This document shows positions 1 through 54,385 of a stretch of DNA of 54,385 bases, piece after piece. Location of the stretch: the NCBI GenBank assembly GCA_016208255.1, contig JACQYK010000029.1, positions 1 through 54,385 of the forward strand. The letters are read 5' to 3'. The stretch is from Deltaproteobacteria bacterium (GTDB taxonomy: Bacteria; Desulfobacterota; RBG-13-43-22). The stretch's first letter is position 1; every line of letters begins with the position of its first letter. Position numbers and translations under genes: made by a program. The notes under the pieces were generated by a model. It had not been told where the DNA came from and made no database searches. It saw only the letters and a list, made by a program, of their open reading frames with translations.

Positions 1-2
1 AC

Positions 3-1658
3 AATGTGACGGCCGGAAAAGCGGGAATGATCGTTAGAGGTTTTCTGAGAGACGGAGATCCTCTTTTCGAACATTTGCTCGGGGCCACCGAGGAAAACGA
101 TCTCATTCCCCAGGTCAAGGATTTTACGAGATTCAGTTATGAGAAGAAGGTGCTCACCGAGAAATCCGGGCTCATAGATCCGGAGGATATTGATGACTAT
201 ATCGCCGAAGGAGGATACGAAACCCTGGTGGCCTCTCTTGAGCGGAATCCGGAGGAGATCCTGAGGGAAATATTGGAATCTGGTCTGCGAGGCAGAGGTG
301 GCGCAGGATTTTCTACCGGCACCAAGTGGAAGATTGCCGGGGATGCGGCCGCTAAGCAGAAGATCGTGATCTGTAATGCCGATGAAGGGGATCCCGGCGC
401 TTACATGGATCGGACGATCCTGGAAAGCAACCCGCATCAGGTTCTGGAAGGCATGGCCCTCTGCGCTTATGCCATCGGCTCATCAGAAGGCATCCTCTAT
501 GTTCGAGCGGAATATCCTCTGGCGGTCAGAATACTCACCAAGGCCCTGCAGCAGGCAGAGGAATTAGGTCTTTTGGGAAAAAATATTCTCGGCACGGAAT
601 TCCATTTCCATCTTTCCCTTTTCCAGGGGTCCGGGGCCTTCGTCTGTGGAGAAGAAACGGCTCTGATTCAATCCATTGAAGGTTTCAGGGGCATGTCGCA
701 GCACCGCCCCCCCTATCCTGCGGAGAAGGGCTTAAGGGGTCAGCCGACCATCATCAATAATGTCAAGACCTTTGCTTCCATCGCCCCCATCCTGAAACAC
801 GGGGCCGGTTGGTACCGGGCTATCGGGACTAAGGAAAGCCCGGGAACCGCCATTTTCTCCGTGGTAGGAGACATTGTGCACCCCGGATTGGTGGAGATCC
901 CCATGGGCGTGGATCTTAAGACCCTTATCTTTCAAATTTGCGGCGGAATTCCCAACAAGAAAACCTTCAAGGCTGTCCAGATAGGCGGGCCATCGGGGGG
1001 TTGCTTGCCGGATCATTTTCTAGAAACCCTTGTCGATTTCGACTCACTCTCAGACGCAGGAGCGATGATGGGTTCCGGCGGCATGGTGGTCATGGACGAG
1101 GATACCTGCATGGTCGATGTGGCCCGTTATTTCCTTGACTTTACCCAGAAGGAATCCTGCGGTAAGTGCACCTTCTGCCGAATCGGCACCAAGCATCTGC
1201 TCCGGATTCTTGAGCGAATCACCAAAGGTGAGGGGCAGGAGGGCGATCTGGAAAATCTCGAAAATCTAAGCGTTGATATCAAGAAGGGATCTCTTTGCGG
1301 GCTGGGAAAAACCGCACCCAATCCGGTTCTAACTTCCTTGCGCTATTTCCGGGACGAGTATGAGGCGCATATCAAAGAAAAACGTTGTCCGGCAGGGATG
1401 TGTCGGGCCCTTACCGCTTATTATATCGACCTTGAGAAGTGCGCTCGCGGTTGTGACGCCTGCGTGGGAAGCTGCCCTGTGGAAGCCATCTTCACCTCAA
1501 AAGACCGCAAAAAAGCCGTAGACCAAGAACTGTGTGTCAAATGTGGGGAATGCCTGGCGGCTTGCCCGGTAGAGTACAGCGCCGTCAAGAGGGTTTCCCC
1601 GTCCCACCTGGCTCCGGTGATTGAAAGGCCGCAGCAGGAAGAAACCAACCCTCATTAA
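3..1658 (+). CDS. NuoF/HydB-like NAD(P)-binding flavoprotein subunit, 5' end cut by window
   Basis: This is the diaphorase subunit of a cytoplasmic NAD(P)-linked complex such as an electron-bifurcating hydrogenase or formate dehydrogenase. It binds FMN and NAD(P) and passes electrons through iron-sulfur clusters. From the GTG at position 6 the visible part has 550 codons. GRGGAGFSTGTKW (FMN site) starts near residue 95, NADEGDPGAYMDR (NAD site) follows, then SCGKCTFCR plus a later Cys for the NuoF [4Fe-4S] cluster. The C-terminus adds a two-cluster ferredoxin domain (CARGCDACVGSCP and CVKCGECLAACP), as in HydB rather than plain NuoF. There is no in-frame stop before the GTG, and HydB proteins usually carry an N-terminal thioredoxin-like [2Fe-2S] domain, so the gene probably begins outside the window. 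The next gene encodes its usual partner. The complex type cannot be fixed without the catalytic subunit. Confidence 0.88.
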   Translation, partial: NVTAGKAGMIVRGFLRDGDPLFEHLLGATEENDLIPQVKDFTRFSYEKKVLTEKSGLIDPEDIDDYIAEGGYETLVASLERNPEEILREILESGLRGRGGAGFSTGTKWKIAGDAAAKQKIVICNADEGDPGAYMDRTILESNPHQVLEGMALCAYAIGSSEGILYVRAEYPLAVRILTKALQQAEELGLLGKNILGTEFHFHLSLFQGSGAFVCGEETALIQSIEGFRGMSQHRPPYPAEKGLRGQPTIINNVKTFASIAPILKHGAGWYRAIGTKESPGTAIFSVVGDIVHPGLVEIPMGVDLKTLIFQICGGIPNKKTFKAVQIGGPSGGCLPDHFLETLVDFDSLSDAGAMMGSGGMVVMDEDTCMVDVARYFLDFTQKESCGKCTFCRIGTKHLLRILERITKGEGQEGDLENLENLSVDIKKGSLCGLGKTAPNPVLTSLRYFRDEYEAHIKEKRCPAGMCRALTAYYIDLEKCARGCDACVGSCPVEAIFTSKDRKKAVDQELCVKCGECLAACPVEYSAVKRVSPSHLAPVIERPQQEETNPH

Positions 1659-1767
1659 TGTCAAATTATACAGGCCAAAGGACAAAAACCCGGAAGATCT
1701 TTTTTGGGCCGGGTAGGAAGGCCCGAGGACAAAGACTCGTCCCGGGAGATTAAAGGTTTTGCAGAAC

Positions 1768-2406
1768 ATGATCAAACTGGTGGTTGACAATAAAGAATTT
1801 GAGGTCCAAGAGGGGACCGTTCTGCTCGAAGCGTGCCTGCGACATGGGATTTTTATCCCTAACCTCTGTTACCTCGAAGGCCTGGGGGACCCAGAGGCTT
1901 CCTGCCGACTCTGTTTTGTTGAAATAGAGGGGAAAGCGGTTCCGTCCTGCACCATAAAAGTAACGGGTCCACTCGTTGTTAAAACAGACTCGCCAGCCCT
2001 AAGAAAGCTGCAGAGAAGCGCTCTTCGCCTATTGCTCTCTGTCCACGATGTAGATTGCGCTCACTGCCCGGCCAATAAGAAGTGCGGTCTCCAGGACTTA
2101 GCCAAATTCCTCGGCCTGGGCCTTAAGCCCAAAGGGCTCGAGCGGCTGCTCAAGGAGCCCCATATTGTAGAAGAGCATCCTTTCATCAACTATTATCCCA
2201 ACCGCTGTGTTCTGTGCGCAAGGTGCGTCCGTGTCTGCCGAACCAAGGAAGGCCGGCCGCAGATGGTTTTTGCTAAAAGGGGTTTTGATATGGTGATCAG
2301 TTTCTATGGGGTGAACAGGGAAACCATGCCCGAATGCCAGGACTGCCGTACCTGTGTAGAAGTCTGCCCGGTCGGAGCGCTCATATTGAAGACCCCGGCC
2401 CCTTAA
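1768..2406 (+). CDS. HoxU/NuoG-like iron-sulfur subunit of diaphorase complex
   Basis: This protein of about 212 residues relays electrons between the flavoprotein subunit and a catalytic subunit. It resembles the N-terminal quarter of NuoG, that is HoxU of bidirectional hydrogenases. An N-terminal plant-type [2Fe-2S] domain has the spaced cysteines of PNLCYLEG and SCRLC. Then come a His-Cys cluster segment (HDVDCAHCPANKKCGL) and a two-cluster ferredoxin domain (CVLCARCVRVC and CQDCRTCVEVCP). The reading frame is open from a TTG at 1759, but the ATG at 1768 gives the normal family start MIKLVVD. It lies about 110 bp after the NuoF-like gene on the same strand, so co-transcription is likely. 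It could serve a hydrogenase, a formate dehydrogenase or another NAD-linked oxidoreductase. Confidence 0.85.
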   Translation: MIKLVVDNKEFEVQEGTVLLEACLRHGIFIPNLCYLEGLGDPEASCRLCFVEIEGKAVPSCTIKVTGPLVVKTDSPALRKLQRSALRLLLSVHDVDCAHCPANKKCGLQDLAKFLGLGLKPKGLERLLKEPHIVEEHPFINYYPNRCVLCARCVRVCRTKEGRPQMVFAKRGFDMVISFYGVNRETMPECQDCRTCVEVCPVGALILKTPAP

Positions 2407-2415
2407 CTCCTCCGA

Positions 2416-2895
2416 TCATAAGATCTCCATTGAACTGTAAGAACTTTCCAGCCTCTCCCTCAATATTATAATGAGCTTTTGCAAAATCTTTATTCGAATA
2501 TTCTTATTTTTAGATATGAGATCCCTAAGCTCCGAACAGGAAAAAGAGACGACTTTGGTGGGTATATTACACTTCGCGGAACACATCTGGATATGTTGCT
2601 CCCCTACCAGGGTGCTCCAGCTGCCCATAAGCCTTCTGTTTGGACTTTCTCTTAATATATAGACGACCTTCTCCGCCTGTCGATTATTACCAATCTCGAA
2701 ATTTCTATTTAGAGAAACTTGCCCTTCAGATAGAATGAACAATTTTTCCCCAATATCGCCCTGTCTGTATATCATGTCCCCTGCCGCATAATTTTCAATA
2801 CTTCCTAAGTCAGCAATAGGAGATAATTCTTCTTCAGAAAGTTGGCTGAAAAGTCCACATTTTTTTAAGGCTTTGGTGATTTCTTCCGACGGCAT
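2416..2895 (-). CDS. Cyclic nucleotide-binding (CRP-like) domain protein
   Basis: This 159-residue cytoplasmic protein consists mostly of one cNMP-binding beta-barrel. Residues from about 15 on read CGLFSQLSEEELSPIADLG, followed by GDMIYRQGDIGEKLFILSEG, the typical start of a CRP/FNR sensor fold. The canonical phosphate-binding cassette sequence is not obvious. No helix-turn-helix follows, so it is not a complete CRP-type transcription factor and may sense a ligand for a partner. The ATG at 2895 was chosen because a strong ribosome site (AAAGGAGGT) lies six bases upstream; an in-frame start nine codons earlier lacks this. It converges with the diaphorase gene, with only 9 bp between stops. 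Its biological input is unknown. Confidence 0.72.
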   Translation of the reverse strand: MPSEEITKALKKCGLFSQLSEEELSPIADLGSIENYAAGDMIYRQGDIGEKLFILSEGQVSLNRNFEIGNNRQAEKVVYILRESPNRRLMGSWSTLVGEQHIQMCSAKCNIPTKVVSFSCSELRDLISKNKNIRIKILQKLIIILRERLESSYSSMEIL

Positions 2896-2920
2896 TTTCT
2901 TACCTCCTTTAAATAATTGC

Positions 2921-2949
2921 ATTATACCACAGTCATACTGCCTTTAGAA
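2921..2949 (-). promoter_or_regulatory. Putative sigma-70 promoter of the cNMP-domain gene
   Basis: On the minus strand a perfect TATAAT (+ strand 2921-2926) lies about 25 bp upstream of the chosen ATG. The -35 region 17 bp further up (TTCTAA) is weak. The position supports the start at 2895. Confidence 0.45.
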
Positions 2950-3368
2950 GACTGATTTTGTTGATCCAATAAGATTAGGCCGCTCTTATTTAATACGAAA
3001 ATAGAGTAAAAATGGACCCCAAAAGGGCATTTTTAAATTTTTTTTAAGTTGCTTTTTTCTCGGCTGTCTTATATAGTAAGAAGTCAAGTTTCTTTGAGGA
3101 ATCAGTAAATTATATAAAAATTTCCTATTTAAACAATAATATTGAATAGTAAGTGCAAAACCGGTTAAAAGACCATTTTTTCAAATAAGGGGCTCCTTCA
3201 ATTTTTAAATTATTCAAGTTTTATTATTATCGTTATTCATATTTTTATTATTATCTTTTAATAATTATTTTTATAACTTATGTATCATATTCCAATATAG
3301 ATTCATCTTATTAACTTTACTAAAAATTATAAAAGAAAAATAATAAAAGAAAGAAGGAGAATATCTAT
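2950..3368. other. Very AT-rich spacer upstream of dnaN
   Basis: About 420 bp without a credible gene. It is much richer in A and T than its surroundings, with long runs of TTATTATTA type between 3220 and 3350. Because dnaN, gyrB and gyrA follow, it might be an origin-proximal unwinding region. I searched by eye for the DnaA box TTATNCACA on both strands and saw none, so an origin is not claimed. The end of the spacer carries the dnaN ribosome site (AAGGAG). Confidence 0.4.
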
Positions 3369-4508
3369 ATGGAATTGACTATCCAAAAACAATCCCTCTT
3401 TGACGGGTTACAAATGGTTCAGGGGATCATTGAGAAAAGAAGTTCCATGCCCATTCTCTCCAACGTCCTTATTGAAACCGATGGGGACGCCATCCACCTA
3501 ATCGCCACAGATTTACAGGTAGGAATACATTTAAAATGTCCGGCAACCATTATCAATGGGGGAGGGATATCCATTTTAGCCCGAAAATTTTTTGAAATAG
3601 TCAGGGAGTTTCCGGATGAAGAAATATATATAAAACTAAAAGAAAATAATAAATTATTTATTTCCTGTAAAGGATCCCAGTTTACCATTTCCGGCCTGCC
3701 GGCCGTAGATTTTCCCCCTTTACCGGAAATCGATTTAGAAAAGACTATAACCCTGGATGGCTCCCTGTTGAGGGACATGATTCAAAAGACCATTATTTCA
3801 GTTTCTCTGGATGAGGGACGTTATAATTTATCAGGAATCTACTTTGAATATTTAAAAAAGGAAGAGAAGAACTTTCTGCGAATGGTTTCAACGGATGGGC
3901 ACCGTTTAACCCTTATGGATAAGGAGATTGAACCGTTAGGGGAGGGGGTTTTTTCAAAAGGGGTTTTGTTACCTAGAAAAGCCGTGGCGGAGATATTGAA
4001 AATTTTGGAAAAACCAGGTTCGGTACAGATCGGATTTAAAGATAACTTCGGAGTATTTAAAAAAGAAGAAACGCTGATGATTATGCGATTACTGGAAAGT
4101 AATTTTCCTGATTATACCTTGGTTTTGCCGAAGAAAAAAGAAAAGGTGGTCGTTATTACCAAAAACAATCTGATGGATACCATGAAAAGAATGGGGGTTC
4201 TTTCAACGGATAAATATAAAGGGGTCAAATTTTCACTGACTAAAGGAAATTTAGAAATTCTTTCGGTTAATCCGGAAATTGGGGAGGCCAAAGAAAGTAT
4301 CCCTTTGGAATATAAGGGTAATAATCTGGTCGTAGGATTCAATGCCCGGTTTTTTATTGACGCCCTTCAGGTTATGGAAAGCGAAAAAGTTGTTCTGGAA
4401 TTCAACGAGTCGGTCAGTCCGGCTTTATTAAGCGGAGAAAAAGAACCGGGGTTTCTGGCTCTGATCATGCCCATGAAGCTTATGGAAGAGTCCGGGGAAA
4501 ATCCTTAA
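3369..4508 (+). CDS. dnaN: DNA polymerase III sliding clamp, beta subunit
   Basis: This is the ring-shaped processivity clamp that tethers DNA polymerase III to DNA. The 379-residue length fits the family's usual 365-380. The N-terminus MELTIQKQSLFDGLQMVQGI, the internal VSTDGHRLTLMDKE and the C-terminal ALIMPMKL (the segment by the polymerase-binding pocket) are diagnostic, and all three clamp domains fit. The ATG is preceded by AAGGAG at a good distance. It stands ahead of gyrB and gyrA in the classic order around bacterial origins, but dnaA and recF are absent: the 219 bp before gyrB hold no recF. No damage is seen in the frame. Confidence 0.97.
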   Translation: MELTIQKQSLFDGLQMVQGIIEKRSSMPILSNVLIETDGDAIHLIATDLQVGIHLKCPATIINGGGISILARKFFEIVREFPDEEIYIKLKENNKLFISCKGSQFTISGLPAVDFPPLPEIDLEKTITLDGSLLRDMIQKTIISVSLDEGRYNLSGIYFEYLKKEEKNFLRMVSTDGHRLTLMDKEIEPLGEGVFSKGVLLPRKAVAEILKILEKPGSVQIGFKDNFGVFKKEETLMIMRLLESNFPDYTLVLPKKKEKVVVITKNNLMDTMKRMGVLSTDKYKGVKFSLTKGNLEILSVNPEIGEAKESIPLEYKGNNLVVGFNARFFIDALQVMESEKVVLEFNESVSPALLSGEKEPGFLALIMPMKLMEESGENP

Positions 4509-4652
4509 TCCCCTTTTAGCCTCTTAGGAAATCTTTTTCCTCTTTCCGGTGGAAGCCGGAATCCAGTCTTTCAATTTATCCCGGGTCCCGGCTTAAACCG
4601 GATCAAGGAAGGGGTGAGTTATGCAAGGCTCTCTTGGATAACTTAATTATGA

Positions 4653-7023
<2,371 letters not shown>

Positions 7024-7042
7024 AAAACGGGCCATAGGTGAT

Positions 7043-7103
7043 AGGCTATGGGCAATAAGAAAAGGATTGTGTTCAAAAGCCTATAGCCCCTTGCCCATAG
7101 CCT
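7043..7103. repeat. Intergenic inverted repeat (CTATGGGC family)
   Basis: Arms AGGCTATGGGCAA (7043-7055) and TTGCCCATAGCCT (7091-7103) are exact inverted repeats around a 35-base centre. The same word family occurs at 23303-23396 between two unrelated genes. It probably folds as a hairpin between gyrB and gyrA. Confidence 0.7.
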
Positions 7104-7131
7104 AATGGTCTAAACCCCTAAAGGAATTGTA

Positions 7132-9579
7132 ATGACCTTAGATTCACAAGAACTGCCCATCAATATTGAAGACGAAATCAAGCGCTCTTATATGGATTAT
7201 GCCATGAGCGTCATCATCGATCGGGCCCTCCCCGATATCCGGGACGGCTTAAAACCGGTTCATCGCCGGATCCTCTATGGCATGAGGGAAATGGGCAATG
7301 AATATAACAAGCCCTACAAGAAATCGGCCCGTATTGTCGGGGACGTGATGGGTAAGTATCATCCCCACGGGGATGCGGCTATTTATGACACCATCGTCCG
7401 GATGGCCCAGGATTTTTCCCTTCGTTACCCCTTGGTCGACGGGCAGGGAAATTTCGGGTCCGTGGACGGTGATTCTCCGGCGGCCATGCGTTACACGGAA
7501 ATTCGTTTGACCCGGCTTTCCCATGAATTCTTAGATGACCTGGATAAAGAGACGGTAGATTTTATTCCTAATTACGATGGCTCCTTGGACGAACCGTCGA
7601 TATTACCAACCCGGATTCCCAATTTACTGATTAATGGATCCTCGGGCATTGCCGTGGGTATGGCTACCAATATCCCTCCTCACAACTTAAAGGAAATCGT
7701 CAATGGACTGCTGGCCTTAATTGATAATCCCGACCTCCCTATCGAAAAATTAATCGGCCTGATTCCCGGGCCGGATTTTCCCACCGCAGGATTTATTTAT
7801 GGGACCAATGGTATTCAACAAGCCTATAGAACCGGGAGAGGAATCATCAAACTGAGAGCCCGGGCCTTAATTGAGAAAAGAAAGCAGCAAAACCGGGAGA
7901 GCATCATCGTAACCGAGTTACCCTATCAGGTCAATAAGGCCAAGTTGATTGAAAAGATTGCCGAGCTAGTCAAAGAAAAAAAGATCGAGGGCATCCAGGA
8001 TATCCGTGATGAATCCGACCGGGAAGGGATGAGGATCGTCATCGAATTGAAAAAAGATGAAATCGTCGAGGTCATTCTCAATCAACTTTTTAAATATACC
8101 TCCATGGAAATGACTTTCGGGATCATCTTCCTGGCCATTGTCAATAACCGGCCCAGAATCATGGATTTAAAAACCATGCTGGTCCTTTTCCTGGATTTCC
8201 GAAAAGAAGTCATTCGTAAGAGAACGGCCTTCGAATTAAAAGAAGCCGAAAGAAAGGCCCATATCCTGGAGGGATTGAAGATTGCCCTGGATCACTTGGA
8301 TGAGGTCATCGCCCTGATCCGTAAAGCCAAAAATCCCGCCGAGGCCAAGACCCAGCTCATCAGTTCCTTTTCTTTTTCCGCCATCCAGGCCCAGTCCATC
8401 TTAGAGATGCGCCTGCAGCGTTTGACCAATCTGGAACGGGAAAAGATTCAGCAGGATTACCTGGACATTATCAAAACCATTGAAAGGCTCAAGCAGATTT
8501 TATCCAGCGCGACCCTGATCCTGAATTTGATCCGGGAGGAATTAACCGAAATAAAAAACCGATACGGGGATGACCGCCGCACGGAGATTATTGAAGATAC
8601 CACCGAGATCCAGCTTGAAGATCTGATTGTGGAAGAGGACATGGTGGTGACTATTTCCCACGGCGGCTATATCAAACGGAACCCCATCAGTCTCTACCGC
8701 AGTCAGAAACGGGGAGGGCGGGGCATCACCGGCATGGAGACCAAGGAAGACGATTTTGTGGAACATCTTTTTATCGCCTCCACCCATGATTACTTTTTGT
8801 TCTTCACCAATCTGGGGCGCCTCTACTGGCTGAAGGTCCACGAGATCCCCCAGGCCGGGCGCCTGGCCCGGGGTAAGGCCATGGTCAATGTTCTGAATCT
8901 TCAGCCCAAGGAAAAAGTGGCTACGACCCTGACCGTCCATTCTTTTGAAGAAGGAAAATCCGTGATCATGGTCACCCGCAAGGGGATGATCAAAAAGACG
9001 GACCTCATGTCCTTCAGCCGGCCAAGGTCCGGAGGCATTATAGCCACGCACATCCAAGAAGGGGATGAATTGATCGCCGCCGATGTCACCTTCGGGGAAC
9101 GGGATATTTTTCTGGGAACCCGCGACGGTCTGTCCATCCGCTTTAAGGAAAAAGACATCCGGGAGATGGGACGCATGGCCCAGGGGGTGAAGGGAATCCG
9201 CTTGAGCCCGGCCGACTGGGTGGTAGGCGTGGAAGTCCTATCCCAGGAAGGGACTATCCTGACCGCCACGGAAAACGGATTCGGGAAGCGAACCAGGACG
9301 GAAGAGTACCGGGAGCAGGGCCGGGCCGGTAAGGGGATTATTACCATCAAGACCACCGATAGAAACGGACCGGTGGTCGGGGTCTTGCAGGTTACCGATG
9401 ATGATGATGTGATGATTATAACCGATCGGGGAAAAATTATCCGCCTGCGGGTTAAAGACCTTTCGGTGATCGGTAGAAATACTCAAGGCGTCCGCTTGAT
9501 CAACCTGGAAGATCAGGAAAAGGTGGTCAGTGTGGCCCGGTCCGCCGCCCGGGAAGAGGAGAATGGGGATTCGGGATAA
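7132..9579 (+). CDS. gyrA: DNA gyrase subunit A
   Basis: GyrA carries the DNA-cleaving tyrosine of gyrase and the C-terminal DNA-wrapping domain. The 815-residue frame is intact. The N-terminus shows [20 protein letters not shown], then [13 protein letters not shown], the quinolone-resistance region [19 protein letters not shown] and [11 protein letters not shown], in which the Tyr is the catalytic residue. The GyrA box appears as QKRGGRGI in the C-terminal beta-pinwheel, which distinguishes it from ParC. The position behind gyrB is typical. The spacer holds only the inverted repeat, and the ribosome site AAAGGAATTGTA before the ATG is modest. In the quinolone region the residue before MAQDF is Arg and the third residue after HGD is Ile, so the usual Ser83 context is hydrophobic or altered here. 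Confidence 0.97.
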
Positions 9580-9689
9580 GAATTATTTTCCTTTATGTTG
9601 GACGAAGGTTCAACCTGGCTACAACATATGGTACAATAGAGAAGGTCTTTTGAAATAGGAGGCCTAACAAAAAAATTCTTGTTTAAGGG

Positions 9690-9718
9690 TTGACAGGAAT
9701 AAATATCTTTAGTATAAG
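9690..9718 (+). promoter_or_regulatory. Sigma-70 promoter of the NlpC/P60 gene
   Basis: TTGACA at 9690-9695 is followed after exactly 17 bp by TATAAG at 9713-9718. This near-consensus promoter lies 66 bp upstream of the ATG at 9785 and shows that the NlpC/P60 gene is transcribed separately from gyrA. Confidence 0.7.
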
Positions 9719-9784
9719 ATAAAAACAAATTCTGGCTTATTCCTATTTGATCAACACAACCATTCAAATAAAGGAAACCGGACT

Positions 9785-10708
9785 ATGATAATAAAAAGAG
9801 GAACACTCTTTATTACCATAGCACTGCTGATGTTATTTCCATGGCATGTGTTAGGTGCACCATCGAAATCTTCGGTTAAAAAGAAAACCCCGGTTGTTTC
9901 CAAAGAAGCGGCCCAGAAAAAAAAGGCTCCTTCAAAAATCAGGGTATCAAAAAAATCCAAACCTTCCTTAACCGTCCAGAAAAAAAGATCCAAACAAATT
10001 GCTCGAAAAAAGCGTTCCAGGCATGTGGCCCAGGAGAATCCGGTTAGCGAACCCCAGGACGCTCCTCCTTTAATCAAGATTACTCCCTTAGAAAATGGAA
10101 AATTTCTCCTGGAGCCGATGGACTCATCGTTTAATAGTGACCGGGGAAATGAATCGTTGAGCTTGATAAAAAAACCGGTCTTTGAAAGAGACATCGAATC
10201 GGAAACCGCCGCTTTGGAGAAAAAAGATTCAATCCCGTCTTTCCCCAAGCTGCTGGTCAAGATTTCGGAGCAATTGCTCGGGAAATCCTACCGTCTGGGT
10301 GGGAGCGGGAATGGCAATGACGGGATTGACTGCTCCGGGTTTATGAAAAAGATCTATCAATCCCTGACGCTGTCCCTGCCGCACTCCAGCCGGGAGCAGG
10401 CTAAACTGGGGTCCCTGGTAACCACGGAATGGGACTTGAGCCGATTGAAAATCGGGGATCTGTTGTTTTTCAAGCGCAATCGCGGGAGCCAGATCGGGCA
10501 TACGGGGATGTATATCGGCGAAGGAAAAATGATTCATTCCGCAAGTAAGAAAGGGGTTGTTATTTCCAATATCAAAGGGTCCGATTATTATAATCGAAAC
10601 TTTGTTGTGGCCAAACGGTTGTTTATTATCGACGATCCCCAGTTCGATGAATTCAAAAAGTTTAAAGAACCAAAAGAAACTCAGGATTATCCGCCGATTC
10701 CCTATTGA
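9785..10708 (+). CDS. NlpC/P60 family peptidoglycan endopeptidase
   Basis: This 307-residue exported cysteine peptidase is likely to cut peptide stems of peptidoglycan in the periplasm. The N-terminus has a signal peptide (MIIKRG, a hydrophobic stretch, then a cut near VLGA). A long Lys/Ser/Pro-rich linker of about 130 residues follows. The NlpC/P60 domain covers about 160-285 with catalytic Cys183 in DCSGF, His239 in GHTGMYIG and His251 in IHSAS, the normal Cys-His-His order. It is monocistronic: its own promoter lies upstream and a strong terminator follows. The linker suggests it is tethered across the envelope or spans to the wall. The exact bond cleaved is not evident. Confidence 0.88.
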   Translation: MIIKRGTLFITIALLMLFPWHVLGAPSKSSVKKKTPVVSKEAAQKKKAPSKIRVSKKSKPSLTVQKKRSKQIARKKRSRHVAQENPVSEPQDAPPLIKITPLENGKFLLEPMDSSFNSDRGNESLSLIKKPVFERDIESETAALEKKDSIPSFPKLLVKISEQLLGKSYRLGGSGNGNDGIDCSGFMKKIYQSLTLSLPHSSREQAKLGSLVTTEWDLSRLKIGDLLFFKRNRGSQIGHTGMYIGEGKMIHSASKKGVVISNIKGSDYYNRNFVVAKRLFIIDDPQFDEFKKFKEPKETQDYPPIPY

Positions 10709-10731
10709 TCTTCCCTTAATAGAAAAAGACA

Positions 10732-10761
10732 GGGCGGGTTTTTAACCCGCCCTTTTTGTTT
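10732..10761 (+). terminator. Rho-independent terminator after the NlpC/P60 gene
   Basis: GGGCGGGTT and AACCCGCCC pair around a three-base loop and are followed by TTTTTGTTTT. This is a textbook intrinsic terminator 24 bp after the stop. Confidence 0.9.
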
Positions 10762-10879
10762 TGACGGCCGATGAAACCCAAAGAGATAATCGTATAGGAA
10801 TACGTTTGTATTTTGAGGATTAAAATTTGAGTCTGACAAAGAGATTGGGAATAAGAGGATGCTTTTCAAGGTCCTCAAA

Positions 10880-10995
10880 TTATTCTCTTTCAATAATGGT
10901 GCTCAGGCCCATCCCCCGTCCACGCACAGTGTCGCCAGCCCCAGGCTTAAATTTTGGCGGATCATTTCATACATTAAAGAGATGAGGATTTTTAA
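10880..10995 (-). pseudogene. Thiolase C-terminal remnant, frameshifted
   Basis: On the minus strand the translation reads LKILISLMYEM, then NLSLGLATLCVDGG. One base out of frame it continues GMGLSTIIERE and stops. This is the C-terminal glycine-rich signature of thiolases (GLATLCxGGGMG...IER), which contains the active-site Cys region. Only about 37 codons survive, with a frameshift at about 10915 and a stop upstream. It is a relic of a deleted acetyl-CoA acyltransferase gene rather than a working gene. Confidence 0.6.
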
Positions 10996-10997
10996 TC

Positions 10998-11141
10998 ATG
11001 CCCATTTCCTGTGCCGAATATCGTGAAACCCAGCAATTACTGGCCTTAAAGAAAAGGCTGGCTGAGGAAAAATTAAATCCAGTCGAACGGAAGGAGTTGG
11101 AAGAGTTGATCCGGAAACTGGAAGAACATTTAGGGCTTTAA
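10998..11141 (+). CDS. Small helical hypothetical protein (47 aa)
   Basis: The ATG at 10998 opens a 47-residue frame reading MPISCAEYRETQQLLALKKR, continuing as a charged helix with EKLNPVERKELEELIRKLEE. A GAGG lies about 10 bases upstream. The composition (Leu, Glu, Lys with heptad-like spacing) predicts one long amphipathic helix or helical hairpin. I do not recognise the family. It follows the thiolase remnant and precedes the convergent GlgB gene. Coding is supported only by composition and start context. Confidence 0.45.
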   Translation: MPISCAEYRETQQLLALKKRLAEEKLNPVERKELEELIRKLEEHLGL

Positions 11142-11204
11142 ACATGACTTTTTGCGAAATCATCTTTTATCATGGCCCAATTGTTCAGCGATGAGGCGGA
11201 CTAA

Positions 11205-13388
11205 TTACTCTTTCCCCGGTTGTAAAATGAGGCAGGACAGGGGAGGAAGGGTCAGCACCAGGGATTGGGAAAAAGAGTGGAAGGGCAGAGGATCGGTTGG
11301 GATTCGGCCCAGATTGCCGAGATTGCTTCCCCCATACCACTCCGAATCACTGTTGATTATTTCCCGGTAATAAGGGGCACCGGGTACTCCGATTCGATAG
11401 GCGAACCTGGGCACTGGAGTCAGATTGACCGCCACCACCAGCCAGCTTTTACCGGAACTGCGCACATAAACGACCACGGACTGCTGCCAGTCCTGGCAAT
11501 CGATCCAGCGGAATCCTTCCGGCTGGTGGTCCTTTTCCCAGAGGGCCGGCTCCTGTAAATAAAGCCTTCCCAGGTCGGCTAAAAAATTCTGCAATCCTTT
11601 CCGCATCGGATCTTCTTCCAGATGCCAGTCCAGGCTCCGGTCATGATCCCATTCCCGATCCATGGCCAGTTCCGTGCCCATGAATAACAGCTTTTTCCCG
11701 GGGTGGGTATACAGGTATCCCAACAAGGTCCTCAGGCTGGCAAACTTCTGCCAGGTATCCCCAGGCATTTTGGAAAGCAAAGCTCCCTTCCCATGGACGA
11801 TCTCATCATGGGAGAAGGGTAGAATGAAATTCTCGGTGTAGGCGTAAAGCATGGAGAAGGTCAAATCATTATGATGAAAACTCCGGTGAACCGGGTCTTT
11901 GGAAAAATAGGATAAGGTATCGTGCATCCAGCCCATGTTCCATTTGAAACCGAACCCCAATCCGCCGAGATAGACGGGTGTTGTTACCCCGCCCCAATCC
12001 GTAGATTCCTCAGCCACGGTAAAGCACCCTGGAAAAAGGCCGTAAACCCGTTCATTTAATGTTTTTAAAAAAGAAATGGCCTCCAGATTCTCCCGGCCTC
12101 CATAGCGGTTGGGGATCCACTCTCCTTCCTTTCGGCTGTAGTCCAAATAGATCATCGAGGCCACGGCATCCACCCGCAGGCCGTCAATATGATACTGCTC
12201 CAGCCAGAAGAGGGCATTGGCCAGGAGAAAATTACGTACTTCGTTTCGGTTAAAATTAAAAATCAGGGTGCCCCAGTCCTGGTGTTCTCCCTTTCTGGGG
12301 TCGGCATGTTCATAGAGGGCCGTGCCGTCAAAGAAGCGCAGGCTGTAGTCATCCTTAGGGAAATGGGCCGGAACCCAGTCCAGAATGACCCCGATTCCGG
12401 CCTGATGACAGGTATCAACCAAATAACGGAAATCATCCGGTGTACCATAGCGGCTGGTCGGCGCATAGTAACCGGTGACCTGATACCCCCAGGAACCGTC
12501 AAAAGGATGTTCGGCCACAGGCAAAAGTTCCAGGTGGGTGAACCCATAACGCTTCATCTCCTCAACCAAGGATGGCGCTATCTCCCGATAAGTCAAAGGG
12601 CGATTGCCTTCCTCCGGGAGCCGGCGGAAGGAGCCCAGGTGACATTCATAAATGGCCATAGGAGAATGGCGGGGGTCAATACCGGAACGTTCCTTCATCC
12701 ATTGCCCGTCGCCCCACTGGTATTTAGACAAGTCCCAGATCCGGGCACACATGGCCGGAGGTTTCTCCATGGAAAAGGCCAGGGGATCGGTCTTGATCCG
12801 CAGGTATCCTTCTCGGGTCTTGATCTCAAACTTATAAAGGAGTCCCGGTTTCAGCCCGGGTATGAAGAGTTCCCAAATACCGGAACTGCCCAGAACCCTC
12901 ATGGGAGAAAGGCGGCCGTCCCAGCGGTTGAATTCTGCCAGGAGGCTGACCCGTTTGGCATTGGGGGCCCAGAGGGCAAAGGACACTCCCGATACCCCAT
13001 CAAGGGTCCGCAAATGGGCGCCGAGGGTTTCATACAAGCGAAGGTGATTGCCTTCATTGAAAAGGTGCTGGTCCAGGTCCCCTAGGGTGGGAGGAAAACG
13101 GTAGGGGTCTTCTATTGTCCAGTGGTTTCCATCTTCAAAGGCGAAAAGTAGGCGATAAGAAAAAGGCCAGGTCAGGTTATCAAGGTCCGCCTCGAAGATT
13201 CCCCCGGAATGAATTCGGCTCATCTCCAAGGATCGGCCTTCCAATAACAGCGATACCCTTAGGGCATCGGGGTGAAAGGCCCGGATCCTAACCCCTTTTC
13301 TTTCTTTATGCTGATAAGGGTGTGCCCCCAGGATCCGATGGGGATCGTGGTGGTCGCCTTTGACTAAGTCCTCGAGTTCTTTTTTCAT
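11205..13388 (-). CDS. glgB: 1,4-alpha-glucan branching enzyme
   Basis: GlgB moves alpha-1,4-glucan chains onto alpha-1,6 positions during glycogen synthesis in the cytoplasm. The 727 residues fit the family. An N-terminal GlgB domain starts with [11 protein letters not shown], then a CBM48 domain with [21 protein letters not shown] and the GH13 barrel. Catalytic Asp407 is in [11 protein letters not shown], the catalytic Glu in VAEESTDW, and the transition-state Asp in [12 protein letters not shown]. The C-terminal beta domain ends at [11 protein letters not shown]. Its ATG overlaps the stop of the upstream GH57 gene by 4 bp, so both are translated from one message. This suggests a shared job in storage glucan metabolism. 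Confidence 0.96.
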
Positions 13389-15817
13389 TCGGCCTCCCAG
13401 GAGATGACTTCAGGCGGGATGTCGATTTCCCGGGCAAAGATCTGATAAAGATCCCGGTATTCAGGCTTGTTTTGAGGAAGGTCTTTGCAAGCGTCTAAAA
13501 AACTGTTTTGAACATTCCACAGGTTGAGAGGAAGGTCAAAGGAACGGCAGAGATGGATCATCTTTTGGATCGTATTAAAAAGCCTGGCCGGATCGAGATA
13601 AGCTCTTAATTGTTTTATTTCTTTTTCGAGCTTGCTTTCGATTCGTCCTTGAACTTCTTCCTTGGGTAAAGGATACCCCAGTTCCTGAGAACGCTCAAAA
13701 AAATCATTTAATCCTTCCAATCTTTGGGAAGGGGGAAAGGCCTCATTGATTCCTTTTTCTAAAGACCGGTTGAAAATAAGGGCCAAGGCCATTTGAATCG
13801 GGTTGGGCAGGGCCACCCCAATCTCAATCAGTTTTATCAGGGTCCCAATATCTTCTTTGACCCACTCCTCCAGTAACAGGATATGGTTTTCTATCCGGTC
13901 CTGAAGAAGAAGGTCGATCAGTTTTTGTCTCTCTTCAGAAAAAAGGTCTTTTAGATAGAAACGCTGGGGGTCAGAGGCTTCCCTAACCCAGTCGTAGACA
14001 TCTCCTAACGAGGCCGATTTATAGAGTTGGATGATCTCCTTTTTAAAGGAATCGTATTCTTCTTTGGTCTGGAAGGATTTCAAATAGCATTGGAAATCCA
14101 ATCCTCCAAAATGGAGGACGGCAAAAATCTTTTCCTGCACCTCTAAGGTTATGGTCGAAGAGACTTTAAGACGGCCTAAGGCCAGGTGGGATCCGTTCTG
14201 GGGAAGGATAACCTGATCCTGATGATCCAAACGAAAACAATAGATACGGCTTTTAGGAGTTTTTTCATAAATGAAACCGATGGCGTTGTGGGCCATGACC
14301 CGTGAAAGGTCGGATATAAAGGGGCGCACCTTTTGTTCCCATATTTTTGCCCCGTCTCCGAATTCCTTTTTATTGCTGGGGGCTTTCTTCAGAAAAAGGA
14401 GAAAGGGTTCTTCCAGGTCCGATCCAAAATCTTTGGCGAGCTGTATGGCCCGGCAGGCGTATTTCAGTATCTGGGTGGTTTCCAGCCCGCTGATTTCATC
14501 AAAGAACCAGCCACAGCTGGTGAACATCAGAAGACCGAAACGCTGCATCTCCAGGAGTTTGAGAGTTTGTACCCTTCCTTCCCGGGTCATTGATTTTTTA
14601 TGGCCCTGTTCATGGAAAAAACTTTCCAGGTTTTCCTGGGATCGTTCCAATATGACCTGGATATAGGCATCCCTGGCCTGCCAAGGGTTCTTCAATAAGG
14701 AAGAAGCCTGGTTTTCAAAGAGATGATCCAGCTCCAGCTTCAGGTGGTCTAAGCCCTCCCTGAGCGGGGCCCGCCAGGTTTGCTTATTTTCCTGCCCACC
14801 CAACCGACAAGAGCAGTCCGCCCGCCATCGTTCGATTCCATGGGCGCAACTCCAGGAAGTATTTTCTTTGATTTCCACTTCAAATTGGGGTGGGAAATGA
14901 GCCAAGAACCAGCCATAATTAGTCAATTGGATGGCCGGATCTTTTTCCAACAGCAAAAGGGCATAAGCCAGGGCCATATCTCCAAAAAGGCGATGGTGGC
15001 CATAAGATTCTCCATCCGTAGCCAGGTGGACCAACTGGGGACCGGAATCCTGGGGATCAAAACCATTCTGCAGGTGTTGAGCAAGGATTTCGCTGCTTTG
15101 TAAATAATTTTCAAAAGCGATCCCATGAGCCAGCCCCCCATCATAGAAAAAAAGGGCTATCTTTTGTCCGCCGGGGAGATTACACCAATAGGGGTGCCGG
15201 GGATTGATACCTCCCTGGATTTCTGTCCATTGTTTTTGACCGAGAGGGCGAAATCGCCTGGCTTGATGGGGGGCCAGGATGGTAAACTTAATCCCTTCCC
15301 GGTTTAAGATCTGGAGAGTCTTCAGATTAACGGCCGTCTCCGGAAGCCACATCCCCTCCGGCTCCCGATTGAATCGTTTCCTGAAGTCCGCCTTTCCCCA
15401 GCGGACCTGGGTAAGTACGTCTCTTTCATTGGCCAGGGGAAGGATGATATGATTATAGGCCTGGGCCAGGGCATTTCCGTGGCCGTCCCGTTCTCTTTGG
15501 GATTGACGATCAGCCTGCTGAATTCCTTTCAGGGTGATCCCGGCCTTTTCCTCCATCCAGGACAAAAGGGTTGGCCCGAAATTAAAGCTTATTTTTTGAT
15601 AGTTATTGCTGATCCCGGTTATCTGACCCTTTTCATCCAGGATGCGGGAACGGCTGTTGGGGGCATAGCACTCCGTCAGAATTCTTTCATTCCAATCATG
15701 GTAAGGGGCTGCGGTTTCCTCTATCTCAATGGCTTCCAGCCAGGGATTCTCCCGGGGAGGTTGATAAAAATGGCCGTGAATACAGATATATCTAGAAATT
15801 TTTGGATTGTCGCTCAT
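13385..15817 (-). CDS. GH57 glycoside hydrolase with DUF3536 region
   Basis: This 810-residue protein belongs to glycoside hydrolase family 57, which holds alpha-amylases, amylopullulanases and glucan-transferring enzymes. The opening [20 protein letters not shown] is the GH57 N-terminal signature, [20 protein letters not shown] contains the expected catalytic Glu, and [12 protein letters not shown] contains the catalytic Asp. The rest matches the DUF3536 type: a long, mostly helical C-terminus of about 450 residues. There is no signal peptide, so it acts in the cytoplasm. It is translationally coupled to glgB (ATGA overlap), and a role in glycogen or maltodextrin turnover is the best inference. 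The exact reaction is not known for this subfamily. Confidence 0.88.
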
Positions 15818-15827
15818 GGGAGTGAAG

Positions 15828-16012
15828 AGAGACAGGTGACAGGCGTCAGGTGAAAGGTGAGAAGAAAAACGTGCCGGGTGTCGGGTTTCGGGGCAGAAGG
15901 TAATATCGGGGATTTCGGAGTAACCGTGTTCTGAAATATTGTTTTATCAGGCATCGGATATCCGGTATCAGGCATCTTTTTTCTTGTCACTCGTCACCCG
16001 ACACTCGTCACT
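15828..16012. repeat. Intergenic repeat spacer (CACTCGTCAC type)
   Basis: This gene-free spacer holds degenerate short repeats: GACAGGTGACAGGCGTCAGG near 15831, and GTCACTCGTCACCCGACACT near 15986 as a rough complement. It is one of several word-repeat hairpin spacers in this window. Confidence 0.5.
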
Positions 16013-16016
16013 TTTT

Positions 16017-16328
16017 TTATTTGGTCTCGGAAGTTCCGCTGGATGGGGCTGGAGCCGGGGCATTGGCGGCGGAATCACTGCTTTTTTCCGAACTCTGATT
16101 ACTGGTCTCCGCGGGTTTATCCTTTTTCCCGGCCGGAGTGGAATCTCCTTTGCGGGCATAATCGGTGACATACCAGCCGCTGCCTTTGAGATGAAAAGCG
16201 CTCTGGGAAATCATTTTCCGTAATTGACCGCTGCATCTGGGGCATTGGGTCAATGGGGCGTCGGAAAATTTCTGCATAGCTTCGGTAACCTGTTTACATT
16301 GTTGACATTCATATTCATATACCGGCAT
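16017..16328 (-). CDS. FmdB-type zinc ribbon protein
   Basis: This 103-residue protein starts with the FmdB-family zinc ribbon MPVYEYECQQCKQVTEAMQK, with a second CPRC pair near residue 35, so four cysteines bind one zinc. The segment HLKGSGWYVTDYARKG after the ribbon is also typical. The C-terminal 40 residues are low-complexity (Ser, Pro, Ala, Lys, Glu). FmdB proteins were named from a formamidase operon and are presumed regulatory, but their role is unproven. It stands alone between the GH57 gene and an HExxH protein on the same strand. Confidence 0.82.
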   Translation of the reverse strand: MPVYEYECQQCKQVTEAMQKFSDAPLTQCPRCSGQLRKMISQSAFHLKGSGWYVTDYARKGDSTPAGKKDKPAETSNQSSEKSSDSAANAPAPAPSSGTSETK

Positions 16329-16351
16329 TTCTTAAACCTCCTGATACAAGA

Positions 16352-16882
16352 CTAACTTATTTCATTCGGGCAGCGGTGGCCCACATAAGAATCAATTACA
16401 GGGCTTAAATTTATCCCTTTCAACGATTTCAGGATTTCGTAAGTGGCTTGGTGGACCTTTTCTTCCTCAACCGTCTTTTCGTCCTGGTTAACATCAAATC
16501 GCTGCATAAATTTCCTGAACCGAACAACATGGACCAGTTCATGGGTTAAAACATAAACCATCAAGGGAAATAACTCGATCCCTTCCTTTCGGTCAATTAC
16601 CCTCAGGATATTATGATCTTGAAGGCAAATCCGGTAATAATCCCTCGGATAATTGATGGGGACCCGATAGGGAAAAGGATTAACATAACGGGCGATTTGG
16701 GCCAAACCCCGGGGGGTGATTTCTTTTCTGGTCAGTTGAGCCAGATTGGAAATCTCAAAATCATATTTTTTCCAATTACTGGTCGAAATATGATAATAAT
16801 TACAAGTATTATCTTCGGCAATCTCCAGGGCCTTGTCCACCCAAATAATTTCTTCCGGAGCAAAATGCCTGTAGCCCACCAT
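16352..16882 (-). CDS. HExxH-containing hypothetical protein (putative metalloprotease)
   Basis: This 176-residue cytoplasmic protein begins MVGYRHFAPEEIIWVDKALE and is not recognised as a named family. Near residue 112 it has LTHELVHVVRFRKF, an HExxH motif that would bind zinc in metallopeptidases. A conserved-looking GHRC near the C-terminus may add ligands. There is no signal peptide and no membrane segment. It sits 24 bp upstream of the FmdB-type gene on the same strand and the two may be co-transcribed. Peptidase activity is inferred from the motif only. Confidence 0.6.
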   Translation of the reverse strand: MVGYRHFAPEEIIWVDKALEIAEDNTCNYYHISTSNWKKYDFEISNLAQLTRKEITPRGLAQIARYVNPFPYRVPINYPRDYYRICLQDHNILRVIDRKEGIELFPLMVYVLTHELVHVVRFRKFMQRFDVNQDEKTVEEEKVHQATYEILKSLKGINLSPVIDSYVGHRCPNEIS

Positions 16883-17076
16883 AATTCACTTTATCGATAA
16901 GGGGTTAGATACCAATTTCGGTATTTAAATATAGGCCAAGATTTATATAACCTGATCCCGGATTCTCTACTCTTTTATTAACTTGGCCTTATTAACCTAT
17001 TCTAAGTATTTTAATAAAGAAGTCAAGCCATTAAAGAAAGAGAATTACTTCCCTGTGAATGATTACTTCCTTCTTA

Positions 17077-17829
17077 TCAAAACAATAAACCGAATAGTTG
17101 AAAAGCCGCTGCACGAGCTGTTGAATTTTCGGGAAGGGTACTGGTGGGTTTTCCTTCTTTGTCGAATTCATAGATCATTTCGTCCTTGGGGATGACTCCC
17201 AAAAGAGTTAATCCCTGATCCTGTAGCAGCTTTTCCCAGGACGTGAGGTCTGAAAGATCTTCCTGTTCGGCCCGATTAATGATGACCAGTCTTTTTTCAA
17301 TTTTGAGACCCAGTTCCCGGGTCAATTCCCCAATTCGAATAGCGGCCTGGAGCCCCCGGCGGGAACTGTCGGAAACAATCAACAAAACATCGATCTCGCG
17401 GGTGGTCAGTCGGCTGATGTGTTCCATGCCGGCCTCGTTATCCACTACCATATAGGGATAATTCTGAGATAATTTTTCAATAAATTGGGTCAGCAGCGTG
17501 TTGGCAGCACAATAACATCCTTGTCCCTCCGGCCGGCCCATGATGATCAGATCAAAACCTTCGGCCTCCACCAAAGATTCTTGTATACGCATTTCCATAA
17601 AAATATCTTTGGTCATACCGGGAAGGCCGCCCTTTTTCATCTCTTCCCGGGCATCTCCGATCGTTTGGGCTGCCTGAACCCCCAGAACTTCATTTAAATT
17701 GGCATTAGCGTCGGCATCAACGGCTAAGACGGGTTTAAGCCCTTTTTCCACCATATAGCGGATCAGAAGACCGGCCATGGTCGTTTTCCCGGTTCCTCCT
17801 TTTCCTGCTAAGGCAATCGTATAACTCAT
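17077..17829 (-). CDS. CooC-like nickel-insertion/maturation ATPase
   Basis: This 250-residue P-loop ATPase of the SIMIBI class resembles CooC/AcsF, which load nickel into carbon monoxide dehydrogenase or acetyl-CoA synthase. The deviant Walker A GKGGTGKTT spans residues 9-17, followed by VLAVDADANANLNEVLG, which is typical of CooC. YMVVDNEAGMEHISR (Walker B region) and LLIVSDSSRRGLQAA also fit. The CxC that binds metal in CooC may be represented by the GCYCAAN segment. The ATG at 17829 starts directly at the ATPase fold. No CODH gene is in the window, so its client lies elsewhere. It indicates an anaerobe using the Wood-Ljungdahl pathway or CO. Confidence 0.85.
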   Translation of the reverse strand: MSYTIALAGKGGTGKTTMAGLLIRYMVEKGLKPVLAVDADANANLNEVLGVQAAQTIGDAREEMKKGGLPGMTKDIFMEMRIQESLVEAEGFDLIIMGRPEGQGCYCAANTLLTQFIEKLSQNYPYMVVDNEAGMEHISRLTTREIDVLLIVSDSSRRGLQAAIRIGELTRELGLKIEKRLVIINRAEQEDLSDLTSWEKLLQDQGLTLLGVIPKDEMIYEFDKEGKPTSTLPENSTARAAAFQLFGLLF

Positions 17830-18059
17830 CCATTAACTCCTTCCAGAAATACTTACCTTTTTCTCCAAGACGGCGATCTTATTAAAAGCCAAGGAAAGGC
17901 TCAGGGATGGGGTGGGGAGAAAAAGGAAATAATAAAAATTTCTTATGGAAAGTTATAGTAACCATTCGGAGCGACTTCGTCAAAGGGAAAATTCGGAATC
18001 AATTTCACTTAGGCGTATGAATTTTGAACGAAACTGTCAGGCCACGCCTAGGGGGTGAT

Positions 18060-18229
18060 GCCTGCACAAGGCAGGCCGTGATACCACGAGAGGGTCGGTC
18101 GTTCGACTTTGTCGAACTAAAAGAAGGCATCCATTCGGATGCCGTATGCTGACCTAAAAAAGAGGCGTCCCTTCGGACGCCGGGACATGAAAATAGGGTT
18201 GGGCGAGGGTAACCTCGAATCCTATTTTC
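18060..18229. other. Array of five hairpins in a gene-free spacer
   Basis: The 430-bp spacer upstream of the CooC-like gene contains five consecutive inverted repeats. GCCTGC/GCAGGC is at 18060-18076, GTTCGAC/GTCGAAC at 18101-18117 and GGCATCC/GGATGCC at 18126-18143. GGCGTCC/GGACGCC is at 18164-18181. A two-tier stem at 18189-18229 has outer arm GAAAATAGG and inner arm CGAGG. No open frame explains them. They may form a structured RNA or a REP-like repeat cluster; I cannot assign a known family. Confidence 0.45.
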
Positions 18230-18260
18230 GTGTTAAAAAAGGAGAAAGGGAAGCCAGGGA

Positions 18261-18485
18261 TTATTTTTTTGAAAAAAAATGTTCCAATAATTTGATTATT
18301 CCAAACCACAAACATTCGGTCAGGAGTATCAGGATAAAGAGGGCCGCCACGATGACCGCAAAACCCAGGCAGGCCAGAAAAACAATTTTAAATCCGATCT
18401 GACTTCCAAAGATCACAAAAAGGGAGACCAGAAAAAGGAGGACAAGAAAAAAAACCCAGGCCACTTCTTTGAGATGATCAATCAC
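18261..18485 (-). CDS. Small two-helix membrane protein
   Basis: This 74-residue protein has two strongly hydrophobic stretches (about 8-30 and 35-57) separated by a short turn. It starts MIDHLKEVAWVF and ends with a basic tail HFFSKK. It should be an inner-membrane protein with two helices. No family is recognised. It stands alone on the minus strand, divergent from the 572-residue gene starting at 18633. The hydrophobic pattern supports coding better than length does. Confidence 0.55.
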   Translation of the reverse strand: MIDHLKEVAWVFFLVLLFLVSLFVIFGSQIGFKIVFLACLGFAVIVAALFILILLTECLWFGIIKLLEHFFSKK

Positions 18486-18632
18486 CGGACGCCTCCAGGT
18501 TAAAGAATTTAGGGGATATTTTTCTCTTGACAGGGACCTTTTAATGGGTGACCTTATGAAAAGGGTCTGACGGAAGCGGGCGAAGAGACCGCCTTTTCCA
18601 GAGACTTTTTAACCTTTTGAAAATAGTTCGAA

Positions 18633-20351
18633 ATGATCGAATTTTTGCCTAATCCTATTACCCTGCTCAAATCCATTTTGGTTTCGGAGATGGACCATCT
18701 CCCCGGATCCGCCTGCCAGTTTCTCTTTTCCCCAGGGAAAGACGGGTATCACGACCCGGCCACAATTCAGGACGAGTTTCATAAGGGATGGGCTTCATTA
18801 GAAAACAATCCGGAAACAAAAGCGAATCGGGCCCTCAGAGGAATTTTTTTTCCTTCCCAACCCTATGACCTTACCATCATTGAAAAATTGTCTTATTTGG
18901 AAATTCCTGTCATTCAAGATCTCTGTATTGCCAAAATCCTGAAAGATATTTCCTCCAATCGTCATCCCAAGGTTACCCCCCAATTATACATTGAGTTGCT
19001 CAATTTTTACAATCATCGGGCTCCGGAATTTCTGGTGTCGGTGGACCCCCTCTTACATTTGATTCGGCCGGAGGGGGAACCTTCGATCATGCAGGGAATA
19101 AAAACCCGGGCCTGTGCCGTCTTGATCAATCACTTTGAGATCGAGACCTTGATCATCTATATCTCCTGCCACCCCCGGCTGATGGAAAGGGAAAAACAGA
19201 CCTTTTTCCAAAGCTTGACGGCCTTTCAAAAAATCTACCGGAAATTTTTGGAATTGCAGGATGATATCGGAAATAAAGATCTGATCAGCCAGAAATGGTT
19301 CGGTGAGGATTTTGAGCGTCTTAAAAAACGGGGCCGCTATCGGGATAGTTTTTCCAATCTGGTCGGAAGGTTTTTGGAACTCCTCCGGCTTAAAAACAAA
19401 AAAGACGCCCTGCAAGTCGGAAGATTTCTGGTCCTTCGTTTTAATAATGAAGATATCTTACGTATCCTTCACAGCAAAATGGAATCGGGGGAACTAAAAA
19501 ACAATTTTCTACTGAAAAACTTCATCTTCCGCCAGATTTATTCCATCATGCAGGAATTTCGAAAGGAATATATCTCGCAGAAGGTCGATTCCGAATTAAC
19601 CCAATTTATTTCGGAGATGGAAACTCAGAATTTTGAATCCATGCGTCTCATTACCGTCGGGGTGGTGCCCCCCCAAGTCATCTTTCAGGGACTGGTCAAA
19701 GAGGATCAACCCTTCCCTAATTATTCTTTCAACCCCGAACTTCTGGAGAAAATGGAACAATTCCACCTGAGTGCTTTGTTTGATCTTTATCCTGTTCCGC
19801 CCCGGGCTCAGGAGATCATGCTTACCCTCAGCCGGATCGCTGAAAATCTGGATTTACAAAAAGAGGAACTGGTTAAGTTTATTACTTATCTGGAACGGGT
19901 GTTGATTTTTCTTCAACAATTAGAAGAAATGGGGATTCAGATTTTAAGCAGTCCCCGCTACGGATTGATCTTAAATCCTTTTCAAATGAAATCCTTGTCC
20001 TTAATCTTCGAAGGGGGCTATTATGCTTCCACCGGATACTGGATGCGCAGTACCGTCCCCCCCGGCTTGATACGCTGCATCAATTTCAACGCCATCCCCA
20101 ATTGCCTGGGGGTTTTGGACCGCCATATCTTTTCTAGAATCTCTCTGCTCACCGGAGCCTTTCGCGGGACCCCTTTCGACCTGGACAGCACCAACCGCTA
20201 TGATTGGGATGAAGAGCCGGAAACCTGCCTGATCCGTCCCGGCTATTTTTTGTTGGACATCCCTTCCCCTCTGACCCAATCCTGGGAAAAAATTCAATCT
20301 CTTCAGCAGGAGGCCCTGCAGGAAAAAATTAAGCGAAAAGATTGGGGTTGA
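18633..20351 (+). CDS. Conserved-looking hypothetical protein (572 aa)
   Basis: The protein begins MIEFLPNPITLLKSILVSEM and I do not recognise a family. It is soluble, rich in Leu, Phe and Glu, and predicted largely alpha-helical, with no signal peptide, membrane helix or metal-binding cysteine cluster. The C-terminal 100 residues contain the Gly/Asn-rich stretch GLIRCINFNAIPNCLGVLDR and then FDLDSTNRYDWDEEPE, which might be a separate domain. The frame is clean and codon use matches the neighbours. No good ribosome site precedes the ATG. It stands alone between the small membrane protein and the convergent oxidoreductase gene. Function unknown. Confidence 0.65.
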   Translation: MIEFLPNPITLLKSILVSEMDHLPGSACQFLFSPGKDGYHDPATIQDEFHKGWASLENNPETKANRALRGIFFPSQPYDLTIIEKLSYLEIPVIQDLCIAKILKDISSNRHPKVTPQLYIELLNFYNHRAPEFLVSVDPLLHLIRPEGEPSIMQGIKTRACAVLINHFEIETLIIYISCHPRLMEREKQTFFQSLTAFQKIYRKFLELQDDIGNKDLISQKWFGEDFERLKKRGRYRDSFSNLVGRFLELLRLKNKKDALQVGRFLVLRFNNEDILRILHSKMESGELKNNFLLKNFIFRQIYSIMQEFRKEYISQKVDSELTQFISEMETQNFESMRLITVGVVPPQVIFQGLVKEDQPFPNYSFNPELLEKMEQFHLSALFDLYPVPPRAQEIMLTLSRIAENLDLQKEELVKFITYLERVLIFLQQLEEMGIQILSSPRYGLILNPFQMKSLSLIFEGGYYASTGYWMRSTVPPGLIRCINFNAIPNCLGVLDRHIFSRISLLTGAFRGTPFDLDSTNRYDWDEEPETCLIRPGYFLLDIPSPLTQSWEKIQSLQQEALQEKIKRKDWG

Positions 20352-20365
20352 TTCGATTGAAGAAG

Positions 20366-20438
20366 TTCGTTCCTTGTTTCTGGTTGCATGTTGCTCGTTA
20401 AAACAAGGAACAAGGAACAAGAAACCAGCAACCAGCAA
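20366..20438. repeat. Intergenic repeat (GTTGCTCG/CAAGGAACAAG type)
   Basis: The left half contains TTCCTTGTTTCTGGTTGC and GTTGCTCGTT. After AAAA the right half repeats CAAGGAACAAGGAACAAG and AACCAGCAACCAGCAAC. The halves are partly complementary. The same words recur at 31571-31652 and 40200-40285. Confidence 0.6.
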
Positions 20439-20479
20439 CGGAAATAATTCAAGCCAGAGCTCGATATCCTATTTTCGAC

Positions 20480-22426
20480 CTAAACCGACAATCCCGCAAA
20501 ATATCCGTCCCGAACGGCCTCCATAATTCCCTGAGGATGGGAAGCGTCGCCGACGCAGTGGACTTCCGGTACCCGATCCTGAAGTATTTTAAACAGGGAG
20601 TCGTTGGTTTGGTACCCGGCGGCCAAAATAACAGAATCGGCCGGGAACAGCTTCTTTCCCCCATCCGCCAGCGTCACCGTGACTCCAGCGGCCGATATTT
20701 CTTCGCATTTGGCTTCGGTGACCATGACCACCTGATACTGCTTTAGTCCGTCCAAGAGACGGCGCCTGACCATCGGCCCCATTTCGGAGGCCATTCTTTT
20801 CAACATCTCGATAATGGTTACCTTTTTTCCTTTTTGGGCCAGGTAGTGGCCGGTTTCACACCCGACCAAGCCCCCTCCGATGACCACCACATTCTGCCCG
20901 GTCTGCTTTTTGCCCCAAAGGACCTCCTGGGCGGTGACCACCGGAGTCCCCCCCTTGGTTTCATTGATACCGGGAATCTCCGGCCAAATAGGAATACCCC
21001 CCACAGACAGGATCACGGCCTCCGGTTTCTCTCTTGCAATCGCTTCCGGAGTCGCCTCAGTATTCAGCCTAATTTCCACCCCGGCCATTTCCAATTGGCG
21101 GATCAGGTAATTGAGCCAGGGCAGGATATCGCCCTTGTTCGGCGGCAGGACGGCTATTCTTAATTGGCCGCCAAGCTGCTGATCCTTCTCCAGCAGGGTC
21201 ACTTTATGGCCTCTGAGTGCGGCCACTCGAGCCGCCTCCAAACCCGCCGGACCGCTGCCGACCACCCAGACCTTTTTTGTCTGGGTTGCCGGTTGAATCC
21301 TGCGGGCCCCCTCCCGTCCGGTAGCCTGATTGATGGTACAGATAAGCCCCTCGTCCCTTGAGCCGAGGCGTTCAATGCATTCAAAGCAGCCGATACAGGA
21401 AATGATATCATCGAGACGACCTTCGGCCGTTTTATTGGGCAAGTCCGGGTCGGCAATAAGGCGTCTGCCTATGGCGACCAGGTCGGCTTTTCCTTCCAAC
21501 AGGGCTTTTTCCCCGGTTTCCAGGTCCAGGCGGCCCACAGCGATCACCGGCACCGCGGTAATTTTTTTTATTTCTTCGGCCAGAGGCACCAGATCAGCCA
21601 CGGTGTCCGGTAAGGGGGCCTTGGTGATAAAAGAAAAGGCCCCATAGGCCGAAGCGTGAACAGCGTCCACCCCGGCTTTTACCGCCAGCCCGACCACTTG
21701 TTTGGTTTCTTCCAGGGTGATCCCCTCCTCAACCCCGTATTCCTGGATATTGAGCCGCGGCCAGATAGGATAGTCGGGACCCACGGCCGCTCTCATGGCT
21801 TCAATAATCTCGATCAGAAATCTGGCCTTGTTTTCCAGGCTTCCCCCGTATTTGTCCAGACGTTTATTGCTGGCTGAAGACAGGAAGGAGGCTACAATAT
21901 ATTGATGGGCCCCGTGGATTTCCACGGCATCGATCCCCACGTCCCTGGCCCGTTTGGCAGCATCGGCAAACCATCGGACCATCTCTTCGATTTCCCCGAT
22001 GGTCAGTTCATGGGGAGGCCCTCCCATGACCCCGATCATCCTGCTGGGCACCCGGATTGAAGAGGGTGCCACCTGGACAAAGGCTCCCTCCCTATGCTCA
22101 TACCCGGCATGATGGAGCTGCACGGCTATTTTGGCCCCATGTTGATGAACGGCCTTCACCAGCTTCTGCCACCCGGTAAGATCCCCGTTGTCTCCCAGGG
22201 TTAGCTGACGGGGGCCTTGGCACTTTACACCGGGAGCAACGCCTTCGGTGATGATCAGTCCGGTTCCACCCCGGGCTCGTGCCTCATAGTAGTCCAGGAG
22301 GCGAGAACCGATTTTTCTTTCTTCCGAATAACCGGTCCCCATGGGTGGAAGGACGATGCGGTTTTTTATCTCCAGTGTTCCTATTCGAACCGGCTCAAAA
22401 ACTTTCTTGTAATTCACTTGGGACAT
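20480..22426 (-). CDS. Old yellow enzyme family NADH:flavin oxidoreductase / 2,4-dienoyl-CoA reductase
   Basis: This 648-residue enzyme joins an FMN-binding TIM barrel, a [4Fe-4S] site and an FAD/NAD(P) domain, as in 2,4-dienoyl-CoA reductase (FadH) and trimethylamine dehydrogenase. The barrel starts with VFEPVRIGTLEIKNRIVLPP, and VEIHGAHQYIVASFLSSASN holds the active-site region. The cluster cysteines are CIGCFECIERL and a later ICTIN. The second half opens with VVGSGPAGLEAARVAALRGH (FAD) and VVVIGGGLVGCETGHYLA (NAD). The ATG at 22426 was chosen over an in-frame one four codons earlier because GGAGG lies just upstream of it. It follows an enoyl-CoA hydratase gene by 54 bp on the same strand, so reduction of an unsaturated acyl-CoA is likely. 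The true substrate is unknown. Confidence 0.9.
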   Translation of the reverse strand: MSQVNYKKVFEPVRIGTLEIKNRIVLPPMGTGYSEERKIGSRLLDYYEARARGGTGLIITEGVAPGVKCQGPRQLTLGDNGDLTGWQKLVKAVHQHGAKIAVQLHHAGYEHREGAFVQVAPSSIRVPSRMIGVMGGPPHELTIGEIEEMVRWFADAAKRARDVGIDAVEIHGAHQYIVASFLSSASNKRLDKYGGSLENKARFLIEIIEAMRAAVGPDYPIWPRLNIQEYGVEEGITLEETKQVVGLAVKAGVDAVHASAYGAFSFITKAPLPDTVADLVPLAEEIKKITAVPVIAVGRLDLETGEKALLEGKADLVAIGRRLIADPDLPNKTAEGRLDDIISCIGCFECIERLGSRDEGLICTINQATGREGARRIQPATQTKKVWVVGSGPAGLEAARVAALRGHKVTLLEKDQQLGGQLRIAVLPPNKGDILPWLNYLIRQLEMAGVEIRLNTEATPEAIAREKPEAVILSVGGIPIWPEIPGINETKGGTPVVTAQEVLWGKKQTGQNVVVIGGGLVGCETGHYLAQKGKKVTIIEMLKRMASEMGPMVRRRLLDGLKQYQVVMVTEAKCEEISAAGVTVTLADGGKKLFPADSVILAAGYQTNDSLFKILQDRVPEVHCVGDASHPQGIMEAVRDGYFAGLSV

Positions 22427-22480
22427 AGTCACCTCCATAAAAGAGTTTTTGATTTCTTGTTAAGTTTTTCCCGAGCTTTT

Positions 22481-23281
22481 TTACTTTCCGGTAAACTTGG
22501 GCGGACGGCGTTCCAGAAAGGAATCCTTCTGTTCCTTCATATCGTGTGGCGCCCGGCGGGAAATAATCAGGTGGTAATATTCATTTCTCAGTTGCGTGTC
22601 AAAGGCCAATTCCAGGCTCTGCTGAAGGACCCGCCTGGCCGCCTGCGTGGCCATGGGTGGCAGGGAAACGATTTGATCGGCCACCTTCAGCGCCTCATCC
22701 ATAAGATTTTCGGACGGGACCAGACGGTCGAGCAGACCGATACGAAAGGCTTCTTCGGCTTCCACATAACGGCTGGTATAGATTAAATCACAGGCCCGGC
22801 TGTAACCCACAATACGTGGCAGATAATAAGACATGCCGGTGTCCGGGCTAAGGCTTCTCTCCGGAAAGACCACTTTGAACCGGGACTTTTCCGAACCGAT
22901 TCGCATATCGCAGGCCAGGGCCACCGACATCCCCGCCCCGGCGGCGACCCCGTTGACAGCGGCGATAATCGGTTTATCCAGGGTCTTGTAGATGGCCGTC
23001 GACAACCTTCCCACCCAGCCGTAGGCGTCAAGCCGCACTGGTCTGGGCGGAACTTCATCCTCTTCCGAACGTGAACTTCGTACATCCGCACCGGAGGAGA
23101 AGCCCCGCCCGGCACCGGTCATGATCACTGCCCAGACGCTGTCGTCATCCCGCAATTCCTGGCAGGCCTCGATGATGGCGTCCTGAATCTCGGTATTCAA
23201 AGCATTCAAAGTGGCAGGCCGGTTGAGGGTCAGAATCGCCACCTTGTCTTTCCGCTCGATCAATAACACTTTTTCTGACAT
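22481..23281 (-). CDS. Enoyl-CoA hydratase/isomerase family protein
   Basis: This 266-residue crotonase-fold protein probably hydrates or isomerises an enoyl-CoA. The acyl-CoA oxyanion-hole segments are present: GAGRGFSSGADV and AAVNGVAAGAGMSVALACD. PERSLSPDTGMSYYLPRIVG holds the usual second catalytic region, in which Asp replaces one of the standard hydratase glutamates. The product may therefore be an isomerase or another crotonase rather than a classical hydratase. The ATG at 23281 has AAGGAG upstream, so the nine-codon longer frame is rejected. It lies upstream of the dienoyl-CoA-reductase-like gene in an apparent two-gene operon. Confidence 0.88.
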   Translation of the reverse strand: MSEKVLLIERKDKVAILTLNRPATLNALNTEIQDAIIEACQELRDDDSVWAVIMTGAGRGFSSGADVRSSRSEEDEVPPRPVRLDAYGWVGRLSTAIYKTLDKPIIAAVNGVAAGAGMSVALACDMRIGSEKSRFKVVFPERSLSPDTGMSYYLPRIVGYSRACDLIYTSRYVEAEEAFRIGLLDRLVPSENLMDEALKVADQIVSLPPMATQAARRVLQQSLELAFDTQLRNEYYHLIISRRAPHDMKEQKDSFLERRPPKFTGK

Positions 23282-23302
23282 ATTTCGCTCCTTAGAAAAA
23301 TT

Positions 23303-23396
23303 TGGCAATAGGCAATAGACGATAGGCGAAAGGCTATGGGAAACCTCAAATCAACGTTTTGGCCTATTGCCCATAGCCCATAGCCTCTTGCCTCTA
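23303..23396. repeat. Intergenic inverted repeat (CTATGGGC family)
   Basis: GGCAATAGGCAATAGACGA and AAAGGCTATGGG on the left face TTGCCCATAGCCCATAGCCT on the right, so the element folds back on itself. It uses the same words as the repeat between gyrB and gyrA. Confidence 0.65.
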
Positions 23397-23628
23397 AGAG
23401 AAGGTATTTTTTATTACGTAGCTCCCCAAATCCCAATGGGCATGAAGGTTAATCCATGTTAAACCATAGATATAGAGGCAAGGGAAAAAGGTGTCAAGGA
23501 TAAACCTAACCCGGACAAGCCGGAATTTGAAATTGTAAAGTGGAAATTGCAAAGTGCAAATTTATGGAAAACGGCTGTTCAAAAATAATATATTTTCTTT
23601 TCCTGTTTTTCTTGGAACTGAATTCTTG

Positions 23629-23634
23629 TATAAT
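23629..23634 (+). promoter_or_regulatory. -10 box (TATAAT) of the aminopeptidase gene
   Basis: TGTATAAT with an extended TGn lies 25 bp upstream of the ATG at 23660. No good -35 is visible. It rules out the longer frame that begins at 23540, since that start would lie upstream of the promoter. Confidence 0.5.
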
Positions 23635-23659
23635 CTTCTCCAAAGAAAAGGAGGAAATT

Positions 23660-24859
23660 ATGCTGACCGACGACCAACTCAATCAATATGCCGAGGTGCT
23701 CTTCTGGGGATTAAGGACGGCCCGGAAGGAACCCTTTAAAAAGAAGGACATTATACTGATCCAGTATGAACCTCCGGCTTTGAAACTGGCCGAAATAGTA
23801 TTTACCAAGGCCATCGAACGGGGAATGAACCCGGTTCAGCGGATGGGCTTAACCTATGGAATGGAACATGATTTCTTGAAAAAGTCAAAAATGGACCAGC
23901 TCCTTTTTATCCCCCCCGGAGAAAAAGAATTACTCAGGCATATTAACGGAAGGATTTTCCTGAGGGCCCCGGAATCCCTGACCCACCTGAAGGATGTCGA
24001 CCCTCTCCGGATAGGAAAGGTCCTGGTTTCCCGAAAGCCCTTGCGGGAGATCATGGATAAACGGGAAGAGAAAGGTTTTTATAGCTGGACGCTTTGCTCC
24101 TACCCGACCCCGGAATTGGCCCGACAAGCCAAAACAACTCTTAATAAATATACTGACCAGATTATATCGGCCTGTTTTCTTGACCATGACAACCCGGTGA
24201 AGGAGTGGGAGAACATCCATAAGAATGCCGGCGCCATAAAAAAATGGCTTAACAGTCTCCGGGTGACTTATTTCCACATAGAATCTCCGAATGTGGATTT
24301 GAAGATTACCCCGGGAGAAAGAAGGCAATGGAAAGGCGTCTCCGGCCATAATATCCCCAGCTTCGAGATATTTTTTTCGCCCGACTTTCGAGGAACGGAA
24401 GGGGTCTATTATTCCAACTTGCCTTCTTTCCGCAGTGGAAATTATGTGGAAAAAGTACGCCTGCATTTTGAAAAGGGTTCGGTAACCAAGGTGGAGGCCG
24501 CCCAGGGGAAGGCTTTTATCGAAAAACAGATTGCCATGGACAAAGGGGCTTCCCGGGTGGGCGAGTTTTCCCTGACGGATAAACGTTTTTACCGGATCAA
24601 TCGCTTTATGGCCGATACCCTTTTTGACGAGAATTACGGCGGGGACCAAGGGAACTGCCATGTCGCCCTCGGGGCCTCTTATTCCGACACCTTTAATGGA
24701 AATCCGGCCCGGTTGACCAGGGCCTTGAAACAGAGTATGGGCTTTAATGATTCCGCCCTGCACTGGGACCTGGTCAACACGGAAAAAAAGACCGTAACCG
24801 CCCACTTGAAAACGGGAAAGAAACGGGTGATCTACGAACAGGGGATGTTTAAGTATTAA
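23660..24859 (+). CDS. M29 family aminopeptidase
   Basis: This cytoplasmic metallo-aminopeptidase of 399 residues removes N-terminal amino acids from peptides. It resembles peptidase family M29 (AmpS/PepS, thermophilic aminopeptidase T): MLTDDQLNQYAEVLFWGLRT at the start, ESPNVDLKITPGERRQW (family signature region), GEFSLTDKR and the C-terminal GGDQGNCHVALGASY with HWDLV. M29 enzymes use two metals bound by Glu, His and Asp, and several such residues are present in the expected C-terminal half. The ATG at 23660 has AAAGGAGGAAATT in front and a TATAAT 25 bp upstream; the 40-codon longer frame is not needed. It is transcribed alone, divergent from the enoyl-CoA hydratase gene. Confidence 0.85.
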   Translation: MLTDDQLNQYAEVLFWGLRTARKEPFKKKDIILIQYEPPALKLAEIVFTKAIERGMNPVQRMGLTYGMEHDFLKKSKMDQLLFIPPGEKELLRHINGRIFLRAPESLTHLKDVDPLRIGKVLVSRKPLREIMDKREEKGFYSWTLCSYPTPELARQAKTTLNKYTDQIISACFLDHDNPVKEWENIHKNAGAIKKWLNSLRVTYFHIESPNVDLKITPGERRQWKGVSGHNIPSFEIFFSPDFRGTEGVYYSNLPSFRSGNYVEKVRLHFEKGSVTKVEAAQGKAFIEKQIAMDKGASRVGEFSLTDKRFYRINRFMADTLFDENYGGDQGNCHVALGASYSDTFNGNPARLTRALKQSMGFNDSALHWDLVNTEKKTVTAHLKTGKKRVIYEQGMFKY

Positions 24860-24883
24860 CTGCCTCTATTCGAAATTTTGGAA

Positions 24884-24970
24884 TTGAGGAGCCAGGAGCC
24901 AGAAGGAGGATAGCTTGGCAAAAGGTTTTTGTATTTATTCTGAATTCTGGCTCCTGAATTCTGGATTCCA
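24884..24970. repeat. Intergenic repeat (CAGGAGCCAGAA / TTCTGGCTCCTG)
   Basis: AGGAGCCAGGAGCCAGAA on the left is complementary to TTCTGGCTCCTGAATTCTGG on the right, forming a hairpin between convergent genes. Related words occur near 41627 and 50168. Confidence 0.6.
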
Positions 24971-25037
24971 TTCATCGCCGAAGATAAGAACAGCGGTATT
25001 ACCTCTGAGGGACCGTTTCACTGATTCAAGTCGGCGG

Positions 25038-26459
25038 TTATCCGGGCTGATATTCCCTTACCCGGCTGTACTTCACCATCCCCCAAAGGGCCTTGGCGCA
25101 GTCCACGGGATCTTCGAAAGTTAGAAGATGATAACGTTTGAAGATTTCGTCAATCGGCCCGCTTATTCTTCCCTCATTCCCGGCGATGACGATCGGTTTT
25201 TTATATCTCTTTGGGATGGTGGCGATGGCTTCCGCCTGCTTCAGGGTCTCCATCATTTCCGATGGGGCCGTATACCGGTCAAAATTGTCGCGAGGGGGCA
25301 TAACGATCAGGCCGTCGATATTATCCTGTTTGGCGACAATTTCTATCATCCGGATATAGGCCTCCTCATTTTTCCGGCCGATACAATCAATGGGATTGAC
25401 CGGGGGAGGAGAAAAGGGCAGCATCTGCTCCCGCAGTTCCTCTTGGGCCTGAGCGGTCATCTCCGGAACGCTTAGACCTAATCGGGTACAGGCTTCGGTG
25501 GCCGTGACGCAAAAGCCGCCGCCGCCGTGCAGGATGGCCACGCCATTTCCCCTGGGAAGCGGTTGATAACAAAGGTTGTTGGCCATATAAAACATTTCCA
25601 TGAAATCAAACCAGCGAATGGCCCCGGCCTGGCGGCAGACGGCATCAAAAAGCTCATCATTCCCGGCCAGGGCCGCCGTATGGGAACGGGCCGCGCGGGC
25701 GGCCGCTTCCGAAGAGCCGGCTTTGTAGATGAGCAGGGGTTTTTTCGCCGTTACGGATTTCGCCACTTTCAAAAACCGGTTGCCGTCTCCGATATCTTCC
25801 ACATAGGAAATAATAACCTGAGTCGTGGGATCATCCCCCAGATATTCCAGGAGATCCACATAGGAAATGGAAGCCTGATTTCCGAAGCTGATGGCTTTAC
25901 TGACCCCGAATCCATATTTTCGGGAGGCCTCATACAGGAAATGAGTGAGGGTACCACTTTGGGATATAAAGGAAATCGGTCCCCGATGGGGACGTCGGGT
26001 CAAGTTGGGAAAGGTATTCAGGTTCCCTTCGGTGCTCCAGATCCCCAGGCAGTTAGGCCCCAGAAAATAAAAACCGGCTTTTTTCGATTCTTCGGCAATT
26101 TTATTTTGGAGCTTGGCGCCTTCCGAACTGATCTCGGCAAACCCGGCGGTAATGACGATCCCCCCCTTTACCTTTTTGGCAATACATTCCTCAATAACCT
26201 GGCTGATTGATGCGGCATTGACGGCGATGACCGCCAGATCAATCTCACCCGGTACCTTCCTGAGGCTTGGATAAGCGGGAATCCCTTGAATTATTTTTTC
26301 CTTGGGATTGATCGGATAGATGGCCTGGCGATATCTTCCGGCGATCAGGGTGTTCAAGATCCCGAAACCCCAGGATTGGATATTATTACTCGCTCCCACA
26401 ACGGCCACAGACCTTGGCCTAAAAATAGCATTTAAAGATTGCTTCATCCGAACATCCAT
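25038..26459 (-). CDS. Acyl-CoA synthetase (NDP-forming type), CoA-binding alpha-like subunit
   Basis: This 473-residue protein matches the alpha part of NDP-forming acetyl/acyl-CoA synthetases. The CoA-binding Rossmann domain starts LNAIFRPRSVAVVGASNN, a succinyl-CoA-synthetase-like domain follows (GFYFLGPNCLGIWS, ISFISQSGTL-type region), and the phospho-histidine region lies near RSHTAALAGNDELFDAV. It would convert acyl-CoA to acid with ATP or GTP formation, or the reverse. The ATP-grasp beta part is missing here and may lie elsewhere. The ATG at 26459 overlaps the stop of the upstream hydrolase remnant by one base; a TTG one codon earlier also exists. Acyl group unknown. Confidence 0.85.
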   Translation of the reverse strand: MDVRMKQSLNAIFRPRSVAVVGASNNIQSWGFGILNTLIAGRYRQAIYPINPKEKIIQGIPAYPSLRKVPGEIDLAVIAVNAASISQVIEECIAKKVKGGIVITAGFAEISSEGAKLQNKIAEESKKAGFYFLGPNCLGIWSTEGNLNTFPNLTRRPHRGPISFISQSGTLTHFLYEASRKYGFGVSKAISFGNQASISYVDLLEYLGDDPTTQVIISYVEDIGDGNRFLKVAKSVTAKKPLLIYKAGSSEAAARAARSHTAALAGNDELFDAVCRQAGAIRWFDFMEMFYMANNLCYQPLPRGNGVAILHGGGGFCVTATEACTRLGLSVPEMTAQAQEELREQMLPFSPPPVNPIDCIGRKNEEAYIRMIEIVAKQDNIDGLIVMPPRDNFDRYTAPSEMMETLKQAEAIATIPKRYKKPIVIAGNEGRISGPIDEIFKRYHLLTFEDPVDCAKALWGMVKYSRVREYQPG

Positions 26460-26737
26460 CAATTAGGTACCTCGCTTAAAAAATTCATGATGACGGCGGT
26501 CACTTCCTCCGGTCTTTCCCTGGGGATGAGGTGTCCGGCCTCTTCAACCAGGGCATGGGAACCCCGGGGCATCAAGGAGGCGGCCTTTCCCCGTTTGGTA
26601 TAGAGACGGTTCTCACTGGCAGGTAATAGAATCAGGGGTTTTCCCGGTCCGGGATAAAGGAGATATTTTATGTCGGCCTCCCCAAGGTGTTGGGTCAGCC
26701 GACGGGGAAGGTTTTTGGTGGAATTTAAAACATCCAT
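26459..26737 (-). pseudogene. Alpha/beta hydrolase, C-terminal fragment
   Basis: The 92-residue frame ends with EAGHLIPRERPEEVTAVIMN and FLSEV, which is the catalytic-His end of alpha/beta hydrolases (xxxGHxxxxERPEEVxxxIxxFL). Family members have about 260-300 residues, so the nucleophile and core are absent. The middle (KPLILLPASENRLYTKRG) corresponds to the strand that normally carries the acidic residue. It lies directly before the acyl-CoA synthetase gene with a one-base overlap, so it may still be translated. It is most likely a deletion remnant. Confidence 0.55.
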
Positions 26738-26922
26738 AAAATAGCGTTTAATTCAATCGATCGGGAGGAACTCGACTATTGGTCCAAAGAGCCGTTCGAT
26801 TTTTAACCTCCTTTTCACTTTTCGATCCTAACCCGCCGGGGTTGTGGTGTAAAGCTTTTTCTGGGCAGCGAATACCGCCATCATGGCAGGAATCCAGTCT
26901 TTTTTCAGTTCATCATTTTTTC

Positions 26923-26970
26923 TTGACAATAAAAATTAATTAATATAAAACTGACTGGCATGTCAGTCAG
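26923..26970 (+). promoter_or_regulatory. tetR promoter with overlapping palindromic operator
   Basis: TTGACA is at 26923-26928 and a TATAAA-like -10 at 26944-26949. Immediately after it lies a 20-bp palindrome (26951-26970) with half-sites CTGACTGGCA and TGTCAGTCAG, matching at 9 of 10 positions. The ATG of the TetR gene (26960) is inside the palindrome, so the transcript is nearly leaderless. A related palindrome lies at 28262-28283. Autorepression is inferred. Confidence 0.65.
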
Positions 26971-27607
26971 AAAAGGAAAACCGCCTTCCCTGTCCACCAA
27001 AGAACAATTGATCAACGCCGCTATAAAGATATTTCAGCAAAAAGGATTTCAGAAGACCCGGATATCGGACATCGTCAGCGAAGCAGGCCTGGCCCAGGGG
27101 ACTTTTTATTTATACTTTGAATCCAAGGAAAAAATTTTTCGCCAAATAACTCTGGATCAATCCAGCCGCTTCGCCAAGGTTTTTAAAGAAACCGAGGTGG
27201 TGTTCGGGGGAAAAGACCTTACCGATATAAGGCAAAATATAACCCGTTTTCTAAACAAACTACTTGAGGTCTACAAGCAGAATATCAAAATATCTGAACT
27301 GCTTTTCCGGGAAACCAGAGGGCACGGAGGACTTTTTAAGGAAGATCAGGAAACCTTTTATAAAAGCTTTATCAAACTGCTTCAGGAACATATGAAAAGA
27401 GACCTCCCCGCCGGTAAATTTATTTTTGAAGATTCAGAAACCATCGCCATCTTTTTATTGGGTGTCTTTTTAAACAGCACCTCTTACTTTTTGCTGATGA
27501 AAAAACAATTTAACACTGATAAACTAGTTCAAAAAATGACTGACTTTATATTAAACGGCATGCAGCTTAACAACATTCCATTTCTCCCAAGTCAAACCAG
27601 CACATAA
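26960..27607 (+). CDS. TetR family transcriptional regulator
   Basis: This 215-residue repressor has an N-terminal helix-turn-helix at about residues 14-60: STKEQLINAAIKIFQQKGF, ISDIVSEAGLAQGTFYLYF, ESKEKIF. The C-terminal ligand domain is helical and not diagnostic. Residue pattern and operator type resemble the FadR/AcrR-like group that binds acyl-CoAs or hydrophobic effectors. It stands 700 bp upstream of the fumarate-adding enzyme operon. The same palindrome class lies on its own start codon and before that operon, so it is the best candidate for the local regulator. No ribosome site precedes the ATG; translation from a near-leaderless message is likely. The ligand could be the hydrocarbon or a CoA intermediate (inference). 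Confidence 0.87.
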   Translation: MSVRKGKPPSLSTKEQLINAAIKIFQQKGFQKTRISDIVSEAGLAQGTFYLYFESKEKIFRQITLDQSSRFAKVFKETEVVFGGKDLTDIRQNITRFLNKLLEVYKQNIKISELLFRETRGHGGLFKEDQETFYKSFIKLLQEHMKRDLPAGKFIFEDSETIAIFLLGVFLNSTSYFLLMKKQFNTDKLVQKMTDFILNGMQLNNIPFLPSQTST

Positions 27608-27756
27608 AAATTAGGTTTCTACCCAGTATTTTGAGTAAAACCTTTTAAAAAGGACTGTCCCTAAAGAACCCATTTTCTCTTCGAAAATATCGAAGAACTT
27701 CCAGCAGGATTTTAGGGAGAGCCTGACGTAGCCATTTTCAAAAGAACCTTTTTGGT

Positions 27757-28005
27757 CTATTTCTCTTTAACCGGGTCACTGAGCCGCTTGGCATTATCCT
27801 GGGAAAAGGAATAAAAGATGGGTCTTAAAGCATCGGCTACTTCTCTAATCCGCCAGATGACCCGGGCCAGATCCTTCCGGGCTTCAATGGCCGGTCTTTG
27901 CCGGATCATAGTCCCGGCAACCTCTTTCTCGAAGATTCATTCCATCGGCCATTTCAAGAAAACCCCCATCAGACCCTTTCCGACCAGACTCAGGGGACTG
28001 ATCCA
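27757..28005 (-). pseudogene. Degenerate reading frame with internal TGA
   Basis: In the 710-bp spacer between the TetR gene and the synthase operon, the minus strand has an 83-codon open stretch interrupted by one TGA (27937-27939). The translation reads LSLVGKGLMGVFLKWPME, TGA, then IFEKEVAGTMIRQRPAIEAR and ends RLSDPVKEK. Composition looks like a real protein C-terminus, but two TAGs lie upstream and no family is recognised. TGA may stand for a lost Trp codon. It is best read as a decayed gene end. The rest of the spacer (27608-27756 and 28006-28261) shows no gene. Confidence 0.3.
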
Positions 28006-28261
28006 CTACTACTTTTTGAATTATAAATCAAACCCTCAAATAAAGTATTTTTTATAAGGGAATGGGGTTTCTTTATTGAAGTGGAGGACAAGAGAATCTT
28101 TTTTTTGACTCCAGGGGCGGTTATCCTTTCGGTTTGATGGGGGCGGATCAGCTCCCATTTGGCGGAAGAGGCGCTTTTTTTATCCTTTTTCTAAACAGTT
28201 AAAAAATCATCAGCCTTAGTGGAAATGGGTTTCAATTTTCAAGGAAAAATTTTTACCATCT

Positions 28262-28283
28262 AATGACTGACAAATCAGTCATT
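28262..28283. promoter_or_regulatory. Palindromic operator upstream of the fumarate-adding synthase operon
   Basis: Perfect 9-bp arms AATGACTGA and TCAGTCATT flank a 4-bp centre. The half-site TGACTGACA next to the dyad is the same as in the palindrome at the tetR start codon. It lies 38 bp before the ATG of the first small subunit, where a bound repressor would block transcription. Confidence 0.65.
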
Positions 28284-28320
28284 CCACTTTTCTAAAAACC
28301 TTAGAAGAAGGAGGAAAAGT

Positions 28321-28689
28321 ATGTCTCGGAGAGATGCATGGAAAGAAGTCAGGGAAAGTATCCAGATGAGTTCCGGGCAAACTGGCAAAAACATCGAGGA
28401 ACGGGAAAAAATGCCTGAAAAGGCCTGCGGGGTGTGTCAAAACTTTTTCGAAAACGCCTATAATTCGGATGGACGCGGTTCATGCCGGATTTTAAAAATG
28501 GGGTCGAATATTAAATCCAGCCCACCGGTTTTAGTCACCAGCGGAGAAGTGGGTTTAATTACCTACATTAATACCGACGCTACCCATTGCCCGCACTTTT
28601 TAAAGATGGAGATGATTGACCACGATTTGGGAGAAATTTCAGATCCACGCTATCGCCGGGTCCACCGTATCATGGAAAAAAGTAAATAA
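28321..28689 (+). CDS. Small [4Fe-4S] subunit of fumarate-adding glycyl radical enzyme (BssB-like)
   Basis: This 122-residue protein has four cysteines at 36, 39, 55 and 90 (CX2C-X15-C-X34-C) in a context like ACGVCQNFF and THCPHFLK. The small beta and gamma subunits of benzylsuccinate synthase bind one low-potential [4Fe-4S] cluster each through four cysteines in a HiPIP-like fold. This subunit and the next share that spacing logic, so I assign it as one of the pair. It may control access to the active site of the large subunit. It is longer than BssB because of a 30-residue charged N-terminus. A strong AAGGAGG lies six bases before the ATG. Which of the two is beta is inferred from length only. 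Confidence 0.72.
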   Translation: MSRRDAWKEVRESIQMSSGQTGKNIEEREKMPEKACGVCQNFFENAYNSDGRGSCRILKMGSNIKSSPPVLVTSGEVGLITYINTDATHCPHFLKMEMIDHDLGEISDPRYRRVHRIMEKSK

Positions 28690-28819
28690 TGTCCCTCCTC
28701 ATTCCGGCCCTTCCCCGTTGAGGAGGCGGTGAGGAAGAGGGCCTTATTTGGTTTTGGCTAAAGGGTGAGATAGATCTTCAAAGTAAGCCTAAGAATCTTT
28801 CAAGAAAGGGGGGATAGGT

Positions 28820-29008
28820 ATGCCGACCTGTGTTGAGTGTCAATCTTTTTTTCCCATCGAAGAGGAGCCCGGCCGGGGTGATTGTGTCAGAAAAGGCGTA
28901 GACGCCAGACAGACTTATTATTCCGCCAGAGTTGTTTCCCAGGATAAAGACGCGGCCCGATGTGATTCTTTTCAAAAAAAGGTAATACCCAAGGAAGCTT
29001 TACATTAG
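28820..29008 (+). CDS. Small [4Fe-4S] subunit of fumarate-adding glycyl radical enzyme (BssC-like)
   Basis: This 62-residue protein has cysteines 4, 7, 22 and 48 (CX2C-X14-C-X25-C): MPTCVECQSFFPIEEEPGRG, DCVRKG and RCDSFQKK. Size and pattern match the gamma subunit of benzylsuccinate and alkylsuccinate synthases, which binds a [4Fe-4S] cluster and is needed for stability of the alpha subunit. It stands directly before the alpha subunit gene (37 bp gap), the BssC-BssA order known from bss operons. AAAGGGGGG precedes the ATG. In the 130-bp gap to the previous gene, CCTCCTCA and TGAGGAGG form a hairpin that could adjust expression. Confidence 0.75.
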   Translation: MPTCVECQSFFPIEEEPGRGDCVRKGVDARQTYYSARVVSQDKDAARCDSFQKKVIPKEALH

Positions 29009-29045
29009 TAAGGCAAAAAAATTTGAAAAAATAAAGGGGGCAATT

Positions 29046-31541
29046 ATGGCTGAGTCAGCTTTAAGTGAGAAAATACAAGAATTTGAGGACAAGCAGCAGT
29101 GGTGGTGGGCTGCGGAAGCAAAAAGGTCCAAGCGACTTGATTATTTAAGAAAGGCGGTTTGGAGAAAAGGATCCACGGGCGGCGCCCCGATCTCACCGAT
29201 CAAACTTGATCTTGAACCCGCCTCACGAAGAATCGAATTCTACAAGCAATTCAAAAACGAACCGCTTCCCATAAGAGTGGCGAAAATGCATTCGGCCATG
29301 TGGGATTCGGATCAGATTTACATCGTTGATCAATCCCAGATAGTCGGTTCAAAAACACCGAGTCCGTCCACCGAAGGCTGGGAGGGGGCCGGTGGGATGG
29401 GGAATGCCGCCGTTTACAACTACCCGGAAATCCTTCCGGAACCCCTGGAGGAATCCTTAAAAGTGGTACATGACGTGGGCCAGTTCTGGGATCAGGAAGG
29501 CGATGCCATGACCAGACTCGTCAGCGGGGGTGACCCGGAGGATATGGCCAAGTTTCATTCCGGGGCCATCGCCTGGGGAAGCCTGATCGGAGGCTATTCG
29601 GGAAAAAACTATGAATATTTTATGACCGGAAAACGGGCCTTTGAAGATATCATCCGAGAAATTGATGAAAAAATTGCTGACGCCGAAGAACAAACGCAGG
29701 GCGTTTCCGGTCCGGATATTCTCCCCCTCTATAATAAACTAATCAATTGGGAAGCGATGAAACTCTCCCTTGAAGCCGGAATCAAGTGGGCCAGAAGATA
29801 TGCCCGGCTGGCCAGGATCATTGCCGAAAATTTTGAGACCGACCCCAAACGCAAGGAGGAACTCTTACGCGTGGCTGAAACCTGTGAGCGGGTGCCGGCT
29901 AAACCTCCGCGAAACCTTCAGGAATCCTTGCAGTATGATCATTTCATTCAGGTTCTGGCCAGAAAAGAACAGGTGGAAGGGGCCTGGCCGGCCCGTCCGG
30001 ATTACTATCATGGCCCGTATTACGACCAGGATGTGAATATCGAGAAAAACATCACCAAGGAAGAGGCCCTTGATCTGATCGGGGAATTCTTGATCCGGGC
30101 CTATGATATGCCGGTGGTGCTGGCCATGGGTAAATGGGTCAGGGAAGGACTACAGGGCATAGCCGGTACCTGGGTTTGGACTTTAGGCGGCGTAAAACCG
30201 GATGGCTCGGATGCCTGCAACGAGATGACCATCGCCTTAATGCAGGCCGCCAGACTGGTCCGGACGCCTAACCCGACCTTTGCCTTCCGCTGGCATCCCA
30301 AAGTCAAAGAGGAAGTCATGAGGGAAATCTTTGAGTGCATCCGCCATGGGCTTGGCTACCCGGCCATGAGAAACGATCCGATCCTGATCGCCAATTCTAT
30401 GCACTGGCACCGGCATCCGATTGAAGAGGCCAGAACCTGGGTGCATCAGGCCTGTATGTCCCCCTGCCCGACGACCAAACACGGCACTCAACCCATGCGC
30501 ATGGCCTCCGCTACCGCCAACTGCGCCAAGATTATGGAATATGCCCTGTGGAACGGCTACGATCACGTGGTCAACATGCAAATGGGGCCGATGACCGGTG
30601 ACGCCCGTGAGTTTACTGATTTTGAGCAACTTTTTCAGGCCTGGGTCAAACAGATGGAGTGGTTATTCAGTCTGTTGACGCGGACGGTTAACTATGCCAG
30701 GTATGTTCAAAGCGATGTGGCGCCAAGGCCCTTCTTGTCCGGTATTTCCCAGAGGGCCGTGGACAGCGGACTCGATGTCATGAGACCGGACGGTGAACGC
30801 GGCAATGCCTGGATCACCGCCTTCACCTGGGGCGAGAATCCGGACAGCCTGACGGCCATCAAGAAGCTGGTCGTTGACGATAAAAAATACACCATGGCCC
30901 AGTTGATGGAGGCGATGGAAGCCAACTGGGACGGTTATGAAGAGATGCGTTTGGATTTTGTAAACGCACCGAAATGGGGTAATGACGATGATTACGCCGA
31001 CAACATGATGCTGCGCTGTCTGAGAGAATGTGCCCGGTTTTCCAGGGAGCTGAAGGATCCCAGCGGCAACAGCTGGCCGATTTTGCCGGAAAACGTCAGC
31101 GGCAATATCCATTATTCGAGTATTGTGCGGTCCCTTCCCAACGGCCGAAGGCAAGGAGATGCCCTTTATGACGGCGGCATATCCCCCGGCCCGGGTCTGG
31201 ATAAAAAAGGTCCCACGGCGGTATTGAAGTCTTGTGGGAAAATCGATCATGTCACCGATGGACGGGCCTTTTTACTCAACCAAAGGCTTTCACCCACCCA
31301 GCTTCAGGGTGAAAAAGGTTACCAATTATGGCGCGCTTATATGAAGACCTGGGCTGATCTCGGCATCGATCATGTTCAGTTCAATATGGTTTCGGACGAG
31401 ACCTTGCGGGCGGCTCAAAAAGATCCGGAAAAATATTCAGAAGTCATCGTCCGGGTTGCCGGATACAGCGCTCACTTTGTTGATATAAGCCGAAAAACTC
31501 AGGATAATATCATTCAGAGAACCATACAGGGTATCGGGTAA
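29046..31541 (+). CDS. Fumarate-adding glycyl radical enzyme, catalytic subunit (alkyl-/benzylsuccinate synthase type)
   Basis: This 831-residue glycyl radical enzyme is assigned to the X-succinate synthases, which add a hydrocarbon C-H across the double bond of fumarate without oxygen. The C-terminal radical motif RVAGYSAHFVDIS places the radical on Gly806. The thiyl residue is Cys470 in QACMSPCPTTK, and Arg485 in QPMRMASATANC corresponds to the fumarate-binding Arg of benzylsuccinate synthase. Distances Cys-Arg (15) and Cys-Gly (336) equal those of BssA (Cys493, Arg508, Gly829). Pyruvate formate-lyase would have adjacent active cysteines, absent here. It follows two small Fe-S subunits; the activase is encoded at 39224-40189. 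Mutase, ligase and carboxyltransferase traces downstream favour an alkane-type substrate (AssA/MasD), but BssA- or NmsA-like specificity cannot be excluded by eye. Confidence 0.87.
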   Translation: MAESALSEKIQEFEDKQQWWWAAEAKRSKRLDYLRKAVWRKGSTGGAPISPIKLDLEPASRRIEFYKQFKNEPLPIRVAKMHSAMWDSDQIYIVDQSQIVGSKTPSPSTEGWEGAGGMGNAAVYNYPEILPEPLEESLKVVHDVGQFWDQEGDAMTRLVSGGDPEDMAKFHSGAIAWGSLIGGYSGKNYEYFMTGKRAFEDIIREIDEKIADAEEQTQGVSGPDILPLYNKLINWEAMKLSLEAGIKWARRYARLARIIAENFETDPKRKEELLRVAETCERVPAKPPRNLQESLQYDHFIQVLARKEQVEGAWPARPDYYHGPYYDQDVNIEKNITKEEALDLIGEFLIRAYDMPVVLAMGKWVREGLQGIAGTWVWTLGGVKPDGSDACNEMTIALMQAARLVRTPNPTFAFRWHPKVKEEVMREIFECIRHGLGYPAMRNDPILIANSMHWHRHPIEEARTWVHQACMSPCPTTKHGTQPMRMASATANCAKIMEYALWNGYDHVVNMQMGPMTGDAREFTDFEQLFQAWVKQMEWLFSLLTRTVNYARYVQSDVAPRPFLSGISQRAVDSGLDVMRPDGERGNAWITAFTWGENPDSLTAIKKLVVDDKKYTMAQLMEAMEANWDGYEEMRLDFVNAPKWGNDDDYADNMMLRCLRECARFSRELKDPSGNSWPILPENVSGNIHYSSIVRSLPNGRRQGDALYDGGISPGPGLDKKGPTAVLKSCGKIDHVTDGRAFLLNQRLSPTQLQGEKGYQLWRAYMKTWADLGIDHVQFNMVSDETLRAAQKDPEKYSEVIVRVAGYSAHFVDISRKTQDNIIQRTIQGIG

Positions 31542-31570
31542 AACCGTCTAAAGCAATTTGGAGTTTATTC

Positions 31571-31652
31571 TGTTACTTGTTACTTGTTGCTCGTTGCTCG
31601 TTTCTGGTTATAACGAGTAACCAGCAACGAGTAACCCGTAACAGGCAACCCG
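31571..31652. repeat. Intergenic repeat (GTTGCTCG / CGAGTAAC type)
   Basis: TTACTTGTTGCTCGTTGCTC and TTTCTGGTTATAACG on the left pair roughly with AACGAGTAACCAGCAACGAG on the right. It shares words with 20366-20438 and 40200-40285. Confidence 0.6.
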
Positions 31653-31729
31653 TACCCTGATCCATGTAAGAAATAAATTCTAAGAGTATTTTGTAAAGAA
31701 GAAACCAAACCATTCTTGAAGGAGGAACC

Positions 31730-31960
31730 ATGAAGTGCACAGAATGTGGCCATGAAGCCACTCCTGATAAATTCCGTTATTTATACAATGCCCGGATTGA
31801 TGCCTCGGTCAGTATGAGGCAATGCCCCAATTGCATGGAAGTGCTGGCCGTTGACGAACTGAAACGGGAAGTCCTTAAAAAGGTGGCGCTGGGTGAAGCG
31901 CCCTGGGGTAAATCGGCCGGCATCGAAGGCCTCGCCGAAGATGCGGTCAGAACGGCCTGA
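31730..31960 (+). CDS. Small zinc-ribbon/rubredoxin-like protein of the synthase operon
   Basis: This 76-residue protein has two CxxC pairs (Cys3/Cys6 in MKCTECGHEA and Cys32/Cys35 in RQCPNCMEV), enough for one zinc or iron. The C-terminal half is a short charged helix. It directly follows the catalytic subunit and has a strong GGAGG before the ATG. Some alkylsuccinate synthase operons encode an extra small metal-binding subunit beside the beta and gamma subunits, and this may be its counterpart. That is an inference from context. Its N-terminal layout (CxxCG, Ala, Phe, Tyr-Leu, CPxC) is echoed by the TGA-containing protein at 40355, so the two are probably paralogues. Confidence 0.65.
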   Translation: MKCTECGHEATPDKFRYLYNARIDASVSMRQCPNCMEVLAVDELKREVLKKVALGEAPWGKSAGIEGLAEDAVRTA

Positions 31961-32001
31961 AAAAAGAACCAAGGCCTTATCAGGAAAAATAAAACTTTTA
32001 C

Positions 32002-32043
32002 ATCCCCCCTCTCCTCCCCTTTAAAGGGGGACAGGGGGGGATT
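32002..32043. repeat. Intergenic hairpin repeat (CCCCTTTAAAGGGG)
   Basis: ATCCCCCCT with CTCCCCTTT pairs with AAAGGGGG and AGGGGGGAT around a two-base centre. It is a common type of dispersed hairpin between genes. The rest of the spacer to 32213 shows nothing. Confidence 0.65.
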
Positions 32044-32213
32044 TGACGTTCGGAGGATTTAACCCAATTTGGTGCTCTCCTACCTAATCCAAATAATTAC
32101 TGCAGATGGTTGTTTTGTCCTTTTCAATACCTTTTTGAACAAATTTTGGGCAACATAATAATTTTGAAAGCCGTGCCCTTTTTTATCAACGAGGACCCTA
32201 TCGGAGGGAAAGA

Positions 32214-33968
32214 ATGACACCCAATAAAAAGTTGGAAGAAATCCGCAGAAAAGAAAAAAACTGGAAAGAAAACACCGTAAAAACGGCTTTAAAAAGATTT
32301 CCCCTCTTGTCTGAATCACCTAGCCGATTTTACACCCCTTTAGATAAAAATGAAGATTTCAATTTCCTGGAAAAAGTGGGTTTTCCCGGTCAATATCCTT
32401 TTACCGCCGGTGCTTATCCCTTTGAGCCGGCGGCGGGATTGTCCCGATTGGCCGCCAAGGTTCCCGCCGGTTCGGCTTATACCCGGGCCGCCATGTACTC
32501 CGGGTACGGGGCGCCTGAAGACACCCGGGACTATTATAAAAATCTGATCGACCGCGGCGGCCGGCAAGGCCCCAACCTGGCTATGGATCTGCCTACCCAG
32601 TGCGGCTATGACTCGGATAATCCCCTGGTTGCCGGTGAAGTCGGCAAAGTCGGGGTGTCCATTGATACCCTGCGGGATCTGGAAGTCATTTATGAACCCT
32701 ACCAGGGCCATCTTAACCTGGACCAAATTGCCTCCAACTTCACTATTAACGCACCGGCTATATACCTGATAGCCTTGTACGCGGCTCTGGCTGAAAAAAG
32801 AGGTATTCCTCTCGACCGATTACGGGCCACTCCGCAAAATGATATTTTAAAGGAATACGTAGCCCGGGGAACGTACATATTTCCTCCGACGCCGGCTATG
32901 CGGCTATTCAGAGATACCCTGGTCTTCATAAACCAGCAGATGCCTAAGGTCAATATCACCAGCATCGGAGGTTATCATATACGGGAAGCCGGTGCGAACC
33001 GGACCCAAGATCTGGCCTACAGCATGGCCATTGCCATCGCTTACCTGCAGGAAGGCATACAATCAGGATTGGATATTGACGGTTTTGCTCCCCAATTTAC
33101 CTTCAATGCCTTTGGCGGCAGCATGGAGTTTTTACAGGAGATCGCCTTTCAAAGAGCGGCCAGGCGAATGTATGCCCATATTCTTAAAGAAAGGTTCGGC
33201 GCTAAAAATCCTAAAAGTATGATTATCCGCCAGCCGATAACCGCGCATATCGGTCCCTCGGACACCACGATACAAAGGCCGTTGAATAATCTTACCCGAG
33301 CGGTGTTGGGCGCTGTGGCCGGCGCTTTATCCGGCGGGACAGGCGCACCCTTTCCGCCCTATGATGAACCCCTTGGTCTGGGATGGAGCCTGGAAGCCCA
33401 GCAATTGATGCATGATGCCGGCCGCATCCTGACCTGCGAAGCCAGGCTGCTTGATGTGGCCGATCCTTTTGCCGGATCTTACTGCATGGAGTTTCTGACC
33501 GATAGAATAGAAGAAGAAGCGTGGGAAGAACTCAAAAAAATCGAAGAAATGGGCGGGGCGGTGGCGGCCATTGAAAACGGTTACATGCAACGACAGGTGG
33601 CCAAAAGCGCTTATGAACATCAAAAGAAAATAAACGACGGAGATCTCTTGATTGTCGGTGTCAATTGTTTTACCGGTGAAAATGAACTGGAAGTTCAAAC
33701 CACCCGTCTCGTGCCCCATCCCTATGATCCCGAAAAACGTTTACGGGCCGAAGAACGCCAGATCGGTTCTCTAAAGGAAGTAAAGAGGACCAGGAGCAAG
33801 GTCGAGGTTACCAGGCTGTTACAAGAACTGGAGCAAAAGGCCAAAACAAAGGAAGAGAATCTTGTTCCGCATTTAATGGAATGCGCCAAGACTTATATCA
33901 GCCTGCAGGAAGTCTGTGATGTCTTTAGAGATGTTTTTGGGGAATATGATCCTCCCTCGATTTTGTAA
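32214..33968 (+). CDS. Methylmalonyl-CoA mutase-like large subunit, copy 1 (no B12 domain)
   Basis: This 584-residue protein is the substrate-binding TIM-barrel half of an adenosylcobalamin-dependent acyl-CoA mutase. The B12 domain is absent, so it needs a separate small subunit. Conserved parts include GYDSDNP (substrate Tyr132), QNDILKEY, RGTYIFPP (Arg that binds the acid carboxylate), GGYHIREAGA (His), VDPFAGSY-like ADPFAGSYCME and the end VFGEYDPPSIL. It differs from standard mutases: THRGYDSD is TQCGYDSD, and HCQTSGWSLTEQ is replaced by ITAHIGPSDTTIQ. In alkane degradation such mutases rearrange alkylsuccinyl-CoA to alkylmalonyl-CoA, and this position after the synthase fits that role. 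A ribosome site GGAGGGAAAGA precedes the ATG. Copy 2 is at 50358. Confidence 0.88.
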   Translation: MTPNKKLEEIRRKEKNWKENTVKTALKRFPLLSESPSRFYTPLDKNEDFNFLEKVGFPGQYPFTAGAYPFEPAAGLSRLAAKVPAGSAYTRAAMYSGYGAPEDTRDYYKNLIDRGGRQGPNLAMDLPTQCGYDSDNPLVAGEVGKVGVSIDTLRDLEVIYEPYQGHLNLDQIASNFTINAPAIYLIALYAALAEKRGIPLDRLRATPQNDILKEYVARGTYIFPPTPAMRLFRDTLVFINQQMPKVNITSIGGYHIREAGANRTQDLAYSMAIAIAYLQEGIQSGLDIDGFAPQFTFNAFGGSMEFLQEIAFQRAARRMYAHILKERFGAKNPKSMIIRQPITAHIGPSDTTIQRPLNNLTRAVLGAVAGALSGGTGAPFPPYDEPLGLGWSLEAQQLMHDAGRILTCEARLLDVADPFAGSYCMEFLTDRIEEEAWEELKKIEEMGGAVAAIENGYMQRQVAKSAYEHQKKINDGDLLIVGVNCFTGENELEVQTTRLVPHPYDPEKRLRAEERQIGSLKEVKRTRSKVEVTRLLQELEQKAKTKEENLVPHLMECAKTYISLQEVCDVFRDVFGEYDPPSIL

Positions 33969-34134
33969 TACTGGACCGTCATGACCGTGGGGCTTTGGTT
34001 ATTTTCTATTCTATCCAGAGATATTTGAAATTTTGGGGATAGGGTATCTTGTTTCAACCAAAACATCCTATCCCGCGCTGAAAGGTTAGAGATAAATTCG
34101 CGATGAGAGTTTGTAAGCGCCTAAGGAGAAGGTA

Positions 34135-34415
34135 ATGATGGACCCTTTTTTAGAGAGAAGATTGTCGGAACTGAAAACGTCCCGCGAAAAAGCCAAATTA
34201 GGCGGCGGCCGGGAACCCAAGAAAAACTGGCGGAAAAAATCGAAGAATACCGTAATACCACCGCCAACCCGATCATAGACGCTTCGTTTAATGTGAATGT
34301 GCACGATGTCGTTGAACCGGTTGAAACCAGATCTTATCTGATCCGGGCCTTTGAAATGCTGGAAGGCAAGAAGAAAGAAACTCCTCGAAAACGGCACGGC
34401 AATATCCCCCTGTAA
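34135..34415 (+). pseudogene. Acyl-CoA carboxyltransferase remnant with internal deletion
   Basis: The start MMDPFLERRLSELKTSREK, KAKLGGG is the N-terminus of the carboxyltransferase subunit of propionyl-/methylmalonyl-CoA carboxylases. It is open in its own frame to 34278. One frame over, from about 34218, QEKLAEKIEEYRNTTANP and VEPVETRSYLIRAFEMLE, then RKRHGNIPL, is that family's C-terminus (stop 34413-34415). The roughly 400 residues between, including the catalytic crotonase folds, are gone and the frame changes at the junction near 34215. A ribosome site (AAGGAGAAGG) is still there. In alkane pathways this enzyme removes the carboxyl group of alkylmalonyl-CoA, so its ruin here is notable. 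Assembly collapse is an alternative. Confidence 0.72.
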
Positions 34416-34456
34416 CGAATCCCAACCTGGCACCAACCGGAAGGAGGAAAGGAATA

Positions 34457-36013
34457 ATGGGTAATGTTTGGAATATCGGCTATATTGTCAAAGATAAGGC
34501 GAGCACAATGCCGAATAATAACGCCTTCATTTTCGAGGATGTGCCTGTAACTTATAAAGAGCTGAACGAGCAGGTCAATCGTATCGCCCATTATTTTCAA
34601 AGCCTGGGAATGAAAAAAGGCGACCGAGTGGCCCTCTACCTCATGAATTGTCCCGAATATATTTACACTTTTTTTGCCGGGGCCAAAATCGGTCTGATTA
34701 TCGTTCCGCTGAATTTTCGTCTGGTGGGTGCAGAACTCTCCTACCAGTTGAATAACAGCGGTGCCCGCCTGCTGCTTTTCCACGCCAGGTTTACCGAGAC
34801 GGTCAGGCAAATCAAGGACCAGATACCGGTGAATAAAGATAAGTATATCTATCTCCCCGGTCGTGACCCCGAGGCCCCGGCTTGCCCGGCCTGGGCCAAC
34901 CCATTTCACGAGCAGGTTAAAGAATACCCCTGCACCGAACCGGTCCTCATGGAACACGTTTACCTGGATGACCCTCTGGGCATCATTTACACCTCCGGTG
35001 TTACCGGTGCGCCCAAGGGAGCGGTGGTCAGTCATAATCAGACTTTTTACAAAATCATGAGCCTGAGTCCAACCGGGACTCCTAATTTGATTTTCCTGAC
35101 CCAGCTGCCTCTATTCCATTCCGGGGGATTGTTCATTAGTCTAACCTCCTGCATCGGCCTGGGCCGGACCATGGTGTTCCGCCAGAATTTCGACCCGGTG
35201 CAATTCTGTCTGGATATTGAAAAATACAAAGTGAATATCGTCTTCGCCCTGACCACCATGTGGCGGTTTATTCTGGATTCAGGCAAATTGGACGAAGTCG
35301 ATCACAGCAGTCTGATCATGGCCATTGGAGGCGGTGAAAGGACACCCATGGCCTTGCTGGATAAGCTGAAGGAAAAAGGAATTATTATGAGCGTCGGTTT
35401 TGGGCAGACCGAAAACTCGGCCATGATGGCCCTGCCTGCGGCGGACGTGGACCGTAAACCCGGGTCCGTCGGCAAACCCCGGGAATGGACTGATATCTGG
35501 ATCGAAGACGAGCAGGGCAACAAACTGCCCCCTGGCCAAATCGGAGAAATCGTGGCCATCGGCCCCAAAGTAATGAGCGGCTACTGGAACAATCCTGAAG
35601 CAACCGCCAAGGCCATTGTCAACGGAGTACTTCACACCGGGGATCTCGGTTATATGGACGAAGAAGGGTACTTCTGGGTAGTGGACCGGGCCAAGGATAT
35701 GTACCGGAGTGGGGGCGAAAACGTTTATCCGGCTGAAATCGAAAAAGTTCTTTACGAACACCCGAAGGTGCAAAACGTGGCCATTATCGGCGTGGCGGAC
35801 GATAAATGGGGGGAAACCGGAAAGGCTTTTATAGAAATCGCGGATAATCAGAGCATCACCCTGGAAGAAGTGCATGAATTTCTTAAGGGCAAAGTCAGCC
35901 GGTTTAAATTTCCTTCCAGTGTCGAGGTAATCGCTGAACTGCCGATGACGGCTACCGGGAAAATCAAGAAGTCGGAATTGAAGGAAAAATACGGAGTTCG
36001 ACTGGACCGATAA
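34457..36013 (+). CDS. AMP-forming acyl-CoA ligase (AssK-like candidate)
   Basis: This 518-residue ligase of the ANL superfamily makes an acyl-AMP and then an acyl-CoA. The P-loop YTSGVTGAPKGAVVSH is near residue 178, with GFGQTENSAM (motif A4/A5), HTGDLGYMDEEGYFWVVDRA (A7/A8 hinge, Asp), GGENVYPAEIEKVL and the catalytic-Lys region ATGKIKKSEL. It has the long-chain or cyclohexane-carboxylate ligase look rather than acetyl-CoA synthetase. Located behind mutase and carboxyltransferase traces and with a strong AAGGAGG before the ATG, it is the candidate to activate the fumarate-addition product. Alternatively, it activates a fatty acid released later. No transmembrane segment; cytoplasmic. Confidence 0.88.
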   Translation: MGNVWNIGYIVKDKASTMPNNNAFIFEDVPVTYKELNEQVNRIAHYFQSLGMKKGDRVALYLMNCPEYIYTFFAGAKIGLIIVPLNFRLVGAELSYQLNNSGARLLLFHARFTETVRQIKDQIPVNKDKYIYLPGRDPEAPACPAWANPFHEQVKEYPCTEPVLMEHVYLDDPLGIIYTSGVTGAPKGAVVSHNQTFYKIMSLSPTGTPNLIFLTQLPLFHSGGLFISLTSCIGLGRTMVFRQNFDPVQFCLDIEKYKVNIVFALTTMWRFILDSGKLDEVDHSSLIMAIGGGERTPMALLDKLKEKGIIMSVGFGQTENSAMMALPAADVDRKPGSVGKPREWTDIWIEDEQGNKLPPGQIGEIVAIGPKVMSGYWNNPEATAKAIVNGVLHTGDLGYMDEEGYFWVVDRAKDMYRSGGENVYPAEIEKVLYEHPKVQNVAIIGVADDKWGETGKAFIEIADNQSITLEEVHEFLKGKVSRFKFPSSVEVIAELPMTATGKIKKSELKEKYGVRLDR

Positions 36014-36023
36014 GGAGAAACCA

Positions 36024-36959
36024 TTGCAAAATCGAATTACTGAGATACTGGGAACCAGATATCCTCTGATTCTCGGACCGATGCGCCTCATTACCCTGGG
36101 AGAAATGGCCGCGGCGGTCTCCAACAGCGGGGGGTTCGGTCAGATCGGCGCCTCCGGGGCTTCGGCCGAGCTGTTGATAACGGAAATACGAAAAGCCAAA
36201 GATCTGACCAGCCGTCCTTTCGGAGTAAATATACCCATTTACAGACCTAACGCCTTTGAAGCCCTGGAAATCGCCATTGAAGCAGGTATCAGGACTATCA
36301 CCACCAGCGCCGGAGATCCAGGCCGGATGATCCGACGGATCAAAGAAGCCGGAATGAAAGTTCTACACAAAGTCTCGACGGTTAAAATGGCCCTAAAGGC
36401 GCAGGAAGCCGGGGTGGATGGGGTGATCGCCACCGGGTTCGAAGCTGGAGGGCATGTCGGCCGGGAAAGTATCACTACCTTTTGTCTGGTCCCTTTATTA
36501 GTCGAAGCCCTGGAAATACCTGTGGTTGCGGCTGGAGGGATTGGAGACGGCCGAGGACTTCTGGCTGCCTTTGCCCTGGGAGCGGAAGGCGTCGAAATGG
36601 GAACACGTTTCGTGGCCACCCGCGAGTGCTCAAGCCCCGACTGGTATAAAGAGTCCATACTCCACGCCCGGGACAGTTCGACCATGATCCTGTGAGAGGG
36701 CATGCCGATCCGGGTGCTTAAGAATGAAAAAGCTGAGAGGGTTGCCCACCCCGATAAGGTCCGGGAAAACAACGACCGGGCGGGCGGTGAGGAGTCTTAC
36801 GTGGCCGGCGACGCCGATGAAGCCATCATGCCGGCCGGGCAGGTCGCCAGCCTGATAAAGGAACTGAAAGGAATTTCCGATGTCTTCCCCGATATGATCA
36901 GGGAAGCCGAAACAATTGTCACCGGACTGAACCGTTTTTTCAAGGGGGATACCTTATGA
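36024..36959 (+). pseudogene. FabK/nitronate monooxygenase-like flavoprotein, interrupted by in-frame TGA
   Basis: The frame starts at a TTG with AAGGAG upstream (LQNRITEILGTRYPLILGPM) and reads as an FMN-dependent TIM barrel of the 2-nitropropane dioxygenase/enoyl-ACP reductase II family. The hallmarks are GVDGVIATGFEAGGHVGRES, VVAAGGIGDGRGLLAAFALG and GVEMGTRFVAT. Codon 224 (36693-36695) is TGA. The same frame then continues as EGMPIRVLKNEKAERV, the family's usual next segment, to a stop at 36959. The total, 311 codons, is the normal family length, and the true stop overlaps the next ATG by 4 bp. Either a recent nonsense change (CGA to TGA would be one step) or recoding explains it. I favour decay. 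The intact enzyme could act on an enoyl or nitro compound. Confidence 0.75.
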
Positions 36960-37747
36960 AGTGGGAGCATGTTCTTCTTGACAAAAAAGATCATATGGCC
37001 TTCATCACCCTCAACCGGCCGGAAAAACTTAACGCCTTCGGAGGGAGGATGAGGCAGGAGATTTCTGAAGTCGTGCAGGATGTTTGTGCCGATGACGACA
37101 TCCGGGTCATCGTCATCACCGGGGCCGGCAAGGCTTTTTGTGTCGGCGGTGACGTTACCGAATTTGTTTCCGGTGAAACCAAGGCGCTTACTGAAACTTC
37201 ACCAAGTGAAAGGCCGGCCATGTCGCAGATCGTTTTGGCCTTGAACCGGGTGGAAAAGCCGGTTATTGCGGCGGTAAACGGTGTAGCGGCCGGCGGCGGC
37301 GTAAACCTGGCCTTGTCCTGCGATATAAGGATTGCCAGTGAAAAAGCAAGGTTCGCTCAGGTCTTTACCCGAAGGGGAGTTCATCCGGACTGGGGCGGAA
37401 TTTATTTTTTACCCCGGCTGGTCGGTTATGCCAAAGCAGCGGAACTGATCTTTTCCGGAGAAGTCATTGACGCCCAGGAGGCCTATAAACTCGGGATGGT
37501 CAATCAGGTAGTGCCCCATGATCAACTCATGGAAGCGACCGGGAAAATGGCCGAGCGAATAGATAAAAATGCTCCCATTCCCATTGCCTTTGCCAAAAGG
37601 GGGCTTCAGAATTTTTATAAATGGGATCTGGCGCAGGCTTTGGATTATGAATCCTATGTCCTTAGCGTGACCATGAAAACCGAAGACATTAAAGAAGGCT
37701 TCACGGCCTTTCTTCAAAAAAGGGAGCCGAACTTTAAAGGACGGTAG
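36956..37747 (+). CDS. Enoyl-CoA hydratase/isomerase family protein
   Basis: This 263-residue crotonase-fold protein starts MKWEHVLLDKKDHMAFITLN. Oxyanion-hole segments GAGKAFCVGGDVTEF and AAVNGVAAGGGVNLALSCD are present, and FTRRGVHPDWGGIYFLPRLV is the second catalytic region. As in the gene at 22481, Asp stands where classical hydratases have a catalytic Glu, so an isomerase or other crotonase reaction is possible. Its ATG overlaps the stop of the FabK-like gene (ATGA), which shows translational coupling within the hydrocarbon cluster. It would act in oxidation of the acyl-CoA produced after rearrangement and decarboxylation. Copies at 22481 and here are paralogues but not near-identical. 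Confidence 0.88.
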   Translation: MKWEHVLLDKKDHMAFITLNRPEKLNAFGGRMRQEISEVVQDVCADDDIRVIVITGAGKAFCVGGDVTEFVSGETKALTETSPSERPAMSQIVLALNRVEKPVIAAVNGVAAGGGVNLALSCDIRIASEKARFAQVFTRRGVHPDWGGIYFLPRLVGYAKAAELIFSGEVIDAQEAYKLGMVNQVVPHDQLMEATGKMAERIDKNAPIPIAFAKRGLQNFYKWDLAQALDYESYVLSVTMKTEDIKEGFTAFLQKREPNFKGR

Positions 37748-37787
37748 ACGAATTCGTTTTCATTATATATAAGCCAAGGAGAAAAAA

Positions 37788-39131
37788 ATGGATAGCAAGC
37801 CCATGGGCATGACCGGCAGACTGGCTGATTTTATCGTCAACACCAGGTCCTCTGATATTCCGTCAGAAATCTTTGAGCATGCCAAGGTTGCTTTTTTGGA
37901 TTGGATCGGGGTAACCCTGGCCGGAAAAGACGATCCCCTGGTCCTTAAATTAATTGAATTGGAAGAAACGATGGGCGGCCGGAACCAGGCGACGATTATC
38001 GGGCATGGCCAAAAAAAGACTGTTGCTCAGGCCGCACTGATCAACGGTTCGGCCTCTCATGCGCTCGATTATGATGACAGCCTGATCCCTTTCCTGGGGC
38101 ACCCTTCGGTCACGCTTTTCCCGGCCCTCCTGGCCCTCTGTGAGTGGAAGCAAAAGAGTGGTCGGGATTTTTTAACAGCCTATCTTATCGGTTTAAAAAC
38201 CGGTGTGACCATTGGTTCCTGCGCCGGTCTGGACCATTATCTGTCGGGCTATCATGGTACATCCACTATAGGTACGATGGCTTCGGCCGCTGCCTGTGCC
38301 CGGCTCATGGGCTTAGACCTCCAGAAAACCGTTTATGCCCTGGGAATTGCCGGCACTCAAGCCGGGGGATTGAAACTGGTTTTTGGAACTATGTGCAAGC
38401 CCTTTCATGCCGGCCGGGCTTCTCAGATCGGCCTGATTTCCTCTTTGCTGGCCCAAAATGATTTTACTTCGACCGATAATATCCTGGAAGGTCCGAGCGG
38501 TTTTTTTCAGACCCTGAAAGGCGCGGTAAATGAAGAGGTAGTAAAAACCCTTGGGCAGACCTGGGTGATTGAAAATCTGGCCCAGAAGTATCATGCCTCC
38601 TGCCATGCCACCCATTCGCCCATCGAAGCTTCCCTGGCCATTGTTCAGCGGGAAAAATTACCGCTTGAACAAATCCGAGCCATAAACGTTTTTGTCTCTC
38701 AGACCGCCTTAAGCGCTGCCTTCAAAAACGAAGCGGTCACCGGTCTGGAAGGGAAATTCAGTATTCCCTACTGTGTGGCCAATGCTTTGCTAAGAGGGAA
38801 TACAGGTCTTCAGGCCTTTACCGATGAAAAAGTCAATGATGAGCCTATTAAAAATTTCCTGGCTAAAATACATACCCACCAGGACCCAGGTATAACCGCC
38901 CTGGATGCCAGGGTGGAGGTAGAAACCCGGGATGGCAAAACCTTTTCGGCTTATTCAGATATTTTTAAAGAAATCCCGGAGCTGGCCATAAAAAAAGAGA
39001 AAATAAAAGCCAAATTTTCAGATCTGAGCGCCCCTTTTTTAGGGCCTCGAAAGACAGAAGATCTGTTTAAGCGGGTATCGGATCTTGAAAACGTTTCGGA
39101 CATGGGAAAATTGTCCAAGTTGATGTTATGA
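37788..39131 (+). CDS. MmgE/PrpD family protein
   Basis: This 447-residue protein belongs to the MmgE/PrpD fold, which includes 2-methylcitrate dehydratase and cis-aconitate decarboxylase. Signs are the N-terminal LADFIVNTRSSDIPSE, DWIGVTLAG, INGSASHALDYDDS (conserved Asp pair), TSTIGTMASAAACARLMGLD and KYHASCHATHSPIEA. The reaction is a hydration, dehydration or decarboxylation of a polycarboxylic acid. In a fumarate-consuming cluster it could help to regenerate fumarate or to handle propionate by methylcitrate chemistry, but no methylcitrate synthase is visible here. It has AAGGAG before the ATG and lies in line with the preceding genes. Substrate unknown. Confidence 0.85.
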   Translation: MDSKPMGMTGRLADFIVNTRSSDIPSEIFEHAKVAFLDWIGVTLAGKDDPLVLKLIELEETMGGRNQATIIGHGQKKTVAQAALINGSASHALDYDDSLIPFLGHPSVTLFPALLALCEWKQKSGRDFLTAYLIGLKTGVTIGSCAGLDHYLSGYHGTSTIGTMASAAACARLMGLDLQKTVYALGIAGTQAGGLKLVFGTMCKPFHAGRASQIGLISSLLAQNDFTSTDNILEGPSGFFQTLKGAVNEEVVKTLGQTWVIENLAQKYHASCHATHSPIEASLAIVQREKLPLEQIRAINVFVSQTALSAAFKNEAVTGLEGKFSIPYCVANALLRGNTGLQAFTDEKVNDEPIKNFLAKIHTHQDPGITALDARVEVETRDGKTFSAYSDIFKEIPELAIKKEKIKAKFSDLSAPFLGPRKTEDLFKRVSDLENVSDMGKLSKLML

Positions 39132-39223
39132 AGCTATTAAGGGTCTCAAAAATAATTTGCCAAATCACCTCCTATCAATCATATTTGCGGCCCTTAATAA
39201 AAATTTAAATCCAAGGAGATTTA

Positions 39224-40189
39224 ATGACCCACCCAGTGCTGATTACCGATATTCAAAAATTTGCCGTCAATGACGGCCCCGGGTTCCGGACCAATGTATT
39301 TCTCAAGGGATGCGGGCTGAAATGCCGGTGGTGCCATAACCCGGAAACCATTAATCCGGCTCCTGAAATATATTGGAAAAACAGGCTGTGCCTGCAATGC
39401 GGCCAATGCTTGGAGGTTTGCCCCAATGATGCCGTCAATCCACCGATAGCACCGGAAGAAAGCCGGGATGAAAACTCCACCTATCATAAGATTATCAGAG
39501 ATAAGTGCGACCGATGTATGAAGTGCGTCGAAGCCTGTCCCTATGGGGCGCTGATTATTGTCGGAAAACCCCTTTCCCTGGAGGAAATTCTTGATGAGGT
39601 CATGCAGGACAAACTTTTTTATGACAATTCCGGCGGCGGGATGACCTTAAGCGGCGGAGAGCCAACGGCCCATCCGGAATTTGCGAACATGCTCCTTTCC
39701 GGCGCGCGGGACAGAGGTCTGCATACTTGCCTAGACACCAATGGCTTTTGTGACTGGAAGGTATTAAACCTGCTTGTTGAAAATGTGGATGTCGTTCTGC
39801 TTGATCTGAAGCATTTGGAGGCCCAGGTGCATAAACAGGGCACCGGGGTAAGCAATGAAATTATTCTTAACAATCTTTCCTTATTATCGGAATCCGGCCG
39901 GGAAATTTGGCTAAGAATTCCCGTTATTCCGGGATTCAATGACTCGATGGCCTTTCATAAGGCGGCCTCGGAGTATATCGCCGGTCTTCCACGACCAGTG
40001 GCCCGTGTGGATTTAATTCCCTTCCATAATTACTGCCAGGATAAATATAAATGGCTGGGTCTGGACTGGGAACTCAAGGATATGGAACCGATTGAACCCT
40101 CATTCCTGGAGATTCCGGCTGATTGGTATAGGGAGAAAGGGTTGTTTACGACCGTCGGCGGGTCCGGTTTTGAAAAGAGACCCGAATAG
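39224..40189 (+). CDS. Glycyl-radical enzyme activating protein (radical SAM activase)
   Basis: This 321-residue enzyme uses S-adenosylmethionine to abstract a hydrogen from the glycine of the partner enzyme. The radical SAM cluster motif CGLKCRWC gives Cys30, Cys34 and Cys37 (CX3CX2C). An inserted ferredoxin domain follows with CLQCGQCLEVCP and CDRCMKCVEACP, which is typical of activases for BssA, AssA, HpdB and related enzymes but missing from the short pyruvate formate-lyase activase. SGGGMTLSGGEPTAHPEF is the SAM-binding GGE motif. It is the only activase in the window, so it is assigned to the synthase alpha subunit at 29046, although 7.7 kb apart. CCAAGGAGATTTA precedes the ATG. Confidence 0.9.
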   Translation: MTHPVLITDIQKFAVNDGPGFRTNVFLKGCGLKCRWCHNPETINPAPEIYWKNRLCLQCGQCLEVCPNDAVNPPIAPEESRDENSTYHKIIRDKCDRCMKCVEACPYGALIIVGKPLSLEEILDEVMQDKLFYDNSGGGMTLSGGEPTAHPEFANMLLSGARDRGLHTCLDTNGFCDWKVLNLLVENVDVVLLDLKHLEAQVHKQGTGVSNEIILNNLSLLSESGREIWLRIPVIPGFNDSMAFHKAASEYIAGLPRPVARVDLIPFHNYCQDKYKWLGLDWELKDMEPIEPSFLEIPADWYREKGLFTTVGGSGFEKRPE

Positions 40190-40199
40190 GTAGACTATA

Positions 40200-40285
40200 G
40201 ATTACAGGTAAATCGTTGCGGGTTGTTTGATGCTTGTTTCTGGGAGAAACGAGTAACCAGGAACGAGTAACGGGCAACGGAGAAG
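40200..40285. repeat. Intergenic repeat (GTTTCTGG / CGAGTAACCAGGAACG)
   Basis: TTGCGGGTTGTTTGATGC and TTGTTTCTGGGAG on the left, AACGAGTAACCAGGAACGAG on the right, form a degenerate hairpin of the same family as 20366-20438 and 31571-31652. Confidence 0.55.
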
Positions 40286-40354
40286 TATCACCTATAAGAT
40301 TTTGAAAATAGGGTAAGGGCTTTTTCCTCATTACCCTGAAAAATGAGAGGCGAA

Positions 40355-40693
40355 ATGGATCTAACCTGCCATCAATGCGGTTTTACGGCGGATCATGTTG
40401 AGTTTGCCTATTTGTGCAAAACCGGCTGACCGGCCTGCGGAGAAGCCGATCTCCGCAAGTGCCCCAGGTGCGGGGTAACCACTTTATTTTCACGGGCCGA
40501 AGCCCTGGAAAACGAAGATGAACAAATGAAGGAGCTCTCCAAAAGACTGGCGGCCATATCTAAAAATGACGACCCGGTCCGGTTGCAGGAGGCAAAAGTC
40601 ATTATCATAAAATTGCGCAATATAAATATGCGCTGGAACATCCCCCAGTTAAGTGATTTTTTGAAAGAGCGCCAGCGGGAGCTTTTTTTCTAA
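40355..40693 (+). CDS. Zinc-ribbon protein with in-frame TGA: candidate selenoprotein (or decayed gene)
   Basis: From the ATG at 40355 (GAGAGG upstream) the frame runs 112 codons to TAA at 40693 with a single TGA as codon 25. It reads MDLTCHQCGFTADHVEFAYL, CKTG, TGA, PACGEADLRKCPRCGVTT, then a charged helix ending KERQRELFF. The TGA sits exactly where a cysteine would complete a third CxxC pair (x-P-A-C), so selenocysteine would give UxxC. Six bases downstream lies an 8-bp hairpin resembling a bacterial SECIS. The N-terminal ribbon resembles the 76-residue protein at 31730. It precedes the MoxR-like gene. If it is not Sec, then it is a TGC-to-TGA nonsense change. Other TGA codons in this window act as normal stops. 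Confidence 0.5.
40436..40457 (+). promoter_or_regulatory. SECIS-like hairpin 6 nt after the in-frame TGA
   Basis: Perfect 8-bp stem TGCGGAGA (40436-40443) and TCTCCGCA (40450-40457) with loop AGCCGA, which has a G in its first two positions as bacterial SECIS loops do. The loop starts 14 nt after the TGA, slightly closer than the usual 16-37 nt, so the match is suggestive and not conclusive. Confidence 0.4.
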
Positions 40694-40755
40694 GGCCTCC
40701 CGGGTTGTTGCCCCAGGCCGATTGGCAAAAATTCTGAAAGAGTAAGAGGAATTCC

Positions 40756-41604
40756 ATGGGTAATTTTGATGCGGGATTAGCCGTACCCAAAGCGGAAGAA
40801 AATTTTTTTTTGCCGGAGAACGTCATTCAAAACTTGGAAAGGGTGACCACTTTAGCCAAGCGGCATCCGATCAACATCCTGGTAACCGGAAAGCAGGGTT
40901 GCGGAAAATCAACCCTGGTCAGGCAGTTTGCCGCCAGAAATGACCGGCCTCTGGCTGTTTTTCAAATCGGTATTCTCTCGGAACCGGGTCAGTTATTCGG
41001 AGAGCATCGCTTAAAAGAAGGCGAGACTTTTTATCAGAAATTTCTTTTCCCCCAGGCCATTCAAACACCCGGCTGTGTCATTCACCTGGAGGAGATCAAC
41101 CGCCCGGAAAATCCCAAAGCGCTTAATATGCTTTTTTCTGTACTGGCCGAAGACCGAAAGGTCTGGACGGATGAACTGGGGCTGGTGAAGGTGGCGGATG
41201 AAGTCGTTTTTTTCGCCACCCTCAATGAGGGGGAAGAATTCGTGGGAACGGAAATGCTGGACGCGGCTTTACGAGACCGGTTTTATGTCACCATGCTGGA
41301 TTATCTTCCGCCGGAAGTTGAAACCAATGTTTTGCATTTGAAAACGGGAATCAGCGAGTCCGATGCCCTGACCATTGTCAACATTGCCAACAAACTCAGG
41401 AACAATACCCAGGAACCTATTGTCGTCTCAACACGCCATACGCTTATGATAGCCGAAATGGTGGCGGTTGGGGCTTCAACCCGGGAGGCCTTCATCAACA
41501 GTCTTCAGTTGAGCCGGGATATCATCGAATCGGTATTGCTATCCCTGCATGCCGAGCTGGGTATAACGGGATCGGGCCGGGGTAATGCCTTTAGAAAATA
41601 CTGA
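40756..41604 (+). CDS. MoxR-type AAA+ ATPase, copy 1 (BssE-like)
   Basis: This 282-residue AAA+ ATPase has Walker A GKQGCGKST at 45-53, Walker B CVIHLEEINR, sensor 1 FFATLNEG and an arginine finger in DAALRDRF. MoxR ATPases work with VWA proteins to insert metals or remodel enzymes. In toluene-degrading bacteria BssE/TutH, a MoxR-like ATPase, belongs to the benzylsuccinate synthase operon, so a chaperone role for the synthase here is well grounded in context. The VWA partner follows directly. A second very similar pair lies at 45314-47913. The ATG has AAGAGG upstream. A zinc ribbon with an in-frame TGA stands 62 bp before it. Confidence 0.85.
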   Translation: MGNFDAGLAVPKAEENFFLPENVIQNLERVTTLAKRHPINILVTGKQGCGKSTLVRQFAARNDRPLAVFQIGILSEPGQLFGEHRLKEGETFYQKFLFPQAIQTPGCVIHLEEINRPENPKALNMLFSVLAEDRKVWTDELGLVKVADEVVFFATLNEGEEFVGTEMLDAALRDRFYVTMLDYLPPEVETNVLHLKTGISESDALTIVNIANKLRNNTQEPIVVSTRHTLMIAEMVAVGASTREAFINSLQLSRDIIESVLLSLHAELGITGSGRGNAFRKY

Positions 41605-41626
41605 CCCAAATTACGTGAAGTTCTCG

Positions 41627-41660
41627 AATCCAGAATCCGGGAGGACTCCAGAATTCTAAG
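41627..41660. repeat. Intergenic repeat (CCAGAATCC / CCAGAATTC words)
   Basis: AATCCAGAATCCGGGAGGAC and TCCAGAATTCT are tandem variants of the words seen at 24884-24970. They lie between MoxR copy 1 and its VWA partner. Confidence 0.4.
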
Positions 41661-41734
41661 CAGGTTAACAAAGATCGAATACAATAACTATCGGAGATAA
41701 TTTCTTAGAAGCACTTCGTGAGAATCTATAGCGA

Positions 41735-43408
41735 ATGACCTCAGGAATTTCTGAATTCTGGCGGAAAAACGTTTCGGCCAATGAAGCCGTCGAATTGGCC
41801 AATCTGCTCCGGGCCTTGAGAAAAGTGGCCGGCCATCTTGGGCCGAACATAGGCCTGATTGAATACGCCGGCATGTCCAATAAAGCCGTCTCTGGAATTT
41901 TACTGGACCCGGAAATGGTGATAGGGGAATATCCGGTCCCTTTCCAAAAAGTGGACCATCTGGTCGGACTGGTAACCCATGAGGCCACCCACAAGATGGA
42001 ATGGAGTGACCTGGTCTGGAAACTGCTGGAGCCGGTCTTTAAAAAAATGAGCGGATTATCTTTAGTCGGTTTTCAAAAGATGATCTATACCGGCGAAGAT
42101 ATCTATGTGGATATGGTGGCCGACCAAAAAGTATTCGGGCTTTATGTTCAGCAAACGAGGGATAAAGCCCTAAAAGAAGCGGAGTCCGGTTTTCATCCCG
42201 GCAGGGAATCGGTTGAAGAATTGATCCATTTATGGTGGAAAGATCCCTATCAATCCCCAAGTCTTCAAAGTGTAAAACCCTTCTACCAGGAGCCGTTGTC
42301 GTCATTGATCCGGCTGAGTAAAGATCTGAAATCAGTCAGCCGGACCAAAAAAAGGGCCACCGACCGTTGTAAAAACAGGGCCGATCTATATAGCAGCACC
42401 TGGCAGGGAATTAAAGACCTCATCGCCCCTCTGAAAATAAATGACAAAAAACTCCTTTGGTACTCTTACAAGACTTCTTCAAAAGAAGATCAGCCTGCCC
42501 GCGCCCACCCAAGGGATCAATCCAAACCGCCTGCCTCCTCCGGTCTTTTTCAAGAGATTGAGCTGAACCTGGCCAAAAATTCAATTGAAATGACGCCGAT
42601 CATTCGTGCTATCGTCGGGTTTGACGACGAATCGGTTGTCCCTACCTCCCGCTGGGACTTTGTGATCAGTGCCCACCCGCTTATTGATCGGCGTCTGGTA
42701 TCAAGGCTCAAAGCCATTTTTCAGATCTACGCCGCTAAAAACAAGCTGGTCAGCCGCGGCCTGCAGAGCGGAAAGGTGGATCCCCGGCGGCTTTACCGGG
42801 CTCCGGTGACCGGCCGGTGTTTTTTACAAAATGACCATCTCCCCGACCTGGACTGGAATGTGACCCTTTTGATGGATGCCAGCGGTTCCATGCGTGGAAA
42901 CAAATGGCGGATGGTGGAAAATACCGTGGCCAATATTCATAAGGCCCTGACCGGTTTTCACAACCGGCTGCAGGCGTTGGCTTATTTTGAAAAAGACGGA
43001 ATTATGATGATTTCCCCCCTCATCAAAAACAACCGGGTTCAATCGGTTCCTCCCAGCGGGCTTACGGCTTCCGGCCAGGCCATCATCGCCGCCGCCTATC
43101 TCATGCCCAAAAAGAAAAAAAGAAATATCCTGATTCATGTAACGGACGGCGAGTCCAACCTGGGTTGCGATGTTCAACGAGCCATCGATTACTGCCGTAA
43201 AGAGCACATCGATCTGATAACACTCGGATGCGGCTATAAGGACCGTGAAGCCATGCGTCTGCAATACGGCAAATCGATTCAGTTCTTAGATCATTTCGGC
43301 CAACTGGCCGGCGTTATGGAGCGGCTTTTGAAATGGACCTTTCTGTATGGGAAAAAGCCTTATCTTCAGGAAGATCGGCTTTTTAATAAGTATCAAAAAG
43401 TTAAATAG
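41735..43408 (+). CDS. VWA-domain protein, partner of MoxR copy 1, with N-terminal HExxH
   Basis: This 557-residue protein has a C-terminal von Willebrand A domain whose MIDAS motif DASGSMRG starts at Asp381, followed by LIHVTDGESNLGCD-type and TLGCGYKD segments. The N-terminal half is helical and contains VTHEATHKMEW at about 79-89, an HExxH zinc-binding motif (82-86). VWA proteins of this sort form complexes with MoxR ATPases and bind the client through a metal. It follows its MoxR partner by 130 bp; the weak start context leaves the exact start uncertain. Its paralogue at 46177 lacks HExxH, so the two pairs are not redundant copies. A peptidase role is not claimed from the motif alone. Confidence 0.8.
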   Translation: MTSGISEFWRKNVSANEAVELANLLRALRKVAGHLGPNIGLIEYAGMSNKAVSGILLDPEMVIGEYPVPFQKVDHLVGLVTHEATHKMEWSDLVWKLLEPVFKKMSGLSLVGFQKMIYTGEDIYVDMVADQKVFGLYVQQTRDKALKEAESGFHPGRESVEELIHLWWKDPYQSPSLQSVKPFYQEPLSSLIRLSKDLKSVSRTKKRATDRCKNRADLYSSTWQGIKDLIAPLKINDKKLLWYSYKTSSKEDQPARAHPRDQSKPPASSGLFQEIELNLAKNSIEMTPIIRAIVGFDDESVVPTSRWDFVISAHPLIDRRLVSRLKAIFQIYAAKNKLVSRGLQSGKVDPRRLYRAPVTGRCFLQNDHLPDLDWNVTLLMDASGSMRGNKWRMVENTVANIHKALTGFHNRLQALAYFEKDGIMMISPLIKNNRVQSVPPSGLTASGQAIIAAAYLMPKKKKRNILIHVTDGESNLGCDVQRAIDYCRKEHIDLITLGCGYKDREAMRLQYGKSIQFLDHFGQLAGVMERLLKWTFLYGKKPYLQEDRLFNKYQKVK

Positions 43409-43423
43409 ATACCGCGTTTTCAG

Positions 43424-43637
43424 CTAGACGGTTTCCATCCGGAAATTCAAATTTCCGGATGGAAACACCTGGATTTCCGTTTGGAGCTCTCGCCAGAAAC
43501 CCTTTTTCAGTCGGTCGATTTCATCGACCTTAACAGGAGCTCGGCTAAGCCGAGCGGGAGGGTTTCTGGCCATAAATGATAACTGGCCGATGTGTGTTCT
43601 CATCCGGAAAGGTCTTTTCCGGATGAGAACTAGACGG
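43424..43637. repeat. Palindrome-rich element flanked by CTAGACGG direct repeats
   Basis: An 8-bp direct repeat CTAGACGG (43424-43431 and 43630-43637) frames a series of perfect inverted repeats. GTTTCCATCCGGAAATT has its complement at 43431-43466 (17-bp arms). GCCAGAAACCCT (43492-43503) pairs with 43559-43570 and encloses two inner hairpins, GGTCGAT/ATCGACC and GCTCGGC/GCCGAGC. GTTCTCATCCGGAAA pairs with 43616-43630 (15-bp arms). The outer hairpins share the core CATCCGGAAA. No frame is coded. This could be a non-autonomous mobile element or a folded RNA. Confidence 0.6.
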
Positions 43638-43734
43638 ATAGCTTTTGACCTCATCTCGATTTTTCACCTTGAGGATGGACCGGTTCTGGAGAGGACCCGC
43701 TATCTCAAAGGAAAATCTTTCCGCTTCATAGGCC

Positions 43735-43791
43735 GTTAACCTGTTTACCGGCAGTCAACCTCTAAATTTGCAGTTAACCTGATTGGTAAGT
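43735..43791. repeat. 19-bp-spaced direct repeats upstream of the transporter gene
   Basis: GTTAACCTG, GTCAACCTC and GTTAACCTG start at 43735, 43754 and 43773, exactly 19 bp apart, with GCA ending the first two units. This spacing (about two helical turns) suits a DNA-binding protein. They end 19 bp before the transporter ATG. The half-site AACCT also occurs in the palindrome before the GntR gene. Confidence 0.45.
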
Positions 43792-43809
43792 AGAAGGAGG
43801 GATTAACTG

Positions 43810-45300
43810 ATGGGATCCAAAAAAAGCCAATTCAGTGTGGTACCGGATCAGGACCGTATTTCTTGGAGGATTAAACTTTCCTTCGGCCTAGGACAGTTCG
43901 GCGAGGGCGCCAAGTCCAATGCCTTCAATTTTTTTCTGTTGTTTTACTATACCATCGTTTTAGGGCTTTCCGGCACACTGGCCGGCACCGCCCTGCTTAT
44001 CGCCCTCCTGTGTGACGGTTTCTCCGACCCCTTAATGGGATCTATCTCCGATGCCAGCAATTCCCGATGGGGCCGACGGCATCCCTTTATGTATATTGCC
44101 GCCATACCCTTTGGTGTCTGTTTTTTCCTTGTCTTTTCTCCTCCTGCGGGCCTGGGACAGATCCCGCTGTTCCTGTGGCTCATGGTCCTATCCATTCTGT
44201 GCCGAGCGGTATTCATGACCATGTATACCGTGCCCCACATGGCGATGAACGCCGAATTGACGCAGAATTATGCTGAAAGAACATCCCTGGCCGCCTGGCG
44301 GATGATTTTCAGTAATATTGGAGGATTTCTCGTAGTCATCGGCGGTTTTTTTTATTTCTTCCGTTCAGGACCGAAATATTCAAACGGACAGTTGAATCCT
44401 ATGGCCTATTCCCCCTTTGGCTTGTTCTTTGCCGTCGCCATGGTCATGGCCCTCTTGATTTGCGCCCTGGGGACCCACAGTGAAATTCCCAAGCTTCGCC
44501 GGAAGGAACACAATGTCCAACCGTTAGGATTTAGGAGAATGTTTTATGAGATAAAAAATTGCTTATGCGTCCGTCCCTTCCGGATAAAAATAATCGCCGG
44601 GATCGTATTTTCCGCCATGTTCGGAACCATGCTGGCCCTGGCCGTCGTGGCCCTGACTTATTTCTGGGGGCTGTCCCCCAAACAGGTGGGTATGGTGCTT
44701 ATGCTCGCTATCGTTTTTATTATCATCGGCGCCGTCTTTGCCCGCCCCATTTCAACCTTAATCGGAGAAAAAAGGGATACCTATATGATCGCCTTGGCCT
44801 GGTTCGCCGTCTGGACCTGCAGCAGCATCCTCCTGCGGCTGACCGACCTCCTGCCCCCCAACGGTCATTGGATTATTTTTCCTTTGGTAGCGGGAACCAA
44901 TGCCATTGCCTATGCGGCGACCGGAGTAACCTCAGCGCTGACCCCCTCCATGATAGCCGATTGTACCGATGAACATGAACGAATTTACAGCGTTCGTCAG
45001 GAGGGAATCTACTACGGCGCCCTTTCCTTATTGACCAAAGCTTCCTCCGGATTTGGGGCCTTTATGGCCGGGATCATTACCGATATTACCGGAATAAGCA
45101 AATTTGCTAAGCAGTCCATACCCGACCCCAGCGCCTTACTCGGTTTCGGATTGATCTGGGGGCCTTTGCCTTTGGTCATGGGGGCCATTGCCATTTTAAT
45201 TATCTGGAGATACGATATCGATCAGGCCCGACATAATGAAATTCTTGTCGAACTCAAGTCTCGAAATTCGTCCCTGCTTCAACCGCAACCATCAAAATAA
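43810..45300 (+). CDS. MFS/GPH-type transporter
   Basis: This 496-residue inner-membrane protein has about twelve hydrophobic helices and belongs to the glycoside-pentoside-hexuronide:cation symporter type of the major facilitator superfamily. Characteristic parts are FGLGQFGEGAKSNAFNFFLL, DGFSDPLMGSISDASNSRWG, RRHPFMYIAAIPFGV and YTVPHMAMNAELT. Substrates of the family are usually sugars, but members in degradation clusters can carry other compounds. It sits between the two MoxR/VWA pairs, an odd place for a sugar carrier, so uptake of a pathway substrate or export of a product is possible but unproven. A strong AAGGAGGG precedes the ATG. Direct repeats upstream suggest dedicated regulation. 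Confidence 0.85.
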   Translation: MGSKKSQFSVVPDQDRISWRIKLSFGLGQFGEGAKSNAFNFFLLFYYTIVLGLSGTLAGTALLIALLCDGFSDPLMGSISDASNSRWGRRHPFMYIAAIPFGVCFFLVFSPPAGLGQIPLFLWLMVLSILCRAVFMTMYTVPHMAMNAELTQNYAERTSLAAWRMIFSNIGGFLVVIGGFFYFFRSGPKYSNGQLNPMAYSPFGLFFAVAMVMALLICALGTHSEIPKLRRKEHNVQPLGFRRMFYEIKNCLCVRPFRIKIIAGIVFSAMFGTMLALAVVALTYFWGLSPKQVGMVLMLAIVFIIIGAVFARPISTLIGEKRDTYMIALAWFAVWTCSSILLRLTDLLPPNGHWIIFPLVAGTNAIAYAATGVTSALTPSMIADCTDEHERIYSVRQEGIYYGALSLLTKASSGFGAFMAGIITDITGISKFAKQSIPDPSALLGFGLIWGPLPLVMGAIAILIIWRYDIDQARHNEILVELKSRNSSLLQPQPSK

Positions 45301-45313
45301 GGAAATCCCCCCG

Positions 45314-46171
45314 ATGATCGATACCGGAAACCAATTAAAAGTCCCCAGGCCGGACCCCAATTTCTTCATTCTCAGGGAGGACCTGGAGAACCTGCAGCGA
45401 TTCAATCAGATGTCGGAAAAGCATCCGGTCAATATTCTGACTACCGGGAATCAGGGATGCGGCAAGTCCTCCCTGGTCCGGCAATTTGCCTATATCCACC
45501 AGAGGCCCATGGCCACCTTTCAGGTGGGGCTTCTGCTTGAGGCCGGTCAACTTTTCGGGCAACAGCGGCTCAAGGACGGTGAAACCTATTACCAGGAATT
45601 TTTATTTCCCAAGGCCATCCGGACGCCGGGATGTGTCATCCATCTGGAAGAAATCAACCGTTCGGAAAGTCCGCAGGCCTTAAATGAGCTTTTCAGCGTG
45701 CTTTCCGAAGACCGGAGCATATGGATCGATGAATACGGTATGATTCAAGTGGCACCGGGAGTTATATTCTTTGCCACCATGAATGAGGGGGAATCCTTCA
45801 GCGGGACGGACGAAATGGATGAGGCCCTGAAAGACCGCTTTTACCGCATTCATCTGGAATATCTCCCCCATGAGGTTGAAAGGGAAGTATTAATCCGTAA
45901 GACCCGGATCGACGGATCCAAAGCCGATCAGATATTAAAGATGGTCAATCGGATCAGGAATAATGATCAGATAAGGATAAGCGTATCGATCCGGCACAGT
46001 CTCATGATTGCGGAATTGGTGGCCATGGGGGCATCCCTCAGGGAAGCCATGATTTACAGTCTGCAAATTTCAAAAGACGCCTTGGAATCCCTGCTGCTTT
46101 CCGTTCAAGTGGAAACCGGTGAAACAGAAGTCAACCGGGCCGAATATGTTTTATACCTGAGAAATAGTTGA
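45314..46171 (+). CDS. MoxR-type AAA+ ATPase, copy 2 (BssE-like)
   Basis: This 285-residue paralogue of the ATPase at 40756 has Walker A GNQGCGKSS at 45-53, where a Ser replaces the usual final Thr, Walker B CVIHLEEINRSE, sensor 1 FFATMNEGE and the arginine finger DEALKDRF. The two copies align without large gaps. The ATG at 45314 matches the paralogue's N-terminus; the longer frame from 45236 overlaps the transporter gene and is unnecessary. Its VWA partner starts 6 bp after the stop. Copy 2 may serve a different enzyme, for example the mutase or another Fe-S or B12 client, whereas copy 1 would serve the synthase. That is an inference. Confidence 0.85.
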   Translation: MIDTGNQLKVPRPDPNFFILREDLENLQRFNQMSEKHPVNILTTGNQGCGKSSLVRQFAYIHQRPMATFQVGLLLEAGQLFGQQRLKDGETYYQEFLFPKAIRTPGCVIHLEEINRSESPQALNELFSVLSEDRSIWIDEYGMIQVAPGVIFFATMNEGESFSGTDEMDEALKDRFYRIHLEYLPHEVEREVLIRKTRIDGSKADQILKMVNRIRNNDQIRISVSIRHSLMIAELVAMGASLREAMIYSLQISKDALESLLLSVQVETGETEVNRAEYVLYLRNS

Positions 46172-46176
46172 AGAGA

Positions 46177-47913
46177 ATGGAAGCAAAATCTTCTATCCCG
46201 AAAGCGTATTCAAAATTCTGGCGAATTAACCGTTCAAACCGCGAAGCGACGGAACTGGCCCTGGGTCTGAGAGCCGCCAGGAAGGTTGCCGGCCATATCG
46301 GCAGAAATGTCAAACCGGTTTTTTGGAAAGGGATGGCTGAAAACGAGAGCCGGTTTATCCTTTTGGATCCCAACCTGATAAAAGGGAGATATCCGATACC
46401 GCACAAAACGTATGATCTTTTGGTGGGCCAGGTGGTTTTGGAGGGGTTGTCGGCCATAGAGTTTCAGGAGTGGGTCAAAGAAAAAACCCTGAAAAGACTT
46501 TCCGGAGTCGACGAACAAACTCGGCCCTATATCGAGCCTATGGTCAGAGGGGCCGAAAATATTTATATCAACCAACTGGCCAAAAACCAAATCTGGTCTT
46601 TTTACCTGATGGATTATTTTTCCTATATCCTCTCCCGGAATTTTCGGGACCCTGATTTACCGCCCACACCGGAAAGCGTTTCCGACCTCTGGCAACAAAA
46701 ATCTATTTTGAAGCAGGTTTCTGAAAAACACCATCCTTATTATGAAGATCTTCTCGACACTCTTGAAGCTTATACTGACCGGATCCGGTCGATCGCCTGG
46801 CTGCCGGTCATGAGTCAAAGGCGGGAGGCCAGGATAAAACTCTACCCGGAGATGTGGCAGGAGATTGAAAAAATTATTTCCCGCTGGGAAGGCTTTCCTC
46901 CGAATCCGGGGGCGGTAAACTGGTATGATGAAAACGGTCCCCAAGGGTATCCGGATTTAAAAGAAAATGAAGAAAGGGAAGACGAGGGCGACCCAACAGT
47001 TACCGTTGAGGACATCGGGGGGGGCCTTGACCCCAAATTGGCGGAAGACGTCAGTGTCATTTTAGATGAAAAAGCCCCCCTTGTTTTAAATTCCGCCGTC
47101 GCCGTAGATGAACCCGGCGCCCAGCCCATGGAGACCCGGATAGAAAAAGGACAGGTTCCTGCGGATATGGCCCCTGATGAGGTTCAGGTCCGGCGAATGC
47201 GGAACCTGTTTAAAAAACAGGAGCTTTTAATAAGACAGTTAAGGCGAAGGCGCCTTCGGCGAGGGCTGGCGGAGGGAAAACTGGACGCGCTACGGCTTTA
47301 TCGGGCACCGGTGGATGGAAAAATCTTTAAACAAAAGCAAATCCCCGGGCCTGATCATCTCTGGCAGATCTGCATTGTGGCTGATGCCTCGGCCTCGATG
47401 AGCGGAAGAGAGGAGCCGGCGGAGGGAATAAAGCGGTTAGGCCGCCCCTGGGAGATTGCAGAAAAAAGCTTTGTTTCCCTGGCGGCAGCCGCCCGGGGAA
47501 CTGGAAATCTGCTGGATATTTATGCCTACCGCGCCGAAAGAAATGTCTGCCTTCTAACTCAATTGCATGATGGGAAAAACCTTTATTCCGTTTCCCCTTC
47601 CGGTCGAACGCCGTCGGGGCAGGCCATTATGGCCGTTGGAACCCTGCTCAAGAAAAAATATAAGAACAGCATTATCGTTCATATAACGGACGGAGCGGCC
47701 AATTGCGGAGCAGGCCTGGGAACGGCCCTTGATTTCTGCCGAAGACAAAACATCGAGGTCTTTACCCTGGGCTGCGGCTGCAACCGGCCGACCAGAGATT
47801 TTTTAAAGGAATTTTTCCCTCCCGGTCATCTGTATTTTTTAGAAAGCATCCATTTTCTGGCCGATGGCCTTGAACAATTATTGAGGCAAAAGATACTGGG
47901 TTCGTTCAAATAG
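46177..47913 (+). CDS. VWA-domain protein, partner of MoxR copy 2
   Basis: This 578-residue paralogue of the VWA protein at 41735 has its MIDAS motif DASASMSG starting at Asp403, followed by IVHITDGAANCGAGLG and TLGCGCNR. The N-terminal region AGHIGRNVKPVFWKGMAENE parallels that of copy 1, but where copy 1 has HEATH this one has VVLEGLSAIEF, so the putative zinc site is lost. An acidic insert (NEEREDEGDPTV and around) lies before the VWA domain. The ATG at 46177 was chosen; a TTG three codons earlier overlaps the MoxR stop. The two genes are adjacent and surely co-translated. Expected function: client recognition for the ATPase. Confidence 0.8.
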   Translation: MEAKSSIPKAYSKFWRINRSNREATELALGLRAARKVAGHIGRNVKPVFWKGMAENESRFILLDPNLIKGRYPIPHKTYDLLVGQVVLEGLSAIEFQEWVKEKTLKRLSGVDEQTRPYIEPMVRGAENIYINQLAKNQIWSFYLMDYFSYILSRNFRDPDLPPTPESVSDLWQQKSILKQVSEKHHPYYEDLLDTLEAYTDRIRSIAWLPVMSQRREARIKLYPEMWQEIEKIISRWEGFPPNPGAVNWYDENGPQGYPDLKENEEREDEGDPTVTVEDIGGGLDPKLAEDVSVILDEKAPLVLNSAVAVDEPGAQPMETRIEKGQVPADMAPDEVQVRRMRNLFKKQELLIRQLRRRRLRRGLAEGKLDALRLYRAPVDGKIFKQKQIPGPDHLWQICIVADASASMSGREEPAEGIKRLGRPWEIAEKSFVSLAAAARGTGNLLDIYAYRAERNVCLLTQLHDGKNLYSVSPSGRTPSGQAIMAVGTLLKKKYKNSIIVHITDGAANCGAGLGTALDFCRRQNIEVFTLGCGCNRPTRDFLKEFFPPGHLYFLESIHFLADGLEQLLRQKILGSFK

Positions 47914-47971
47914 TAATGGTTTAAAAATAAAGAGCATAGGAGTGGTATCAGCAAACCACGGAATTAAACTT

Positions 47972-48064
47972 ATGATGCCTGATGATAAAAAAGAACTTGT
48001 CGAAAGGATCTTAGCCGTTGAACTCACCATGTTTTTGAACGTAAATATTTTAATAACACCCTAA
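47972..48064 (+). pseudogene. N-terminal remnant resembling DUF4125 proteins
   Basis: A 30-codon frame MMPDDKKELVERILAVELTM continues FLNVN and then ends. The start recalls DUF4125 proteins (E.I..IE..MF.NV), which are about 200 residues long and often lie in anaerobic cofactor clusters. The rest is lost. Identification rests on one short segment and is tentative. Confidence 0.3.
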
Positions 48065-48133
48065 GCGTTAATCCATTCAAAAGCAATGTCCTAGGCATTA
48101 TTTATAGAAAACAAGAAAAGAAGGGAATAACCA

Positions 48134-49219
48134 ATGGAAAACGACTCCTATAGAAAATTGGCTAAGGTTCTGGATACTCTCCCCAATGGATTTCCATCTT
48201 CGGAAAACGGCGTGGAGATAAAAATGTTGAAGAAGATATTTAACCCTGATCAGGCGGAGCTGTTTTGCGATCTCAAATTGACTTTTGAGACCGCTCAGCA
48301 AATGGCTGAACGCACCGGCCGGCCTGTGGAAGGGCTGGAAGAAAAACTGAGCCGGATGAGTGAGCGGGGACAGATTCAATCCATCCCGATGGGCGATATA
48401 AAAGTCTACCGGATGCTGCCCTGGGTTTTTGGAATTTATGAGATGCAACGACCTCATCTGGACCGGGAACTGGTGGAGATGTTTGAGGAGTACCATCCAT
48501 TTTACAGCCAGCAGTTTTTTAGGGGAAAACCTCAGCAATTTCAGATTATCCCGATTGAGAAAGAGATCTCCTTAAAACAGGAGGCCTTGCCCCATGAACG
48601 GGTTTCCCATATCATTGAAAACAGTCAGTCCTTTGCGGTATTTGATTGTATCTGCAAAAAGGAGAAAAAGATAATCGGCGAGGGCTGTGACAAACCCATG
48701 CAGGTTTGCACGGCCTACGCCCCCCTTCCGGGAATTTTTGAAAACAATCCCAATTTCCGGGTCATTTCAAAGGAGGAGGCCCAAAAAGTGCTCCGGTTGG
48801 CCGAAGAAGCCGCCCTGGTGCATTTGACTTACAATACAGCAACCGGTCATTTTTTTATCTGTAACTGCTGCGGCTGCTGTTGCGGAGTATTACGGGCGAT
48901 CAATGAGTTTGGTATCCCGGCCGGGAATGTGGTCAACTCCCATTATTATGCCGAGATTGACCCTGAATTATGCATGGCCTGCGGTACCTGCGCCAATGAG
49001 CGATGCCAGGTGAAGGCCGTTGAGGAGGCCGAGGATTTTTATGAGGTCATAAGAGAGAAATGTATCGGATGCGGGTTGTGTGTCAGCACCTGCCCCGTGG
49101 AGGCTATTAAGCTCGTGCGAAAGGAGACCTCAGAAATTTCCGCGCCTCCATTGGATGAAATGAATTGGTTTGAGGAACGGGCCAGGGAACGGGGGGTCGA
49201 TATCAGCCGGTTCAAATAA
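48134..49219 (+). CDS. Iron-sulfur protein with C-terminal two-cluster ferredoxin domain
   Basis: This 361-residue protein has an N-terminal helical region of about 150 residues without metal motifs. A middle part has CICKKEKK, CDKPMQVC and the unusual FFICNCCGCCCGVLRAIN stretch (six cysteines in ten residues), then a C-terminal ferredoxin domain CMACGTCANERC and CIGCGLCVSTCP. It could carry three [4Fe-4S] clusters. Proteins of this layout occur in many sulfate-reducing and syntrophic bacteria beside acyl-CoA and aromatic degradation genes and are thought to move electrons, but no reaction is known. It lies between the second MoxR/VWA pair and the GntR gene. Name assigned only by domains. Confidence 0.75.
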   Translation: MENDSYRKLAKVLDTLPNGFPSSENGVEIKMLKKIFNPDQAELFCDLKLTFETAQQMAERTGRPVEGLEEKLSRMSERGQIQSIPMGDIKVYRMLPWVFGIYEMQRPHLDRELVEMFEEYHPFYSQQFFRGKPQQFQIIPIEKEISLKQEALPHERVSHIIENSQSFAVFDCICKKEKKIIGEGCDKPMQVCTAYAPLPGIFENNPNFRVISKEEAQKVLRLAEEAALVHLTYNTATGHFFICNCCGCCCGVLRAINEFGIPAGNVVNSHYYAEIDPELCMACGTCANERCQVKAVEEAEDFYEVIREKCIGCGLCVSTCPVEAIKLVRKETSEISAPPLDEMNWFEERARERGVDISRFK

Positions 49220-49247
49220 TGGATACCAACCAATGGGTTAAAAAAAG

Positions 49248-49276
49248 TTGACATATAGGTTATGACATTATAACCT
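49248..49276 (+). promoter_or_regulatory. Promoter with overlapping palindrome before the GntR gene
   Basis: TTGACA at 49248-49253 is followed by the perfect inverted repeat AGGTTAT (49257-49263) and ATAACCT (49270-49276) around a 6-bp centre, which covers the -10 region. GntR/HutC regulators often repress themselves through such sites. A CCCGGCCC/GGGCCGGG hairpin (49325-49348) follows in the leader. Confidence 0.55.
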
Positions 49277-49424
49277 TAGAGGCCTGGCATCAAGAGGGTT
49301 CAACCTTTTACGATACCGGATGCTCCCGGCCCTAAAAAACGGGCCGGGCCGGGTGGGGAATTTAGGCCAAGGGGATGTTTGCAGTTGATATCTTGCCGGC
49401 CTTTCACCTTTATCAAAAGTTGTT

Positions 49425-50153
49425 ATGAAGCTAAAGAAAAACCCCGTTCCGCTTTACTATCAATTGGAAAAAGTTCTCCGGAAGAGGATCCTTTCCGGCA
49501 AACTGAAACCCGACCAGGCGGTTCCTACCGAGAAAGAATTGTGTCAGGAATTCGGGGTCAGCCGAATCACTGTTAGACAAGCCCTCCTGTCTCTGGAAAG
49601 CGATGACCTCATTCGACGGGAGCAAGGCCGCGGCACTTTTGTCGCCTTTCGCCGATCTCCCCAGTTCAGACTGTATGGAACGGTGGACGATCTTTTCCAT
49701 CTGGGTGTTCAAACCGTTTTAAATCTCCATTCAAAAAAATTAGTCAAGCCGGCTCGGGATATTATCCAGGATATGAAGCTGAAGGCCGGTGAAAAGATAT
49801 ATCTCTTCGAAGGGATTCGGCATCTTGAAAATGAACGGCAGGCCTTTTTTCAAGCCTATGTCCCTGAGGAAATAGGGAAAAAAATACAAGTGACCGAACC
49901 GGATCAGCCGCTGTTTATCGAACGGGTCGAGAAAGAGACCTTGGAGATGGTCAAACGAAGTAAACAAATCACTTCTGCTTCTGTGGCTGATAAAAATATG
50001 GCCGCCATCCTGGGAGTTAAAAAAGGACATCCTCTTCTGGTCATCAAACGGATTTATTTTTCGAAATCCGGTCGGGCCCTGGAGATGGCGGTTACTTTTT
50101 TTCCCGGAGATGCCTATAAGGGGATTGCCGAATTAATTCGCTATAATGCTTAA
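49425..50153 (+). CDS. GntR family (HutC-type) transcriptional regulator
   Basis: This 242-residue regulator has an N-terminal winged helix (VPLYYQLEKVLRKRILSGKL, PTEKELCQEFGVSRITVRQA, REQGRGTFV) and a C-terminal UTRA effector domain from about residue 95, ending VTFFPGDAYKGIAELI. The HutC type binds small acids or sugars. It is followed at about 200 bp by the second mutase gene, so it may control the mutase part of the cluster. A palindrome upstream indicates autoregulation. The ribosome site is weak, and the long leader with a GC-rich hairpin suggests further control. Effector unknown. Confidence 0.88.
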   Translation: MKLKKNPVPLYYQLEKVLRKRILSGKLKPDQAVPTEKELCQEFGVSRITVRQALLSLESDDLIRREQGRGTFVAFRRSPQFRLYGTVDDLFHLGVQTVLNLHSKKLVKPARDIIQDMKLKAGEKIYLFEGIRHLENERQAFFQAYVPEEIGKKIQVTEPDQPLFIERVEKETLEMVKRSKQITSASVADKNMAAILGVKKGHPLLVIKRIYFSKSGRALEMAVTFFPGDAYKGIAELIRYNA

Positions 50154-50357
50154 CCTTATTTATTTTTCAAATCAGGATCCTGGAATCAGGATTTAGTTCG
50201 AAAAAAGGTTCGGAGTCCAACTAGCCTATTTTCAGGTTTGGTGGTGTCACGTCCCTGACGGGACATGATGGTTTAAGGAGAGTTGAAGGTTGATTGGCAA
50301 TACTTATGCTACGACAAAATTAACCAGGTTTTCCAGACCTTGACCAAGGAGGAACGG

Positions 50358-52103
50358 ATGAACGACCCATATGAAAAGATACGTCAAAGAAGAGAACAAT
50401 GGCAGGAAAAAACGGTAAAGAAGGCTTTGGAGCGTTTTCCTTACTTGAAAGAGGCCCCCAGCCGTTTTTATACGCCCCTGGATACCCGGGACTTTGATTT
50501 CCTGACCCAGGTGGGCTTTCCCGGCGAATATCCTTTTACGGCAAGTGTTTATCCCTTTGATCCCCGGGCCGGCACGGCCAGGATGGCGGCCCGGGCCCAA
50601 TCCGGTTCCGGTTTGACTCGCGCCTCCGGATATTCCGGATATGGAACACCCGAAGACACTCGGGATTATTATAAACAGAATATTTCACGGGGGGGGAGAC
50701 AAGGGCCTAATCTGGCCTTGGACCTGGTGACCCAGTGCGGATATGATTCGGATAACCCGCAGATGGCCGGGGAAGTGGGCAAGGTCGGCGTGGCTATTGA
50801 TACCCTACGCGACCTGGAAATCACTTATGAACCTTATCAAGGGGAGTTGAATCTGGACCGCATTGCCTCTAATTTCACCATCAACGGCCCGGCTATTTAT
50901 TTTATCGCCATGTACGCCGCTTTGGCTGAAAATCGCGGCATTCCGCTGGACAAATTACAAGCCACCCCCCAAAATGATATTCTCAAGGAATATATCGCCC
51001 GCGGGGCCTATATCTTTCCCCCTAAAAAGGCCATGCGCCTCTTCAGGGATACTCTGGTATTTATCAACCAACACATACCTCGTATGAACATTACCAGTAT
51101 GGGAGGATATCACATCCGGGAGGCTGGGGCCTCGCGTGTTCAGGATCTGGCCTATAGTATGGCCATCGCCTCTGCCTATCTGCAGGAGGGCGTTAATGCC
51201 GGTCTGGAGGTGGATTCCTTTGCCCCCCGTTTTACCTTTAATGCCATGGGTGGCAGCATGGAGTTTTTGCAGGAAATCGCCTTTCAGCGGGCTTCCCGGC
51301 GCATGTATGCCCGCCTCCTCAAGGAACGTTTTGGAGCTAAGAACCCCCGAAGCATGCTGCTGAGGATGAATATGACCGCCCACATCGGTCCATCCAGCAC
51401 TACCAAACAACGCCCCCTCAATAACCTGACCCGGGCCGTTCTCGGAGCAGTGGCCGGGGCCTTATCCGGCGGGCCGCCCTCGGCTTTCCCACCTTATGAC
51501 GAACCCCTCGGACTGGGCTGGAGCCGGGAGGCCCAGCAGTTGTCCCAGGACGTTGGACGTATTTTAACCTGTGAAGCCAAGCTGTTGGAAGTTGAAGATC
51601 CCTTTGCCGGTTCCTATTGTATAGAATCCATGACCGATGAGATTGAAAAGGAGGCCTGGGCCGAACTGGAAAAATTAGATAAGATGGGCGGCATCGTCTC
51701 GGCCATCGATCAAGGTTATGTCCAGCGGGAAGTGACCCGAAACGCCTATGATCATCAGAAAAAAATAGCCAGCGGAGAAACCCTGGTCGTCGGGGTGAAT
51801 TGTTTTACCGGCGAACACGAACTCGAGGTGCAAACCACACGGCTGGTCCCCCACCCCTATGATCCGGACCGGCGAGCCCGGGCGGAAGAAAGGCAGATCG
51901 CCAATCTGAAAGAGGTCAAGAAAAATCGGGACAATAAAGAAGTACAAAAACTGCTGGTGGAATTAAAACAGCAGGCCCAAAAGGAGGATGTCAACCTGGT
52001 ACGTCCTTTAATCACCTGCGCTAAGGCTTATGTGAGCTTACAAGAGGTTTGTGACGTATTCAGGGATGTCTTCGGTGAATATGATCCCCCGTCCATATTT
52101 TGA
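50358..52103 (+). CDS. Methylmalonyl-CoA mutase-like large subunit, copy 2 (no B12 domain)
   Basis: This 581-residue protein is a paralogue of copy 1 at 32214. It shares TQCGYDSDN (Tyr129), RGAYIFPP, GGYHIREAGA, TAHIGPSSTTKQRPLNNLTR and the end VFGEYDPPSIF. Like copy 1 it has the non-standard Q-C in place of H-R before GYDSD. The frame opens at 50283, but the ATG at 50358 has AAGGAGG five bases upstream and aligns with the start of copy 1. Its B12-binding partner is encoded at 54088 after a radical SAM gene. One small subunit may serve both copies, or copy 1 has its own elsewhere. The role is probably carbon-skeleton rearrangement of a substituted succinyl-CoA. Confidence 0.88.
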   Translation: MNDPYEKIRQRREQWQEKTVKKALERFPYLKEAPSRFYTPLDTRDFDFLTQVGFPGEYPFTASVYPFDPRAGTARMAARAQSGSGLTRASGYSGYGTPEDTRDYYKQNISRGGRQGPNLALDLVTQCGYDSDNPQMAGEVGKVGVAIDTLRDLEITYEPYQGELNLDRIASNFTINGPAIYFIAMYAALAENRGIPLDKLQATPQNDILKEYIARGAYIFPPKKAMRLFRDTLVFINQHIPRMNITSMGGYHIREAGASRVQDLAYSMAIASAYLQEGVNAGLEVDSFAPRFTFNAMGGSMEFLQEIAFQRASRRMYARLLKERFGAKNPRSMLLRMNMTAHIGPSSTTKQRPLNNLTRAVLGAVAGALSGGPPSAFPPYDEPLGLGWSREAQQLSQDVGRILTCEAKLLEVEDPFAGSYCIESMTDEIEKEAWAELEKLDKMGGIVSAIDQGYVQREVTRNAYDHQKKIASGETLVVGVNCFTGEHELEVQTTRLVPHPYDPDRRARAEERQIANLKEVKKNRDNKEVQKLLVELKQQAQKEDVNLVRPLITCAKAYVSLQEVCDVFRDVFGEYDPPSIF

Positions 52104-53934
52104 GGATCCCAAGGTGGAGACGGATCGAACTAAAAAGCCCGGCGACGTCAGCGAATATCAGTTCCGATACCCGATTAACCACGATTCGGGGATGAATCAA
52201 TTGAGCCTGAACGATCTTCCGGCCAGGCACCTGCGAGCCCTGCTGGACCTTATCTCTCCAACCTGGAAGGGGGAAGAGGTCCGCGTCGACGGATGCCGGT
52301 CGCTTGGGGAACCCGGTTGGGTCCATCCCCTTTTTAGCGATGAAACCCGGGAAGTCAGCCAGTCCGACAACCGTTTGGATATCTATGAGCCGCGACTGAT
52401 CTATATCCGGACCTTGATCGAATCTCTTTTGTCCGTAGTCGAATTCGAGAATAAAAAAGAACCCCTTCAGATAGACGGTTTTAGGATAAAGAAACCCGGC
52501 CAATGGCTAAGACCCGGCGGCGGGGCCGCCGACATCCTGGCCCAGGCCGCCACCCACTGTAATTTGAACTGCCGCTTTTGTTATAACCTCGGCAGCCCTC
52601 CGGCCTTTCAAAACATACCCCGACAGGCCGAAGAGGAATTTCAGGAAATTTTAACCCGTATTGACTATTATGTTCCGGGGTCCAAGTTGGGGATTTTTCC
52701 AACCGTGGGGAGTCCCTGCGAAATGCTGTCCCAACCCTATATCTTGGAAATCCTGGCAGCCCTTCGTAGAAAAACGAGCGAGATTTTTCGCATCCCGACT
52801 AACGGCTCGCAGCTCACCCCGGAGATCATCCAGGCCCTGGTTCTATTCCAGCCTTTATTTGTTGATATCTCATTGATTAGCAGTTCAGCCGATCGGCGGC
52901 GATGGCTGATGAGAGACCCGCATCCGGAAACGGCCTTGAGCGCACTGGCCGCCCTTCAAGCAGCCCGTCTCCCTTATTCGGTGGTCATCGTCCCCTGGCC
53001 TTTTTCCTCCGTAAAAGAAATGGTAGAAGATCTGGAACGGACCGTGGCCTTTTCAGACCGATATAGCCCTGCTTTTATTCAGATCAGTTTGCCGGGGTAC
53101 TCAGAACGGTTTTCTCAAAAGACCCTTTTTGACCGGGAAGAGGTCTGGACTCGAATTAAAGACCGGACCCAGCATCTTCGAACCAAGACCAAATGCCCCT
53201 TGATTCTTCGTCCCGGTTTGTTTGAAGAATATCTGGATCCGGCGGCTGTCGACGCTTCCCGACTCATCGGAGTAATCAAGAATTCTCCAGCCGACAGAGC
53301 CGGCCTGGTCATGGGCGACCGATTGACGTCCATCAACGGGCTACCGATCAAAACCCGGCCACAGGCCCTGGCCCTCTTCCGAATGGTCCAGGGCAGCCGG
53401 CTGGAAAGGGTCTCGGTGACGGTTGCCCGACCTCGTGGTCCGGCTGATCTGTCCCTGGAGTTAAATCACTTTGACTATCCGTTTGATCCCGCCATTGTTC
53501 CTTATGCGGGATGTGTTTTCCCTTCGTCGGGGATTCCTTTGGAGTGGGCGGAGCAGATAAAAAACATGATCATGAGGGTGCAAGCCAAGGAAGTACTTAT
53601 TTTTACCTCCACCCTGGTGCGCCCCACCTTGGAAAAAAGGATCAGGGACAACCCTTTTCCGGCGGAAATTAAGCTTCACCTCCGTATCCCTTCCAACAGG
53701 TGCCTGGGCGGCAATATTTTTATGGGTGATTTGTTAATGGTCGAAGATTTCATCGAGGCCGTCAAAGAATTTTTAAAGGAAAACCAGCGGACCCCGGATC
53801 TGATCCTCATTCCCTCTTCTCCCTTTCACCTGAGCGGATGGGGCAGGGATTTGAACGGCCGGGTGTATACGGAGATTGAACGTCTTACCGGCATCCCGGT
53901 CGGGCTGATCGAAGGCGATCCTATTTTTGATTGA
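52081..53934 (+). CDS. Radical SAM-PDZ-DUF512-like protein
   Basis: The protein of about 617 residues has an N-terminal region of 140 residues, then a radical SAM domain with HCNLNCRFC (Cys160, Cys164, Cys167 from this start). A PDZ domain follows near 400-460 (LIGVIKNSPADRAGLVMGDR, INGLPI) and then a C-terminal region with NRCLGGNIFMGDLLMVEDFI that recalls DUF512. Proteins with radical SAM, PDZ and DUF512 parts exist in many bacteria without a proven reaction. Here the order is radical SAM before PDZ. The start overlaps the mutase end; the frame opens at 52051 and starts at 52051, 52066 or 52081 are possible. Placement between large and small mutase subunits suggests a function in that system. 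Confidence 0.75.
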   Translation: MIPRPYFEDPKVETDRTKKPGDVSEYQFRYPINHDSGMNQLSLNDLPARHLRALLDLISPTWKGEEVRVDGCRSLGEPGWVHPLFSDETREVSQSDNRLDIYEPRLIYIRTLIESLLSVVEFENKKEPLQIDGFRIKKPGQWLRPGGGAADILAQAATHCNLNCRFCYNLGSPPAFQNIPRQAEEEFQEILTRIDYYVPGSKLGIFPTVGSPCEMLSQPYILEILAALRRKTSEIFRIPTNGSQLTPEIIQALVLFQPLFVDISLISSSADRRRWLMRDPHPETALSALAALQAARLPYSVVIVPWPFSSVKEMVEDLERTVAFSDRYSPAFIQISLPGYSERFSQKTLFDREEVWTRIKDRTQHLRTKTKCPLILRPGLFEEYLDPAAVDASRLIGVIKNSPADRAGLVMGDRLTSINGLPIKTRPQALALFRMVQGSRLERVSVTVARPRGPADLSLELNHFDYPFDPAIVPYAGCVFPSSGIPLEWAEQIKNMIMRVQAKEVLIFTSTLVRPTLEKRIRDNPFPAEIKLHLRIPSNRCLGGNIFMGDLLMVEDFIEAVKEFLKENQRTPDLILIPSSPFHLSGWGRDLNGRVYTEIERLTGIPVGLIEGDPIFD

Positions 53935-53942
53935 AAGTACCA

Positions 53943-54064
53943 GTTCAGCCACTAAGACACGAAGGCGCAAAGAAGGATAGGATGTTTAAACCCTTATCAG
54001 AAAGAATGGCATCAAGAGAATTATTGTTTAATCTTTGTTGCTTGGTGACTTAGCGGCTGAACTA
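53943..54064. repeat. Intergenic inverted repeat (GTTCAGCC...GGCTGAAC)
   Basis: GTTCAGCCACTAAG (53943-53956) is nearly complementary to CTTAGCGGCTGAAC (54051-54064), with a GACACGAAGGCGCAAAGAAG-type word inside. This kind of CACTAAGACAC repeat is common between genes in anaerobes. It lies between the radical SAM gene and the B12 subunit. Confidence 0.6.
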
Positions 54065-54087
54065 TTACCATTTAAAGGAGAAAAATT

Positions 54088-54385
54088 ATGACCGAAAAGA
54101 AAATACGAGTGCTGGTGGCCAAACCCGGATTGGACGGTCATGACCGGGGGGCCAAAGTGATCGCCTATTCTTTACGTGACGCCGGATTTGAAGTGATTTA
54201 TTCGGGCTTAAGACAGACCACCGATTCTATTGTCCGGGCGGCCATCCAGGAGGATGTGGACGTGGTAGGGCTTTCCATTCTTTCCGGAGCCCACTTGGCC
54301 CTGACCCGCCGGGTGGCCGAAGGGCTGAAGGCCCAAGGGGCCGAGGATGTGGTCCTGTTCGTGGGCGGTTTGATCCCTGATGAGG
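54088..54385 (+). CDS. B12-binding small subunit of acyl-CoA mutase, 3' end cut by window
   Basis: The first 99 residues are a cobalamin-binding domain of the methylmalonyl-CoA mutase family. [20 protein letters not shown] carries the DxHxxG motif (Asp-Gly-His-Asp-Arg-Gly), whose His binds cobalt. [20 protein letters not shown] and FVGGLIPDE continue the fold. A full small subunit has about 130-140 residues, so most of it is here. It completes the mutase whose large subunit is at 50358. AAAGGAG lies eight bases before the ATG. It may also serve copy 1 of the large subunit, as no other B12 domain is visible in the window. Confidence 0.92.

Follow-up and report, generated by a model that had tools for sequence, protein, structure and literature searches.

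An in-frame TGA in a gene of 112 codons, here named SEL, almost certainly encodes selenocysteine (Sec), judging from the relatives of the gene in other genomes. SEL seems to represent a selenoprotein family not described before and a new component of an alkane-activating enzyme system. The gene lies in a predicted (1-methylalkyl)succinate synthase (mas/ass) cluster in the window, by which is meant the whole 54,385 nt stretch of DNA analysed (Table 1).

Table 1. Location and supporting evidence of SEL, its sequence elements and the neighbouring mas genes in the window
Feature	Coordinates	Strand	Evidence
MasB (beta subunit)	28321..28689	+	phmmer to 9o8u_B, 2.8e-34
MasC-like (gamma subunit) small protein	28820..29008	+	position; 43-62% identity to same gene in related clusters
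MasD, catalytic glycyl radical subunit of (1-methylalkyl)succinate synthase	29046..31541	+	phmmer 9o8u_A, 1244 bits, E = 0; PFL-like and Gly_radical domains
MasE (delta subunit), true orthologue, gene separate from SEL	31730..31960	+	phmmer 9o8u_D, 1.1e-29
Glycyl-radical activating enzyme, MasG/BssD-like radical SAM	39224..40189	+	TIGR02494 1e-97; BssD model 5e-79
SEL, predicted selenoprotein gene	40355..40693	+	112 codons, Sec at codon 25, TAA stop; translation; codon 25 is TGA or Cys in each of 29 full-length relatives
Codons of the metal-site Cys pairs (C5, C8 and C36, C39) on either side of the Sec loop, rubredoxin-like N-domain	40367..40471	+	all 34 members; profile similarity to MasE
TGA predicted to be read as selenocysteine, codon 25	40427..40429	+	18 TGA and 12 TGC/TGT in 30 full-length genes; TGA also in 4 short relatives
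Bacterial SECIS-like hairpin, 8-bp stem, 6-nt loop AGCCGA	40436..40457	+	sequence, folding and synonymous-codon control, covariation in Sec genes, none in Cys genes
Helical C-terminal region with three helices predicted and a conserved N-x-R-W-N motif	40493..40690	+	AlphaFold2 models, pLDDT ~90 over most; alignment
MoxR AAA+ ATPase, BssE-like position, directly 3′ of SEL	40756..41604	+	PF07728; 66-81% identical beside SEL in relatives
VWA-domain protein, BssF-like position, likely MoxR partner	41735..43408	+	PF00092; conserved order

The SEL reading frame and its relatives

Translation of the frame bears out the initial annotation of a single TGA with a long open frame behind it: the gene begins with ATG, carries its sole in-frame TGA at codon 25, and continues for 87 sense codons to a TAA. 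The residues around the Sec are G-U-P-A-C-G, forming a UxxC sequence. The open frame means little alone, because 26 TGAs of the window, counting that of SEL, are followed by 80 or more open codons and preceded by 20 or more, and it was rejected as evidence by itself. The decisive evidence for the predicted Sec is comparative.

Relatives were collected by stop-tolerant whole-genome searches and a scan of named genomes, giving 30 full-length genes including that of the window. The pattern used in the named-genome scan contained a Cys codon and so returned Cys forms only, the Sec forms coming from the whole-genome searches. The 29 full-length relatives are 50–65% identical, and their codon 25 is TGA in 17 and TGC or TGT in 12 (the start of L090 was called one codon early, and its TGA is numbered 26). 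The earlier expectation of a Cys at this codon is thus upheld, with Arg, Trp or any residue besides Sec and Cys never found in the 30 full-length genes, nor TAA or TAG. The alignment has 112 columns, is almost gapless from across the Sec codon to the end, and shows invariant residues on both sides. Behind the TGA, dN/dS is about 0.07–0.17 in most close Sec pairs and 0.32 in one pair, values that place the predicted protein under purifying selection there.

On a maximum-likelihood protein tree the Sec/Cys label requires at least three changes (bootstrap range 3–4), of which strongly supported branches force only one. The Cys-form relatives include Desulfatibacillum alkenivorans DSM 16219 (L064) and a contig labelled Dehalococcoidia (L065).

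A second Sec protein, of 66–67 aa and so of MasE length, was seen in four genomes of one genus (L023–L025 and L095; G130:C8, G310:C52, G346:C1 and G422:C194), distant from the mas genes and in Sec forms only. It contains the sequence GGUHTVGSVEVRKCPRCG, ends in Cys and has its TGA as codon 25; the hairpin varies. The dN/dS comparison of these short forms involves few differences among the sequences.

The SECIS-like hairpin

A perfect 8-bp stem begins 6 nt past the TGA, as first described, with a 5′ arm (40436–40443) of TGCGGAGA, a 3′ arm (40450–40457) of TCTCCGCA and a loop (40444–40449) in which G is the second base. Perfect stems of at least 8 bp at a SECIS-like distance follow 0.2% of the TGA triplets of the window. 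Published rules for bacterial SECIS (bSECIS) elements specify a stem of 4–16 bp, a loop of 3–9 nt, a G within the first two loop bases and a folding energy of −7.5 kcal/mol or lower (PMC13188914); the SEL hairpin lies within all of these, at −18.6 kcal/mol over the 39 nt after the codon. In most bSECIS elements the UGA is 16–37 nt from the apical loop, and a subset departs from the model (PMC13188914). The SEL distance of 14 nt falls slightly below this range, in keeping with the initial remark that the loop is somewhat close to the TGA; the range is typical rather than strictly defining, because the review gives it for most elements and describes the departing subset.

Covariation was assessed in 21 Sec sequences, made up of the 18 full-length Sec genes and three short-family members. 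Their stem is 86% paired, with compensatory changes at three pairs, and 15 cells are doubly changed compared to 7.1 in shuffles, with none of 500 shuffles as high. The covariation score is 0.28 against at most 0.09 in slid registers, and again none of 500 shuffles reaches it. The same stem is 63% paired in the 12 Cys genes, in which neither compensatory changes nor a predicted consensus structure was found, and folding is weaker in Cys genes than in Sec genes (p = 0.004). The change of residue 28 from Cys to Thr in Sec clades (TGC to ACC) is paired with a change on the opposite stem arm, and the Gly29 codon, which lies within the stem, is GGA in 16/18 Sec genes but in 3/12 Cys genes. The f30 clade has an imperfect stem in this register, with a G-G mismatch. 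On the evidence of these alignments, the predicted hairpin keeps its pairing by compensatory changes in the TGA genes and decays in the Cys genes.

Sec machinery

Genes selA, selB, selC and selD, named in the initial annotation as a check on the Sec assignment, are all present in the same genome. The tRNA-Sec gene selC (anticodon TCA, C31:24494) is just upstream of selA (C31:24829), and a second selA, selB and selD occur as well. The bin carries two selA (G000:C163 and C31) and two selD (C101 and C31), one selD having an in-frame TGA and the other lacking it; this reflects either duplication or contamination (7.5%). SelB was found in 15 of 18 genomes checked, the two Sec-form genomes lacking a match being incomplete assemblies (66% and 85%), and SelD was above cut-off in 27 of 29. 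Most Cys-form genomes retain both SelB and SelD, so losing the Sec machinery does not account for the Cys forms. A tRNA-Sec search of the Sec-form genome G365 gave no hit reaching the cut-off. Genomes of the f30 group (L119, L120 and L123; G310, G346, also G130) carry a second tRNA-Sec gene, with anticodon TCA by ARAGORN in G310 and G346.

The mas/ass gene cluster

By similarity to known proteins, the window holds a complete (1-methylalkyl)succinate synthase cluster. The place of SEL beside a MoxR gene in a cluster for a fumarate-adding enzyme, recognised initially, is confirmed and is conserved in relatives, where the usual order is masG-masB/C-masD-masE-SEL-moxR-VWA, followed by genes for enoyl-CoA hydratase, CoA ligase and a nitronate monooxygenase-like protein (NMO). 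In most relatives, including the Cys form of Desulfatibacillum alkenivorans, SEL has masE immediately on one side and the MoxR/VWA genes immediately on the other. The window has masG immediately before SEL and masE further upstream, and in G181, an exception, SEL is apart from the mas genes. A cluster in L042 (G366:C11) runs masD-masE-moxR-VWA with no SEL gene between masE and moxR. Alkylsuccinates were also obtained in Escherichia coli from HxN1 mas genes, in work that is cited in PMC12358834, where no SEL-like gene is mentioned. Since the G366 cluster lacks SEL and the HxN1 genes worked in E. coli, SEL is not strictly required everywhere. A role for SEL in the mas system is very probable.

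The clusters show several further features. Additional MasE-like small proteins (for example MAIVCRKCGHKGTRAEF...DSAG...) are encoded beside activase genes in L096, L097, L069 (~2952), L071 (~1320) and L021, and some clusters have three MasE-like paralogues and two activases. In the window, 45236–47913 holds another MoxR-like gene, which shares 59% identity with the first, and after it another VWA-type gene, a pair that recurs in several relatives. A short intergenic repeat, AACGAGTAACC, is found between mas genes at 31613–31650 and 40249–40285, with two adjacent copies at each site. The NMO gene of the window (36024–36959) is broken by a TGA at 36693–36695, with one codon missing there. This TGA, used as a negative control, was rejected as Sec; the aligned relatives have Gly, Lys or Arg at this place, not Cys. 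The caution first voiced over other broken frames in the window was fair.

The predicted SEL protein

Residues C5, C8, C36 and C39, together with Sec or Cys at 25, occur in 34/34 proteins (four short relatives counted). C28 is kept in all 12 Cys forms and in 11 of the 18 Sec forms. The seven Sec forms without it have a Cys at position 24 in three genomes, at 30 in three and at neither in one; in the Sec form L089, C21 is the only Cys near the Sec. The UxxC site proposed at the outset therefore holds for the SEL of the window and is not universal, although six of the seven exceptions have Cys 24 or 30. Movement of the second Cys among positions 28, 24 and 30 suggests a resolving thiol for the Sec.

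The fold, with its CxxC...CxxC metal domain, is MasE/rubredoxin-like rather than that of the generic zinc ribbon originally assigned. Residues 3–44 match MasE by hhalign (94.6%, 6.5e-8), and a profile search of the PDB also gave MasE (E 0.003). MasE ranked first in a fold search with one AlphaFold model (probability 1.00, E 0.13) and was not among the matches to a second, deeper model; because the match did not repeat, the fold identity rests mainly on the sequence profiles. The Sec loop is modelled at low confidence (pLDDT ~60).

Like MasE, the delta subunit of the synthase (MASS-delta; 9o8u chain D, PMC12358834), SEL is a small protein of the same operon with a CxxC...CxxC N-domain. Unlike MasE, it is encoded by a separate adjacent gene and has a longer loop bearing Sec/Cys25. 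The conserved MasE tail GEAPWGKSAGIE, which contacts the glycyl radical domain, is absent from SEL, with three predicted helices in its place, and SEL is therefore a relative of MasE, not MasE itself. BSS-beta/gamma, HPAD-gamma and MASS-beta/gamma, accessory subunits of glycyl radical enzymes, are likewise small metal proteins rich in Cys, but have been described as HiPIP-like or [4Fe-4S] proteins without Sec (PMC12358834), whereas SEL has a four-Cys ribbon and a Sec. The genes downstream of SEL form a MoxR AAA+/VWA pair like BssE/BssF and NorQ/NorD; SEL itself belongs neither to the ATPases nor to the VWA proteins. The published gene order of bss clusters, bssDCABEF (PMC7285207), has no SEL-like gene in between. 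SEL is best viewed, with good though not full confidence, as a selenoprotein with a MasE-related, rubredoxin-like N-terminal half and a helical C-terminal half that serves as an accessory of the synthase.

Proposed function and alternatives

The addition of alkanes to fumarate is catalysed by (1-methylalkyl)succinate synthase, a glycyl radical enzyme. MASS-delta occupies the binding place of the activating enzyme and is proposed to control how the glycyl-radical domain opens, and its rubredoxin-like nature has been called puzzling (PMC12358834). MoxR/VWA pairs remodel their targets and can drive metal insertion (PMC13036017), while the function of bssE/bssF is uncertain (PMC7285207).

As a MasE-like protein with a Sec centre, encoded between masE and moxR, SEL most probably helps to activate, reduce or repair the synthase. 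Its likeliest role is that of a redox accessory of alkylsuccinate synthase that relies on Sec and works alongside the activase and the MoxR/VWA proteins; we give the redox mechanism a probability of roughly 0.55. It is favoured because Sec25 (or its Cys counterpart) is invariant, the four metal Cys are complete without it, and the second Cys moves. We infer that the MasE-like domain would dock beside the glycyl-radical domain, a place for which MasE competes with the activating enzyme. A selenol/selenenylsulfide couple of Sec25 with a neighbouring Cys (C28, else C24 or C30) would hold a thiol or metal site in the synthase or activase in its reduced state, and the helical tail may connect to the MoxR/VWA remodelling pair, the complex serving activation or repair of the synthase. 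A bolder version, which we offer only tentatively, has a selenol switch controlling installation or repair of the glycyl radical, SEL swapping with MasE at the activase docking site under the drive of MoxR/VWA, and the 66–67 aa Sec protein being a further selenoprotein of the same superfamily.

SEL might instead handle metal, inserting iron into MasE or the synthase or relaying metal to them together with MoxR/VWA, with Sec25 a transient ligand and not a redox switch. MasE binds one Fe, in a site of the rubredoxin type (PMC12358834). Metal insertion is driven by MoxR/VWA pairs (PMC13036017), NorQ/NorD acting in this way on nitric oxide reductase, and SEL immediately precedes such genes and has its own CxxC...CxxC site. 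However, every member already has a complete four-Cys site in C5, C8, C36 and C39, which leaves no need for Sec25 as a fixed ligand, and a shifting second Cys suits a resolving thiol better than a ligand. We consider this explanation unlikely, at roughly one in five.

Somewhat less likely again is a free-standing antioxidant, a thiol peroxidase or reductase that protects oxygen-sensitive proteins of the cluster and does not dock to the synthase. A redox role is ascribed to most known selenoproteins (PMC13188914), MASS-delta is reported to be oxygen-sensitive (PMC12358834), and the SEL gene of G181 is apart from the mas genes. Domain profile searches found no peroxidase or thioredoxin-type domain in SEL, however, elsewhere the gene is tightly operon-linked to masE/moxR, and the protein is related to the docking subunit MasE.

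Membership of a known family is very improbable. The selenoprotein family DG (NF049953; deep-Sep, PMC12013277) resembles SEL as a small Cys-rich ribbon of Desulfobacterota with Sec/Cys exchange, and its profile matches SEL weakly (26.7 bits, E 4e-6). The score is below the curated cut-off of 130 bits, and 3/30 SEL members match the model weakly; true DG proteins (nine genomes above cut-off) are built differently, being ~172 aa long with another architecture, and the DG model misses SEL in its own genome. For FmdB-type zinc ribbons (TIGR02605), SEL scores 10.2 bits against a curated cut-off of 31.3. No Pfam family matched SEL above cut-off, Rfam gave nothing on the window at gathering thresholds, and SEL had no match in a plasmid collection. 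A 2026 catalogue of 119 prokaryotic selenoprotein families (PMC13188914) was not found to contain SEL and assigns none to a glycyl radical or fumarate-adding enzyme cluster, and no report of SEL was found in open-licence papers joining selenoproteins with alkane or succinate synthase.

That the TGA is a mutated Cys codon or sequencing error in a broken gene is hardly credible: although the NMO gene of the window is truly broken by a TGA and the bin is 7.5% contaminated, 17 further genomes share the SEL TGA at this codon, making 18 genes with selection and a covarying hairpin behind it, and TAA or TAG never takes its place.

Significance

SEL is open to testing now, since the cultured Desulfatibacillum alkenivorans has the Cys form. 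A gene caller that ends frames at TGA would truncate the Sec form or fail to find it, a possible reason for its having gone unnoticed. SEL offers a handle on the reason for a rubredoxin-like subunit in alkylsuccinate synthase and on the role of the MoxR/VWA genes in mas clusters. If confirmed, it would add a selenoprotein family and tie selenium to the anaerobic degradation of oil and alkanes.
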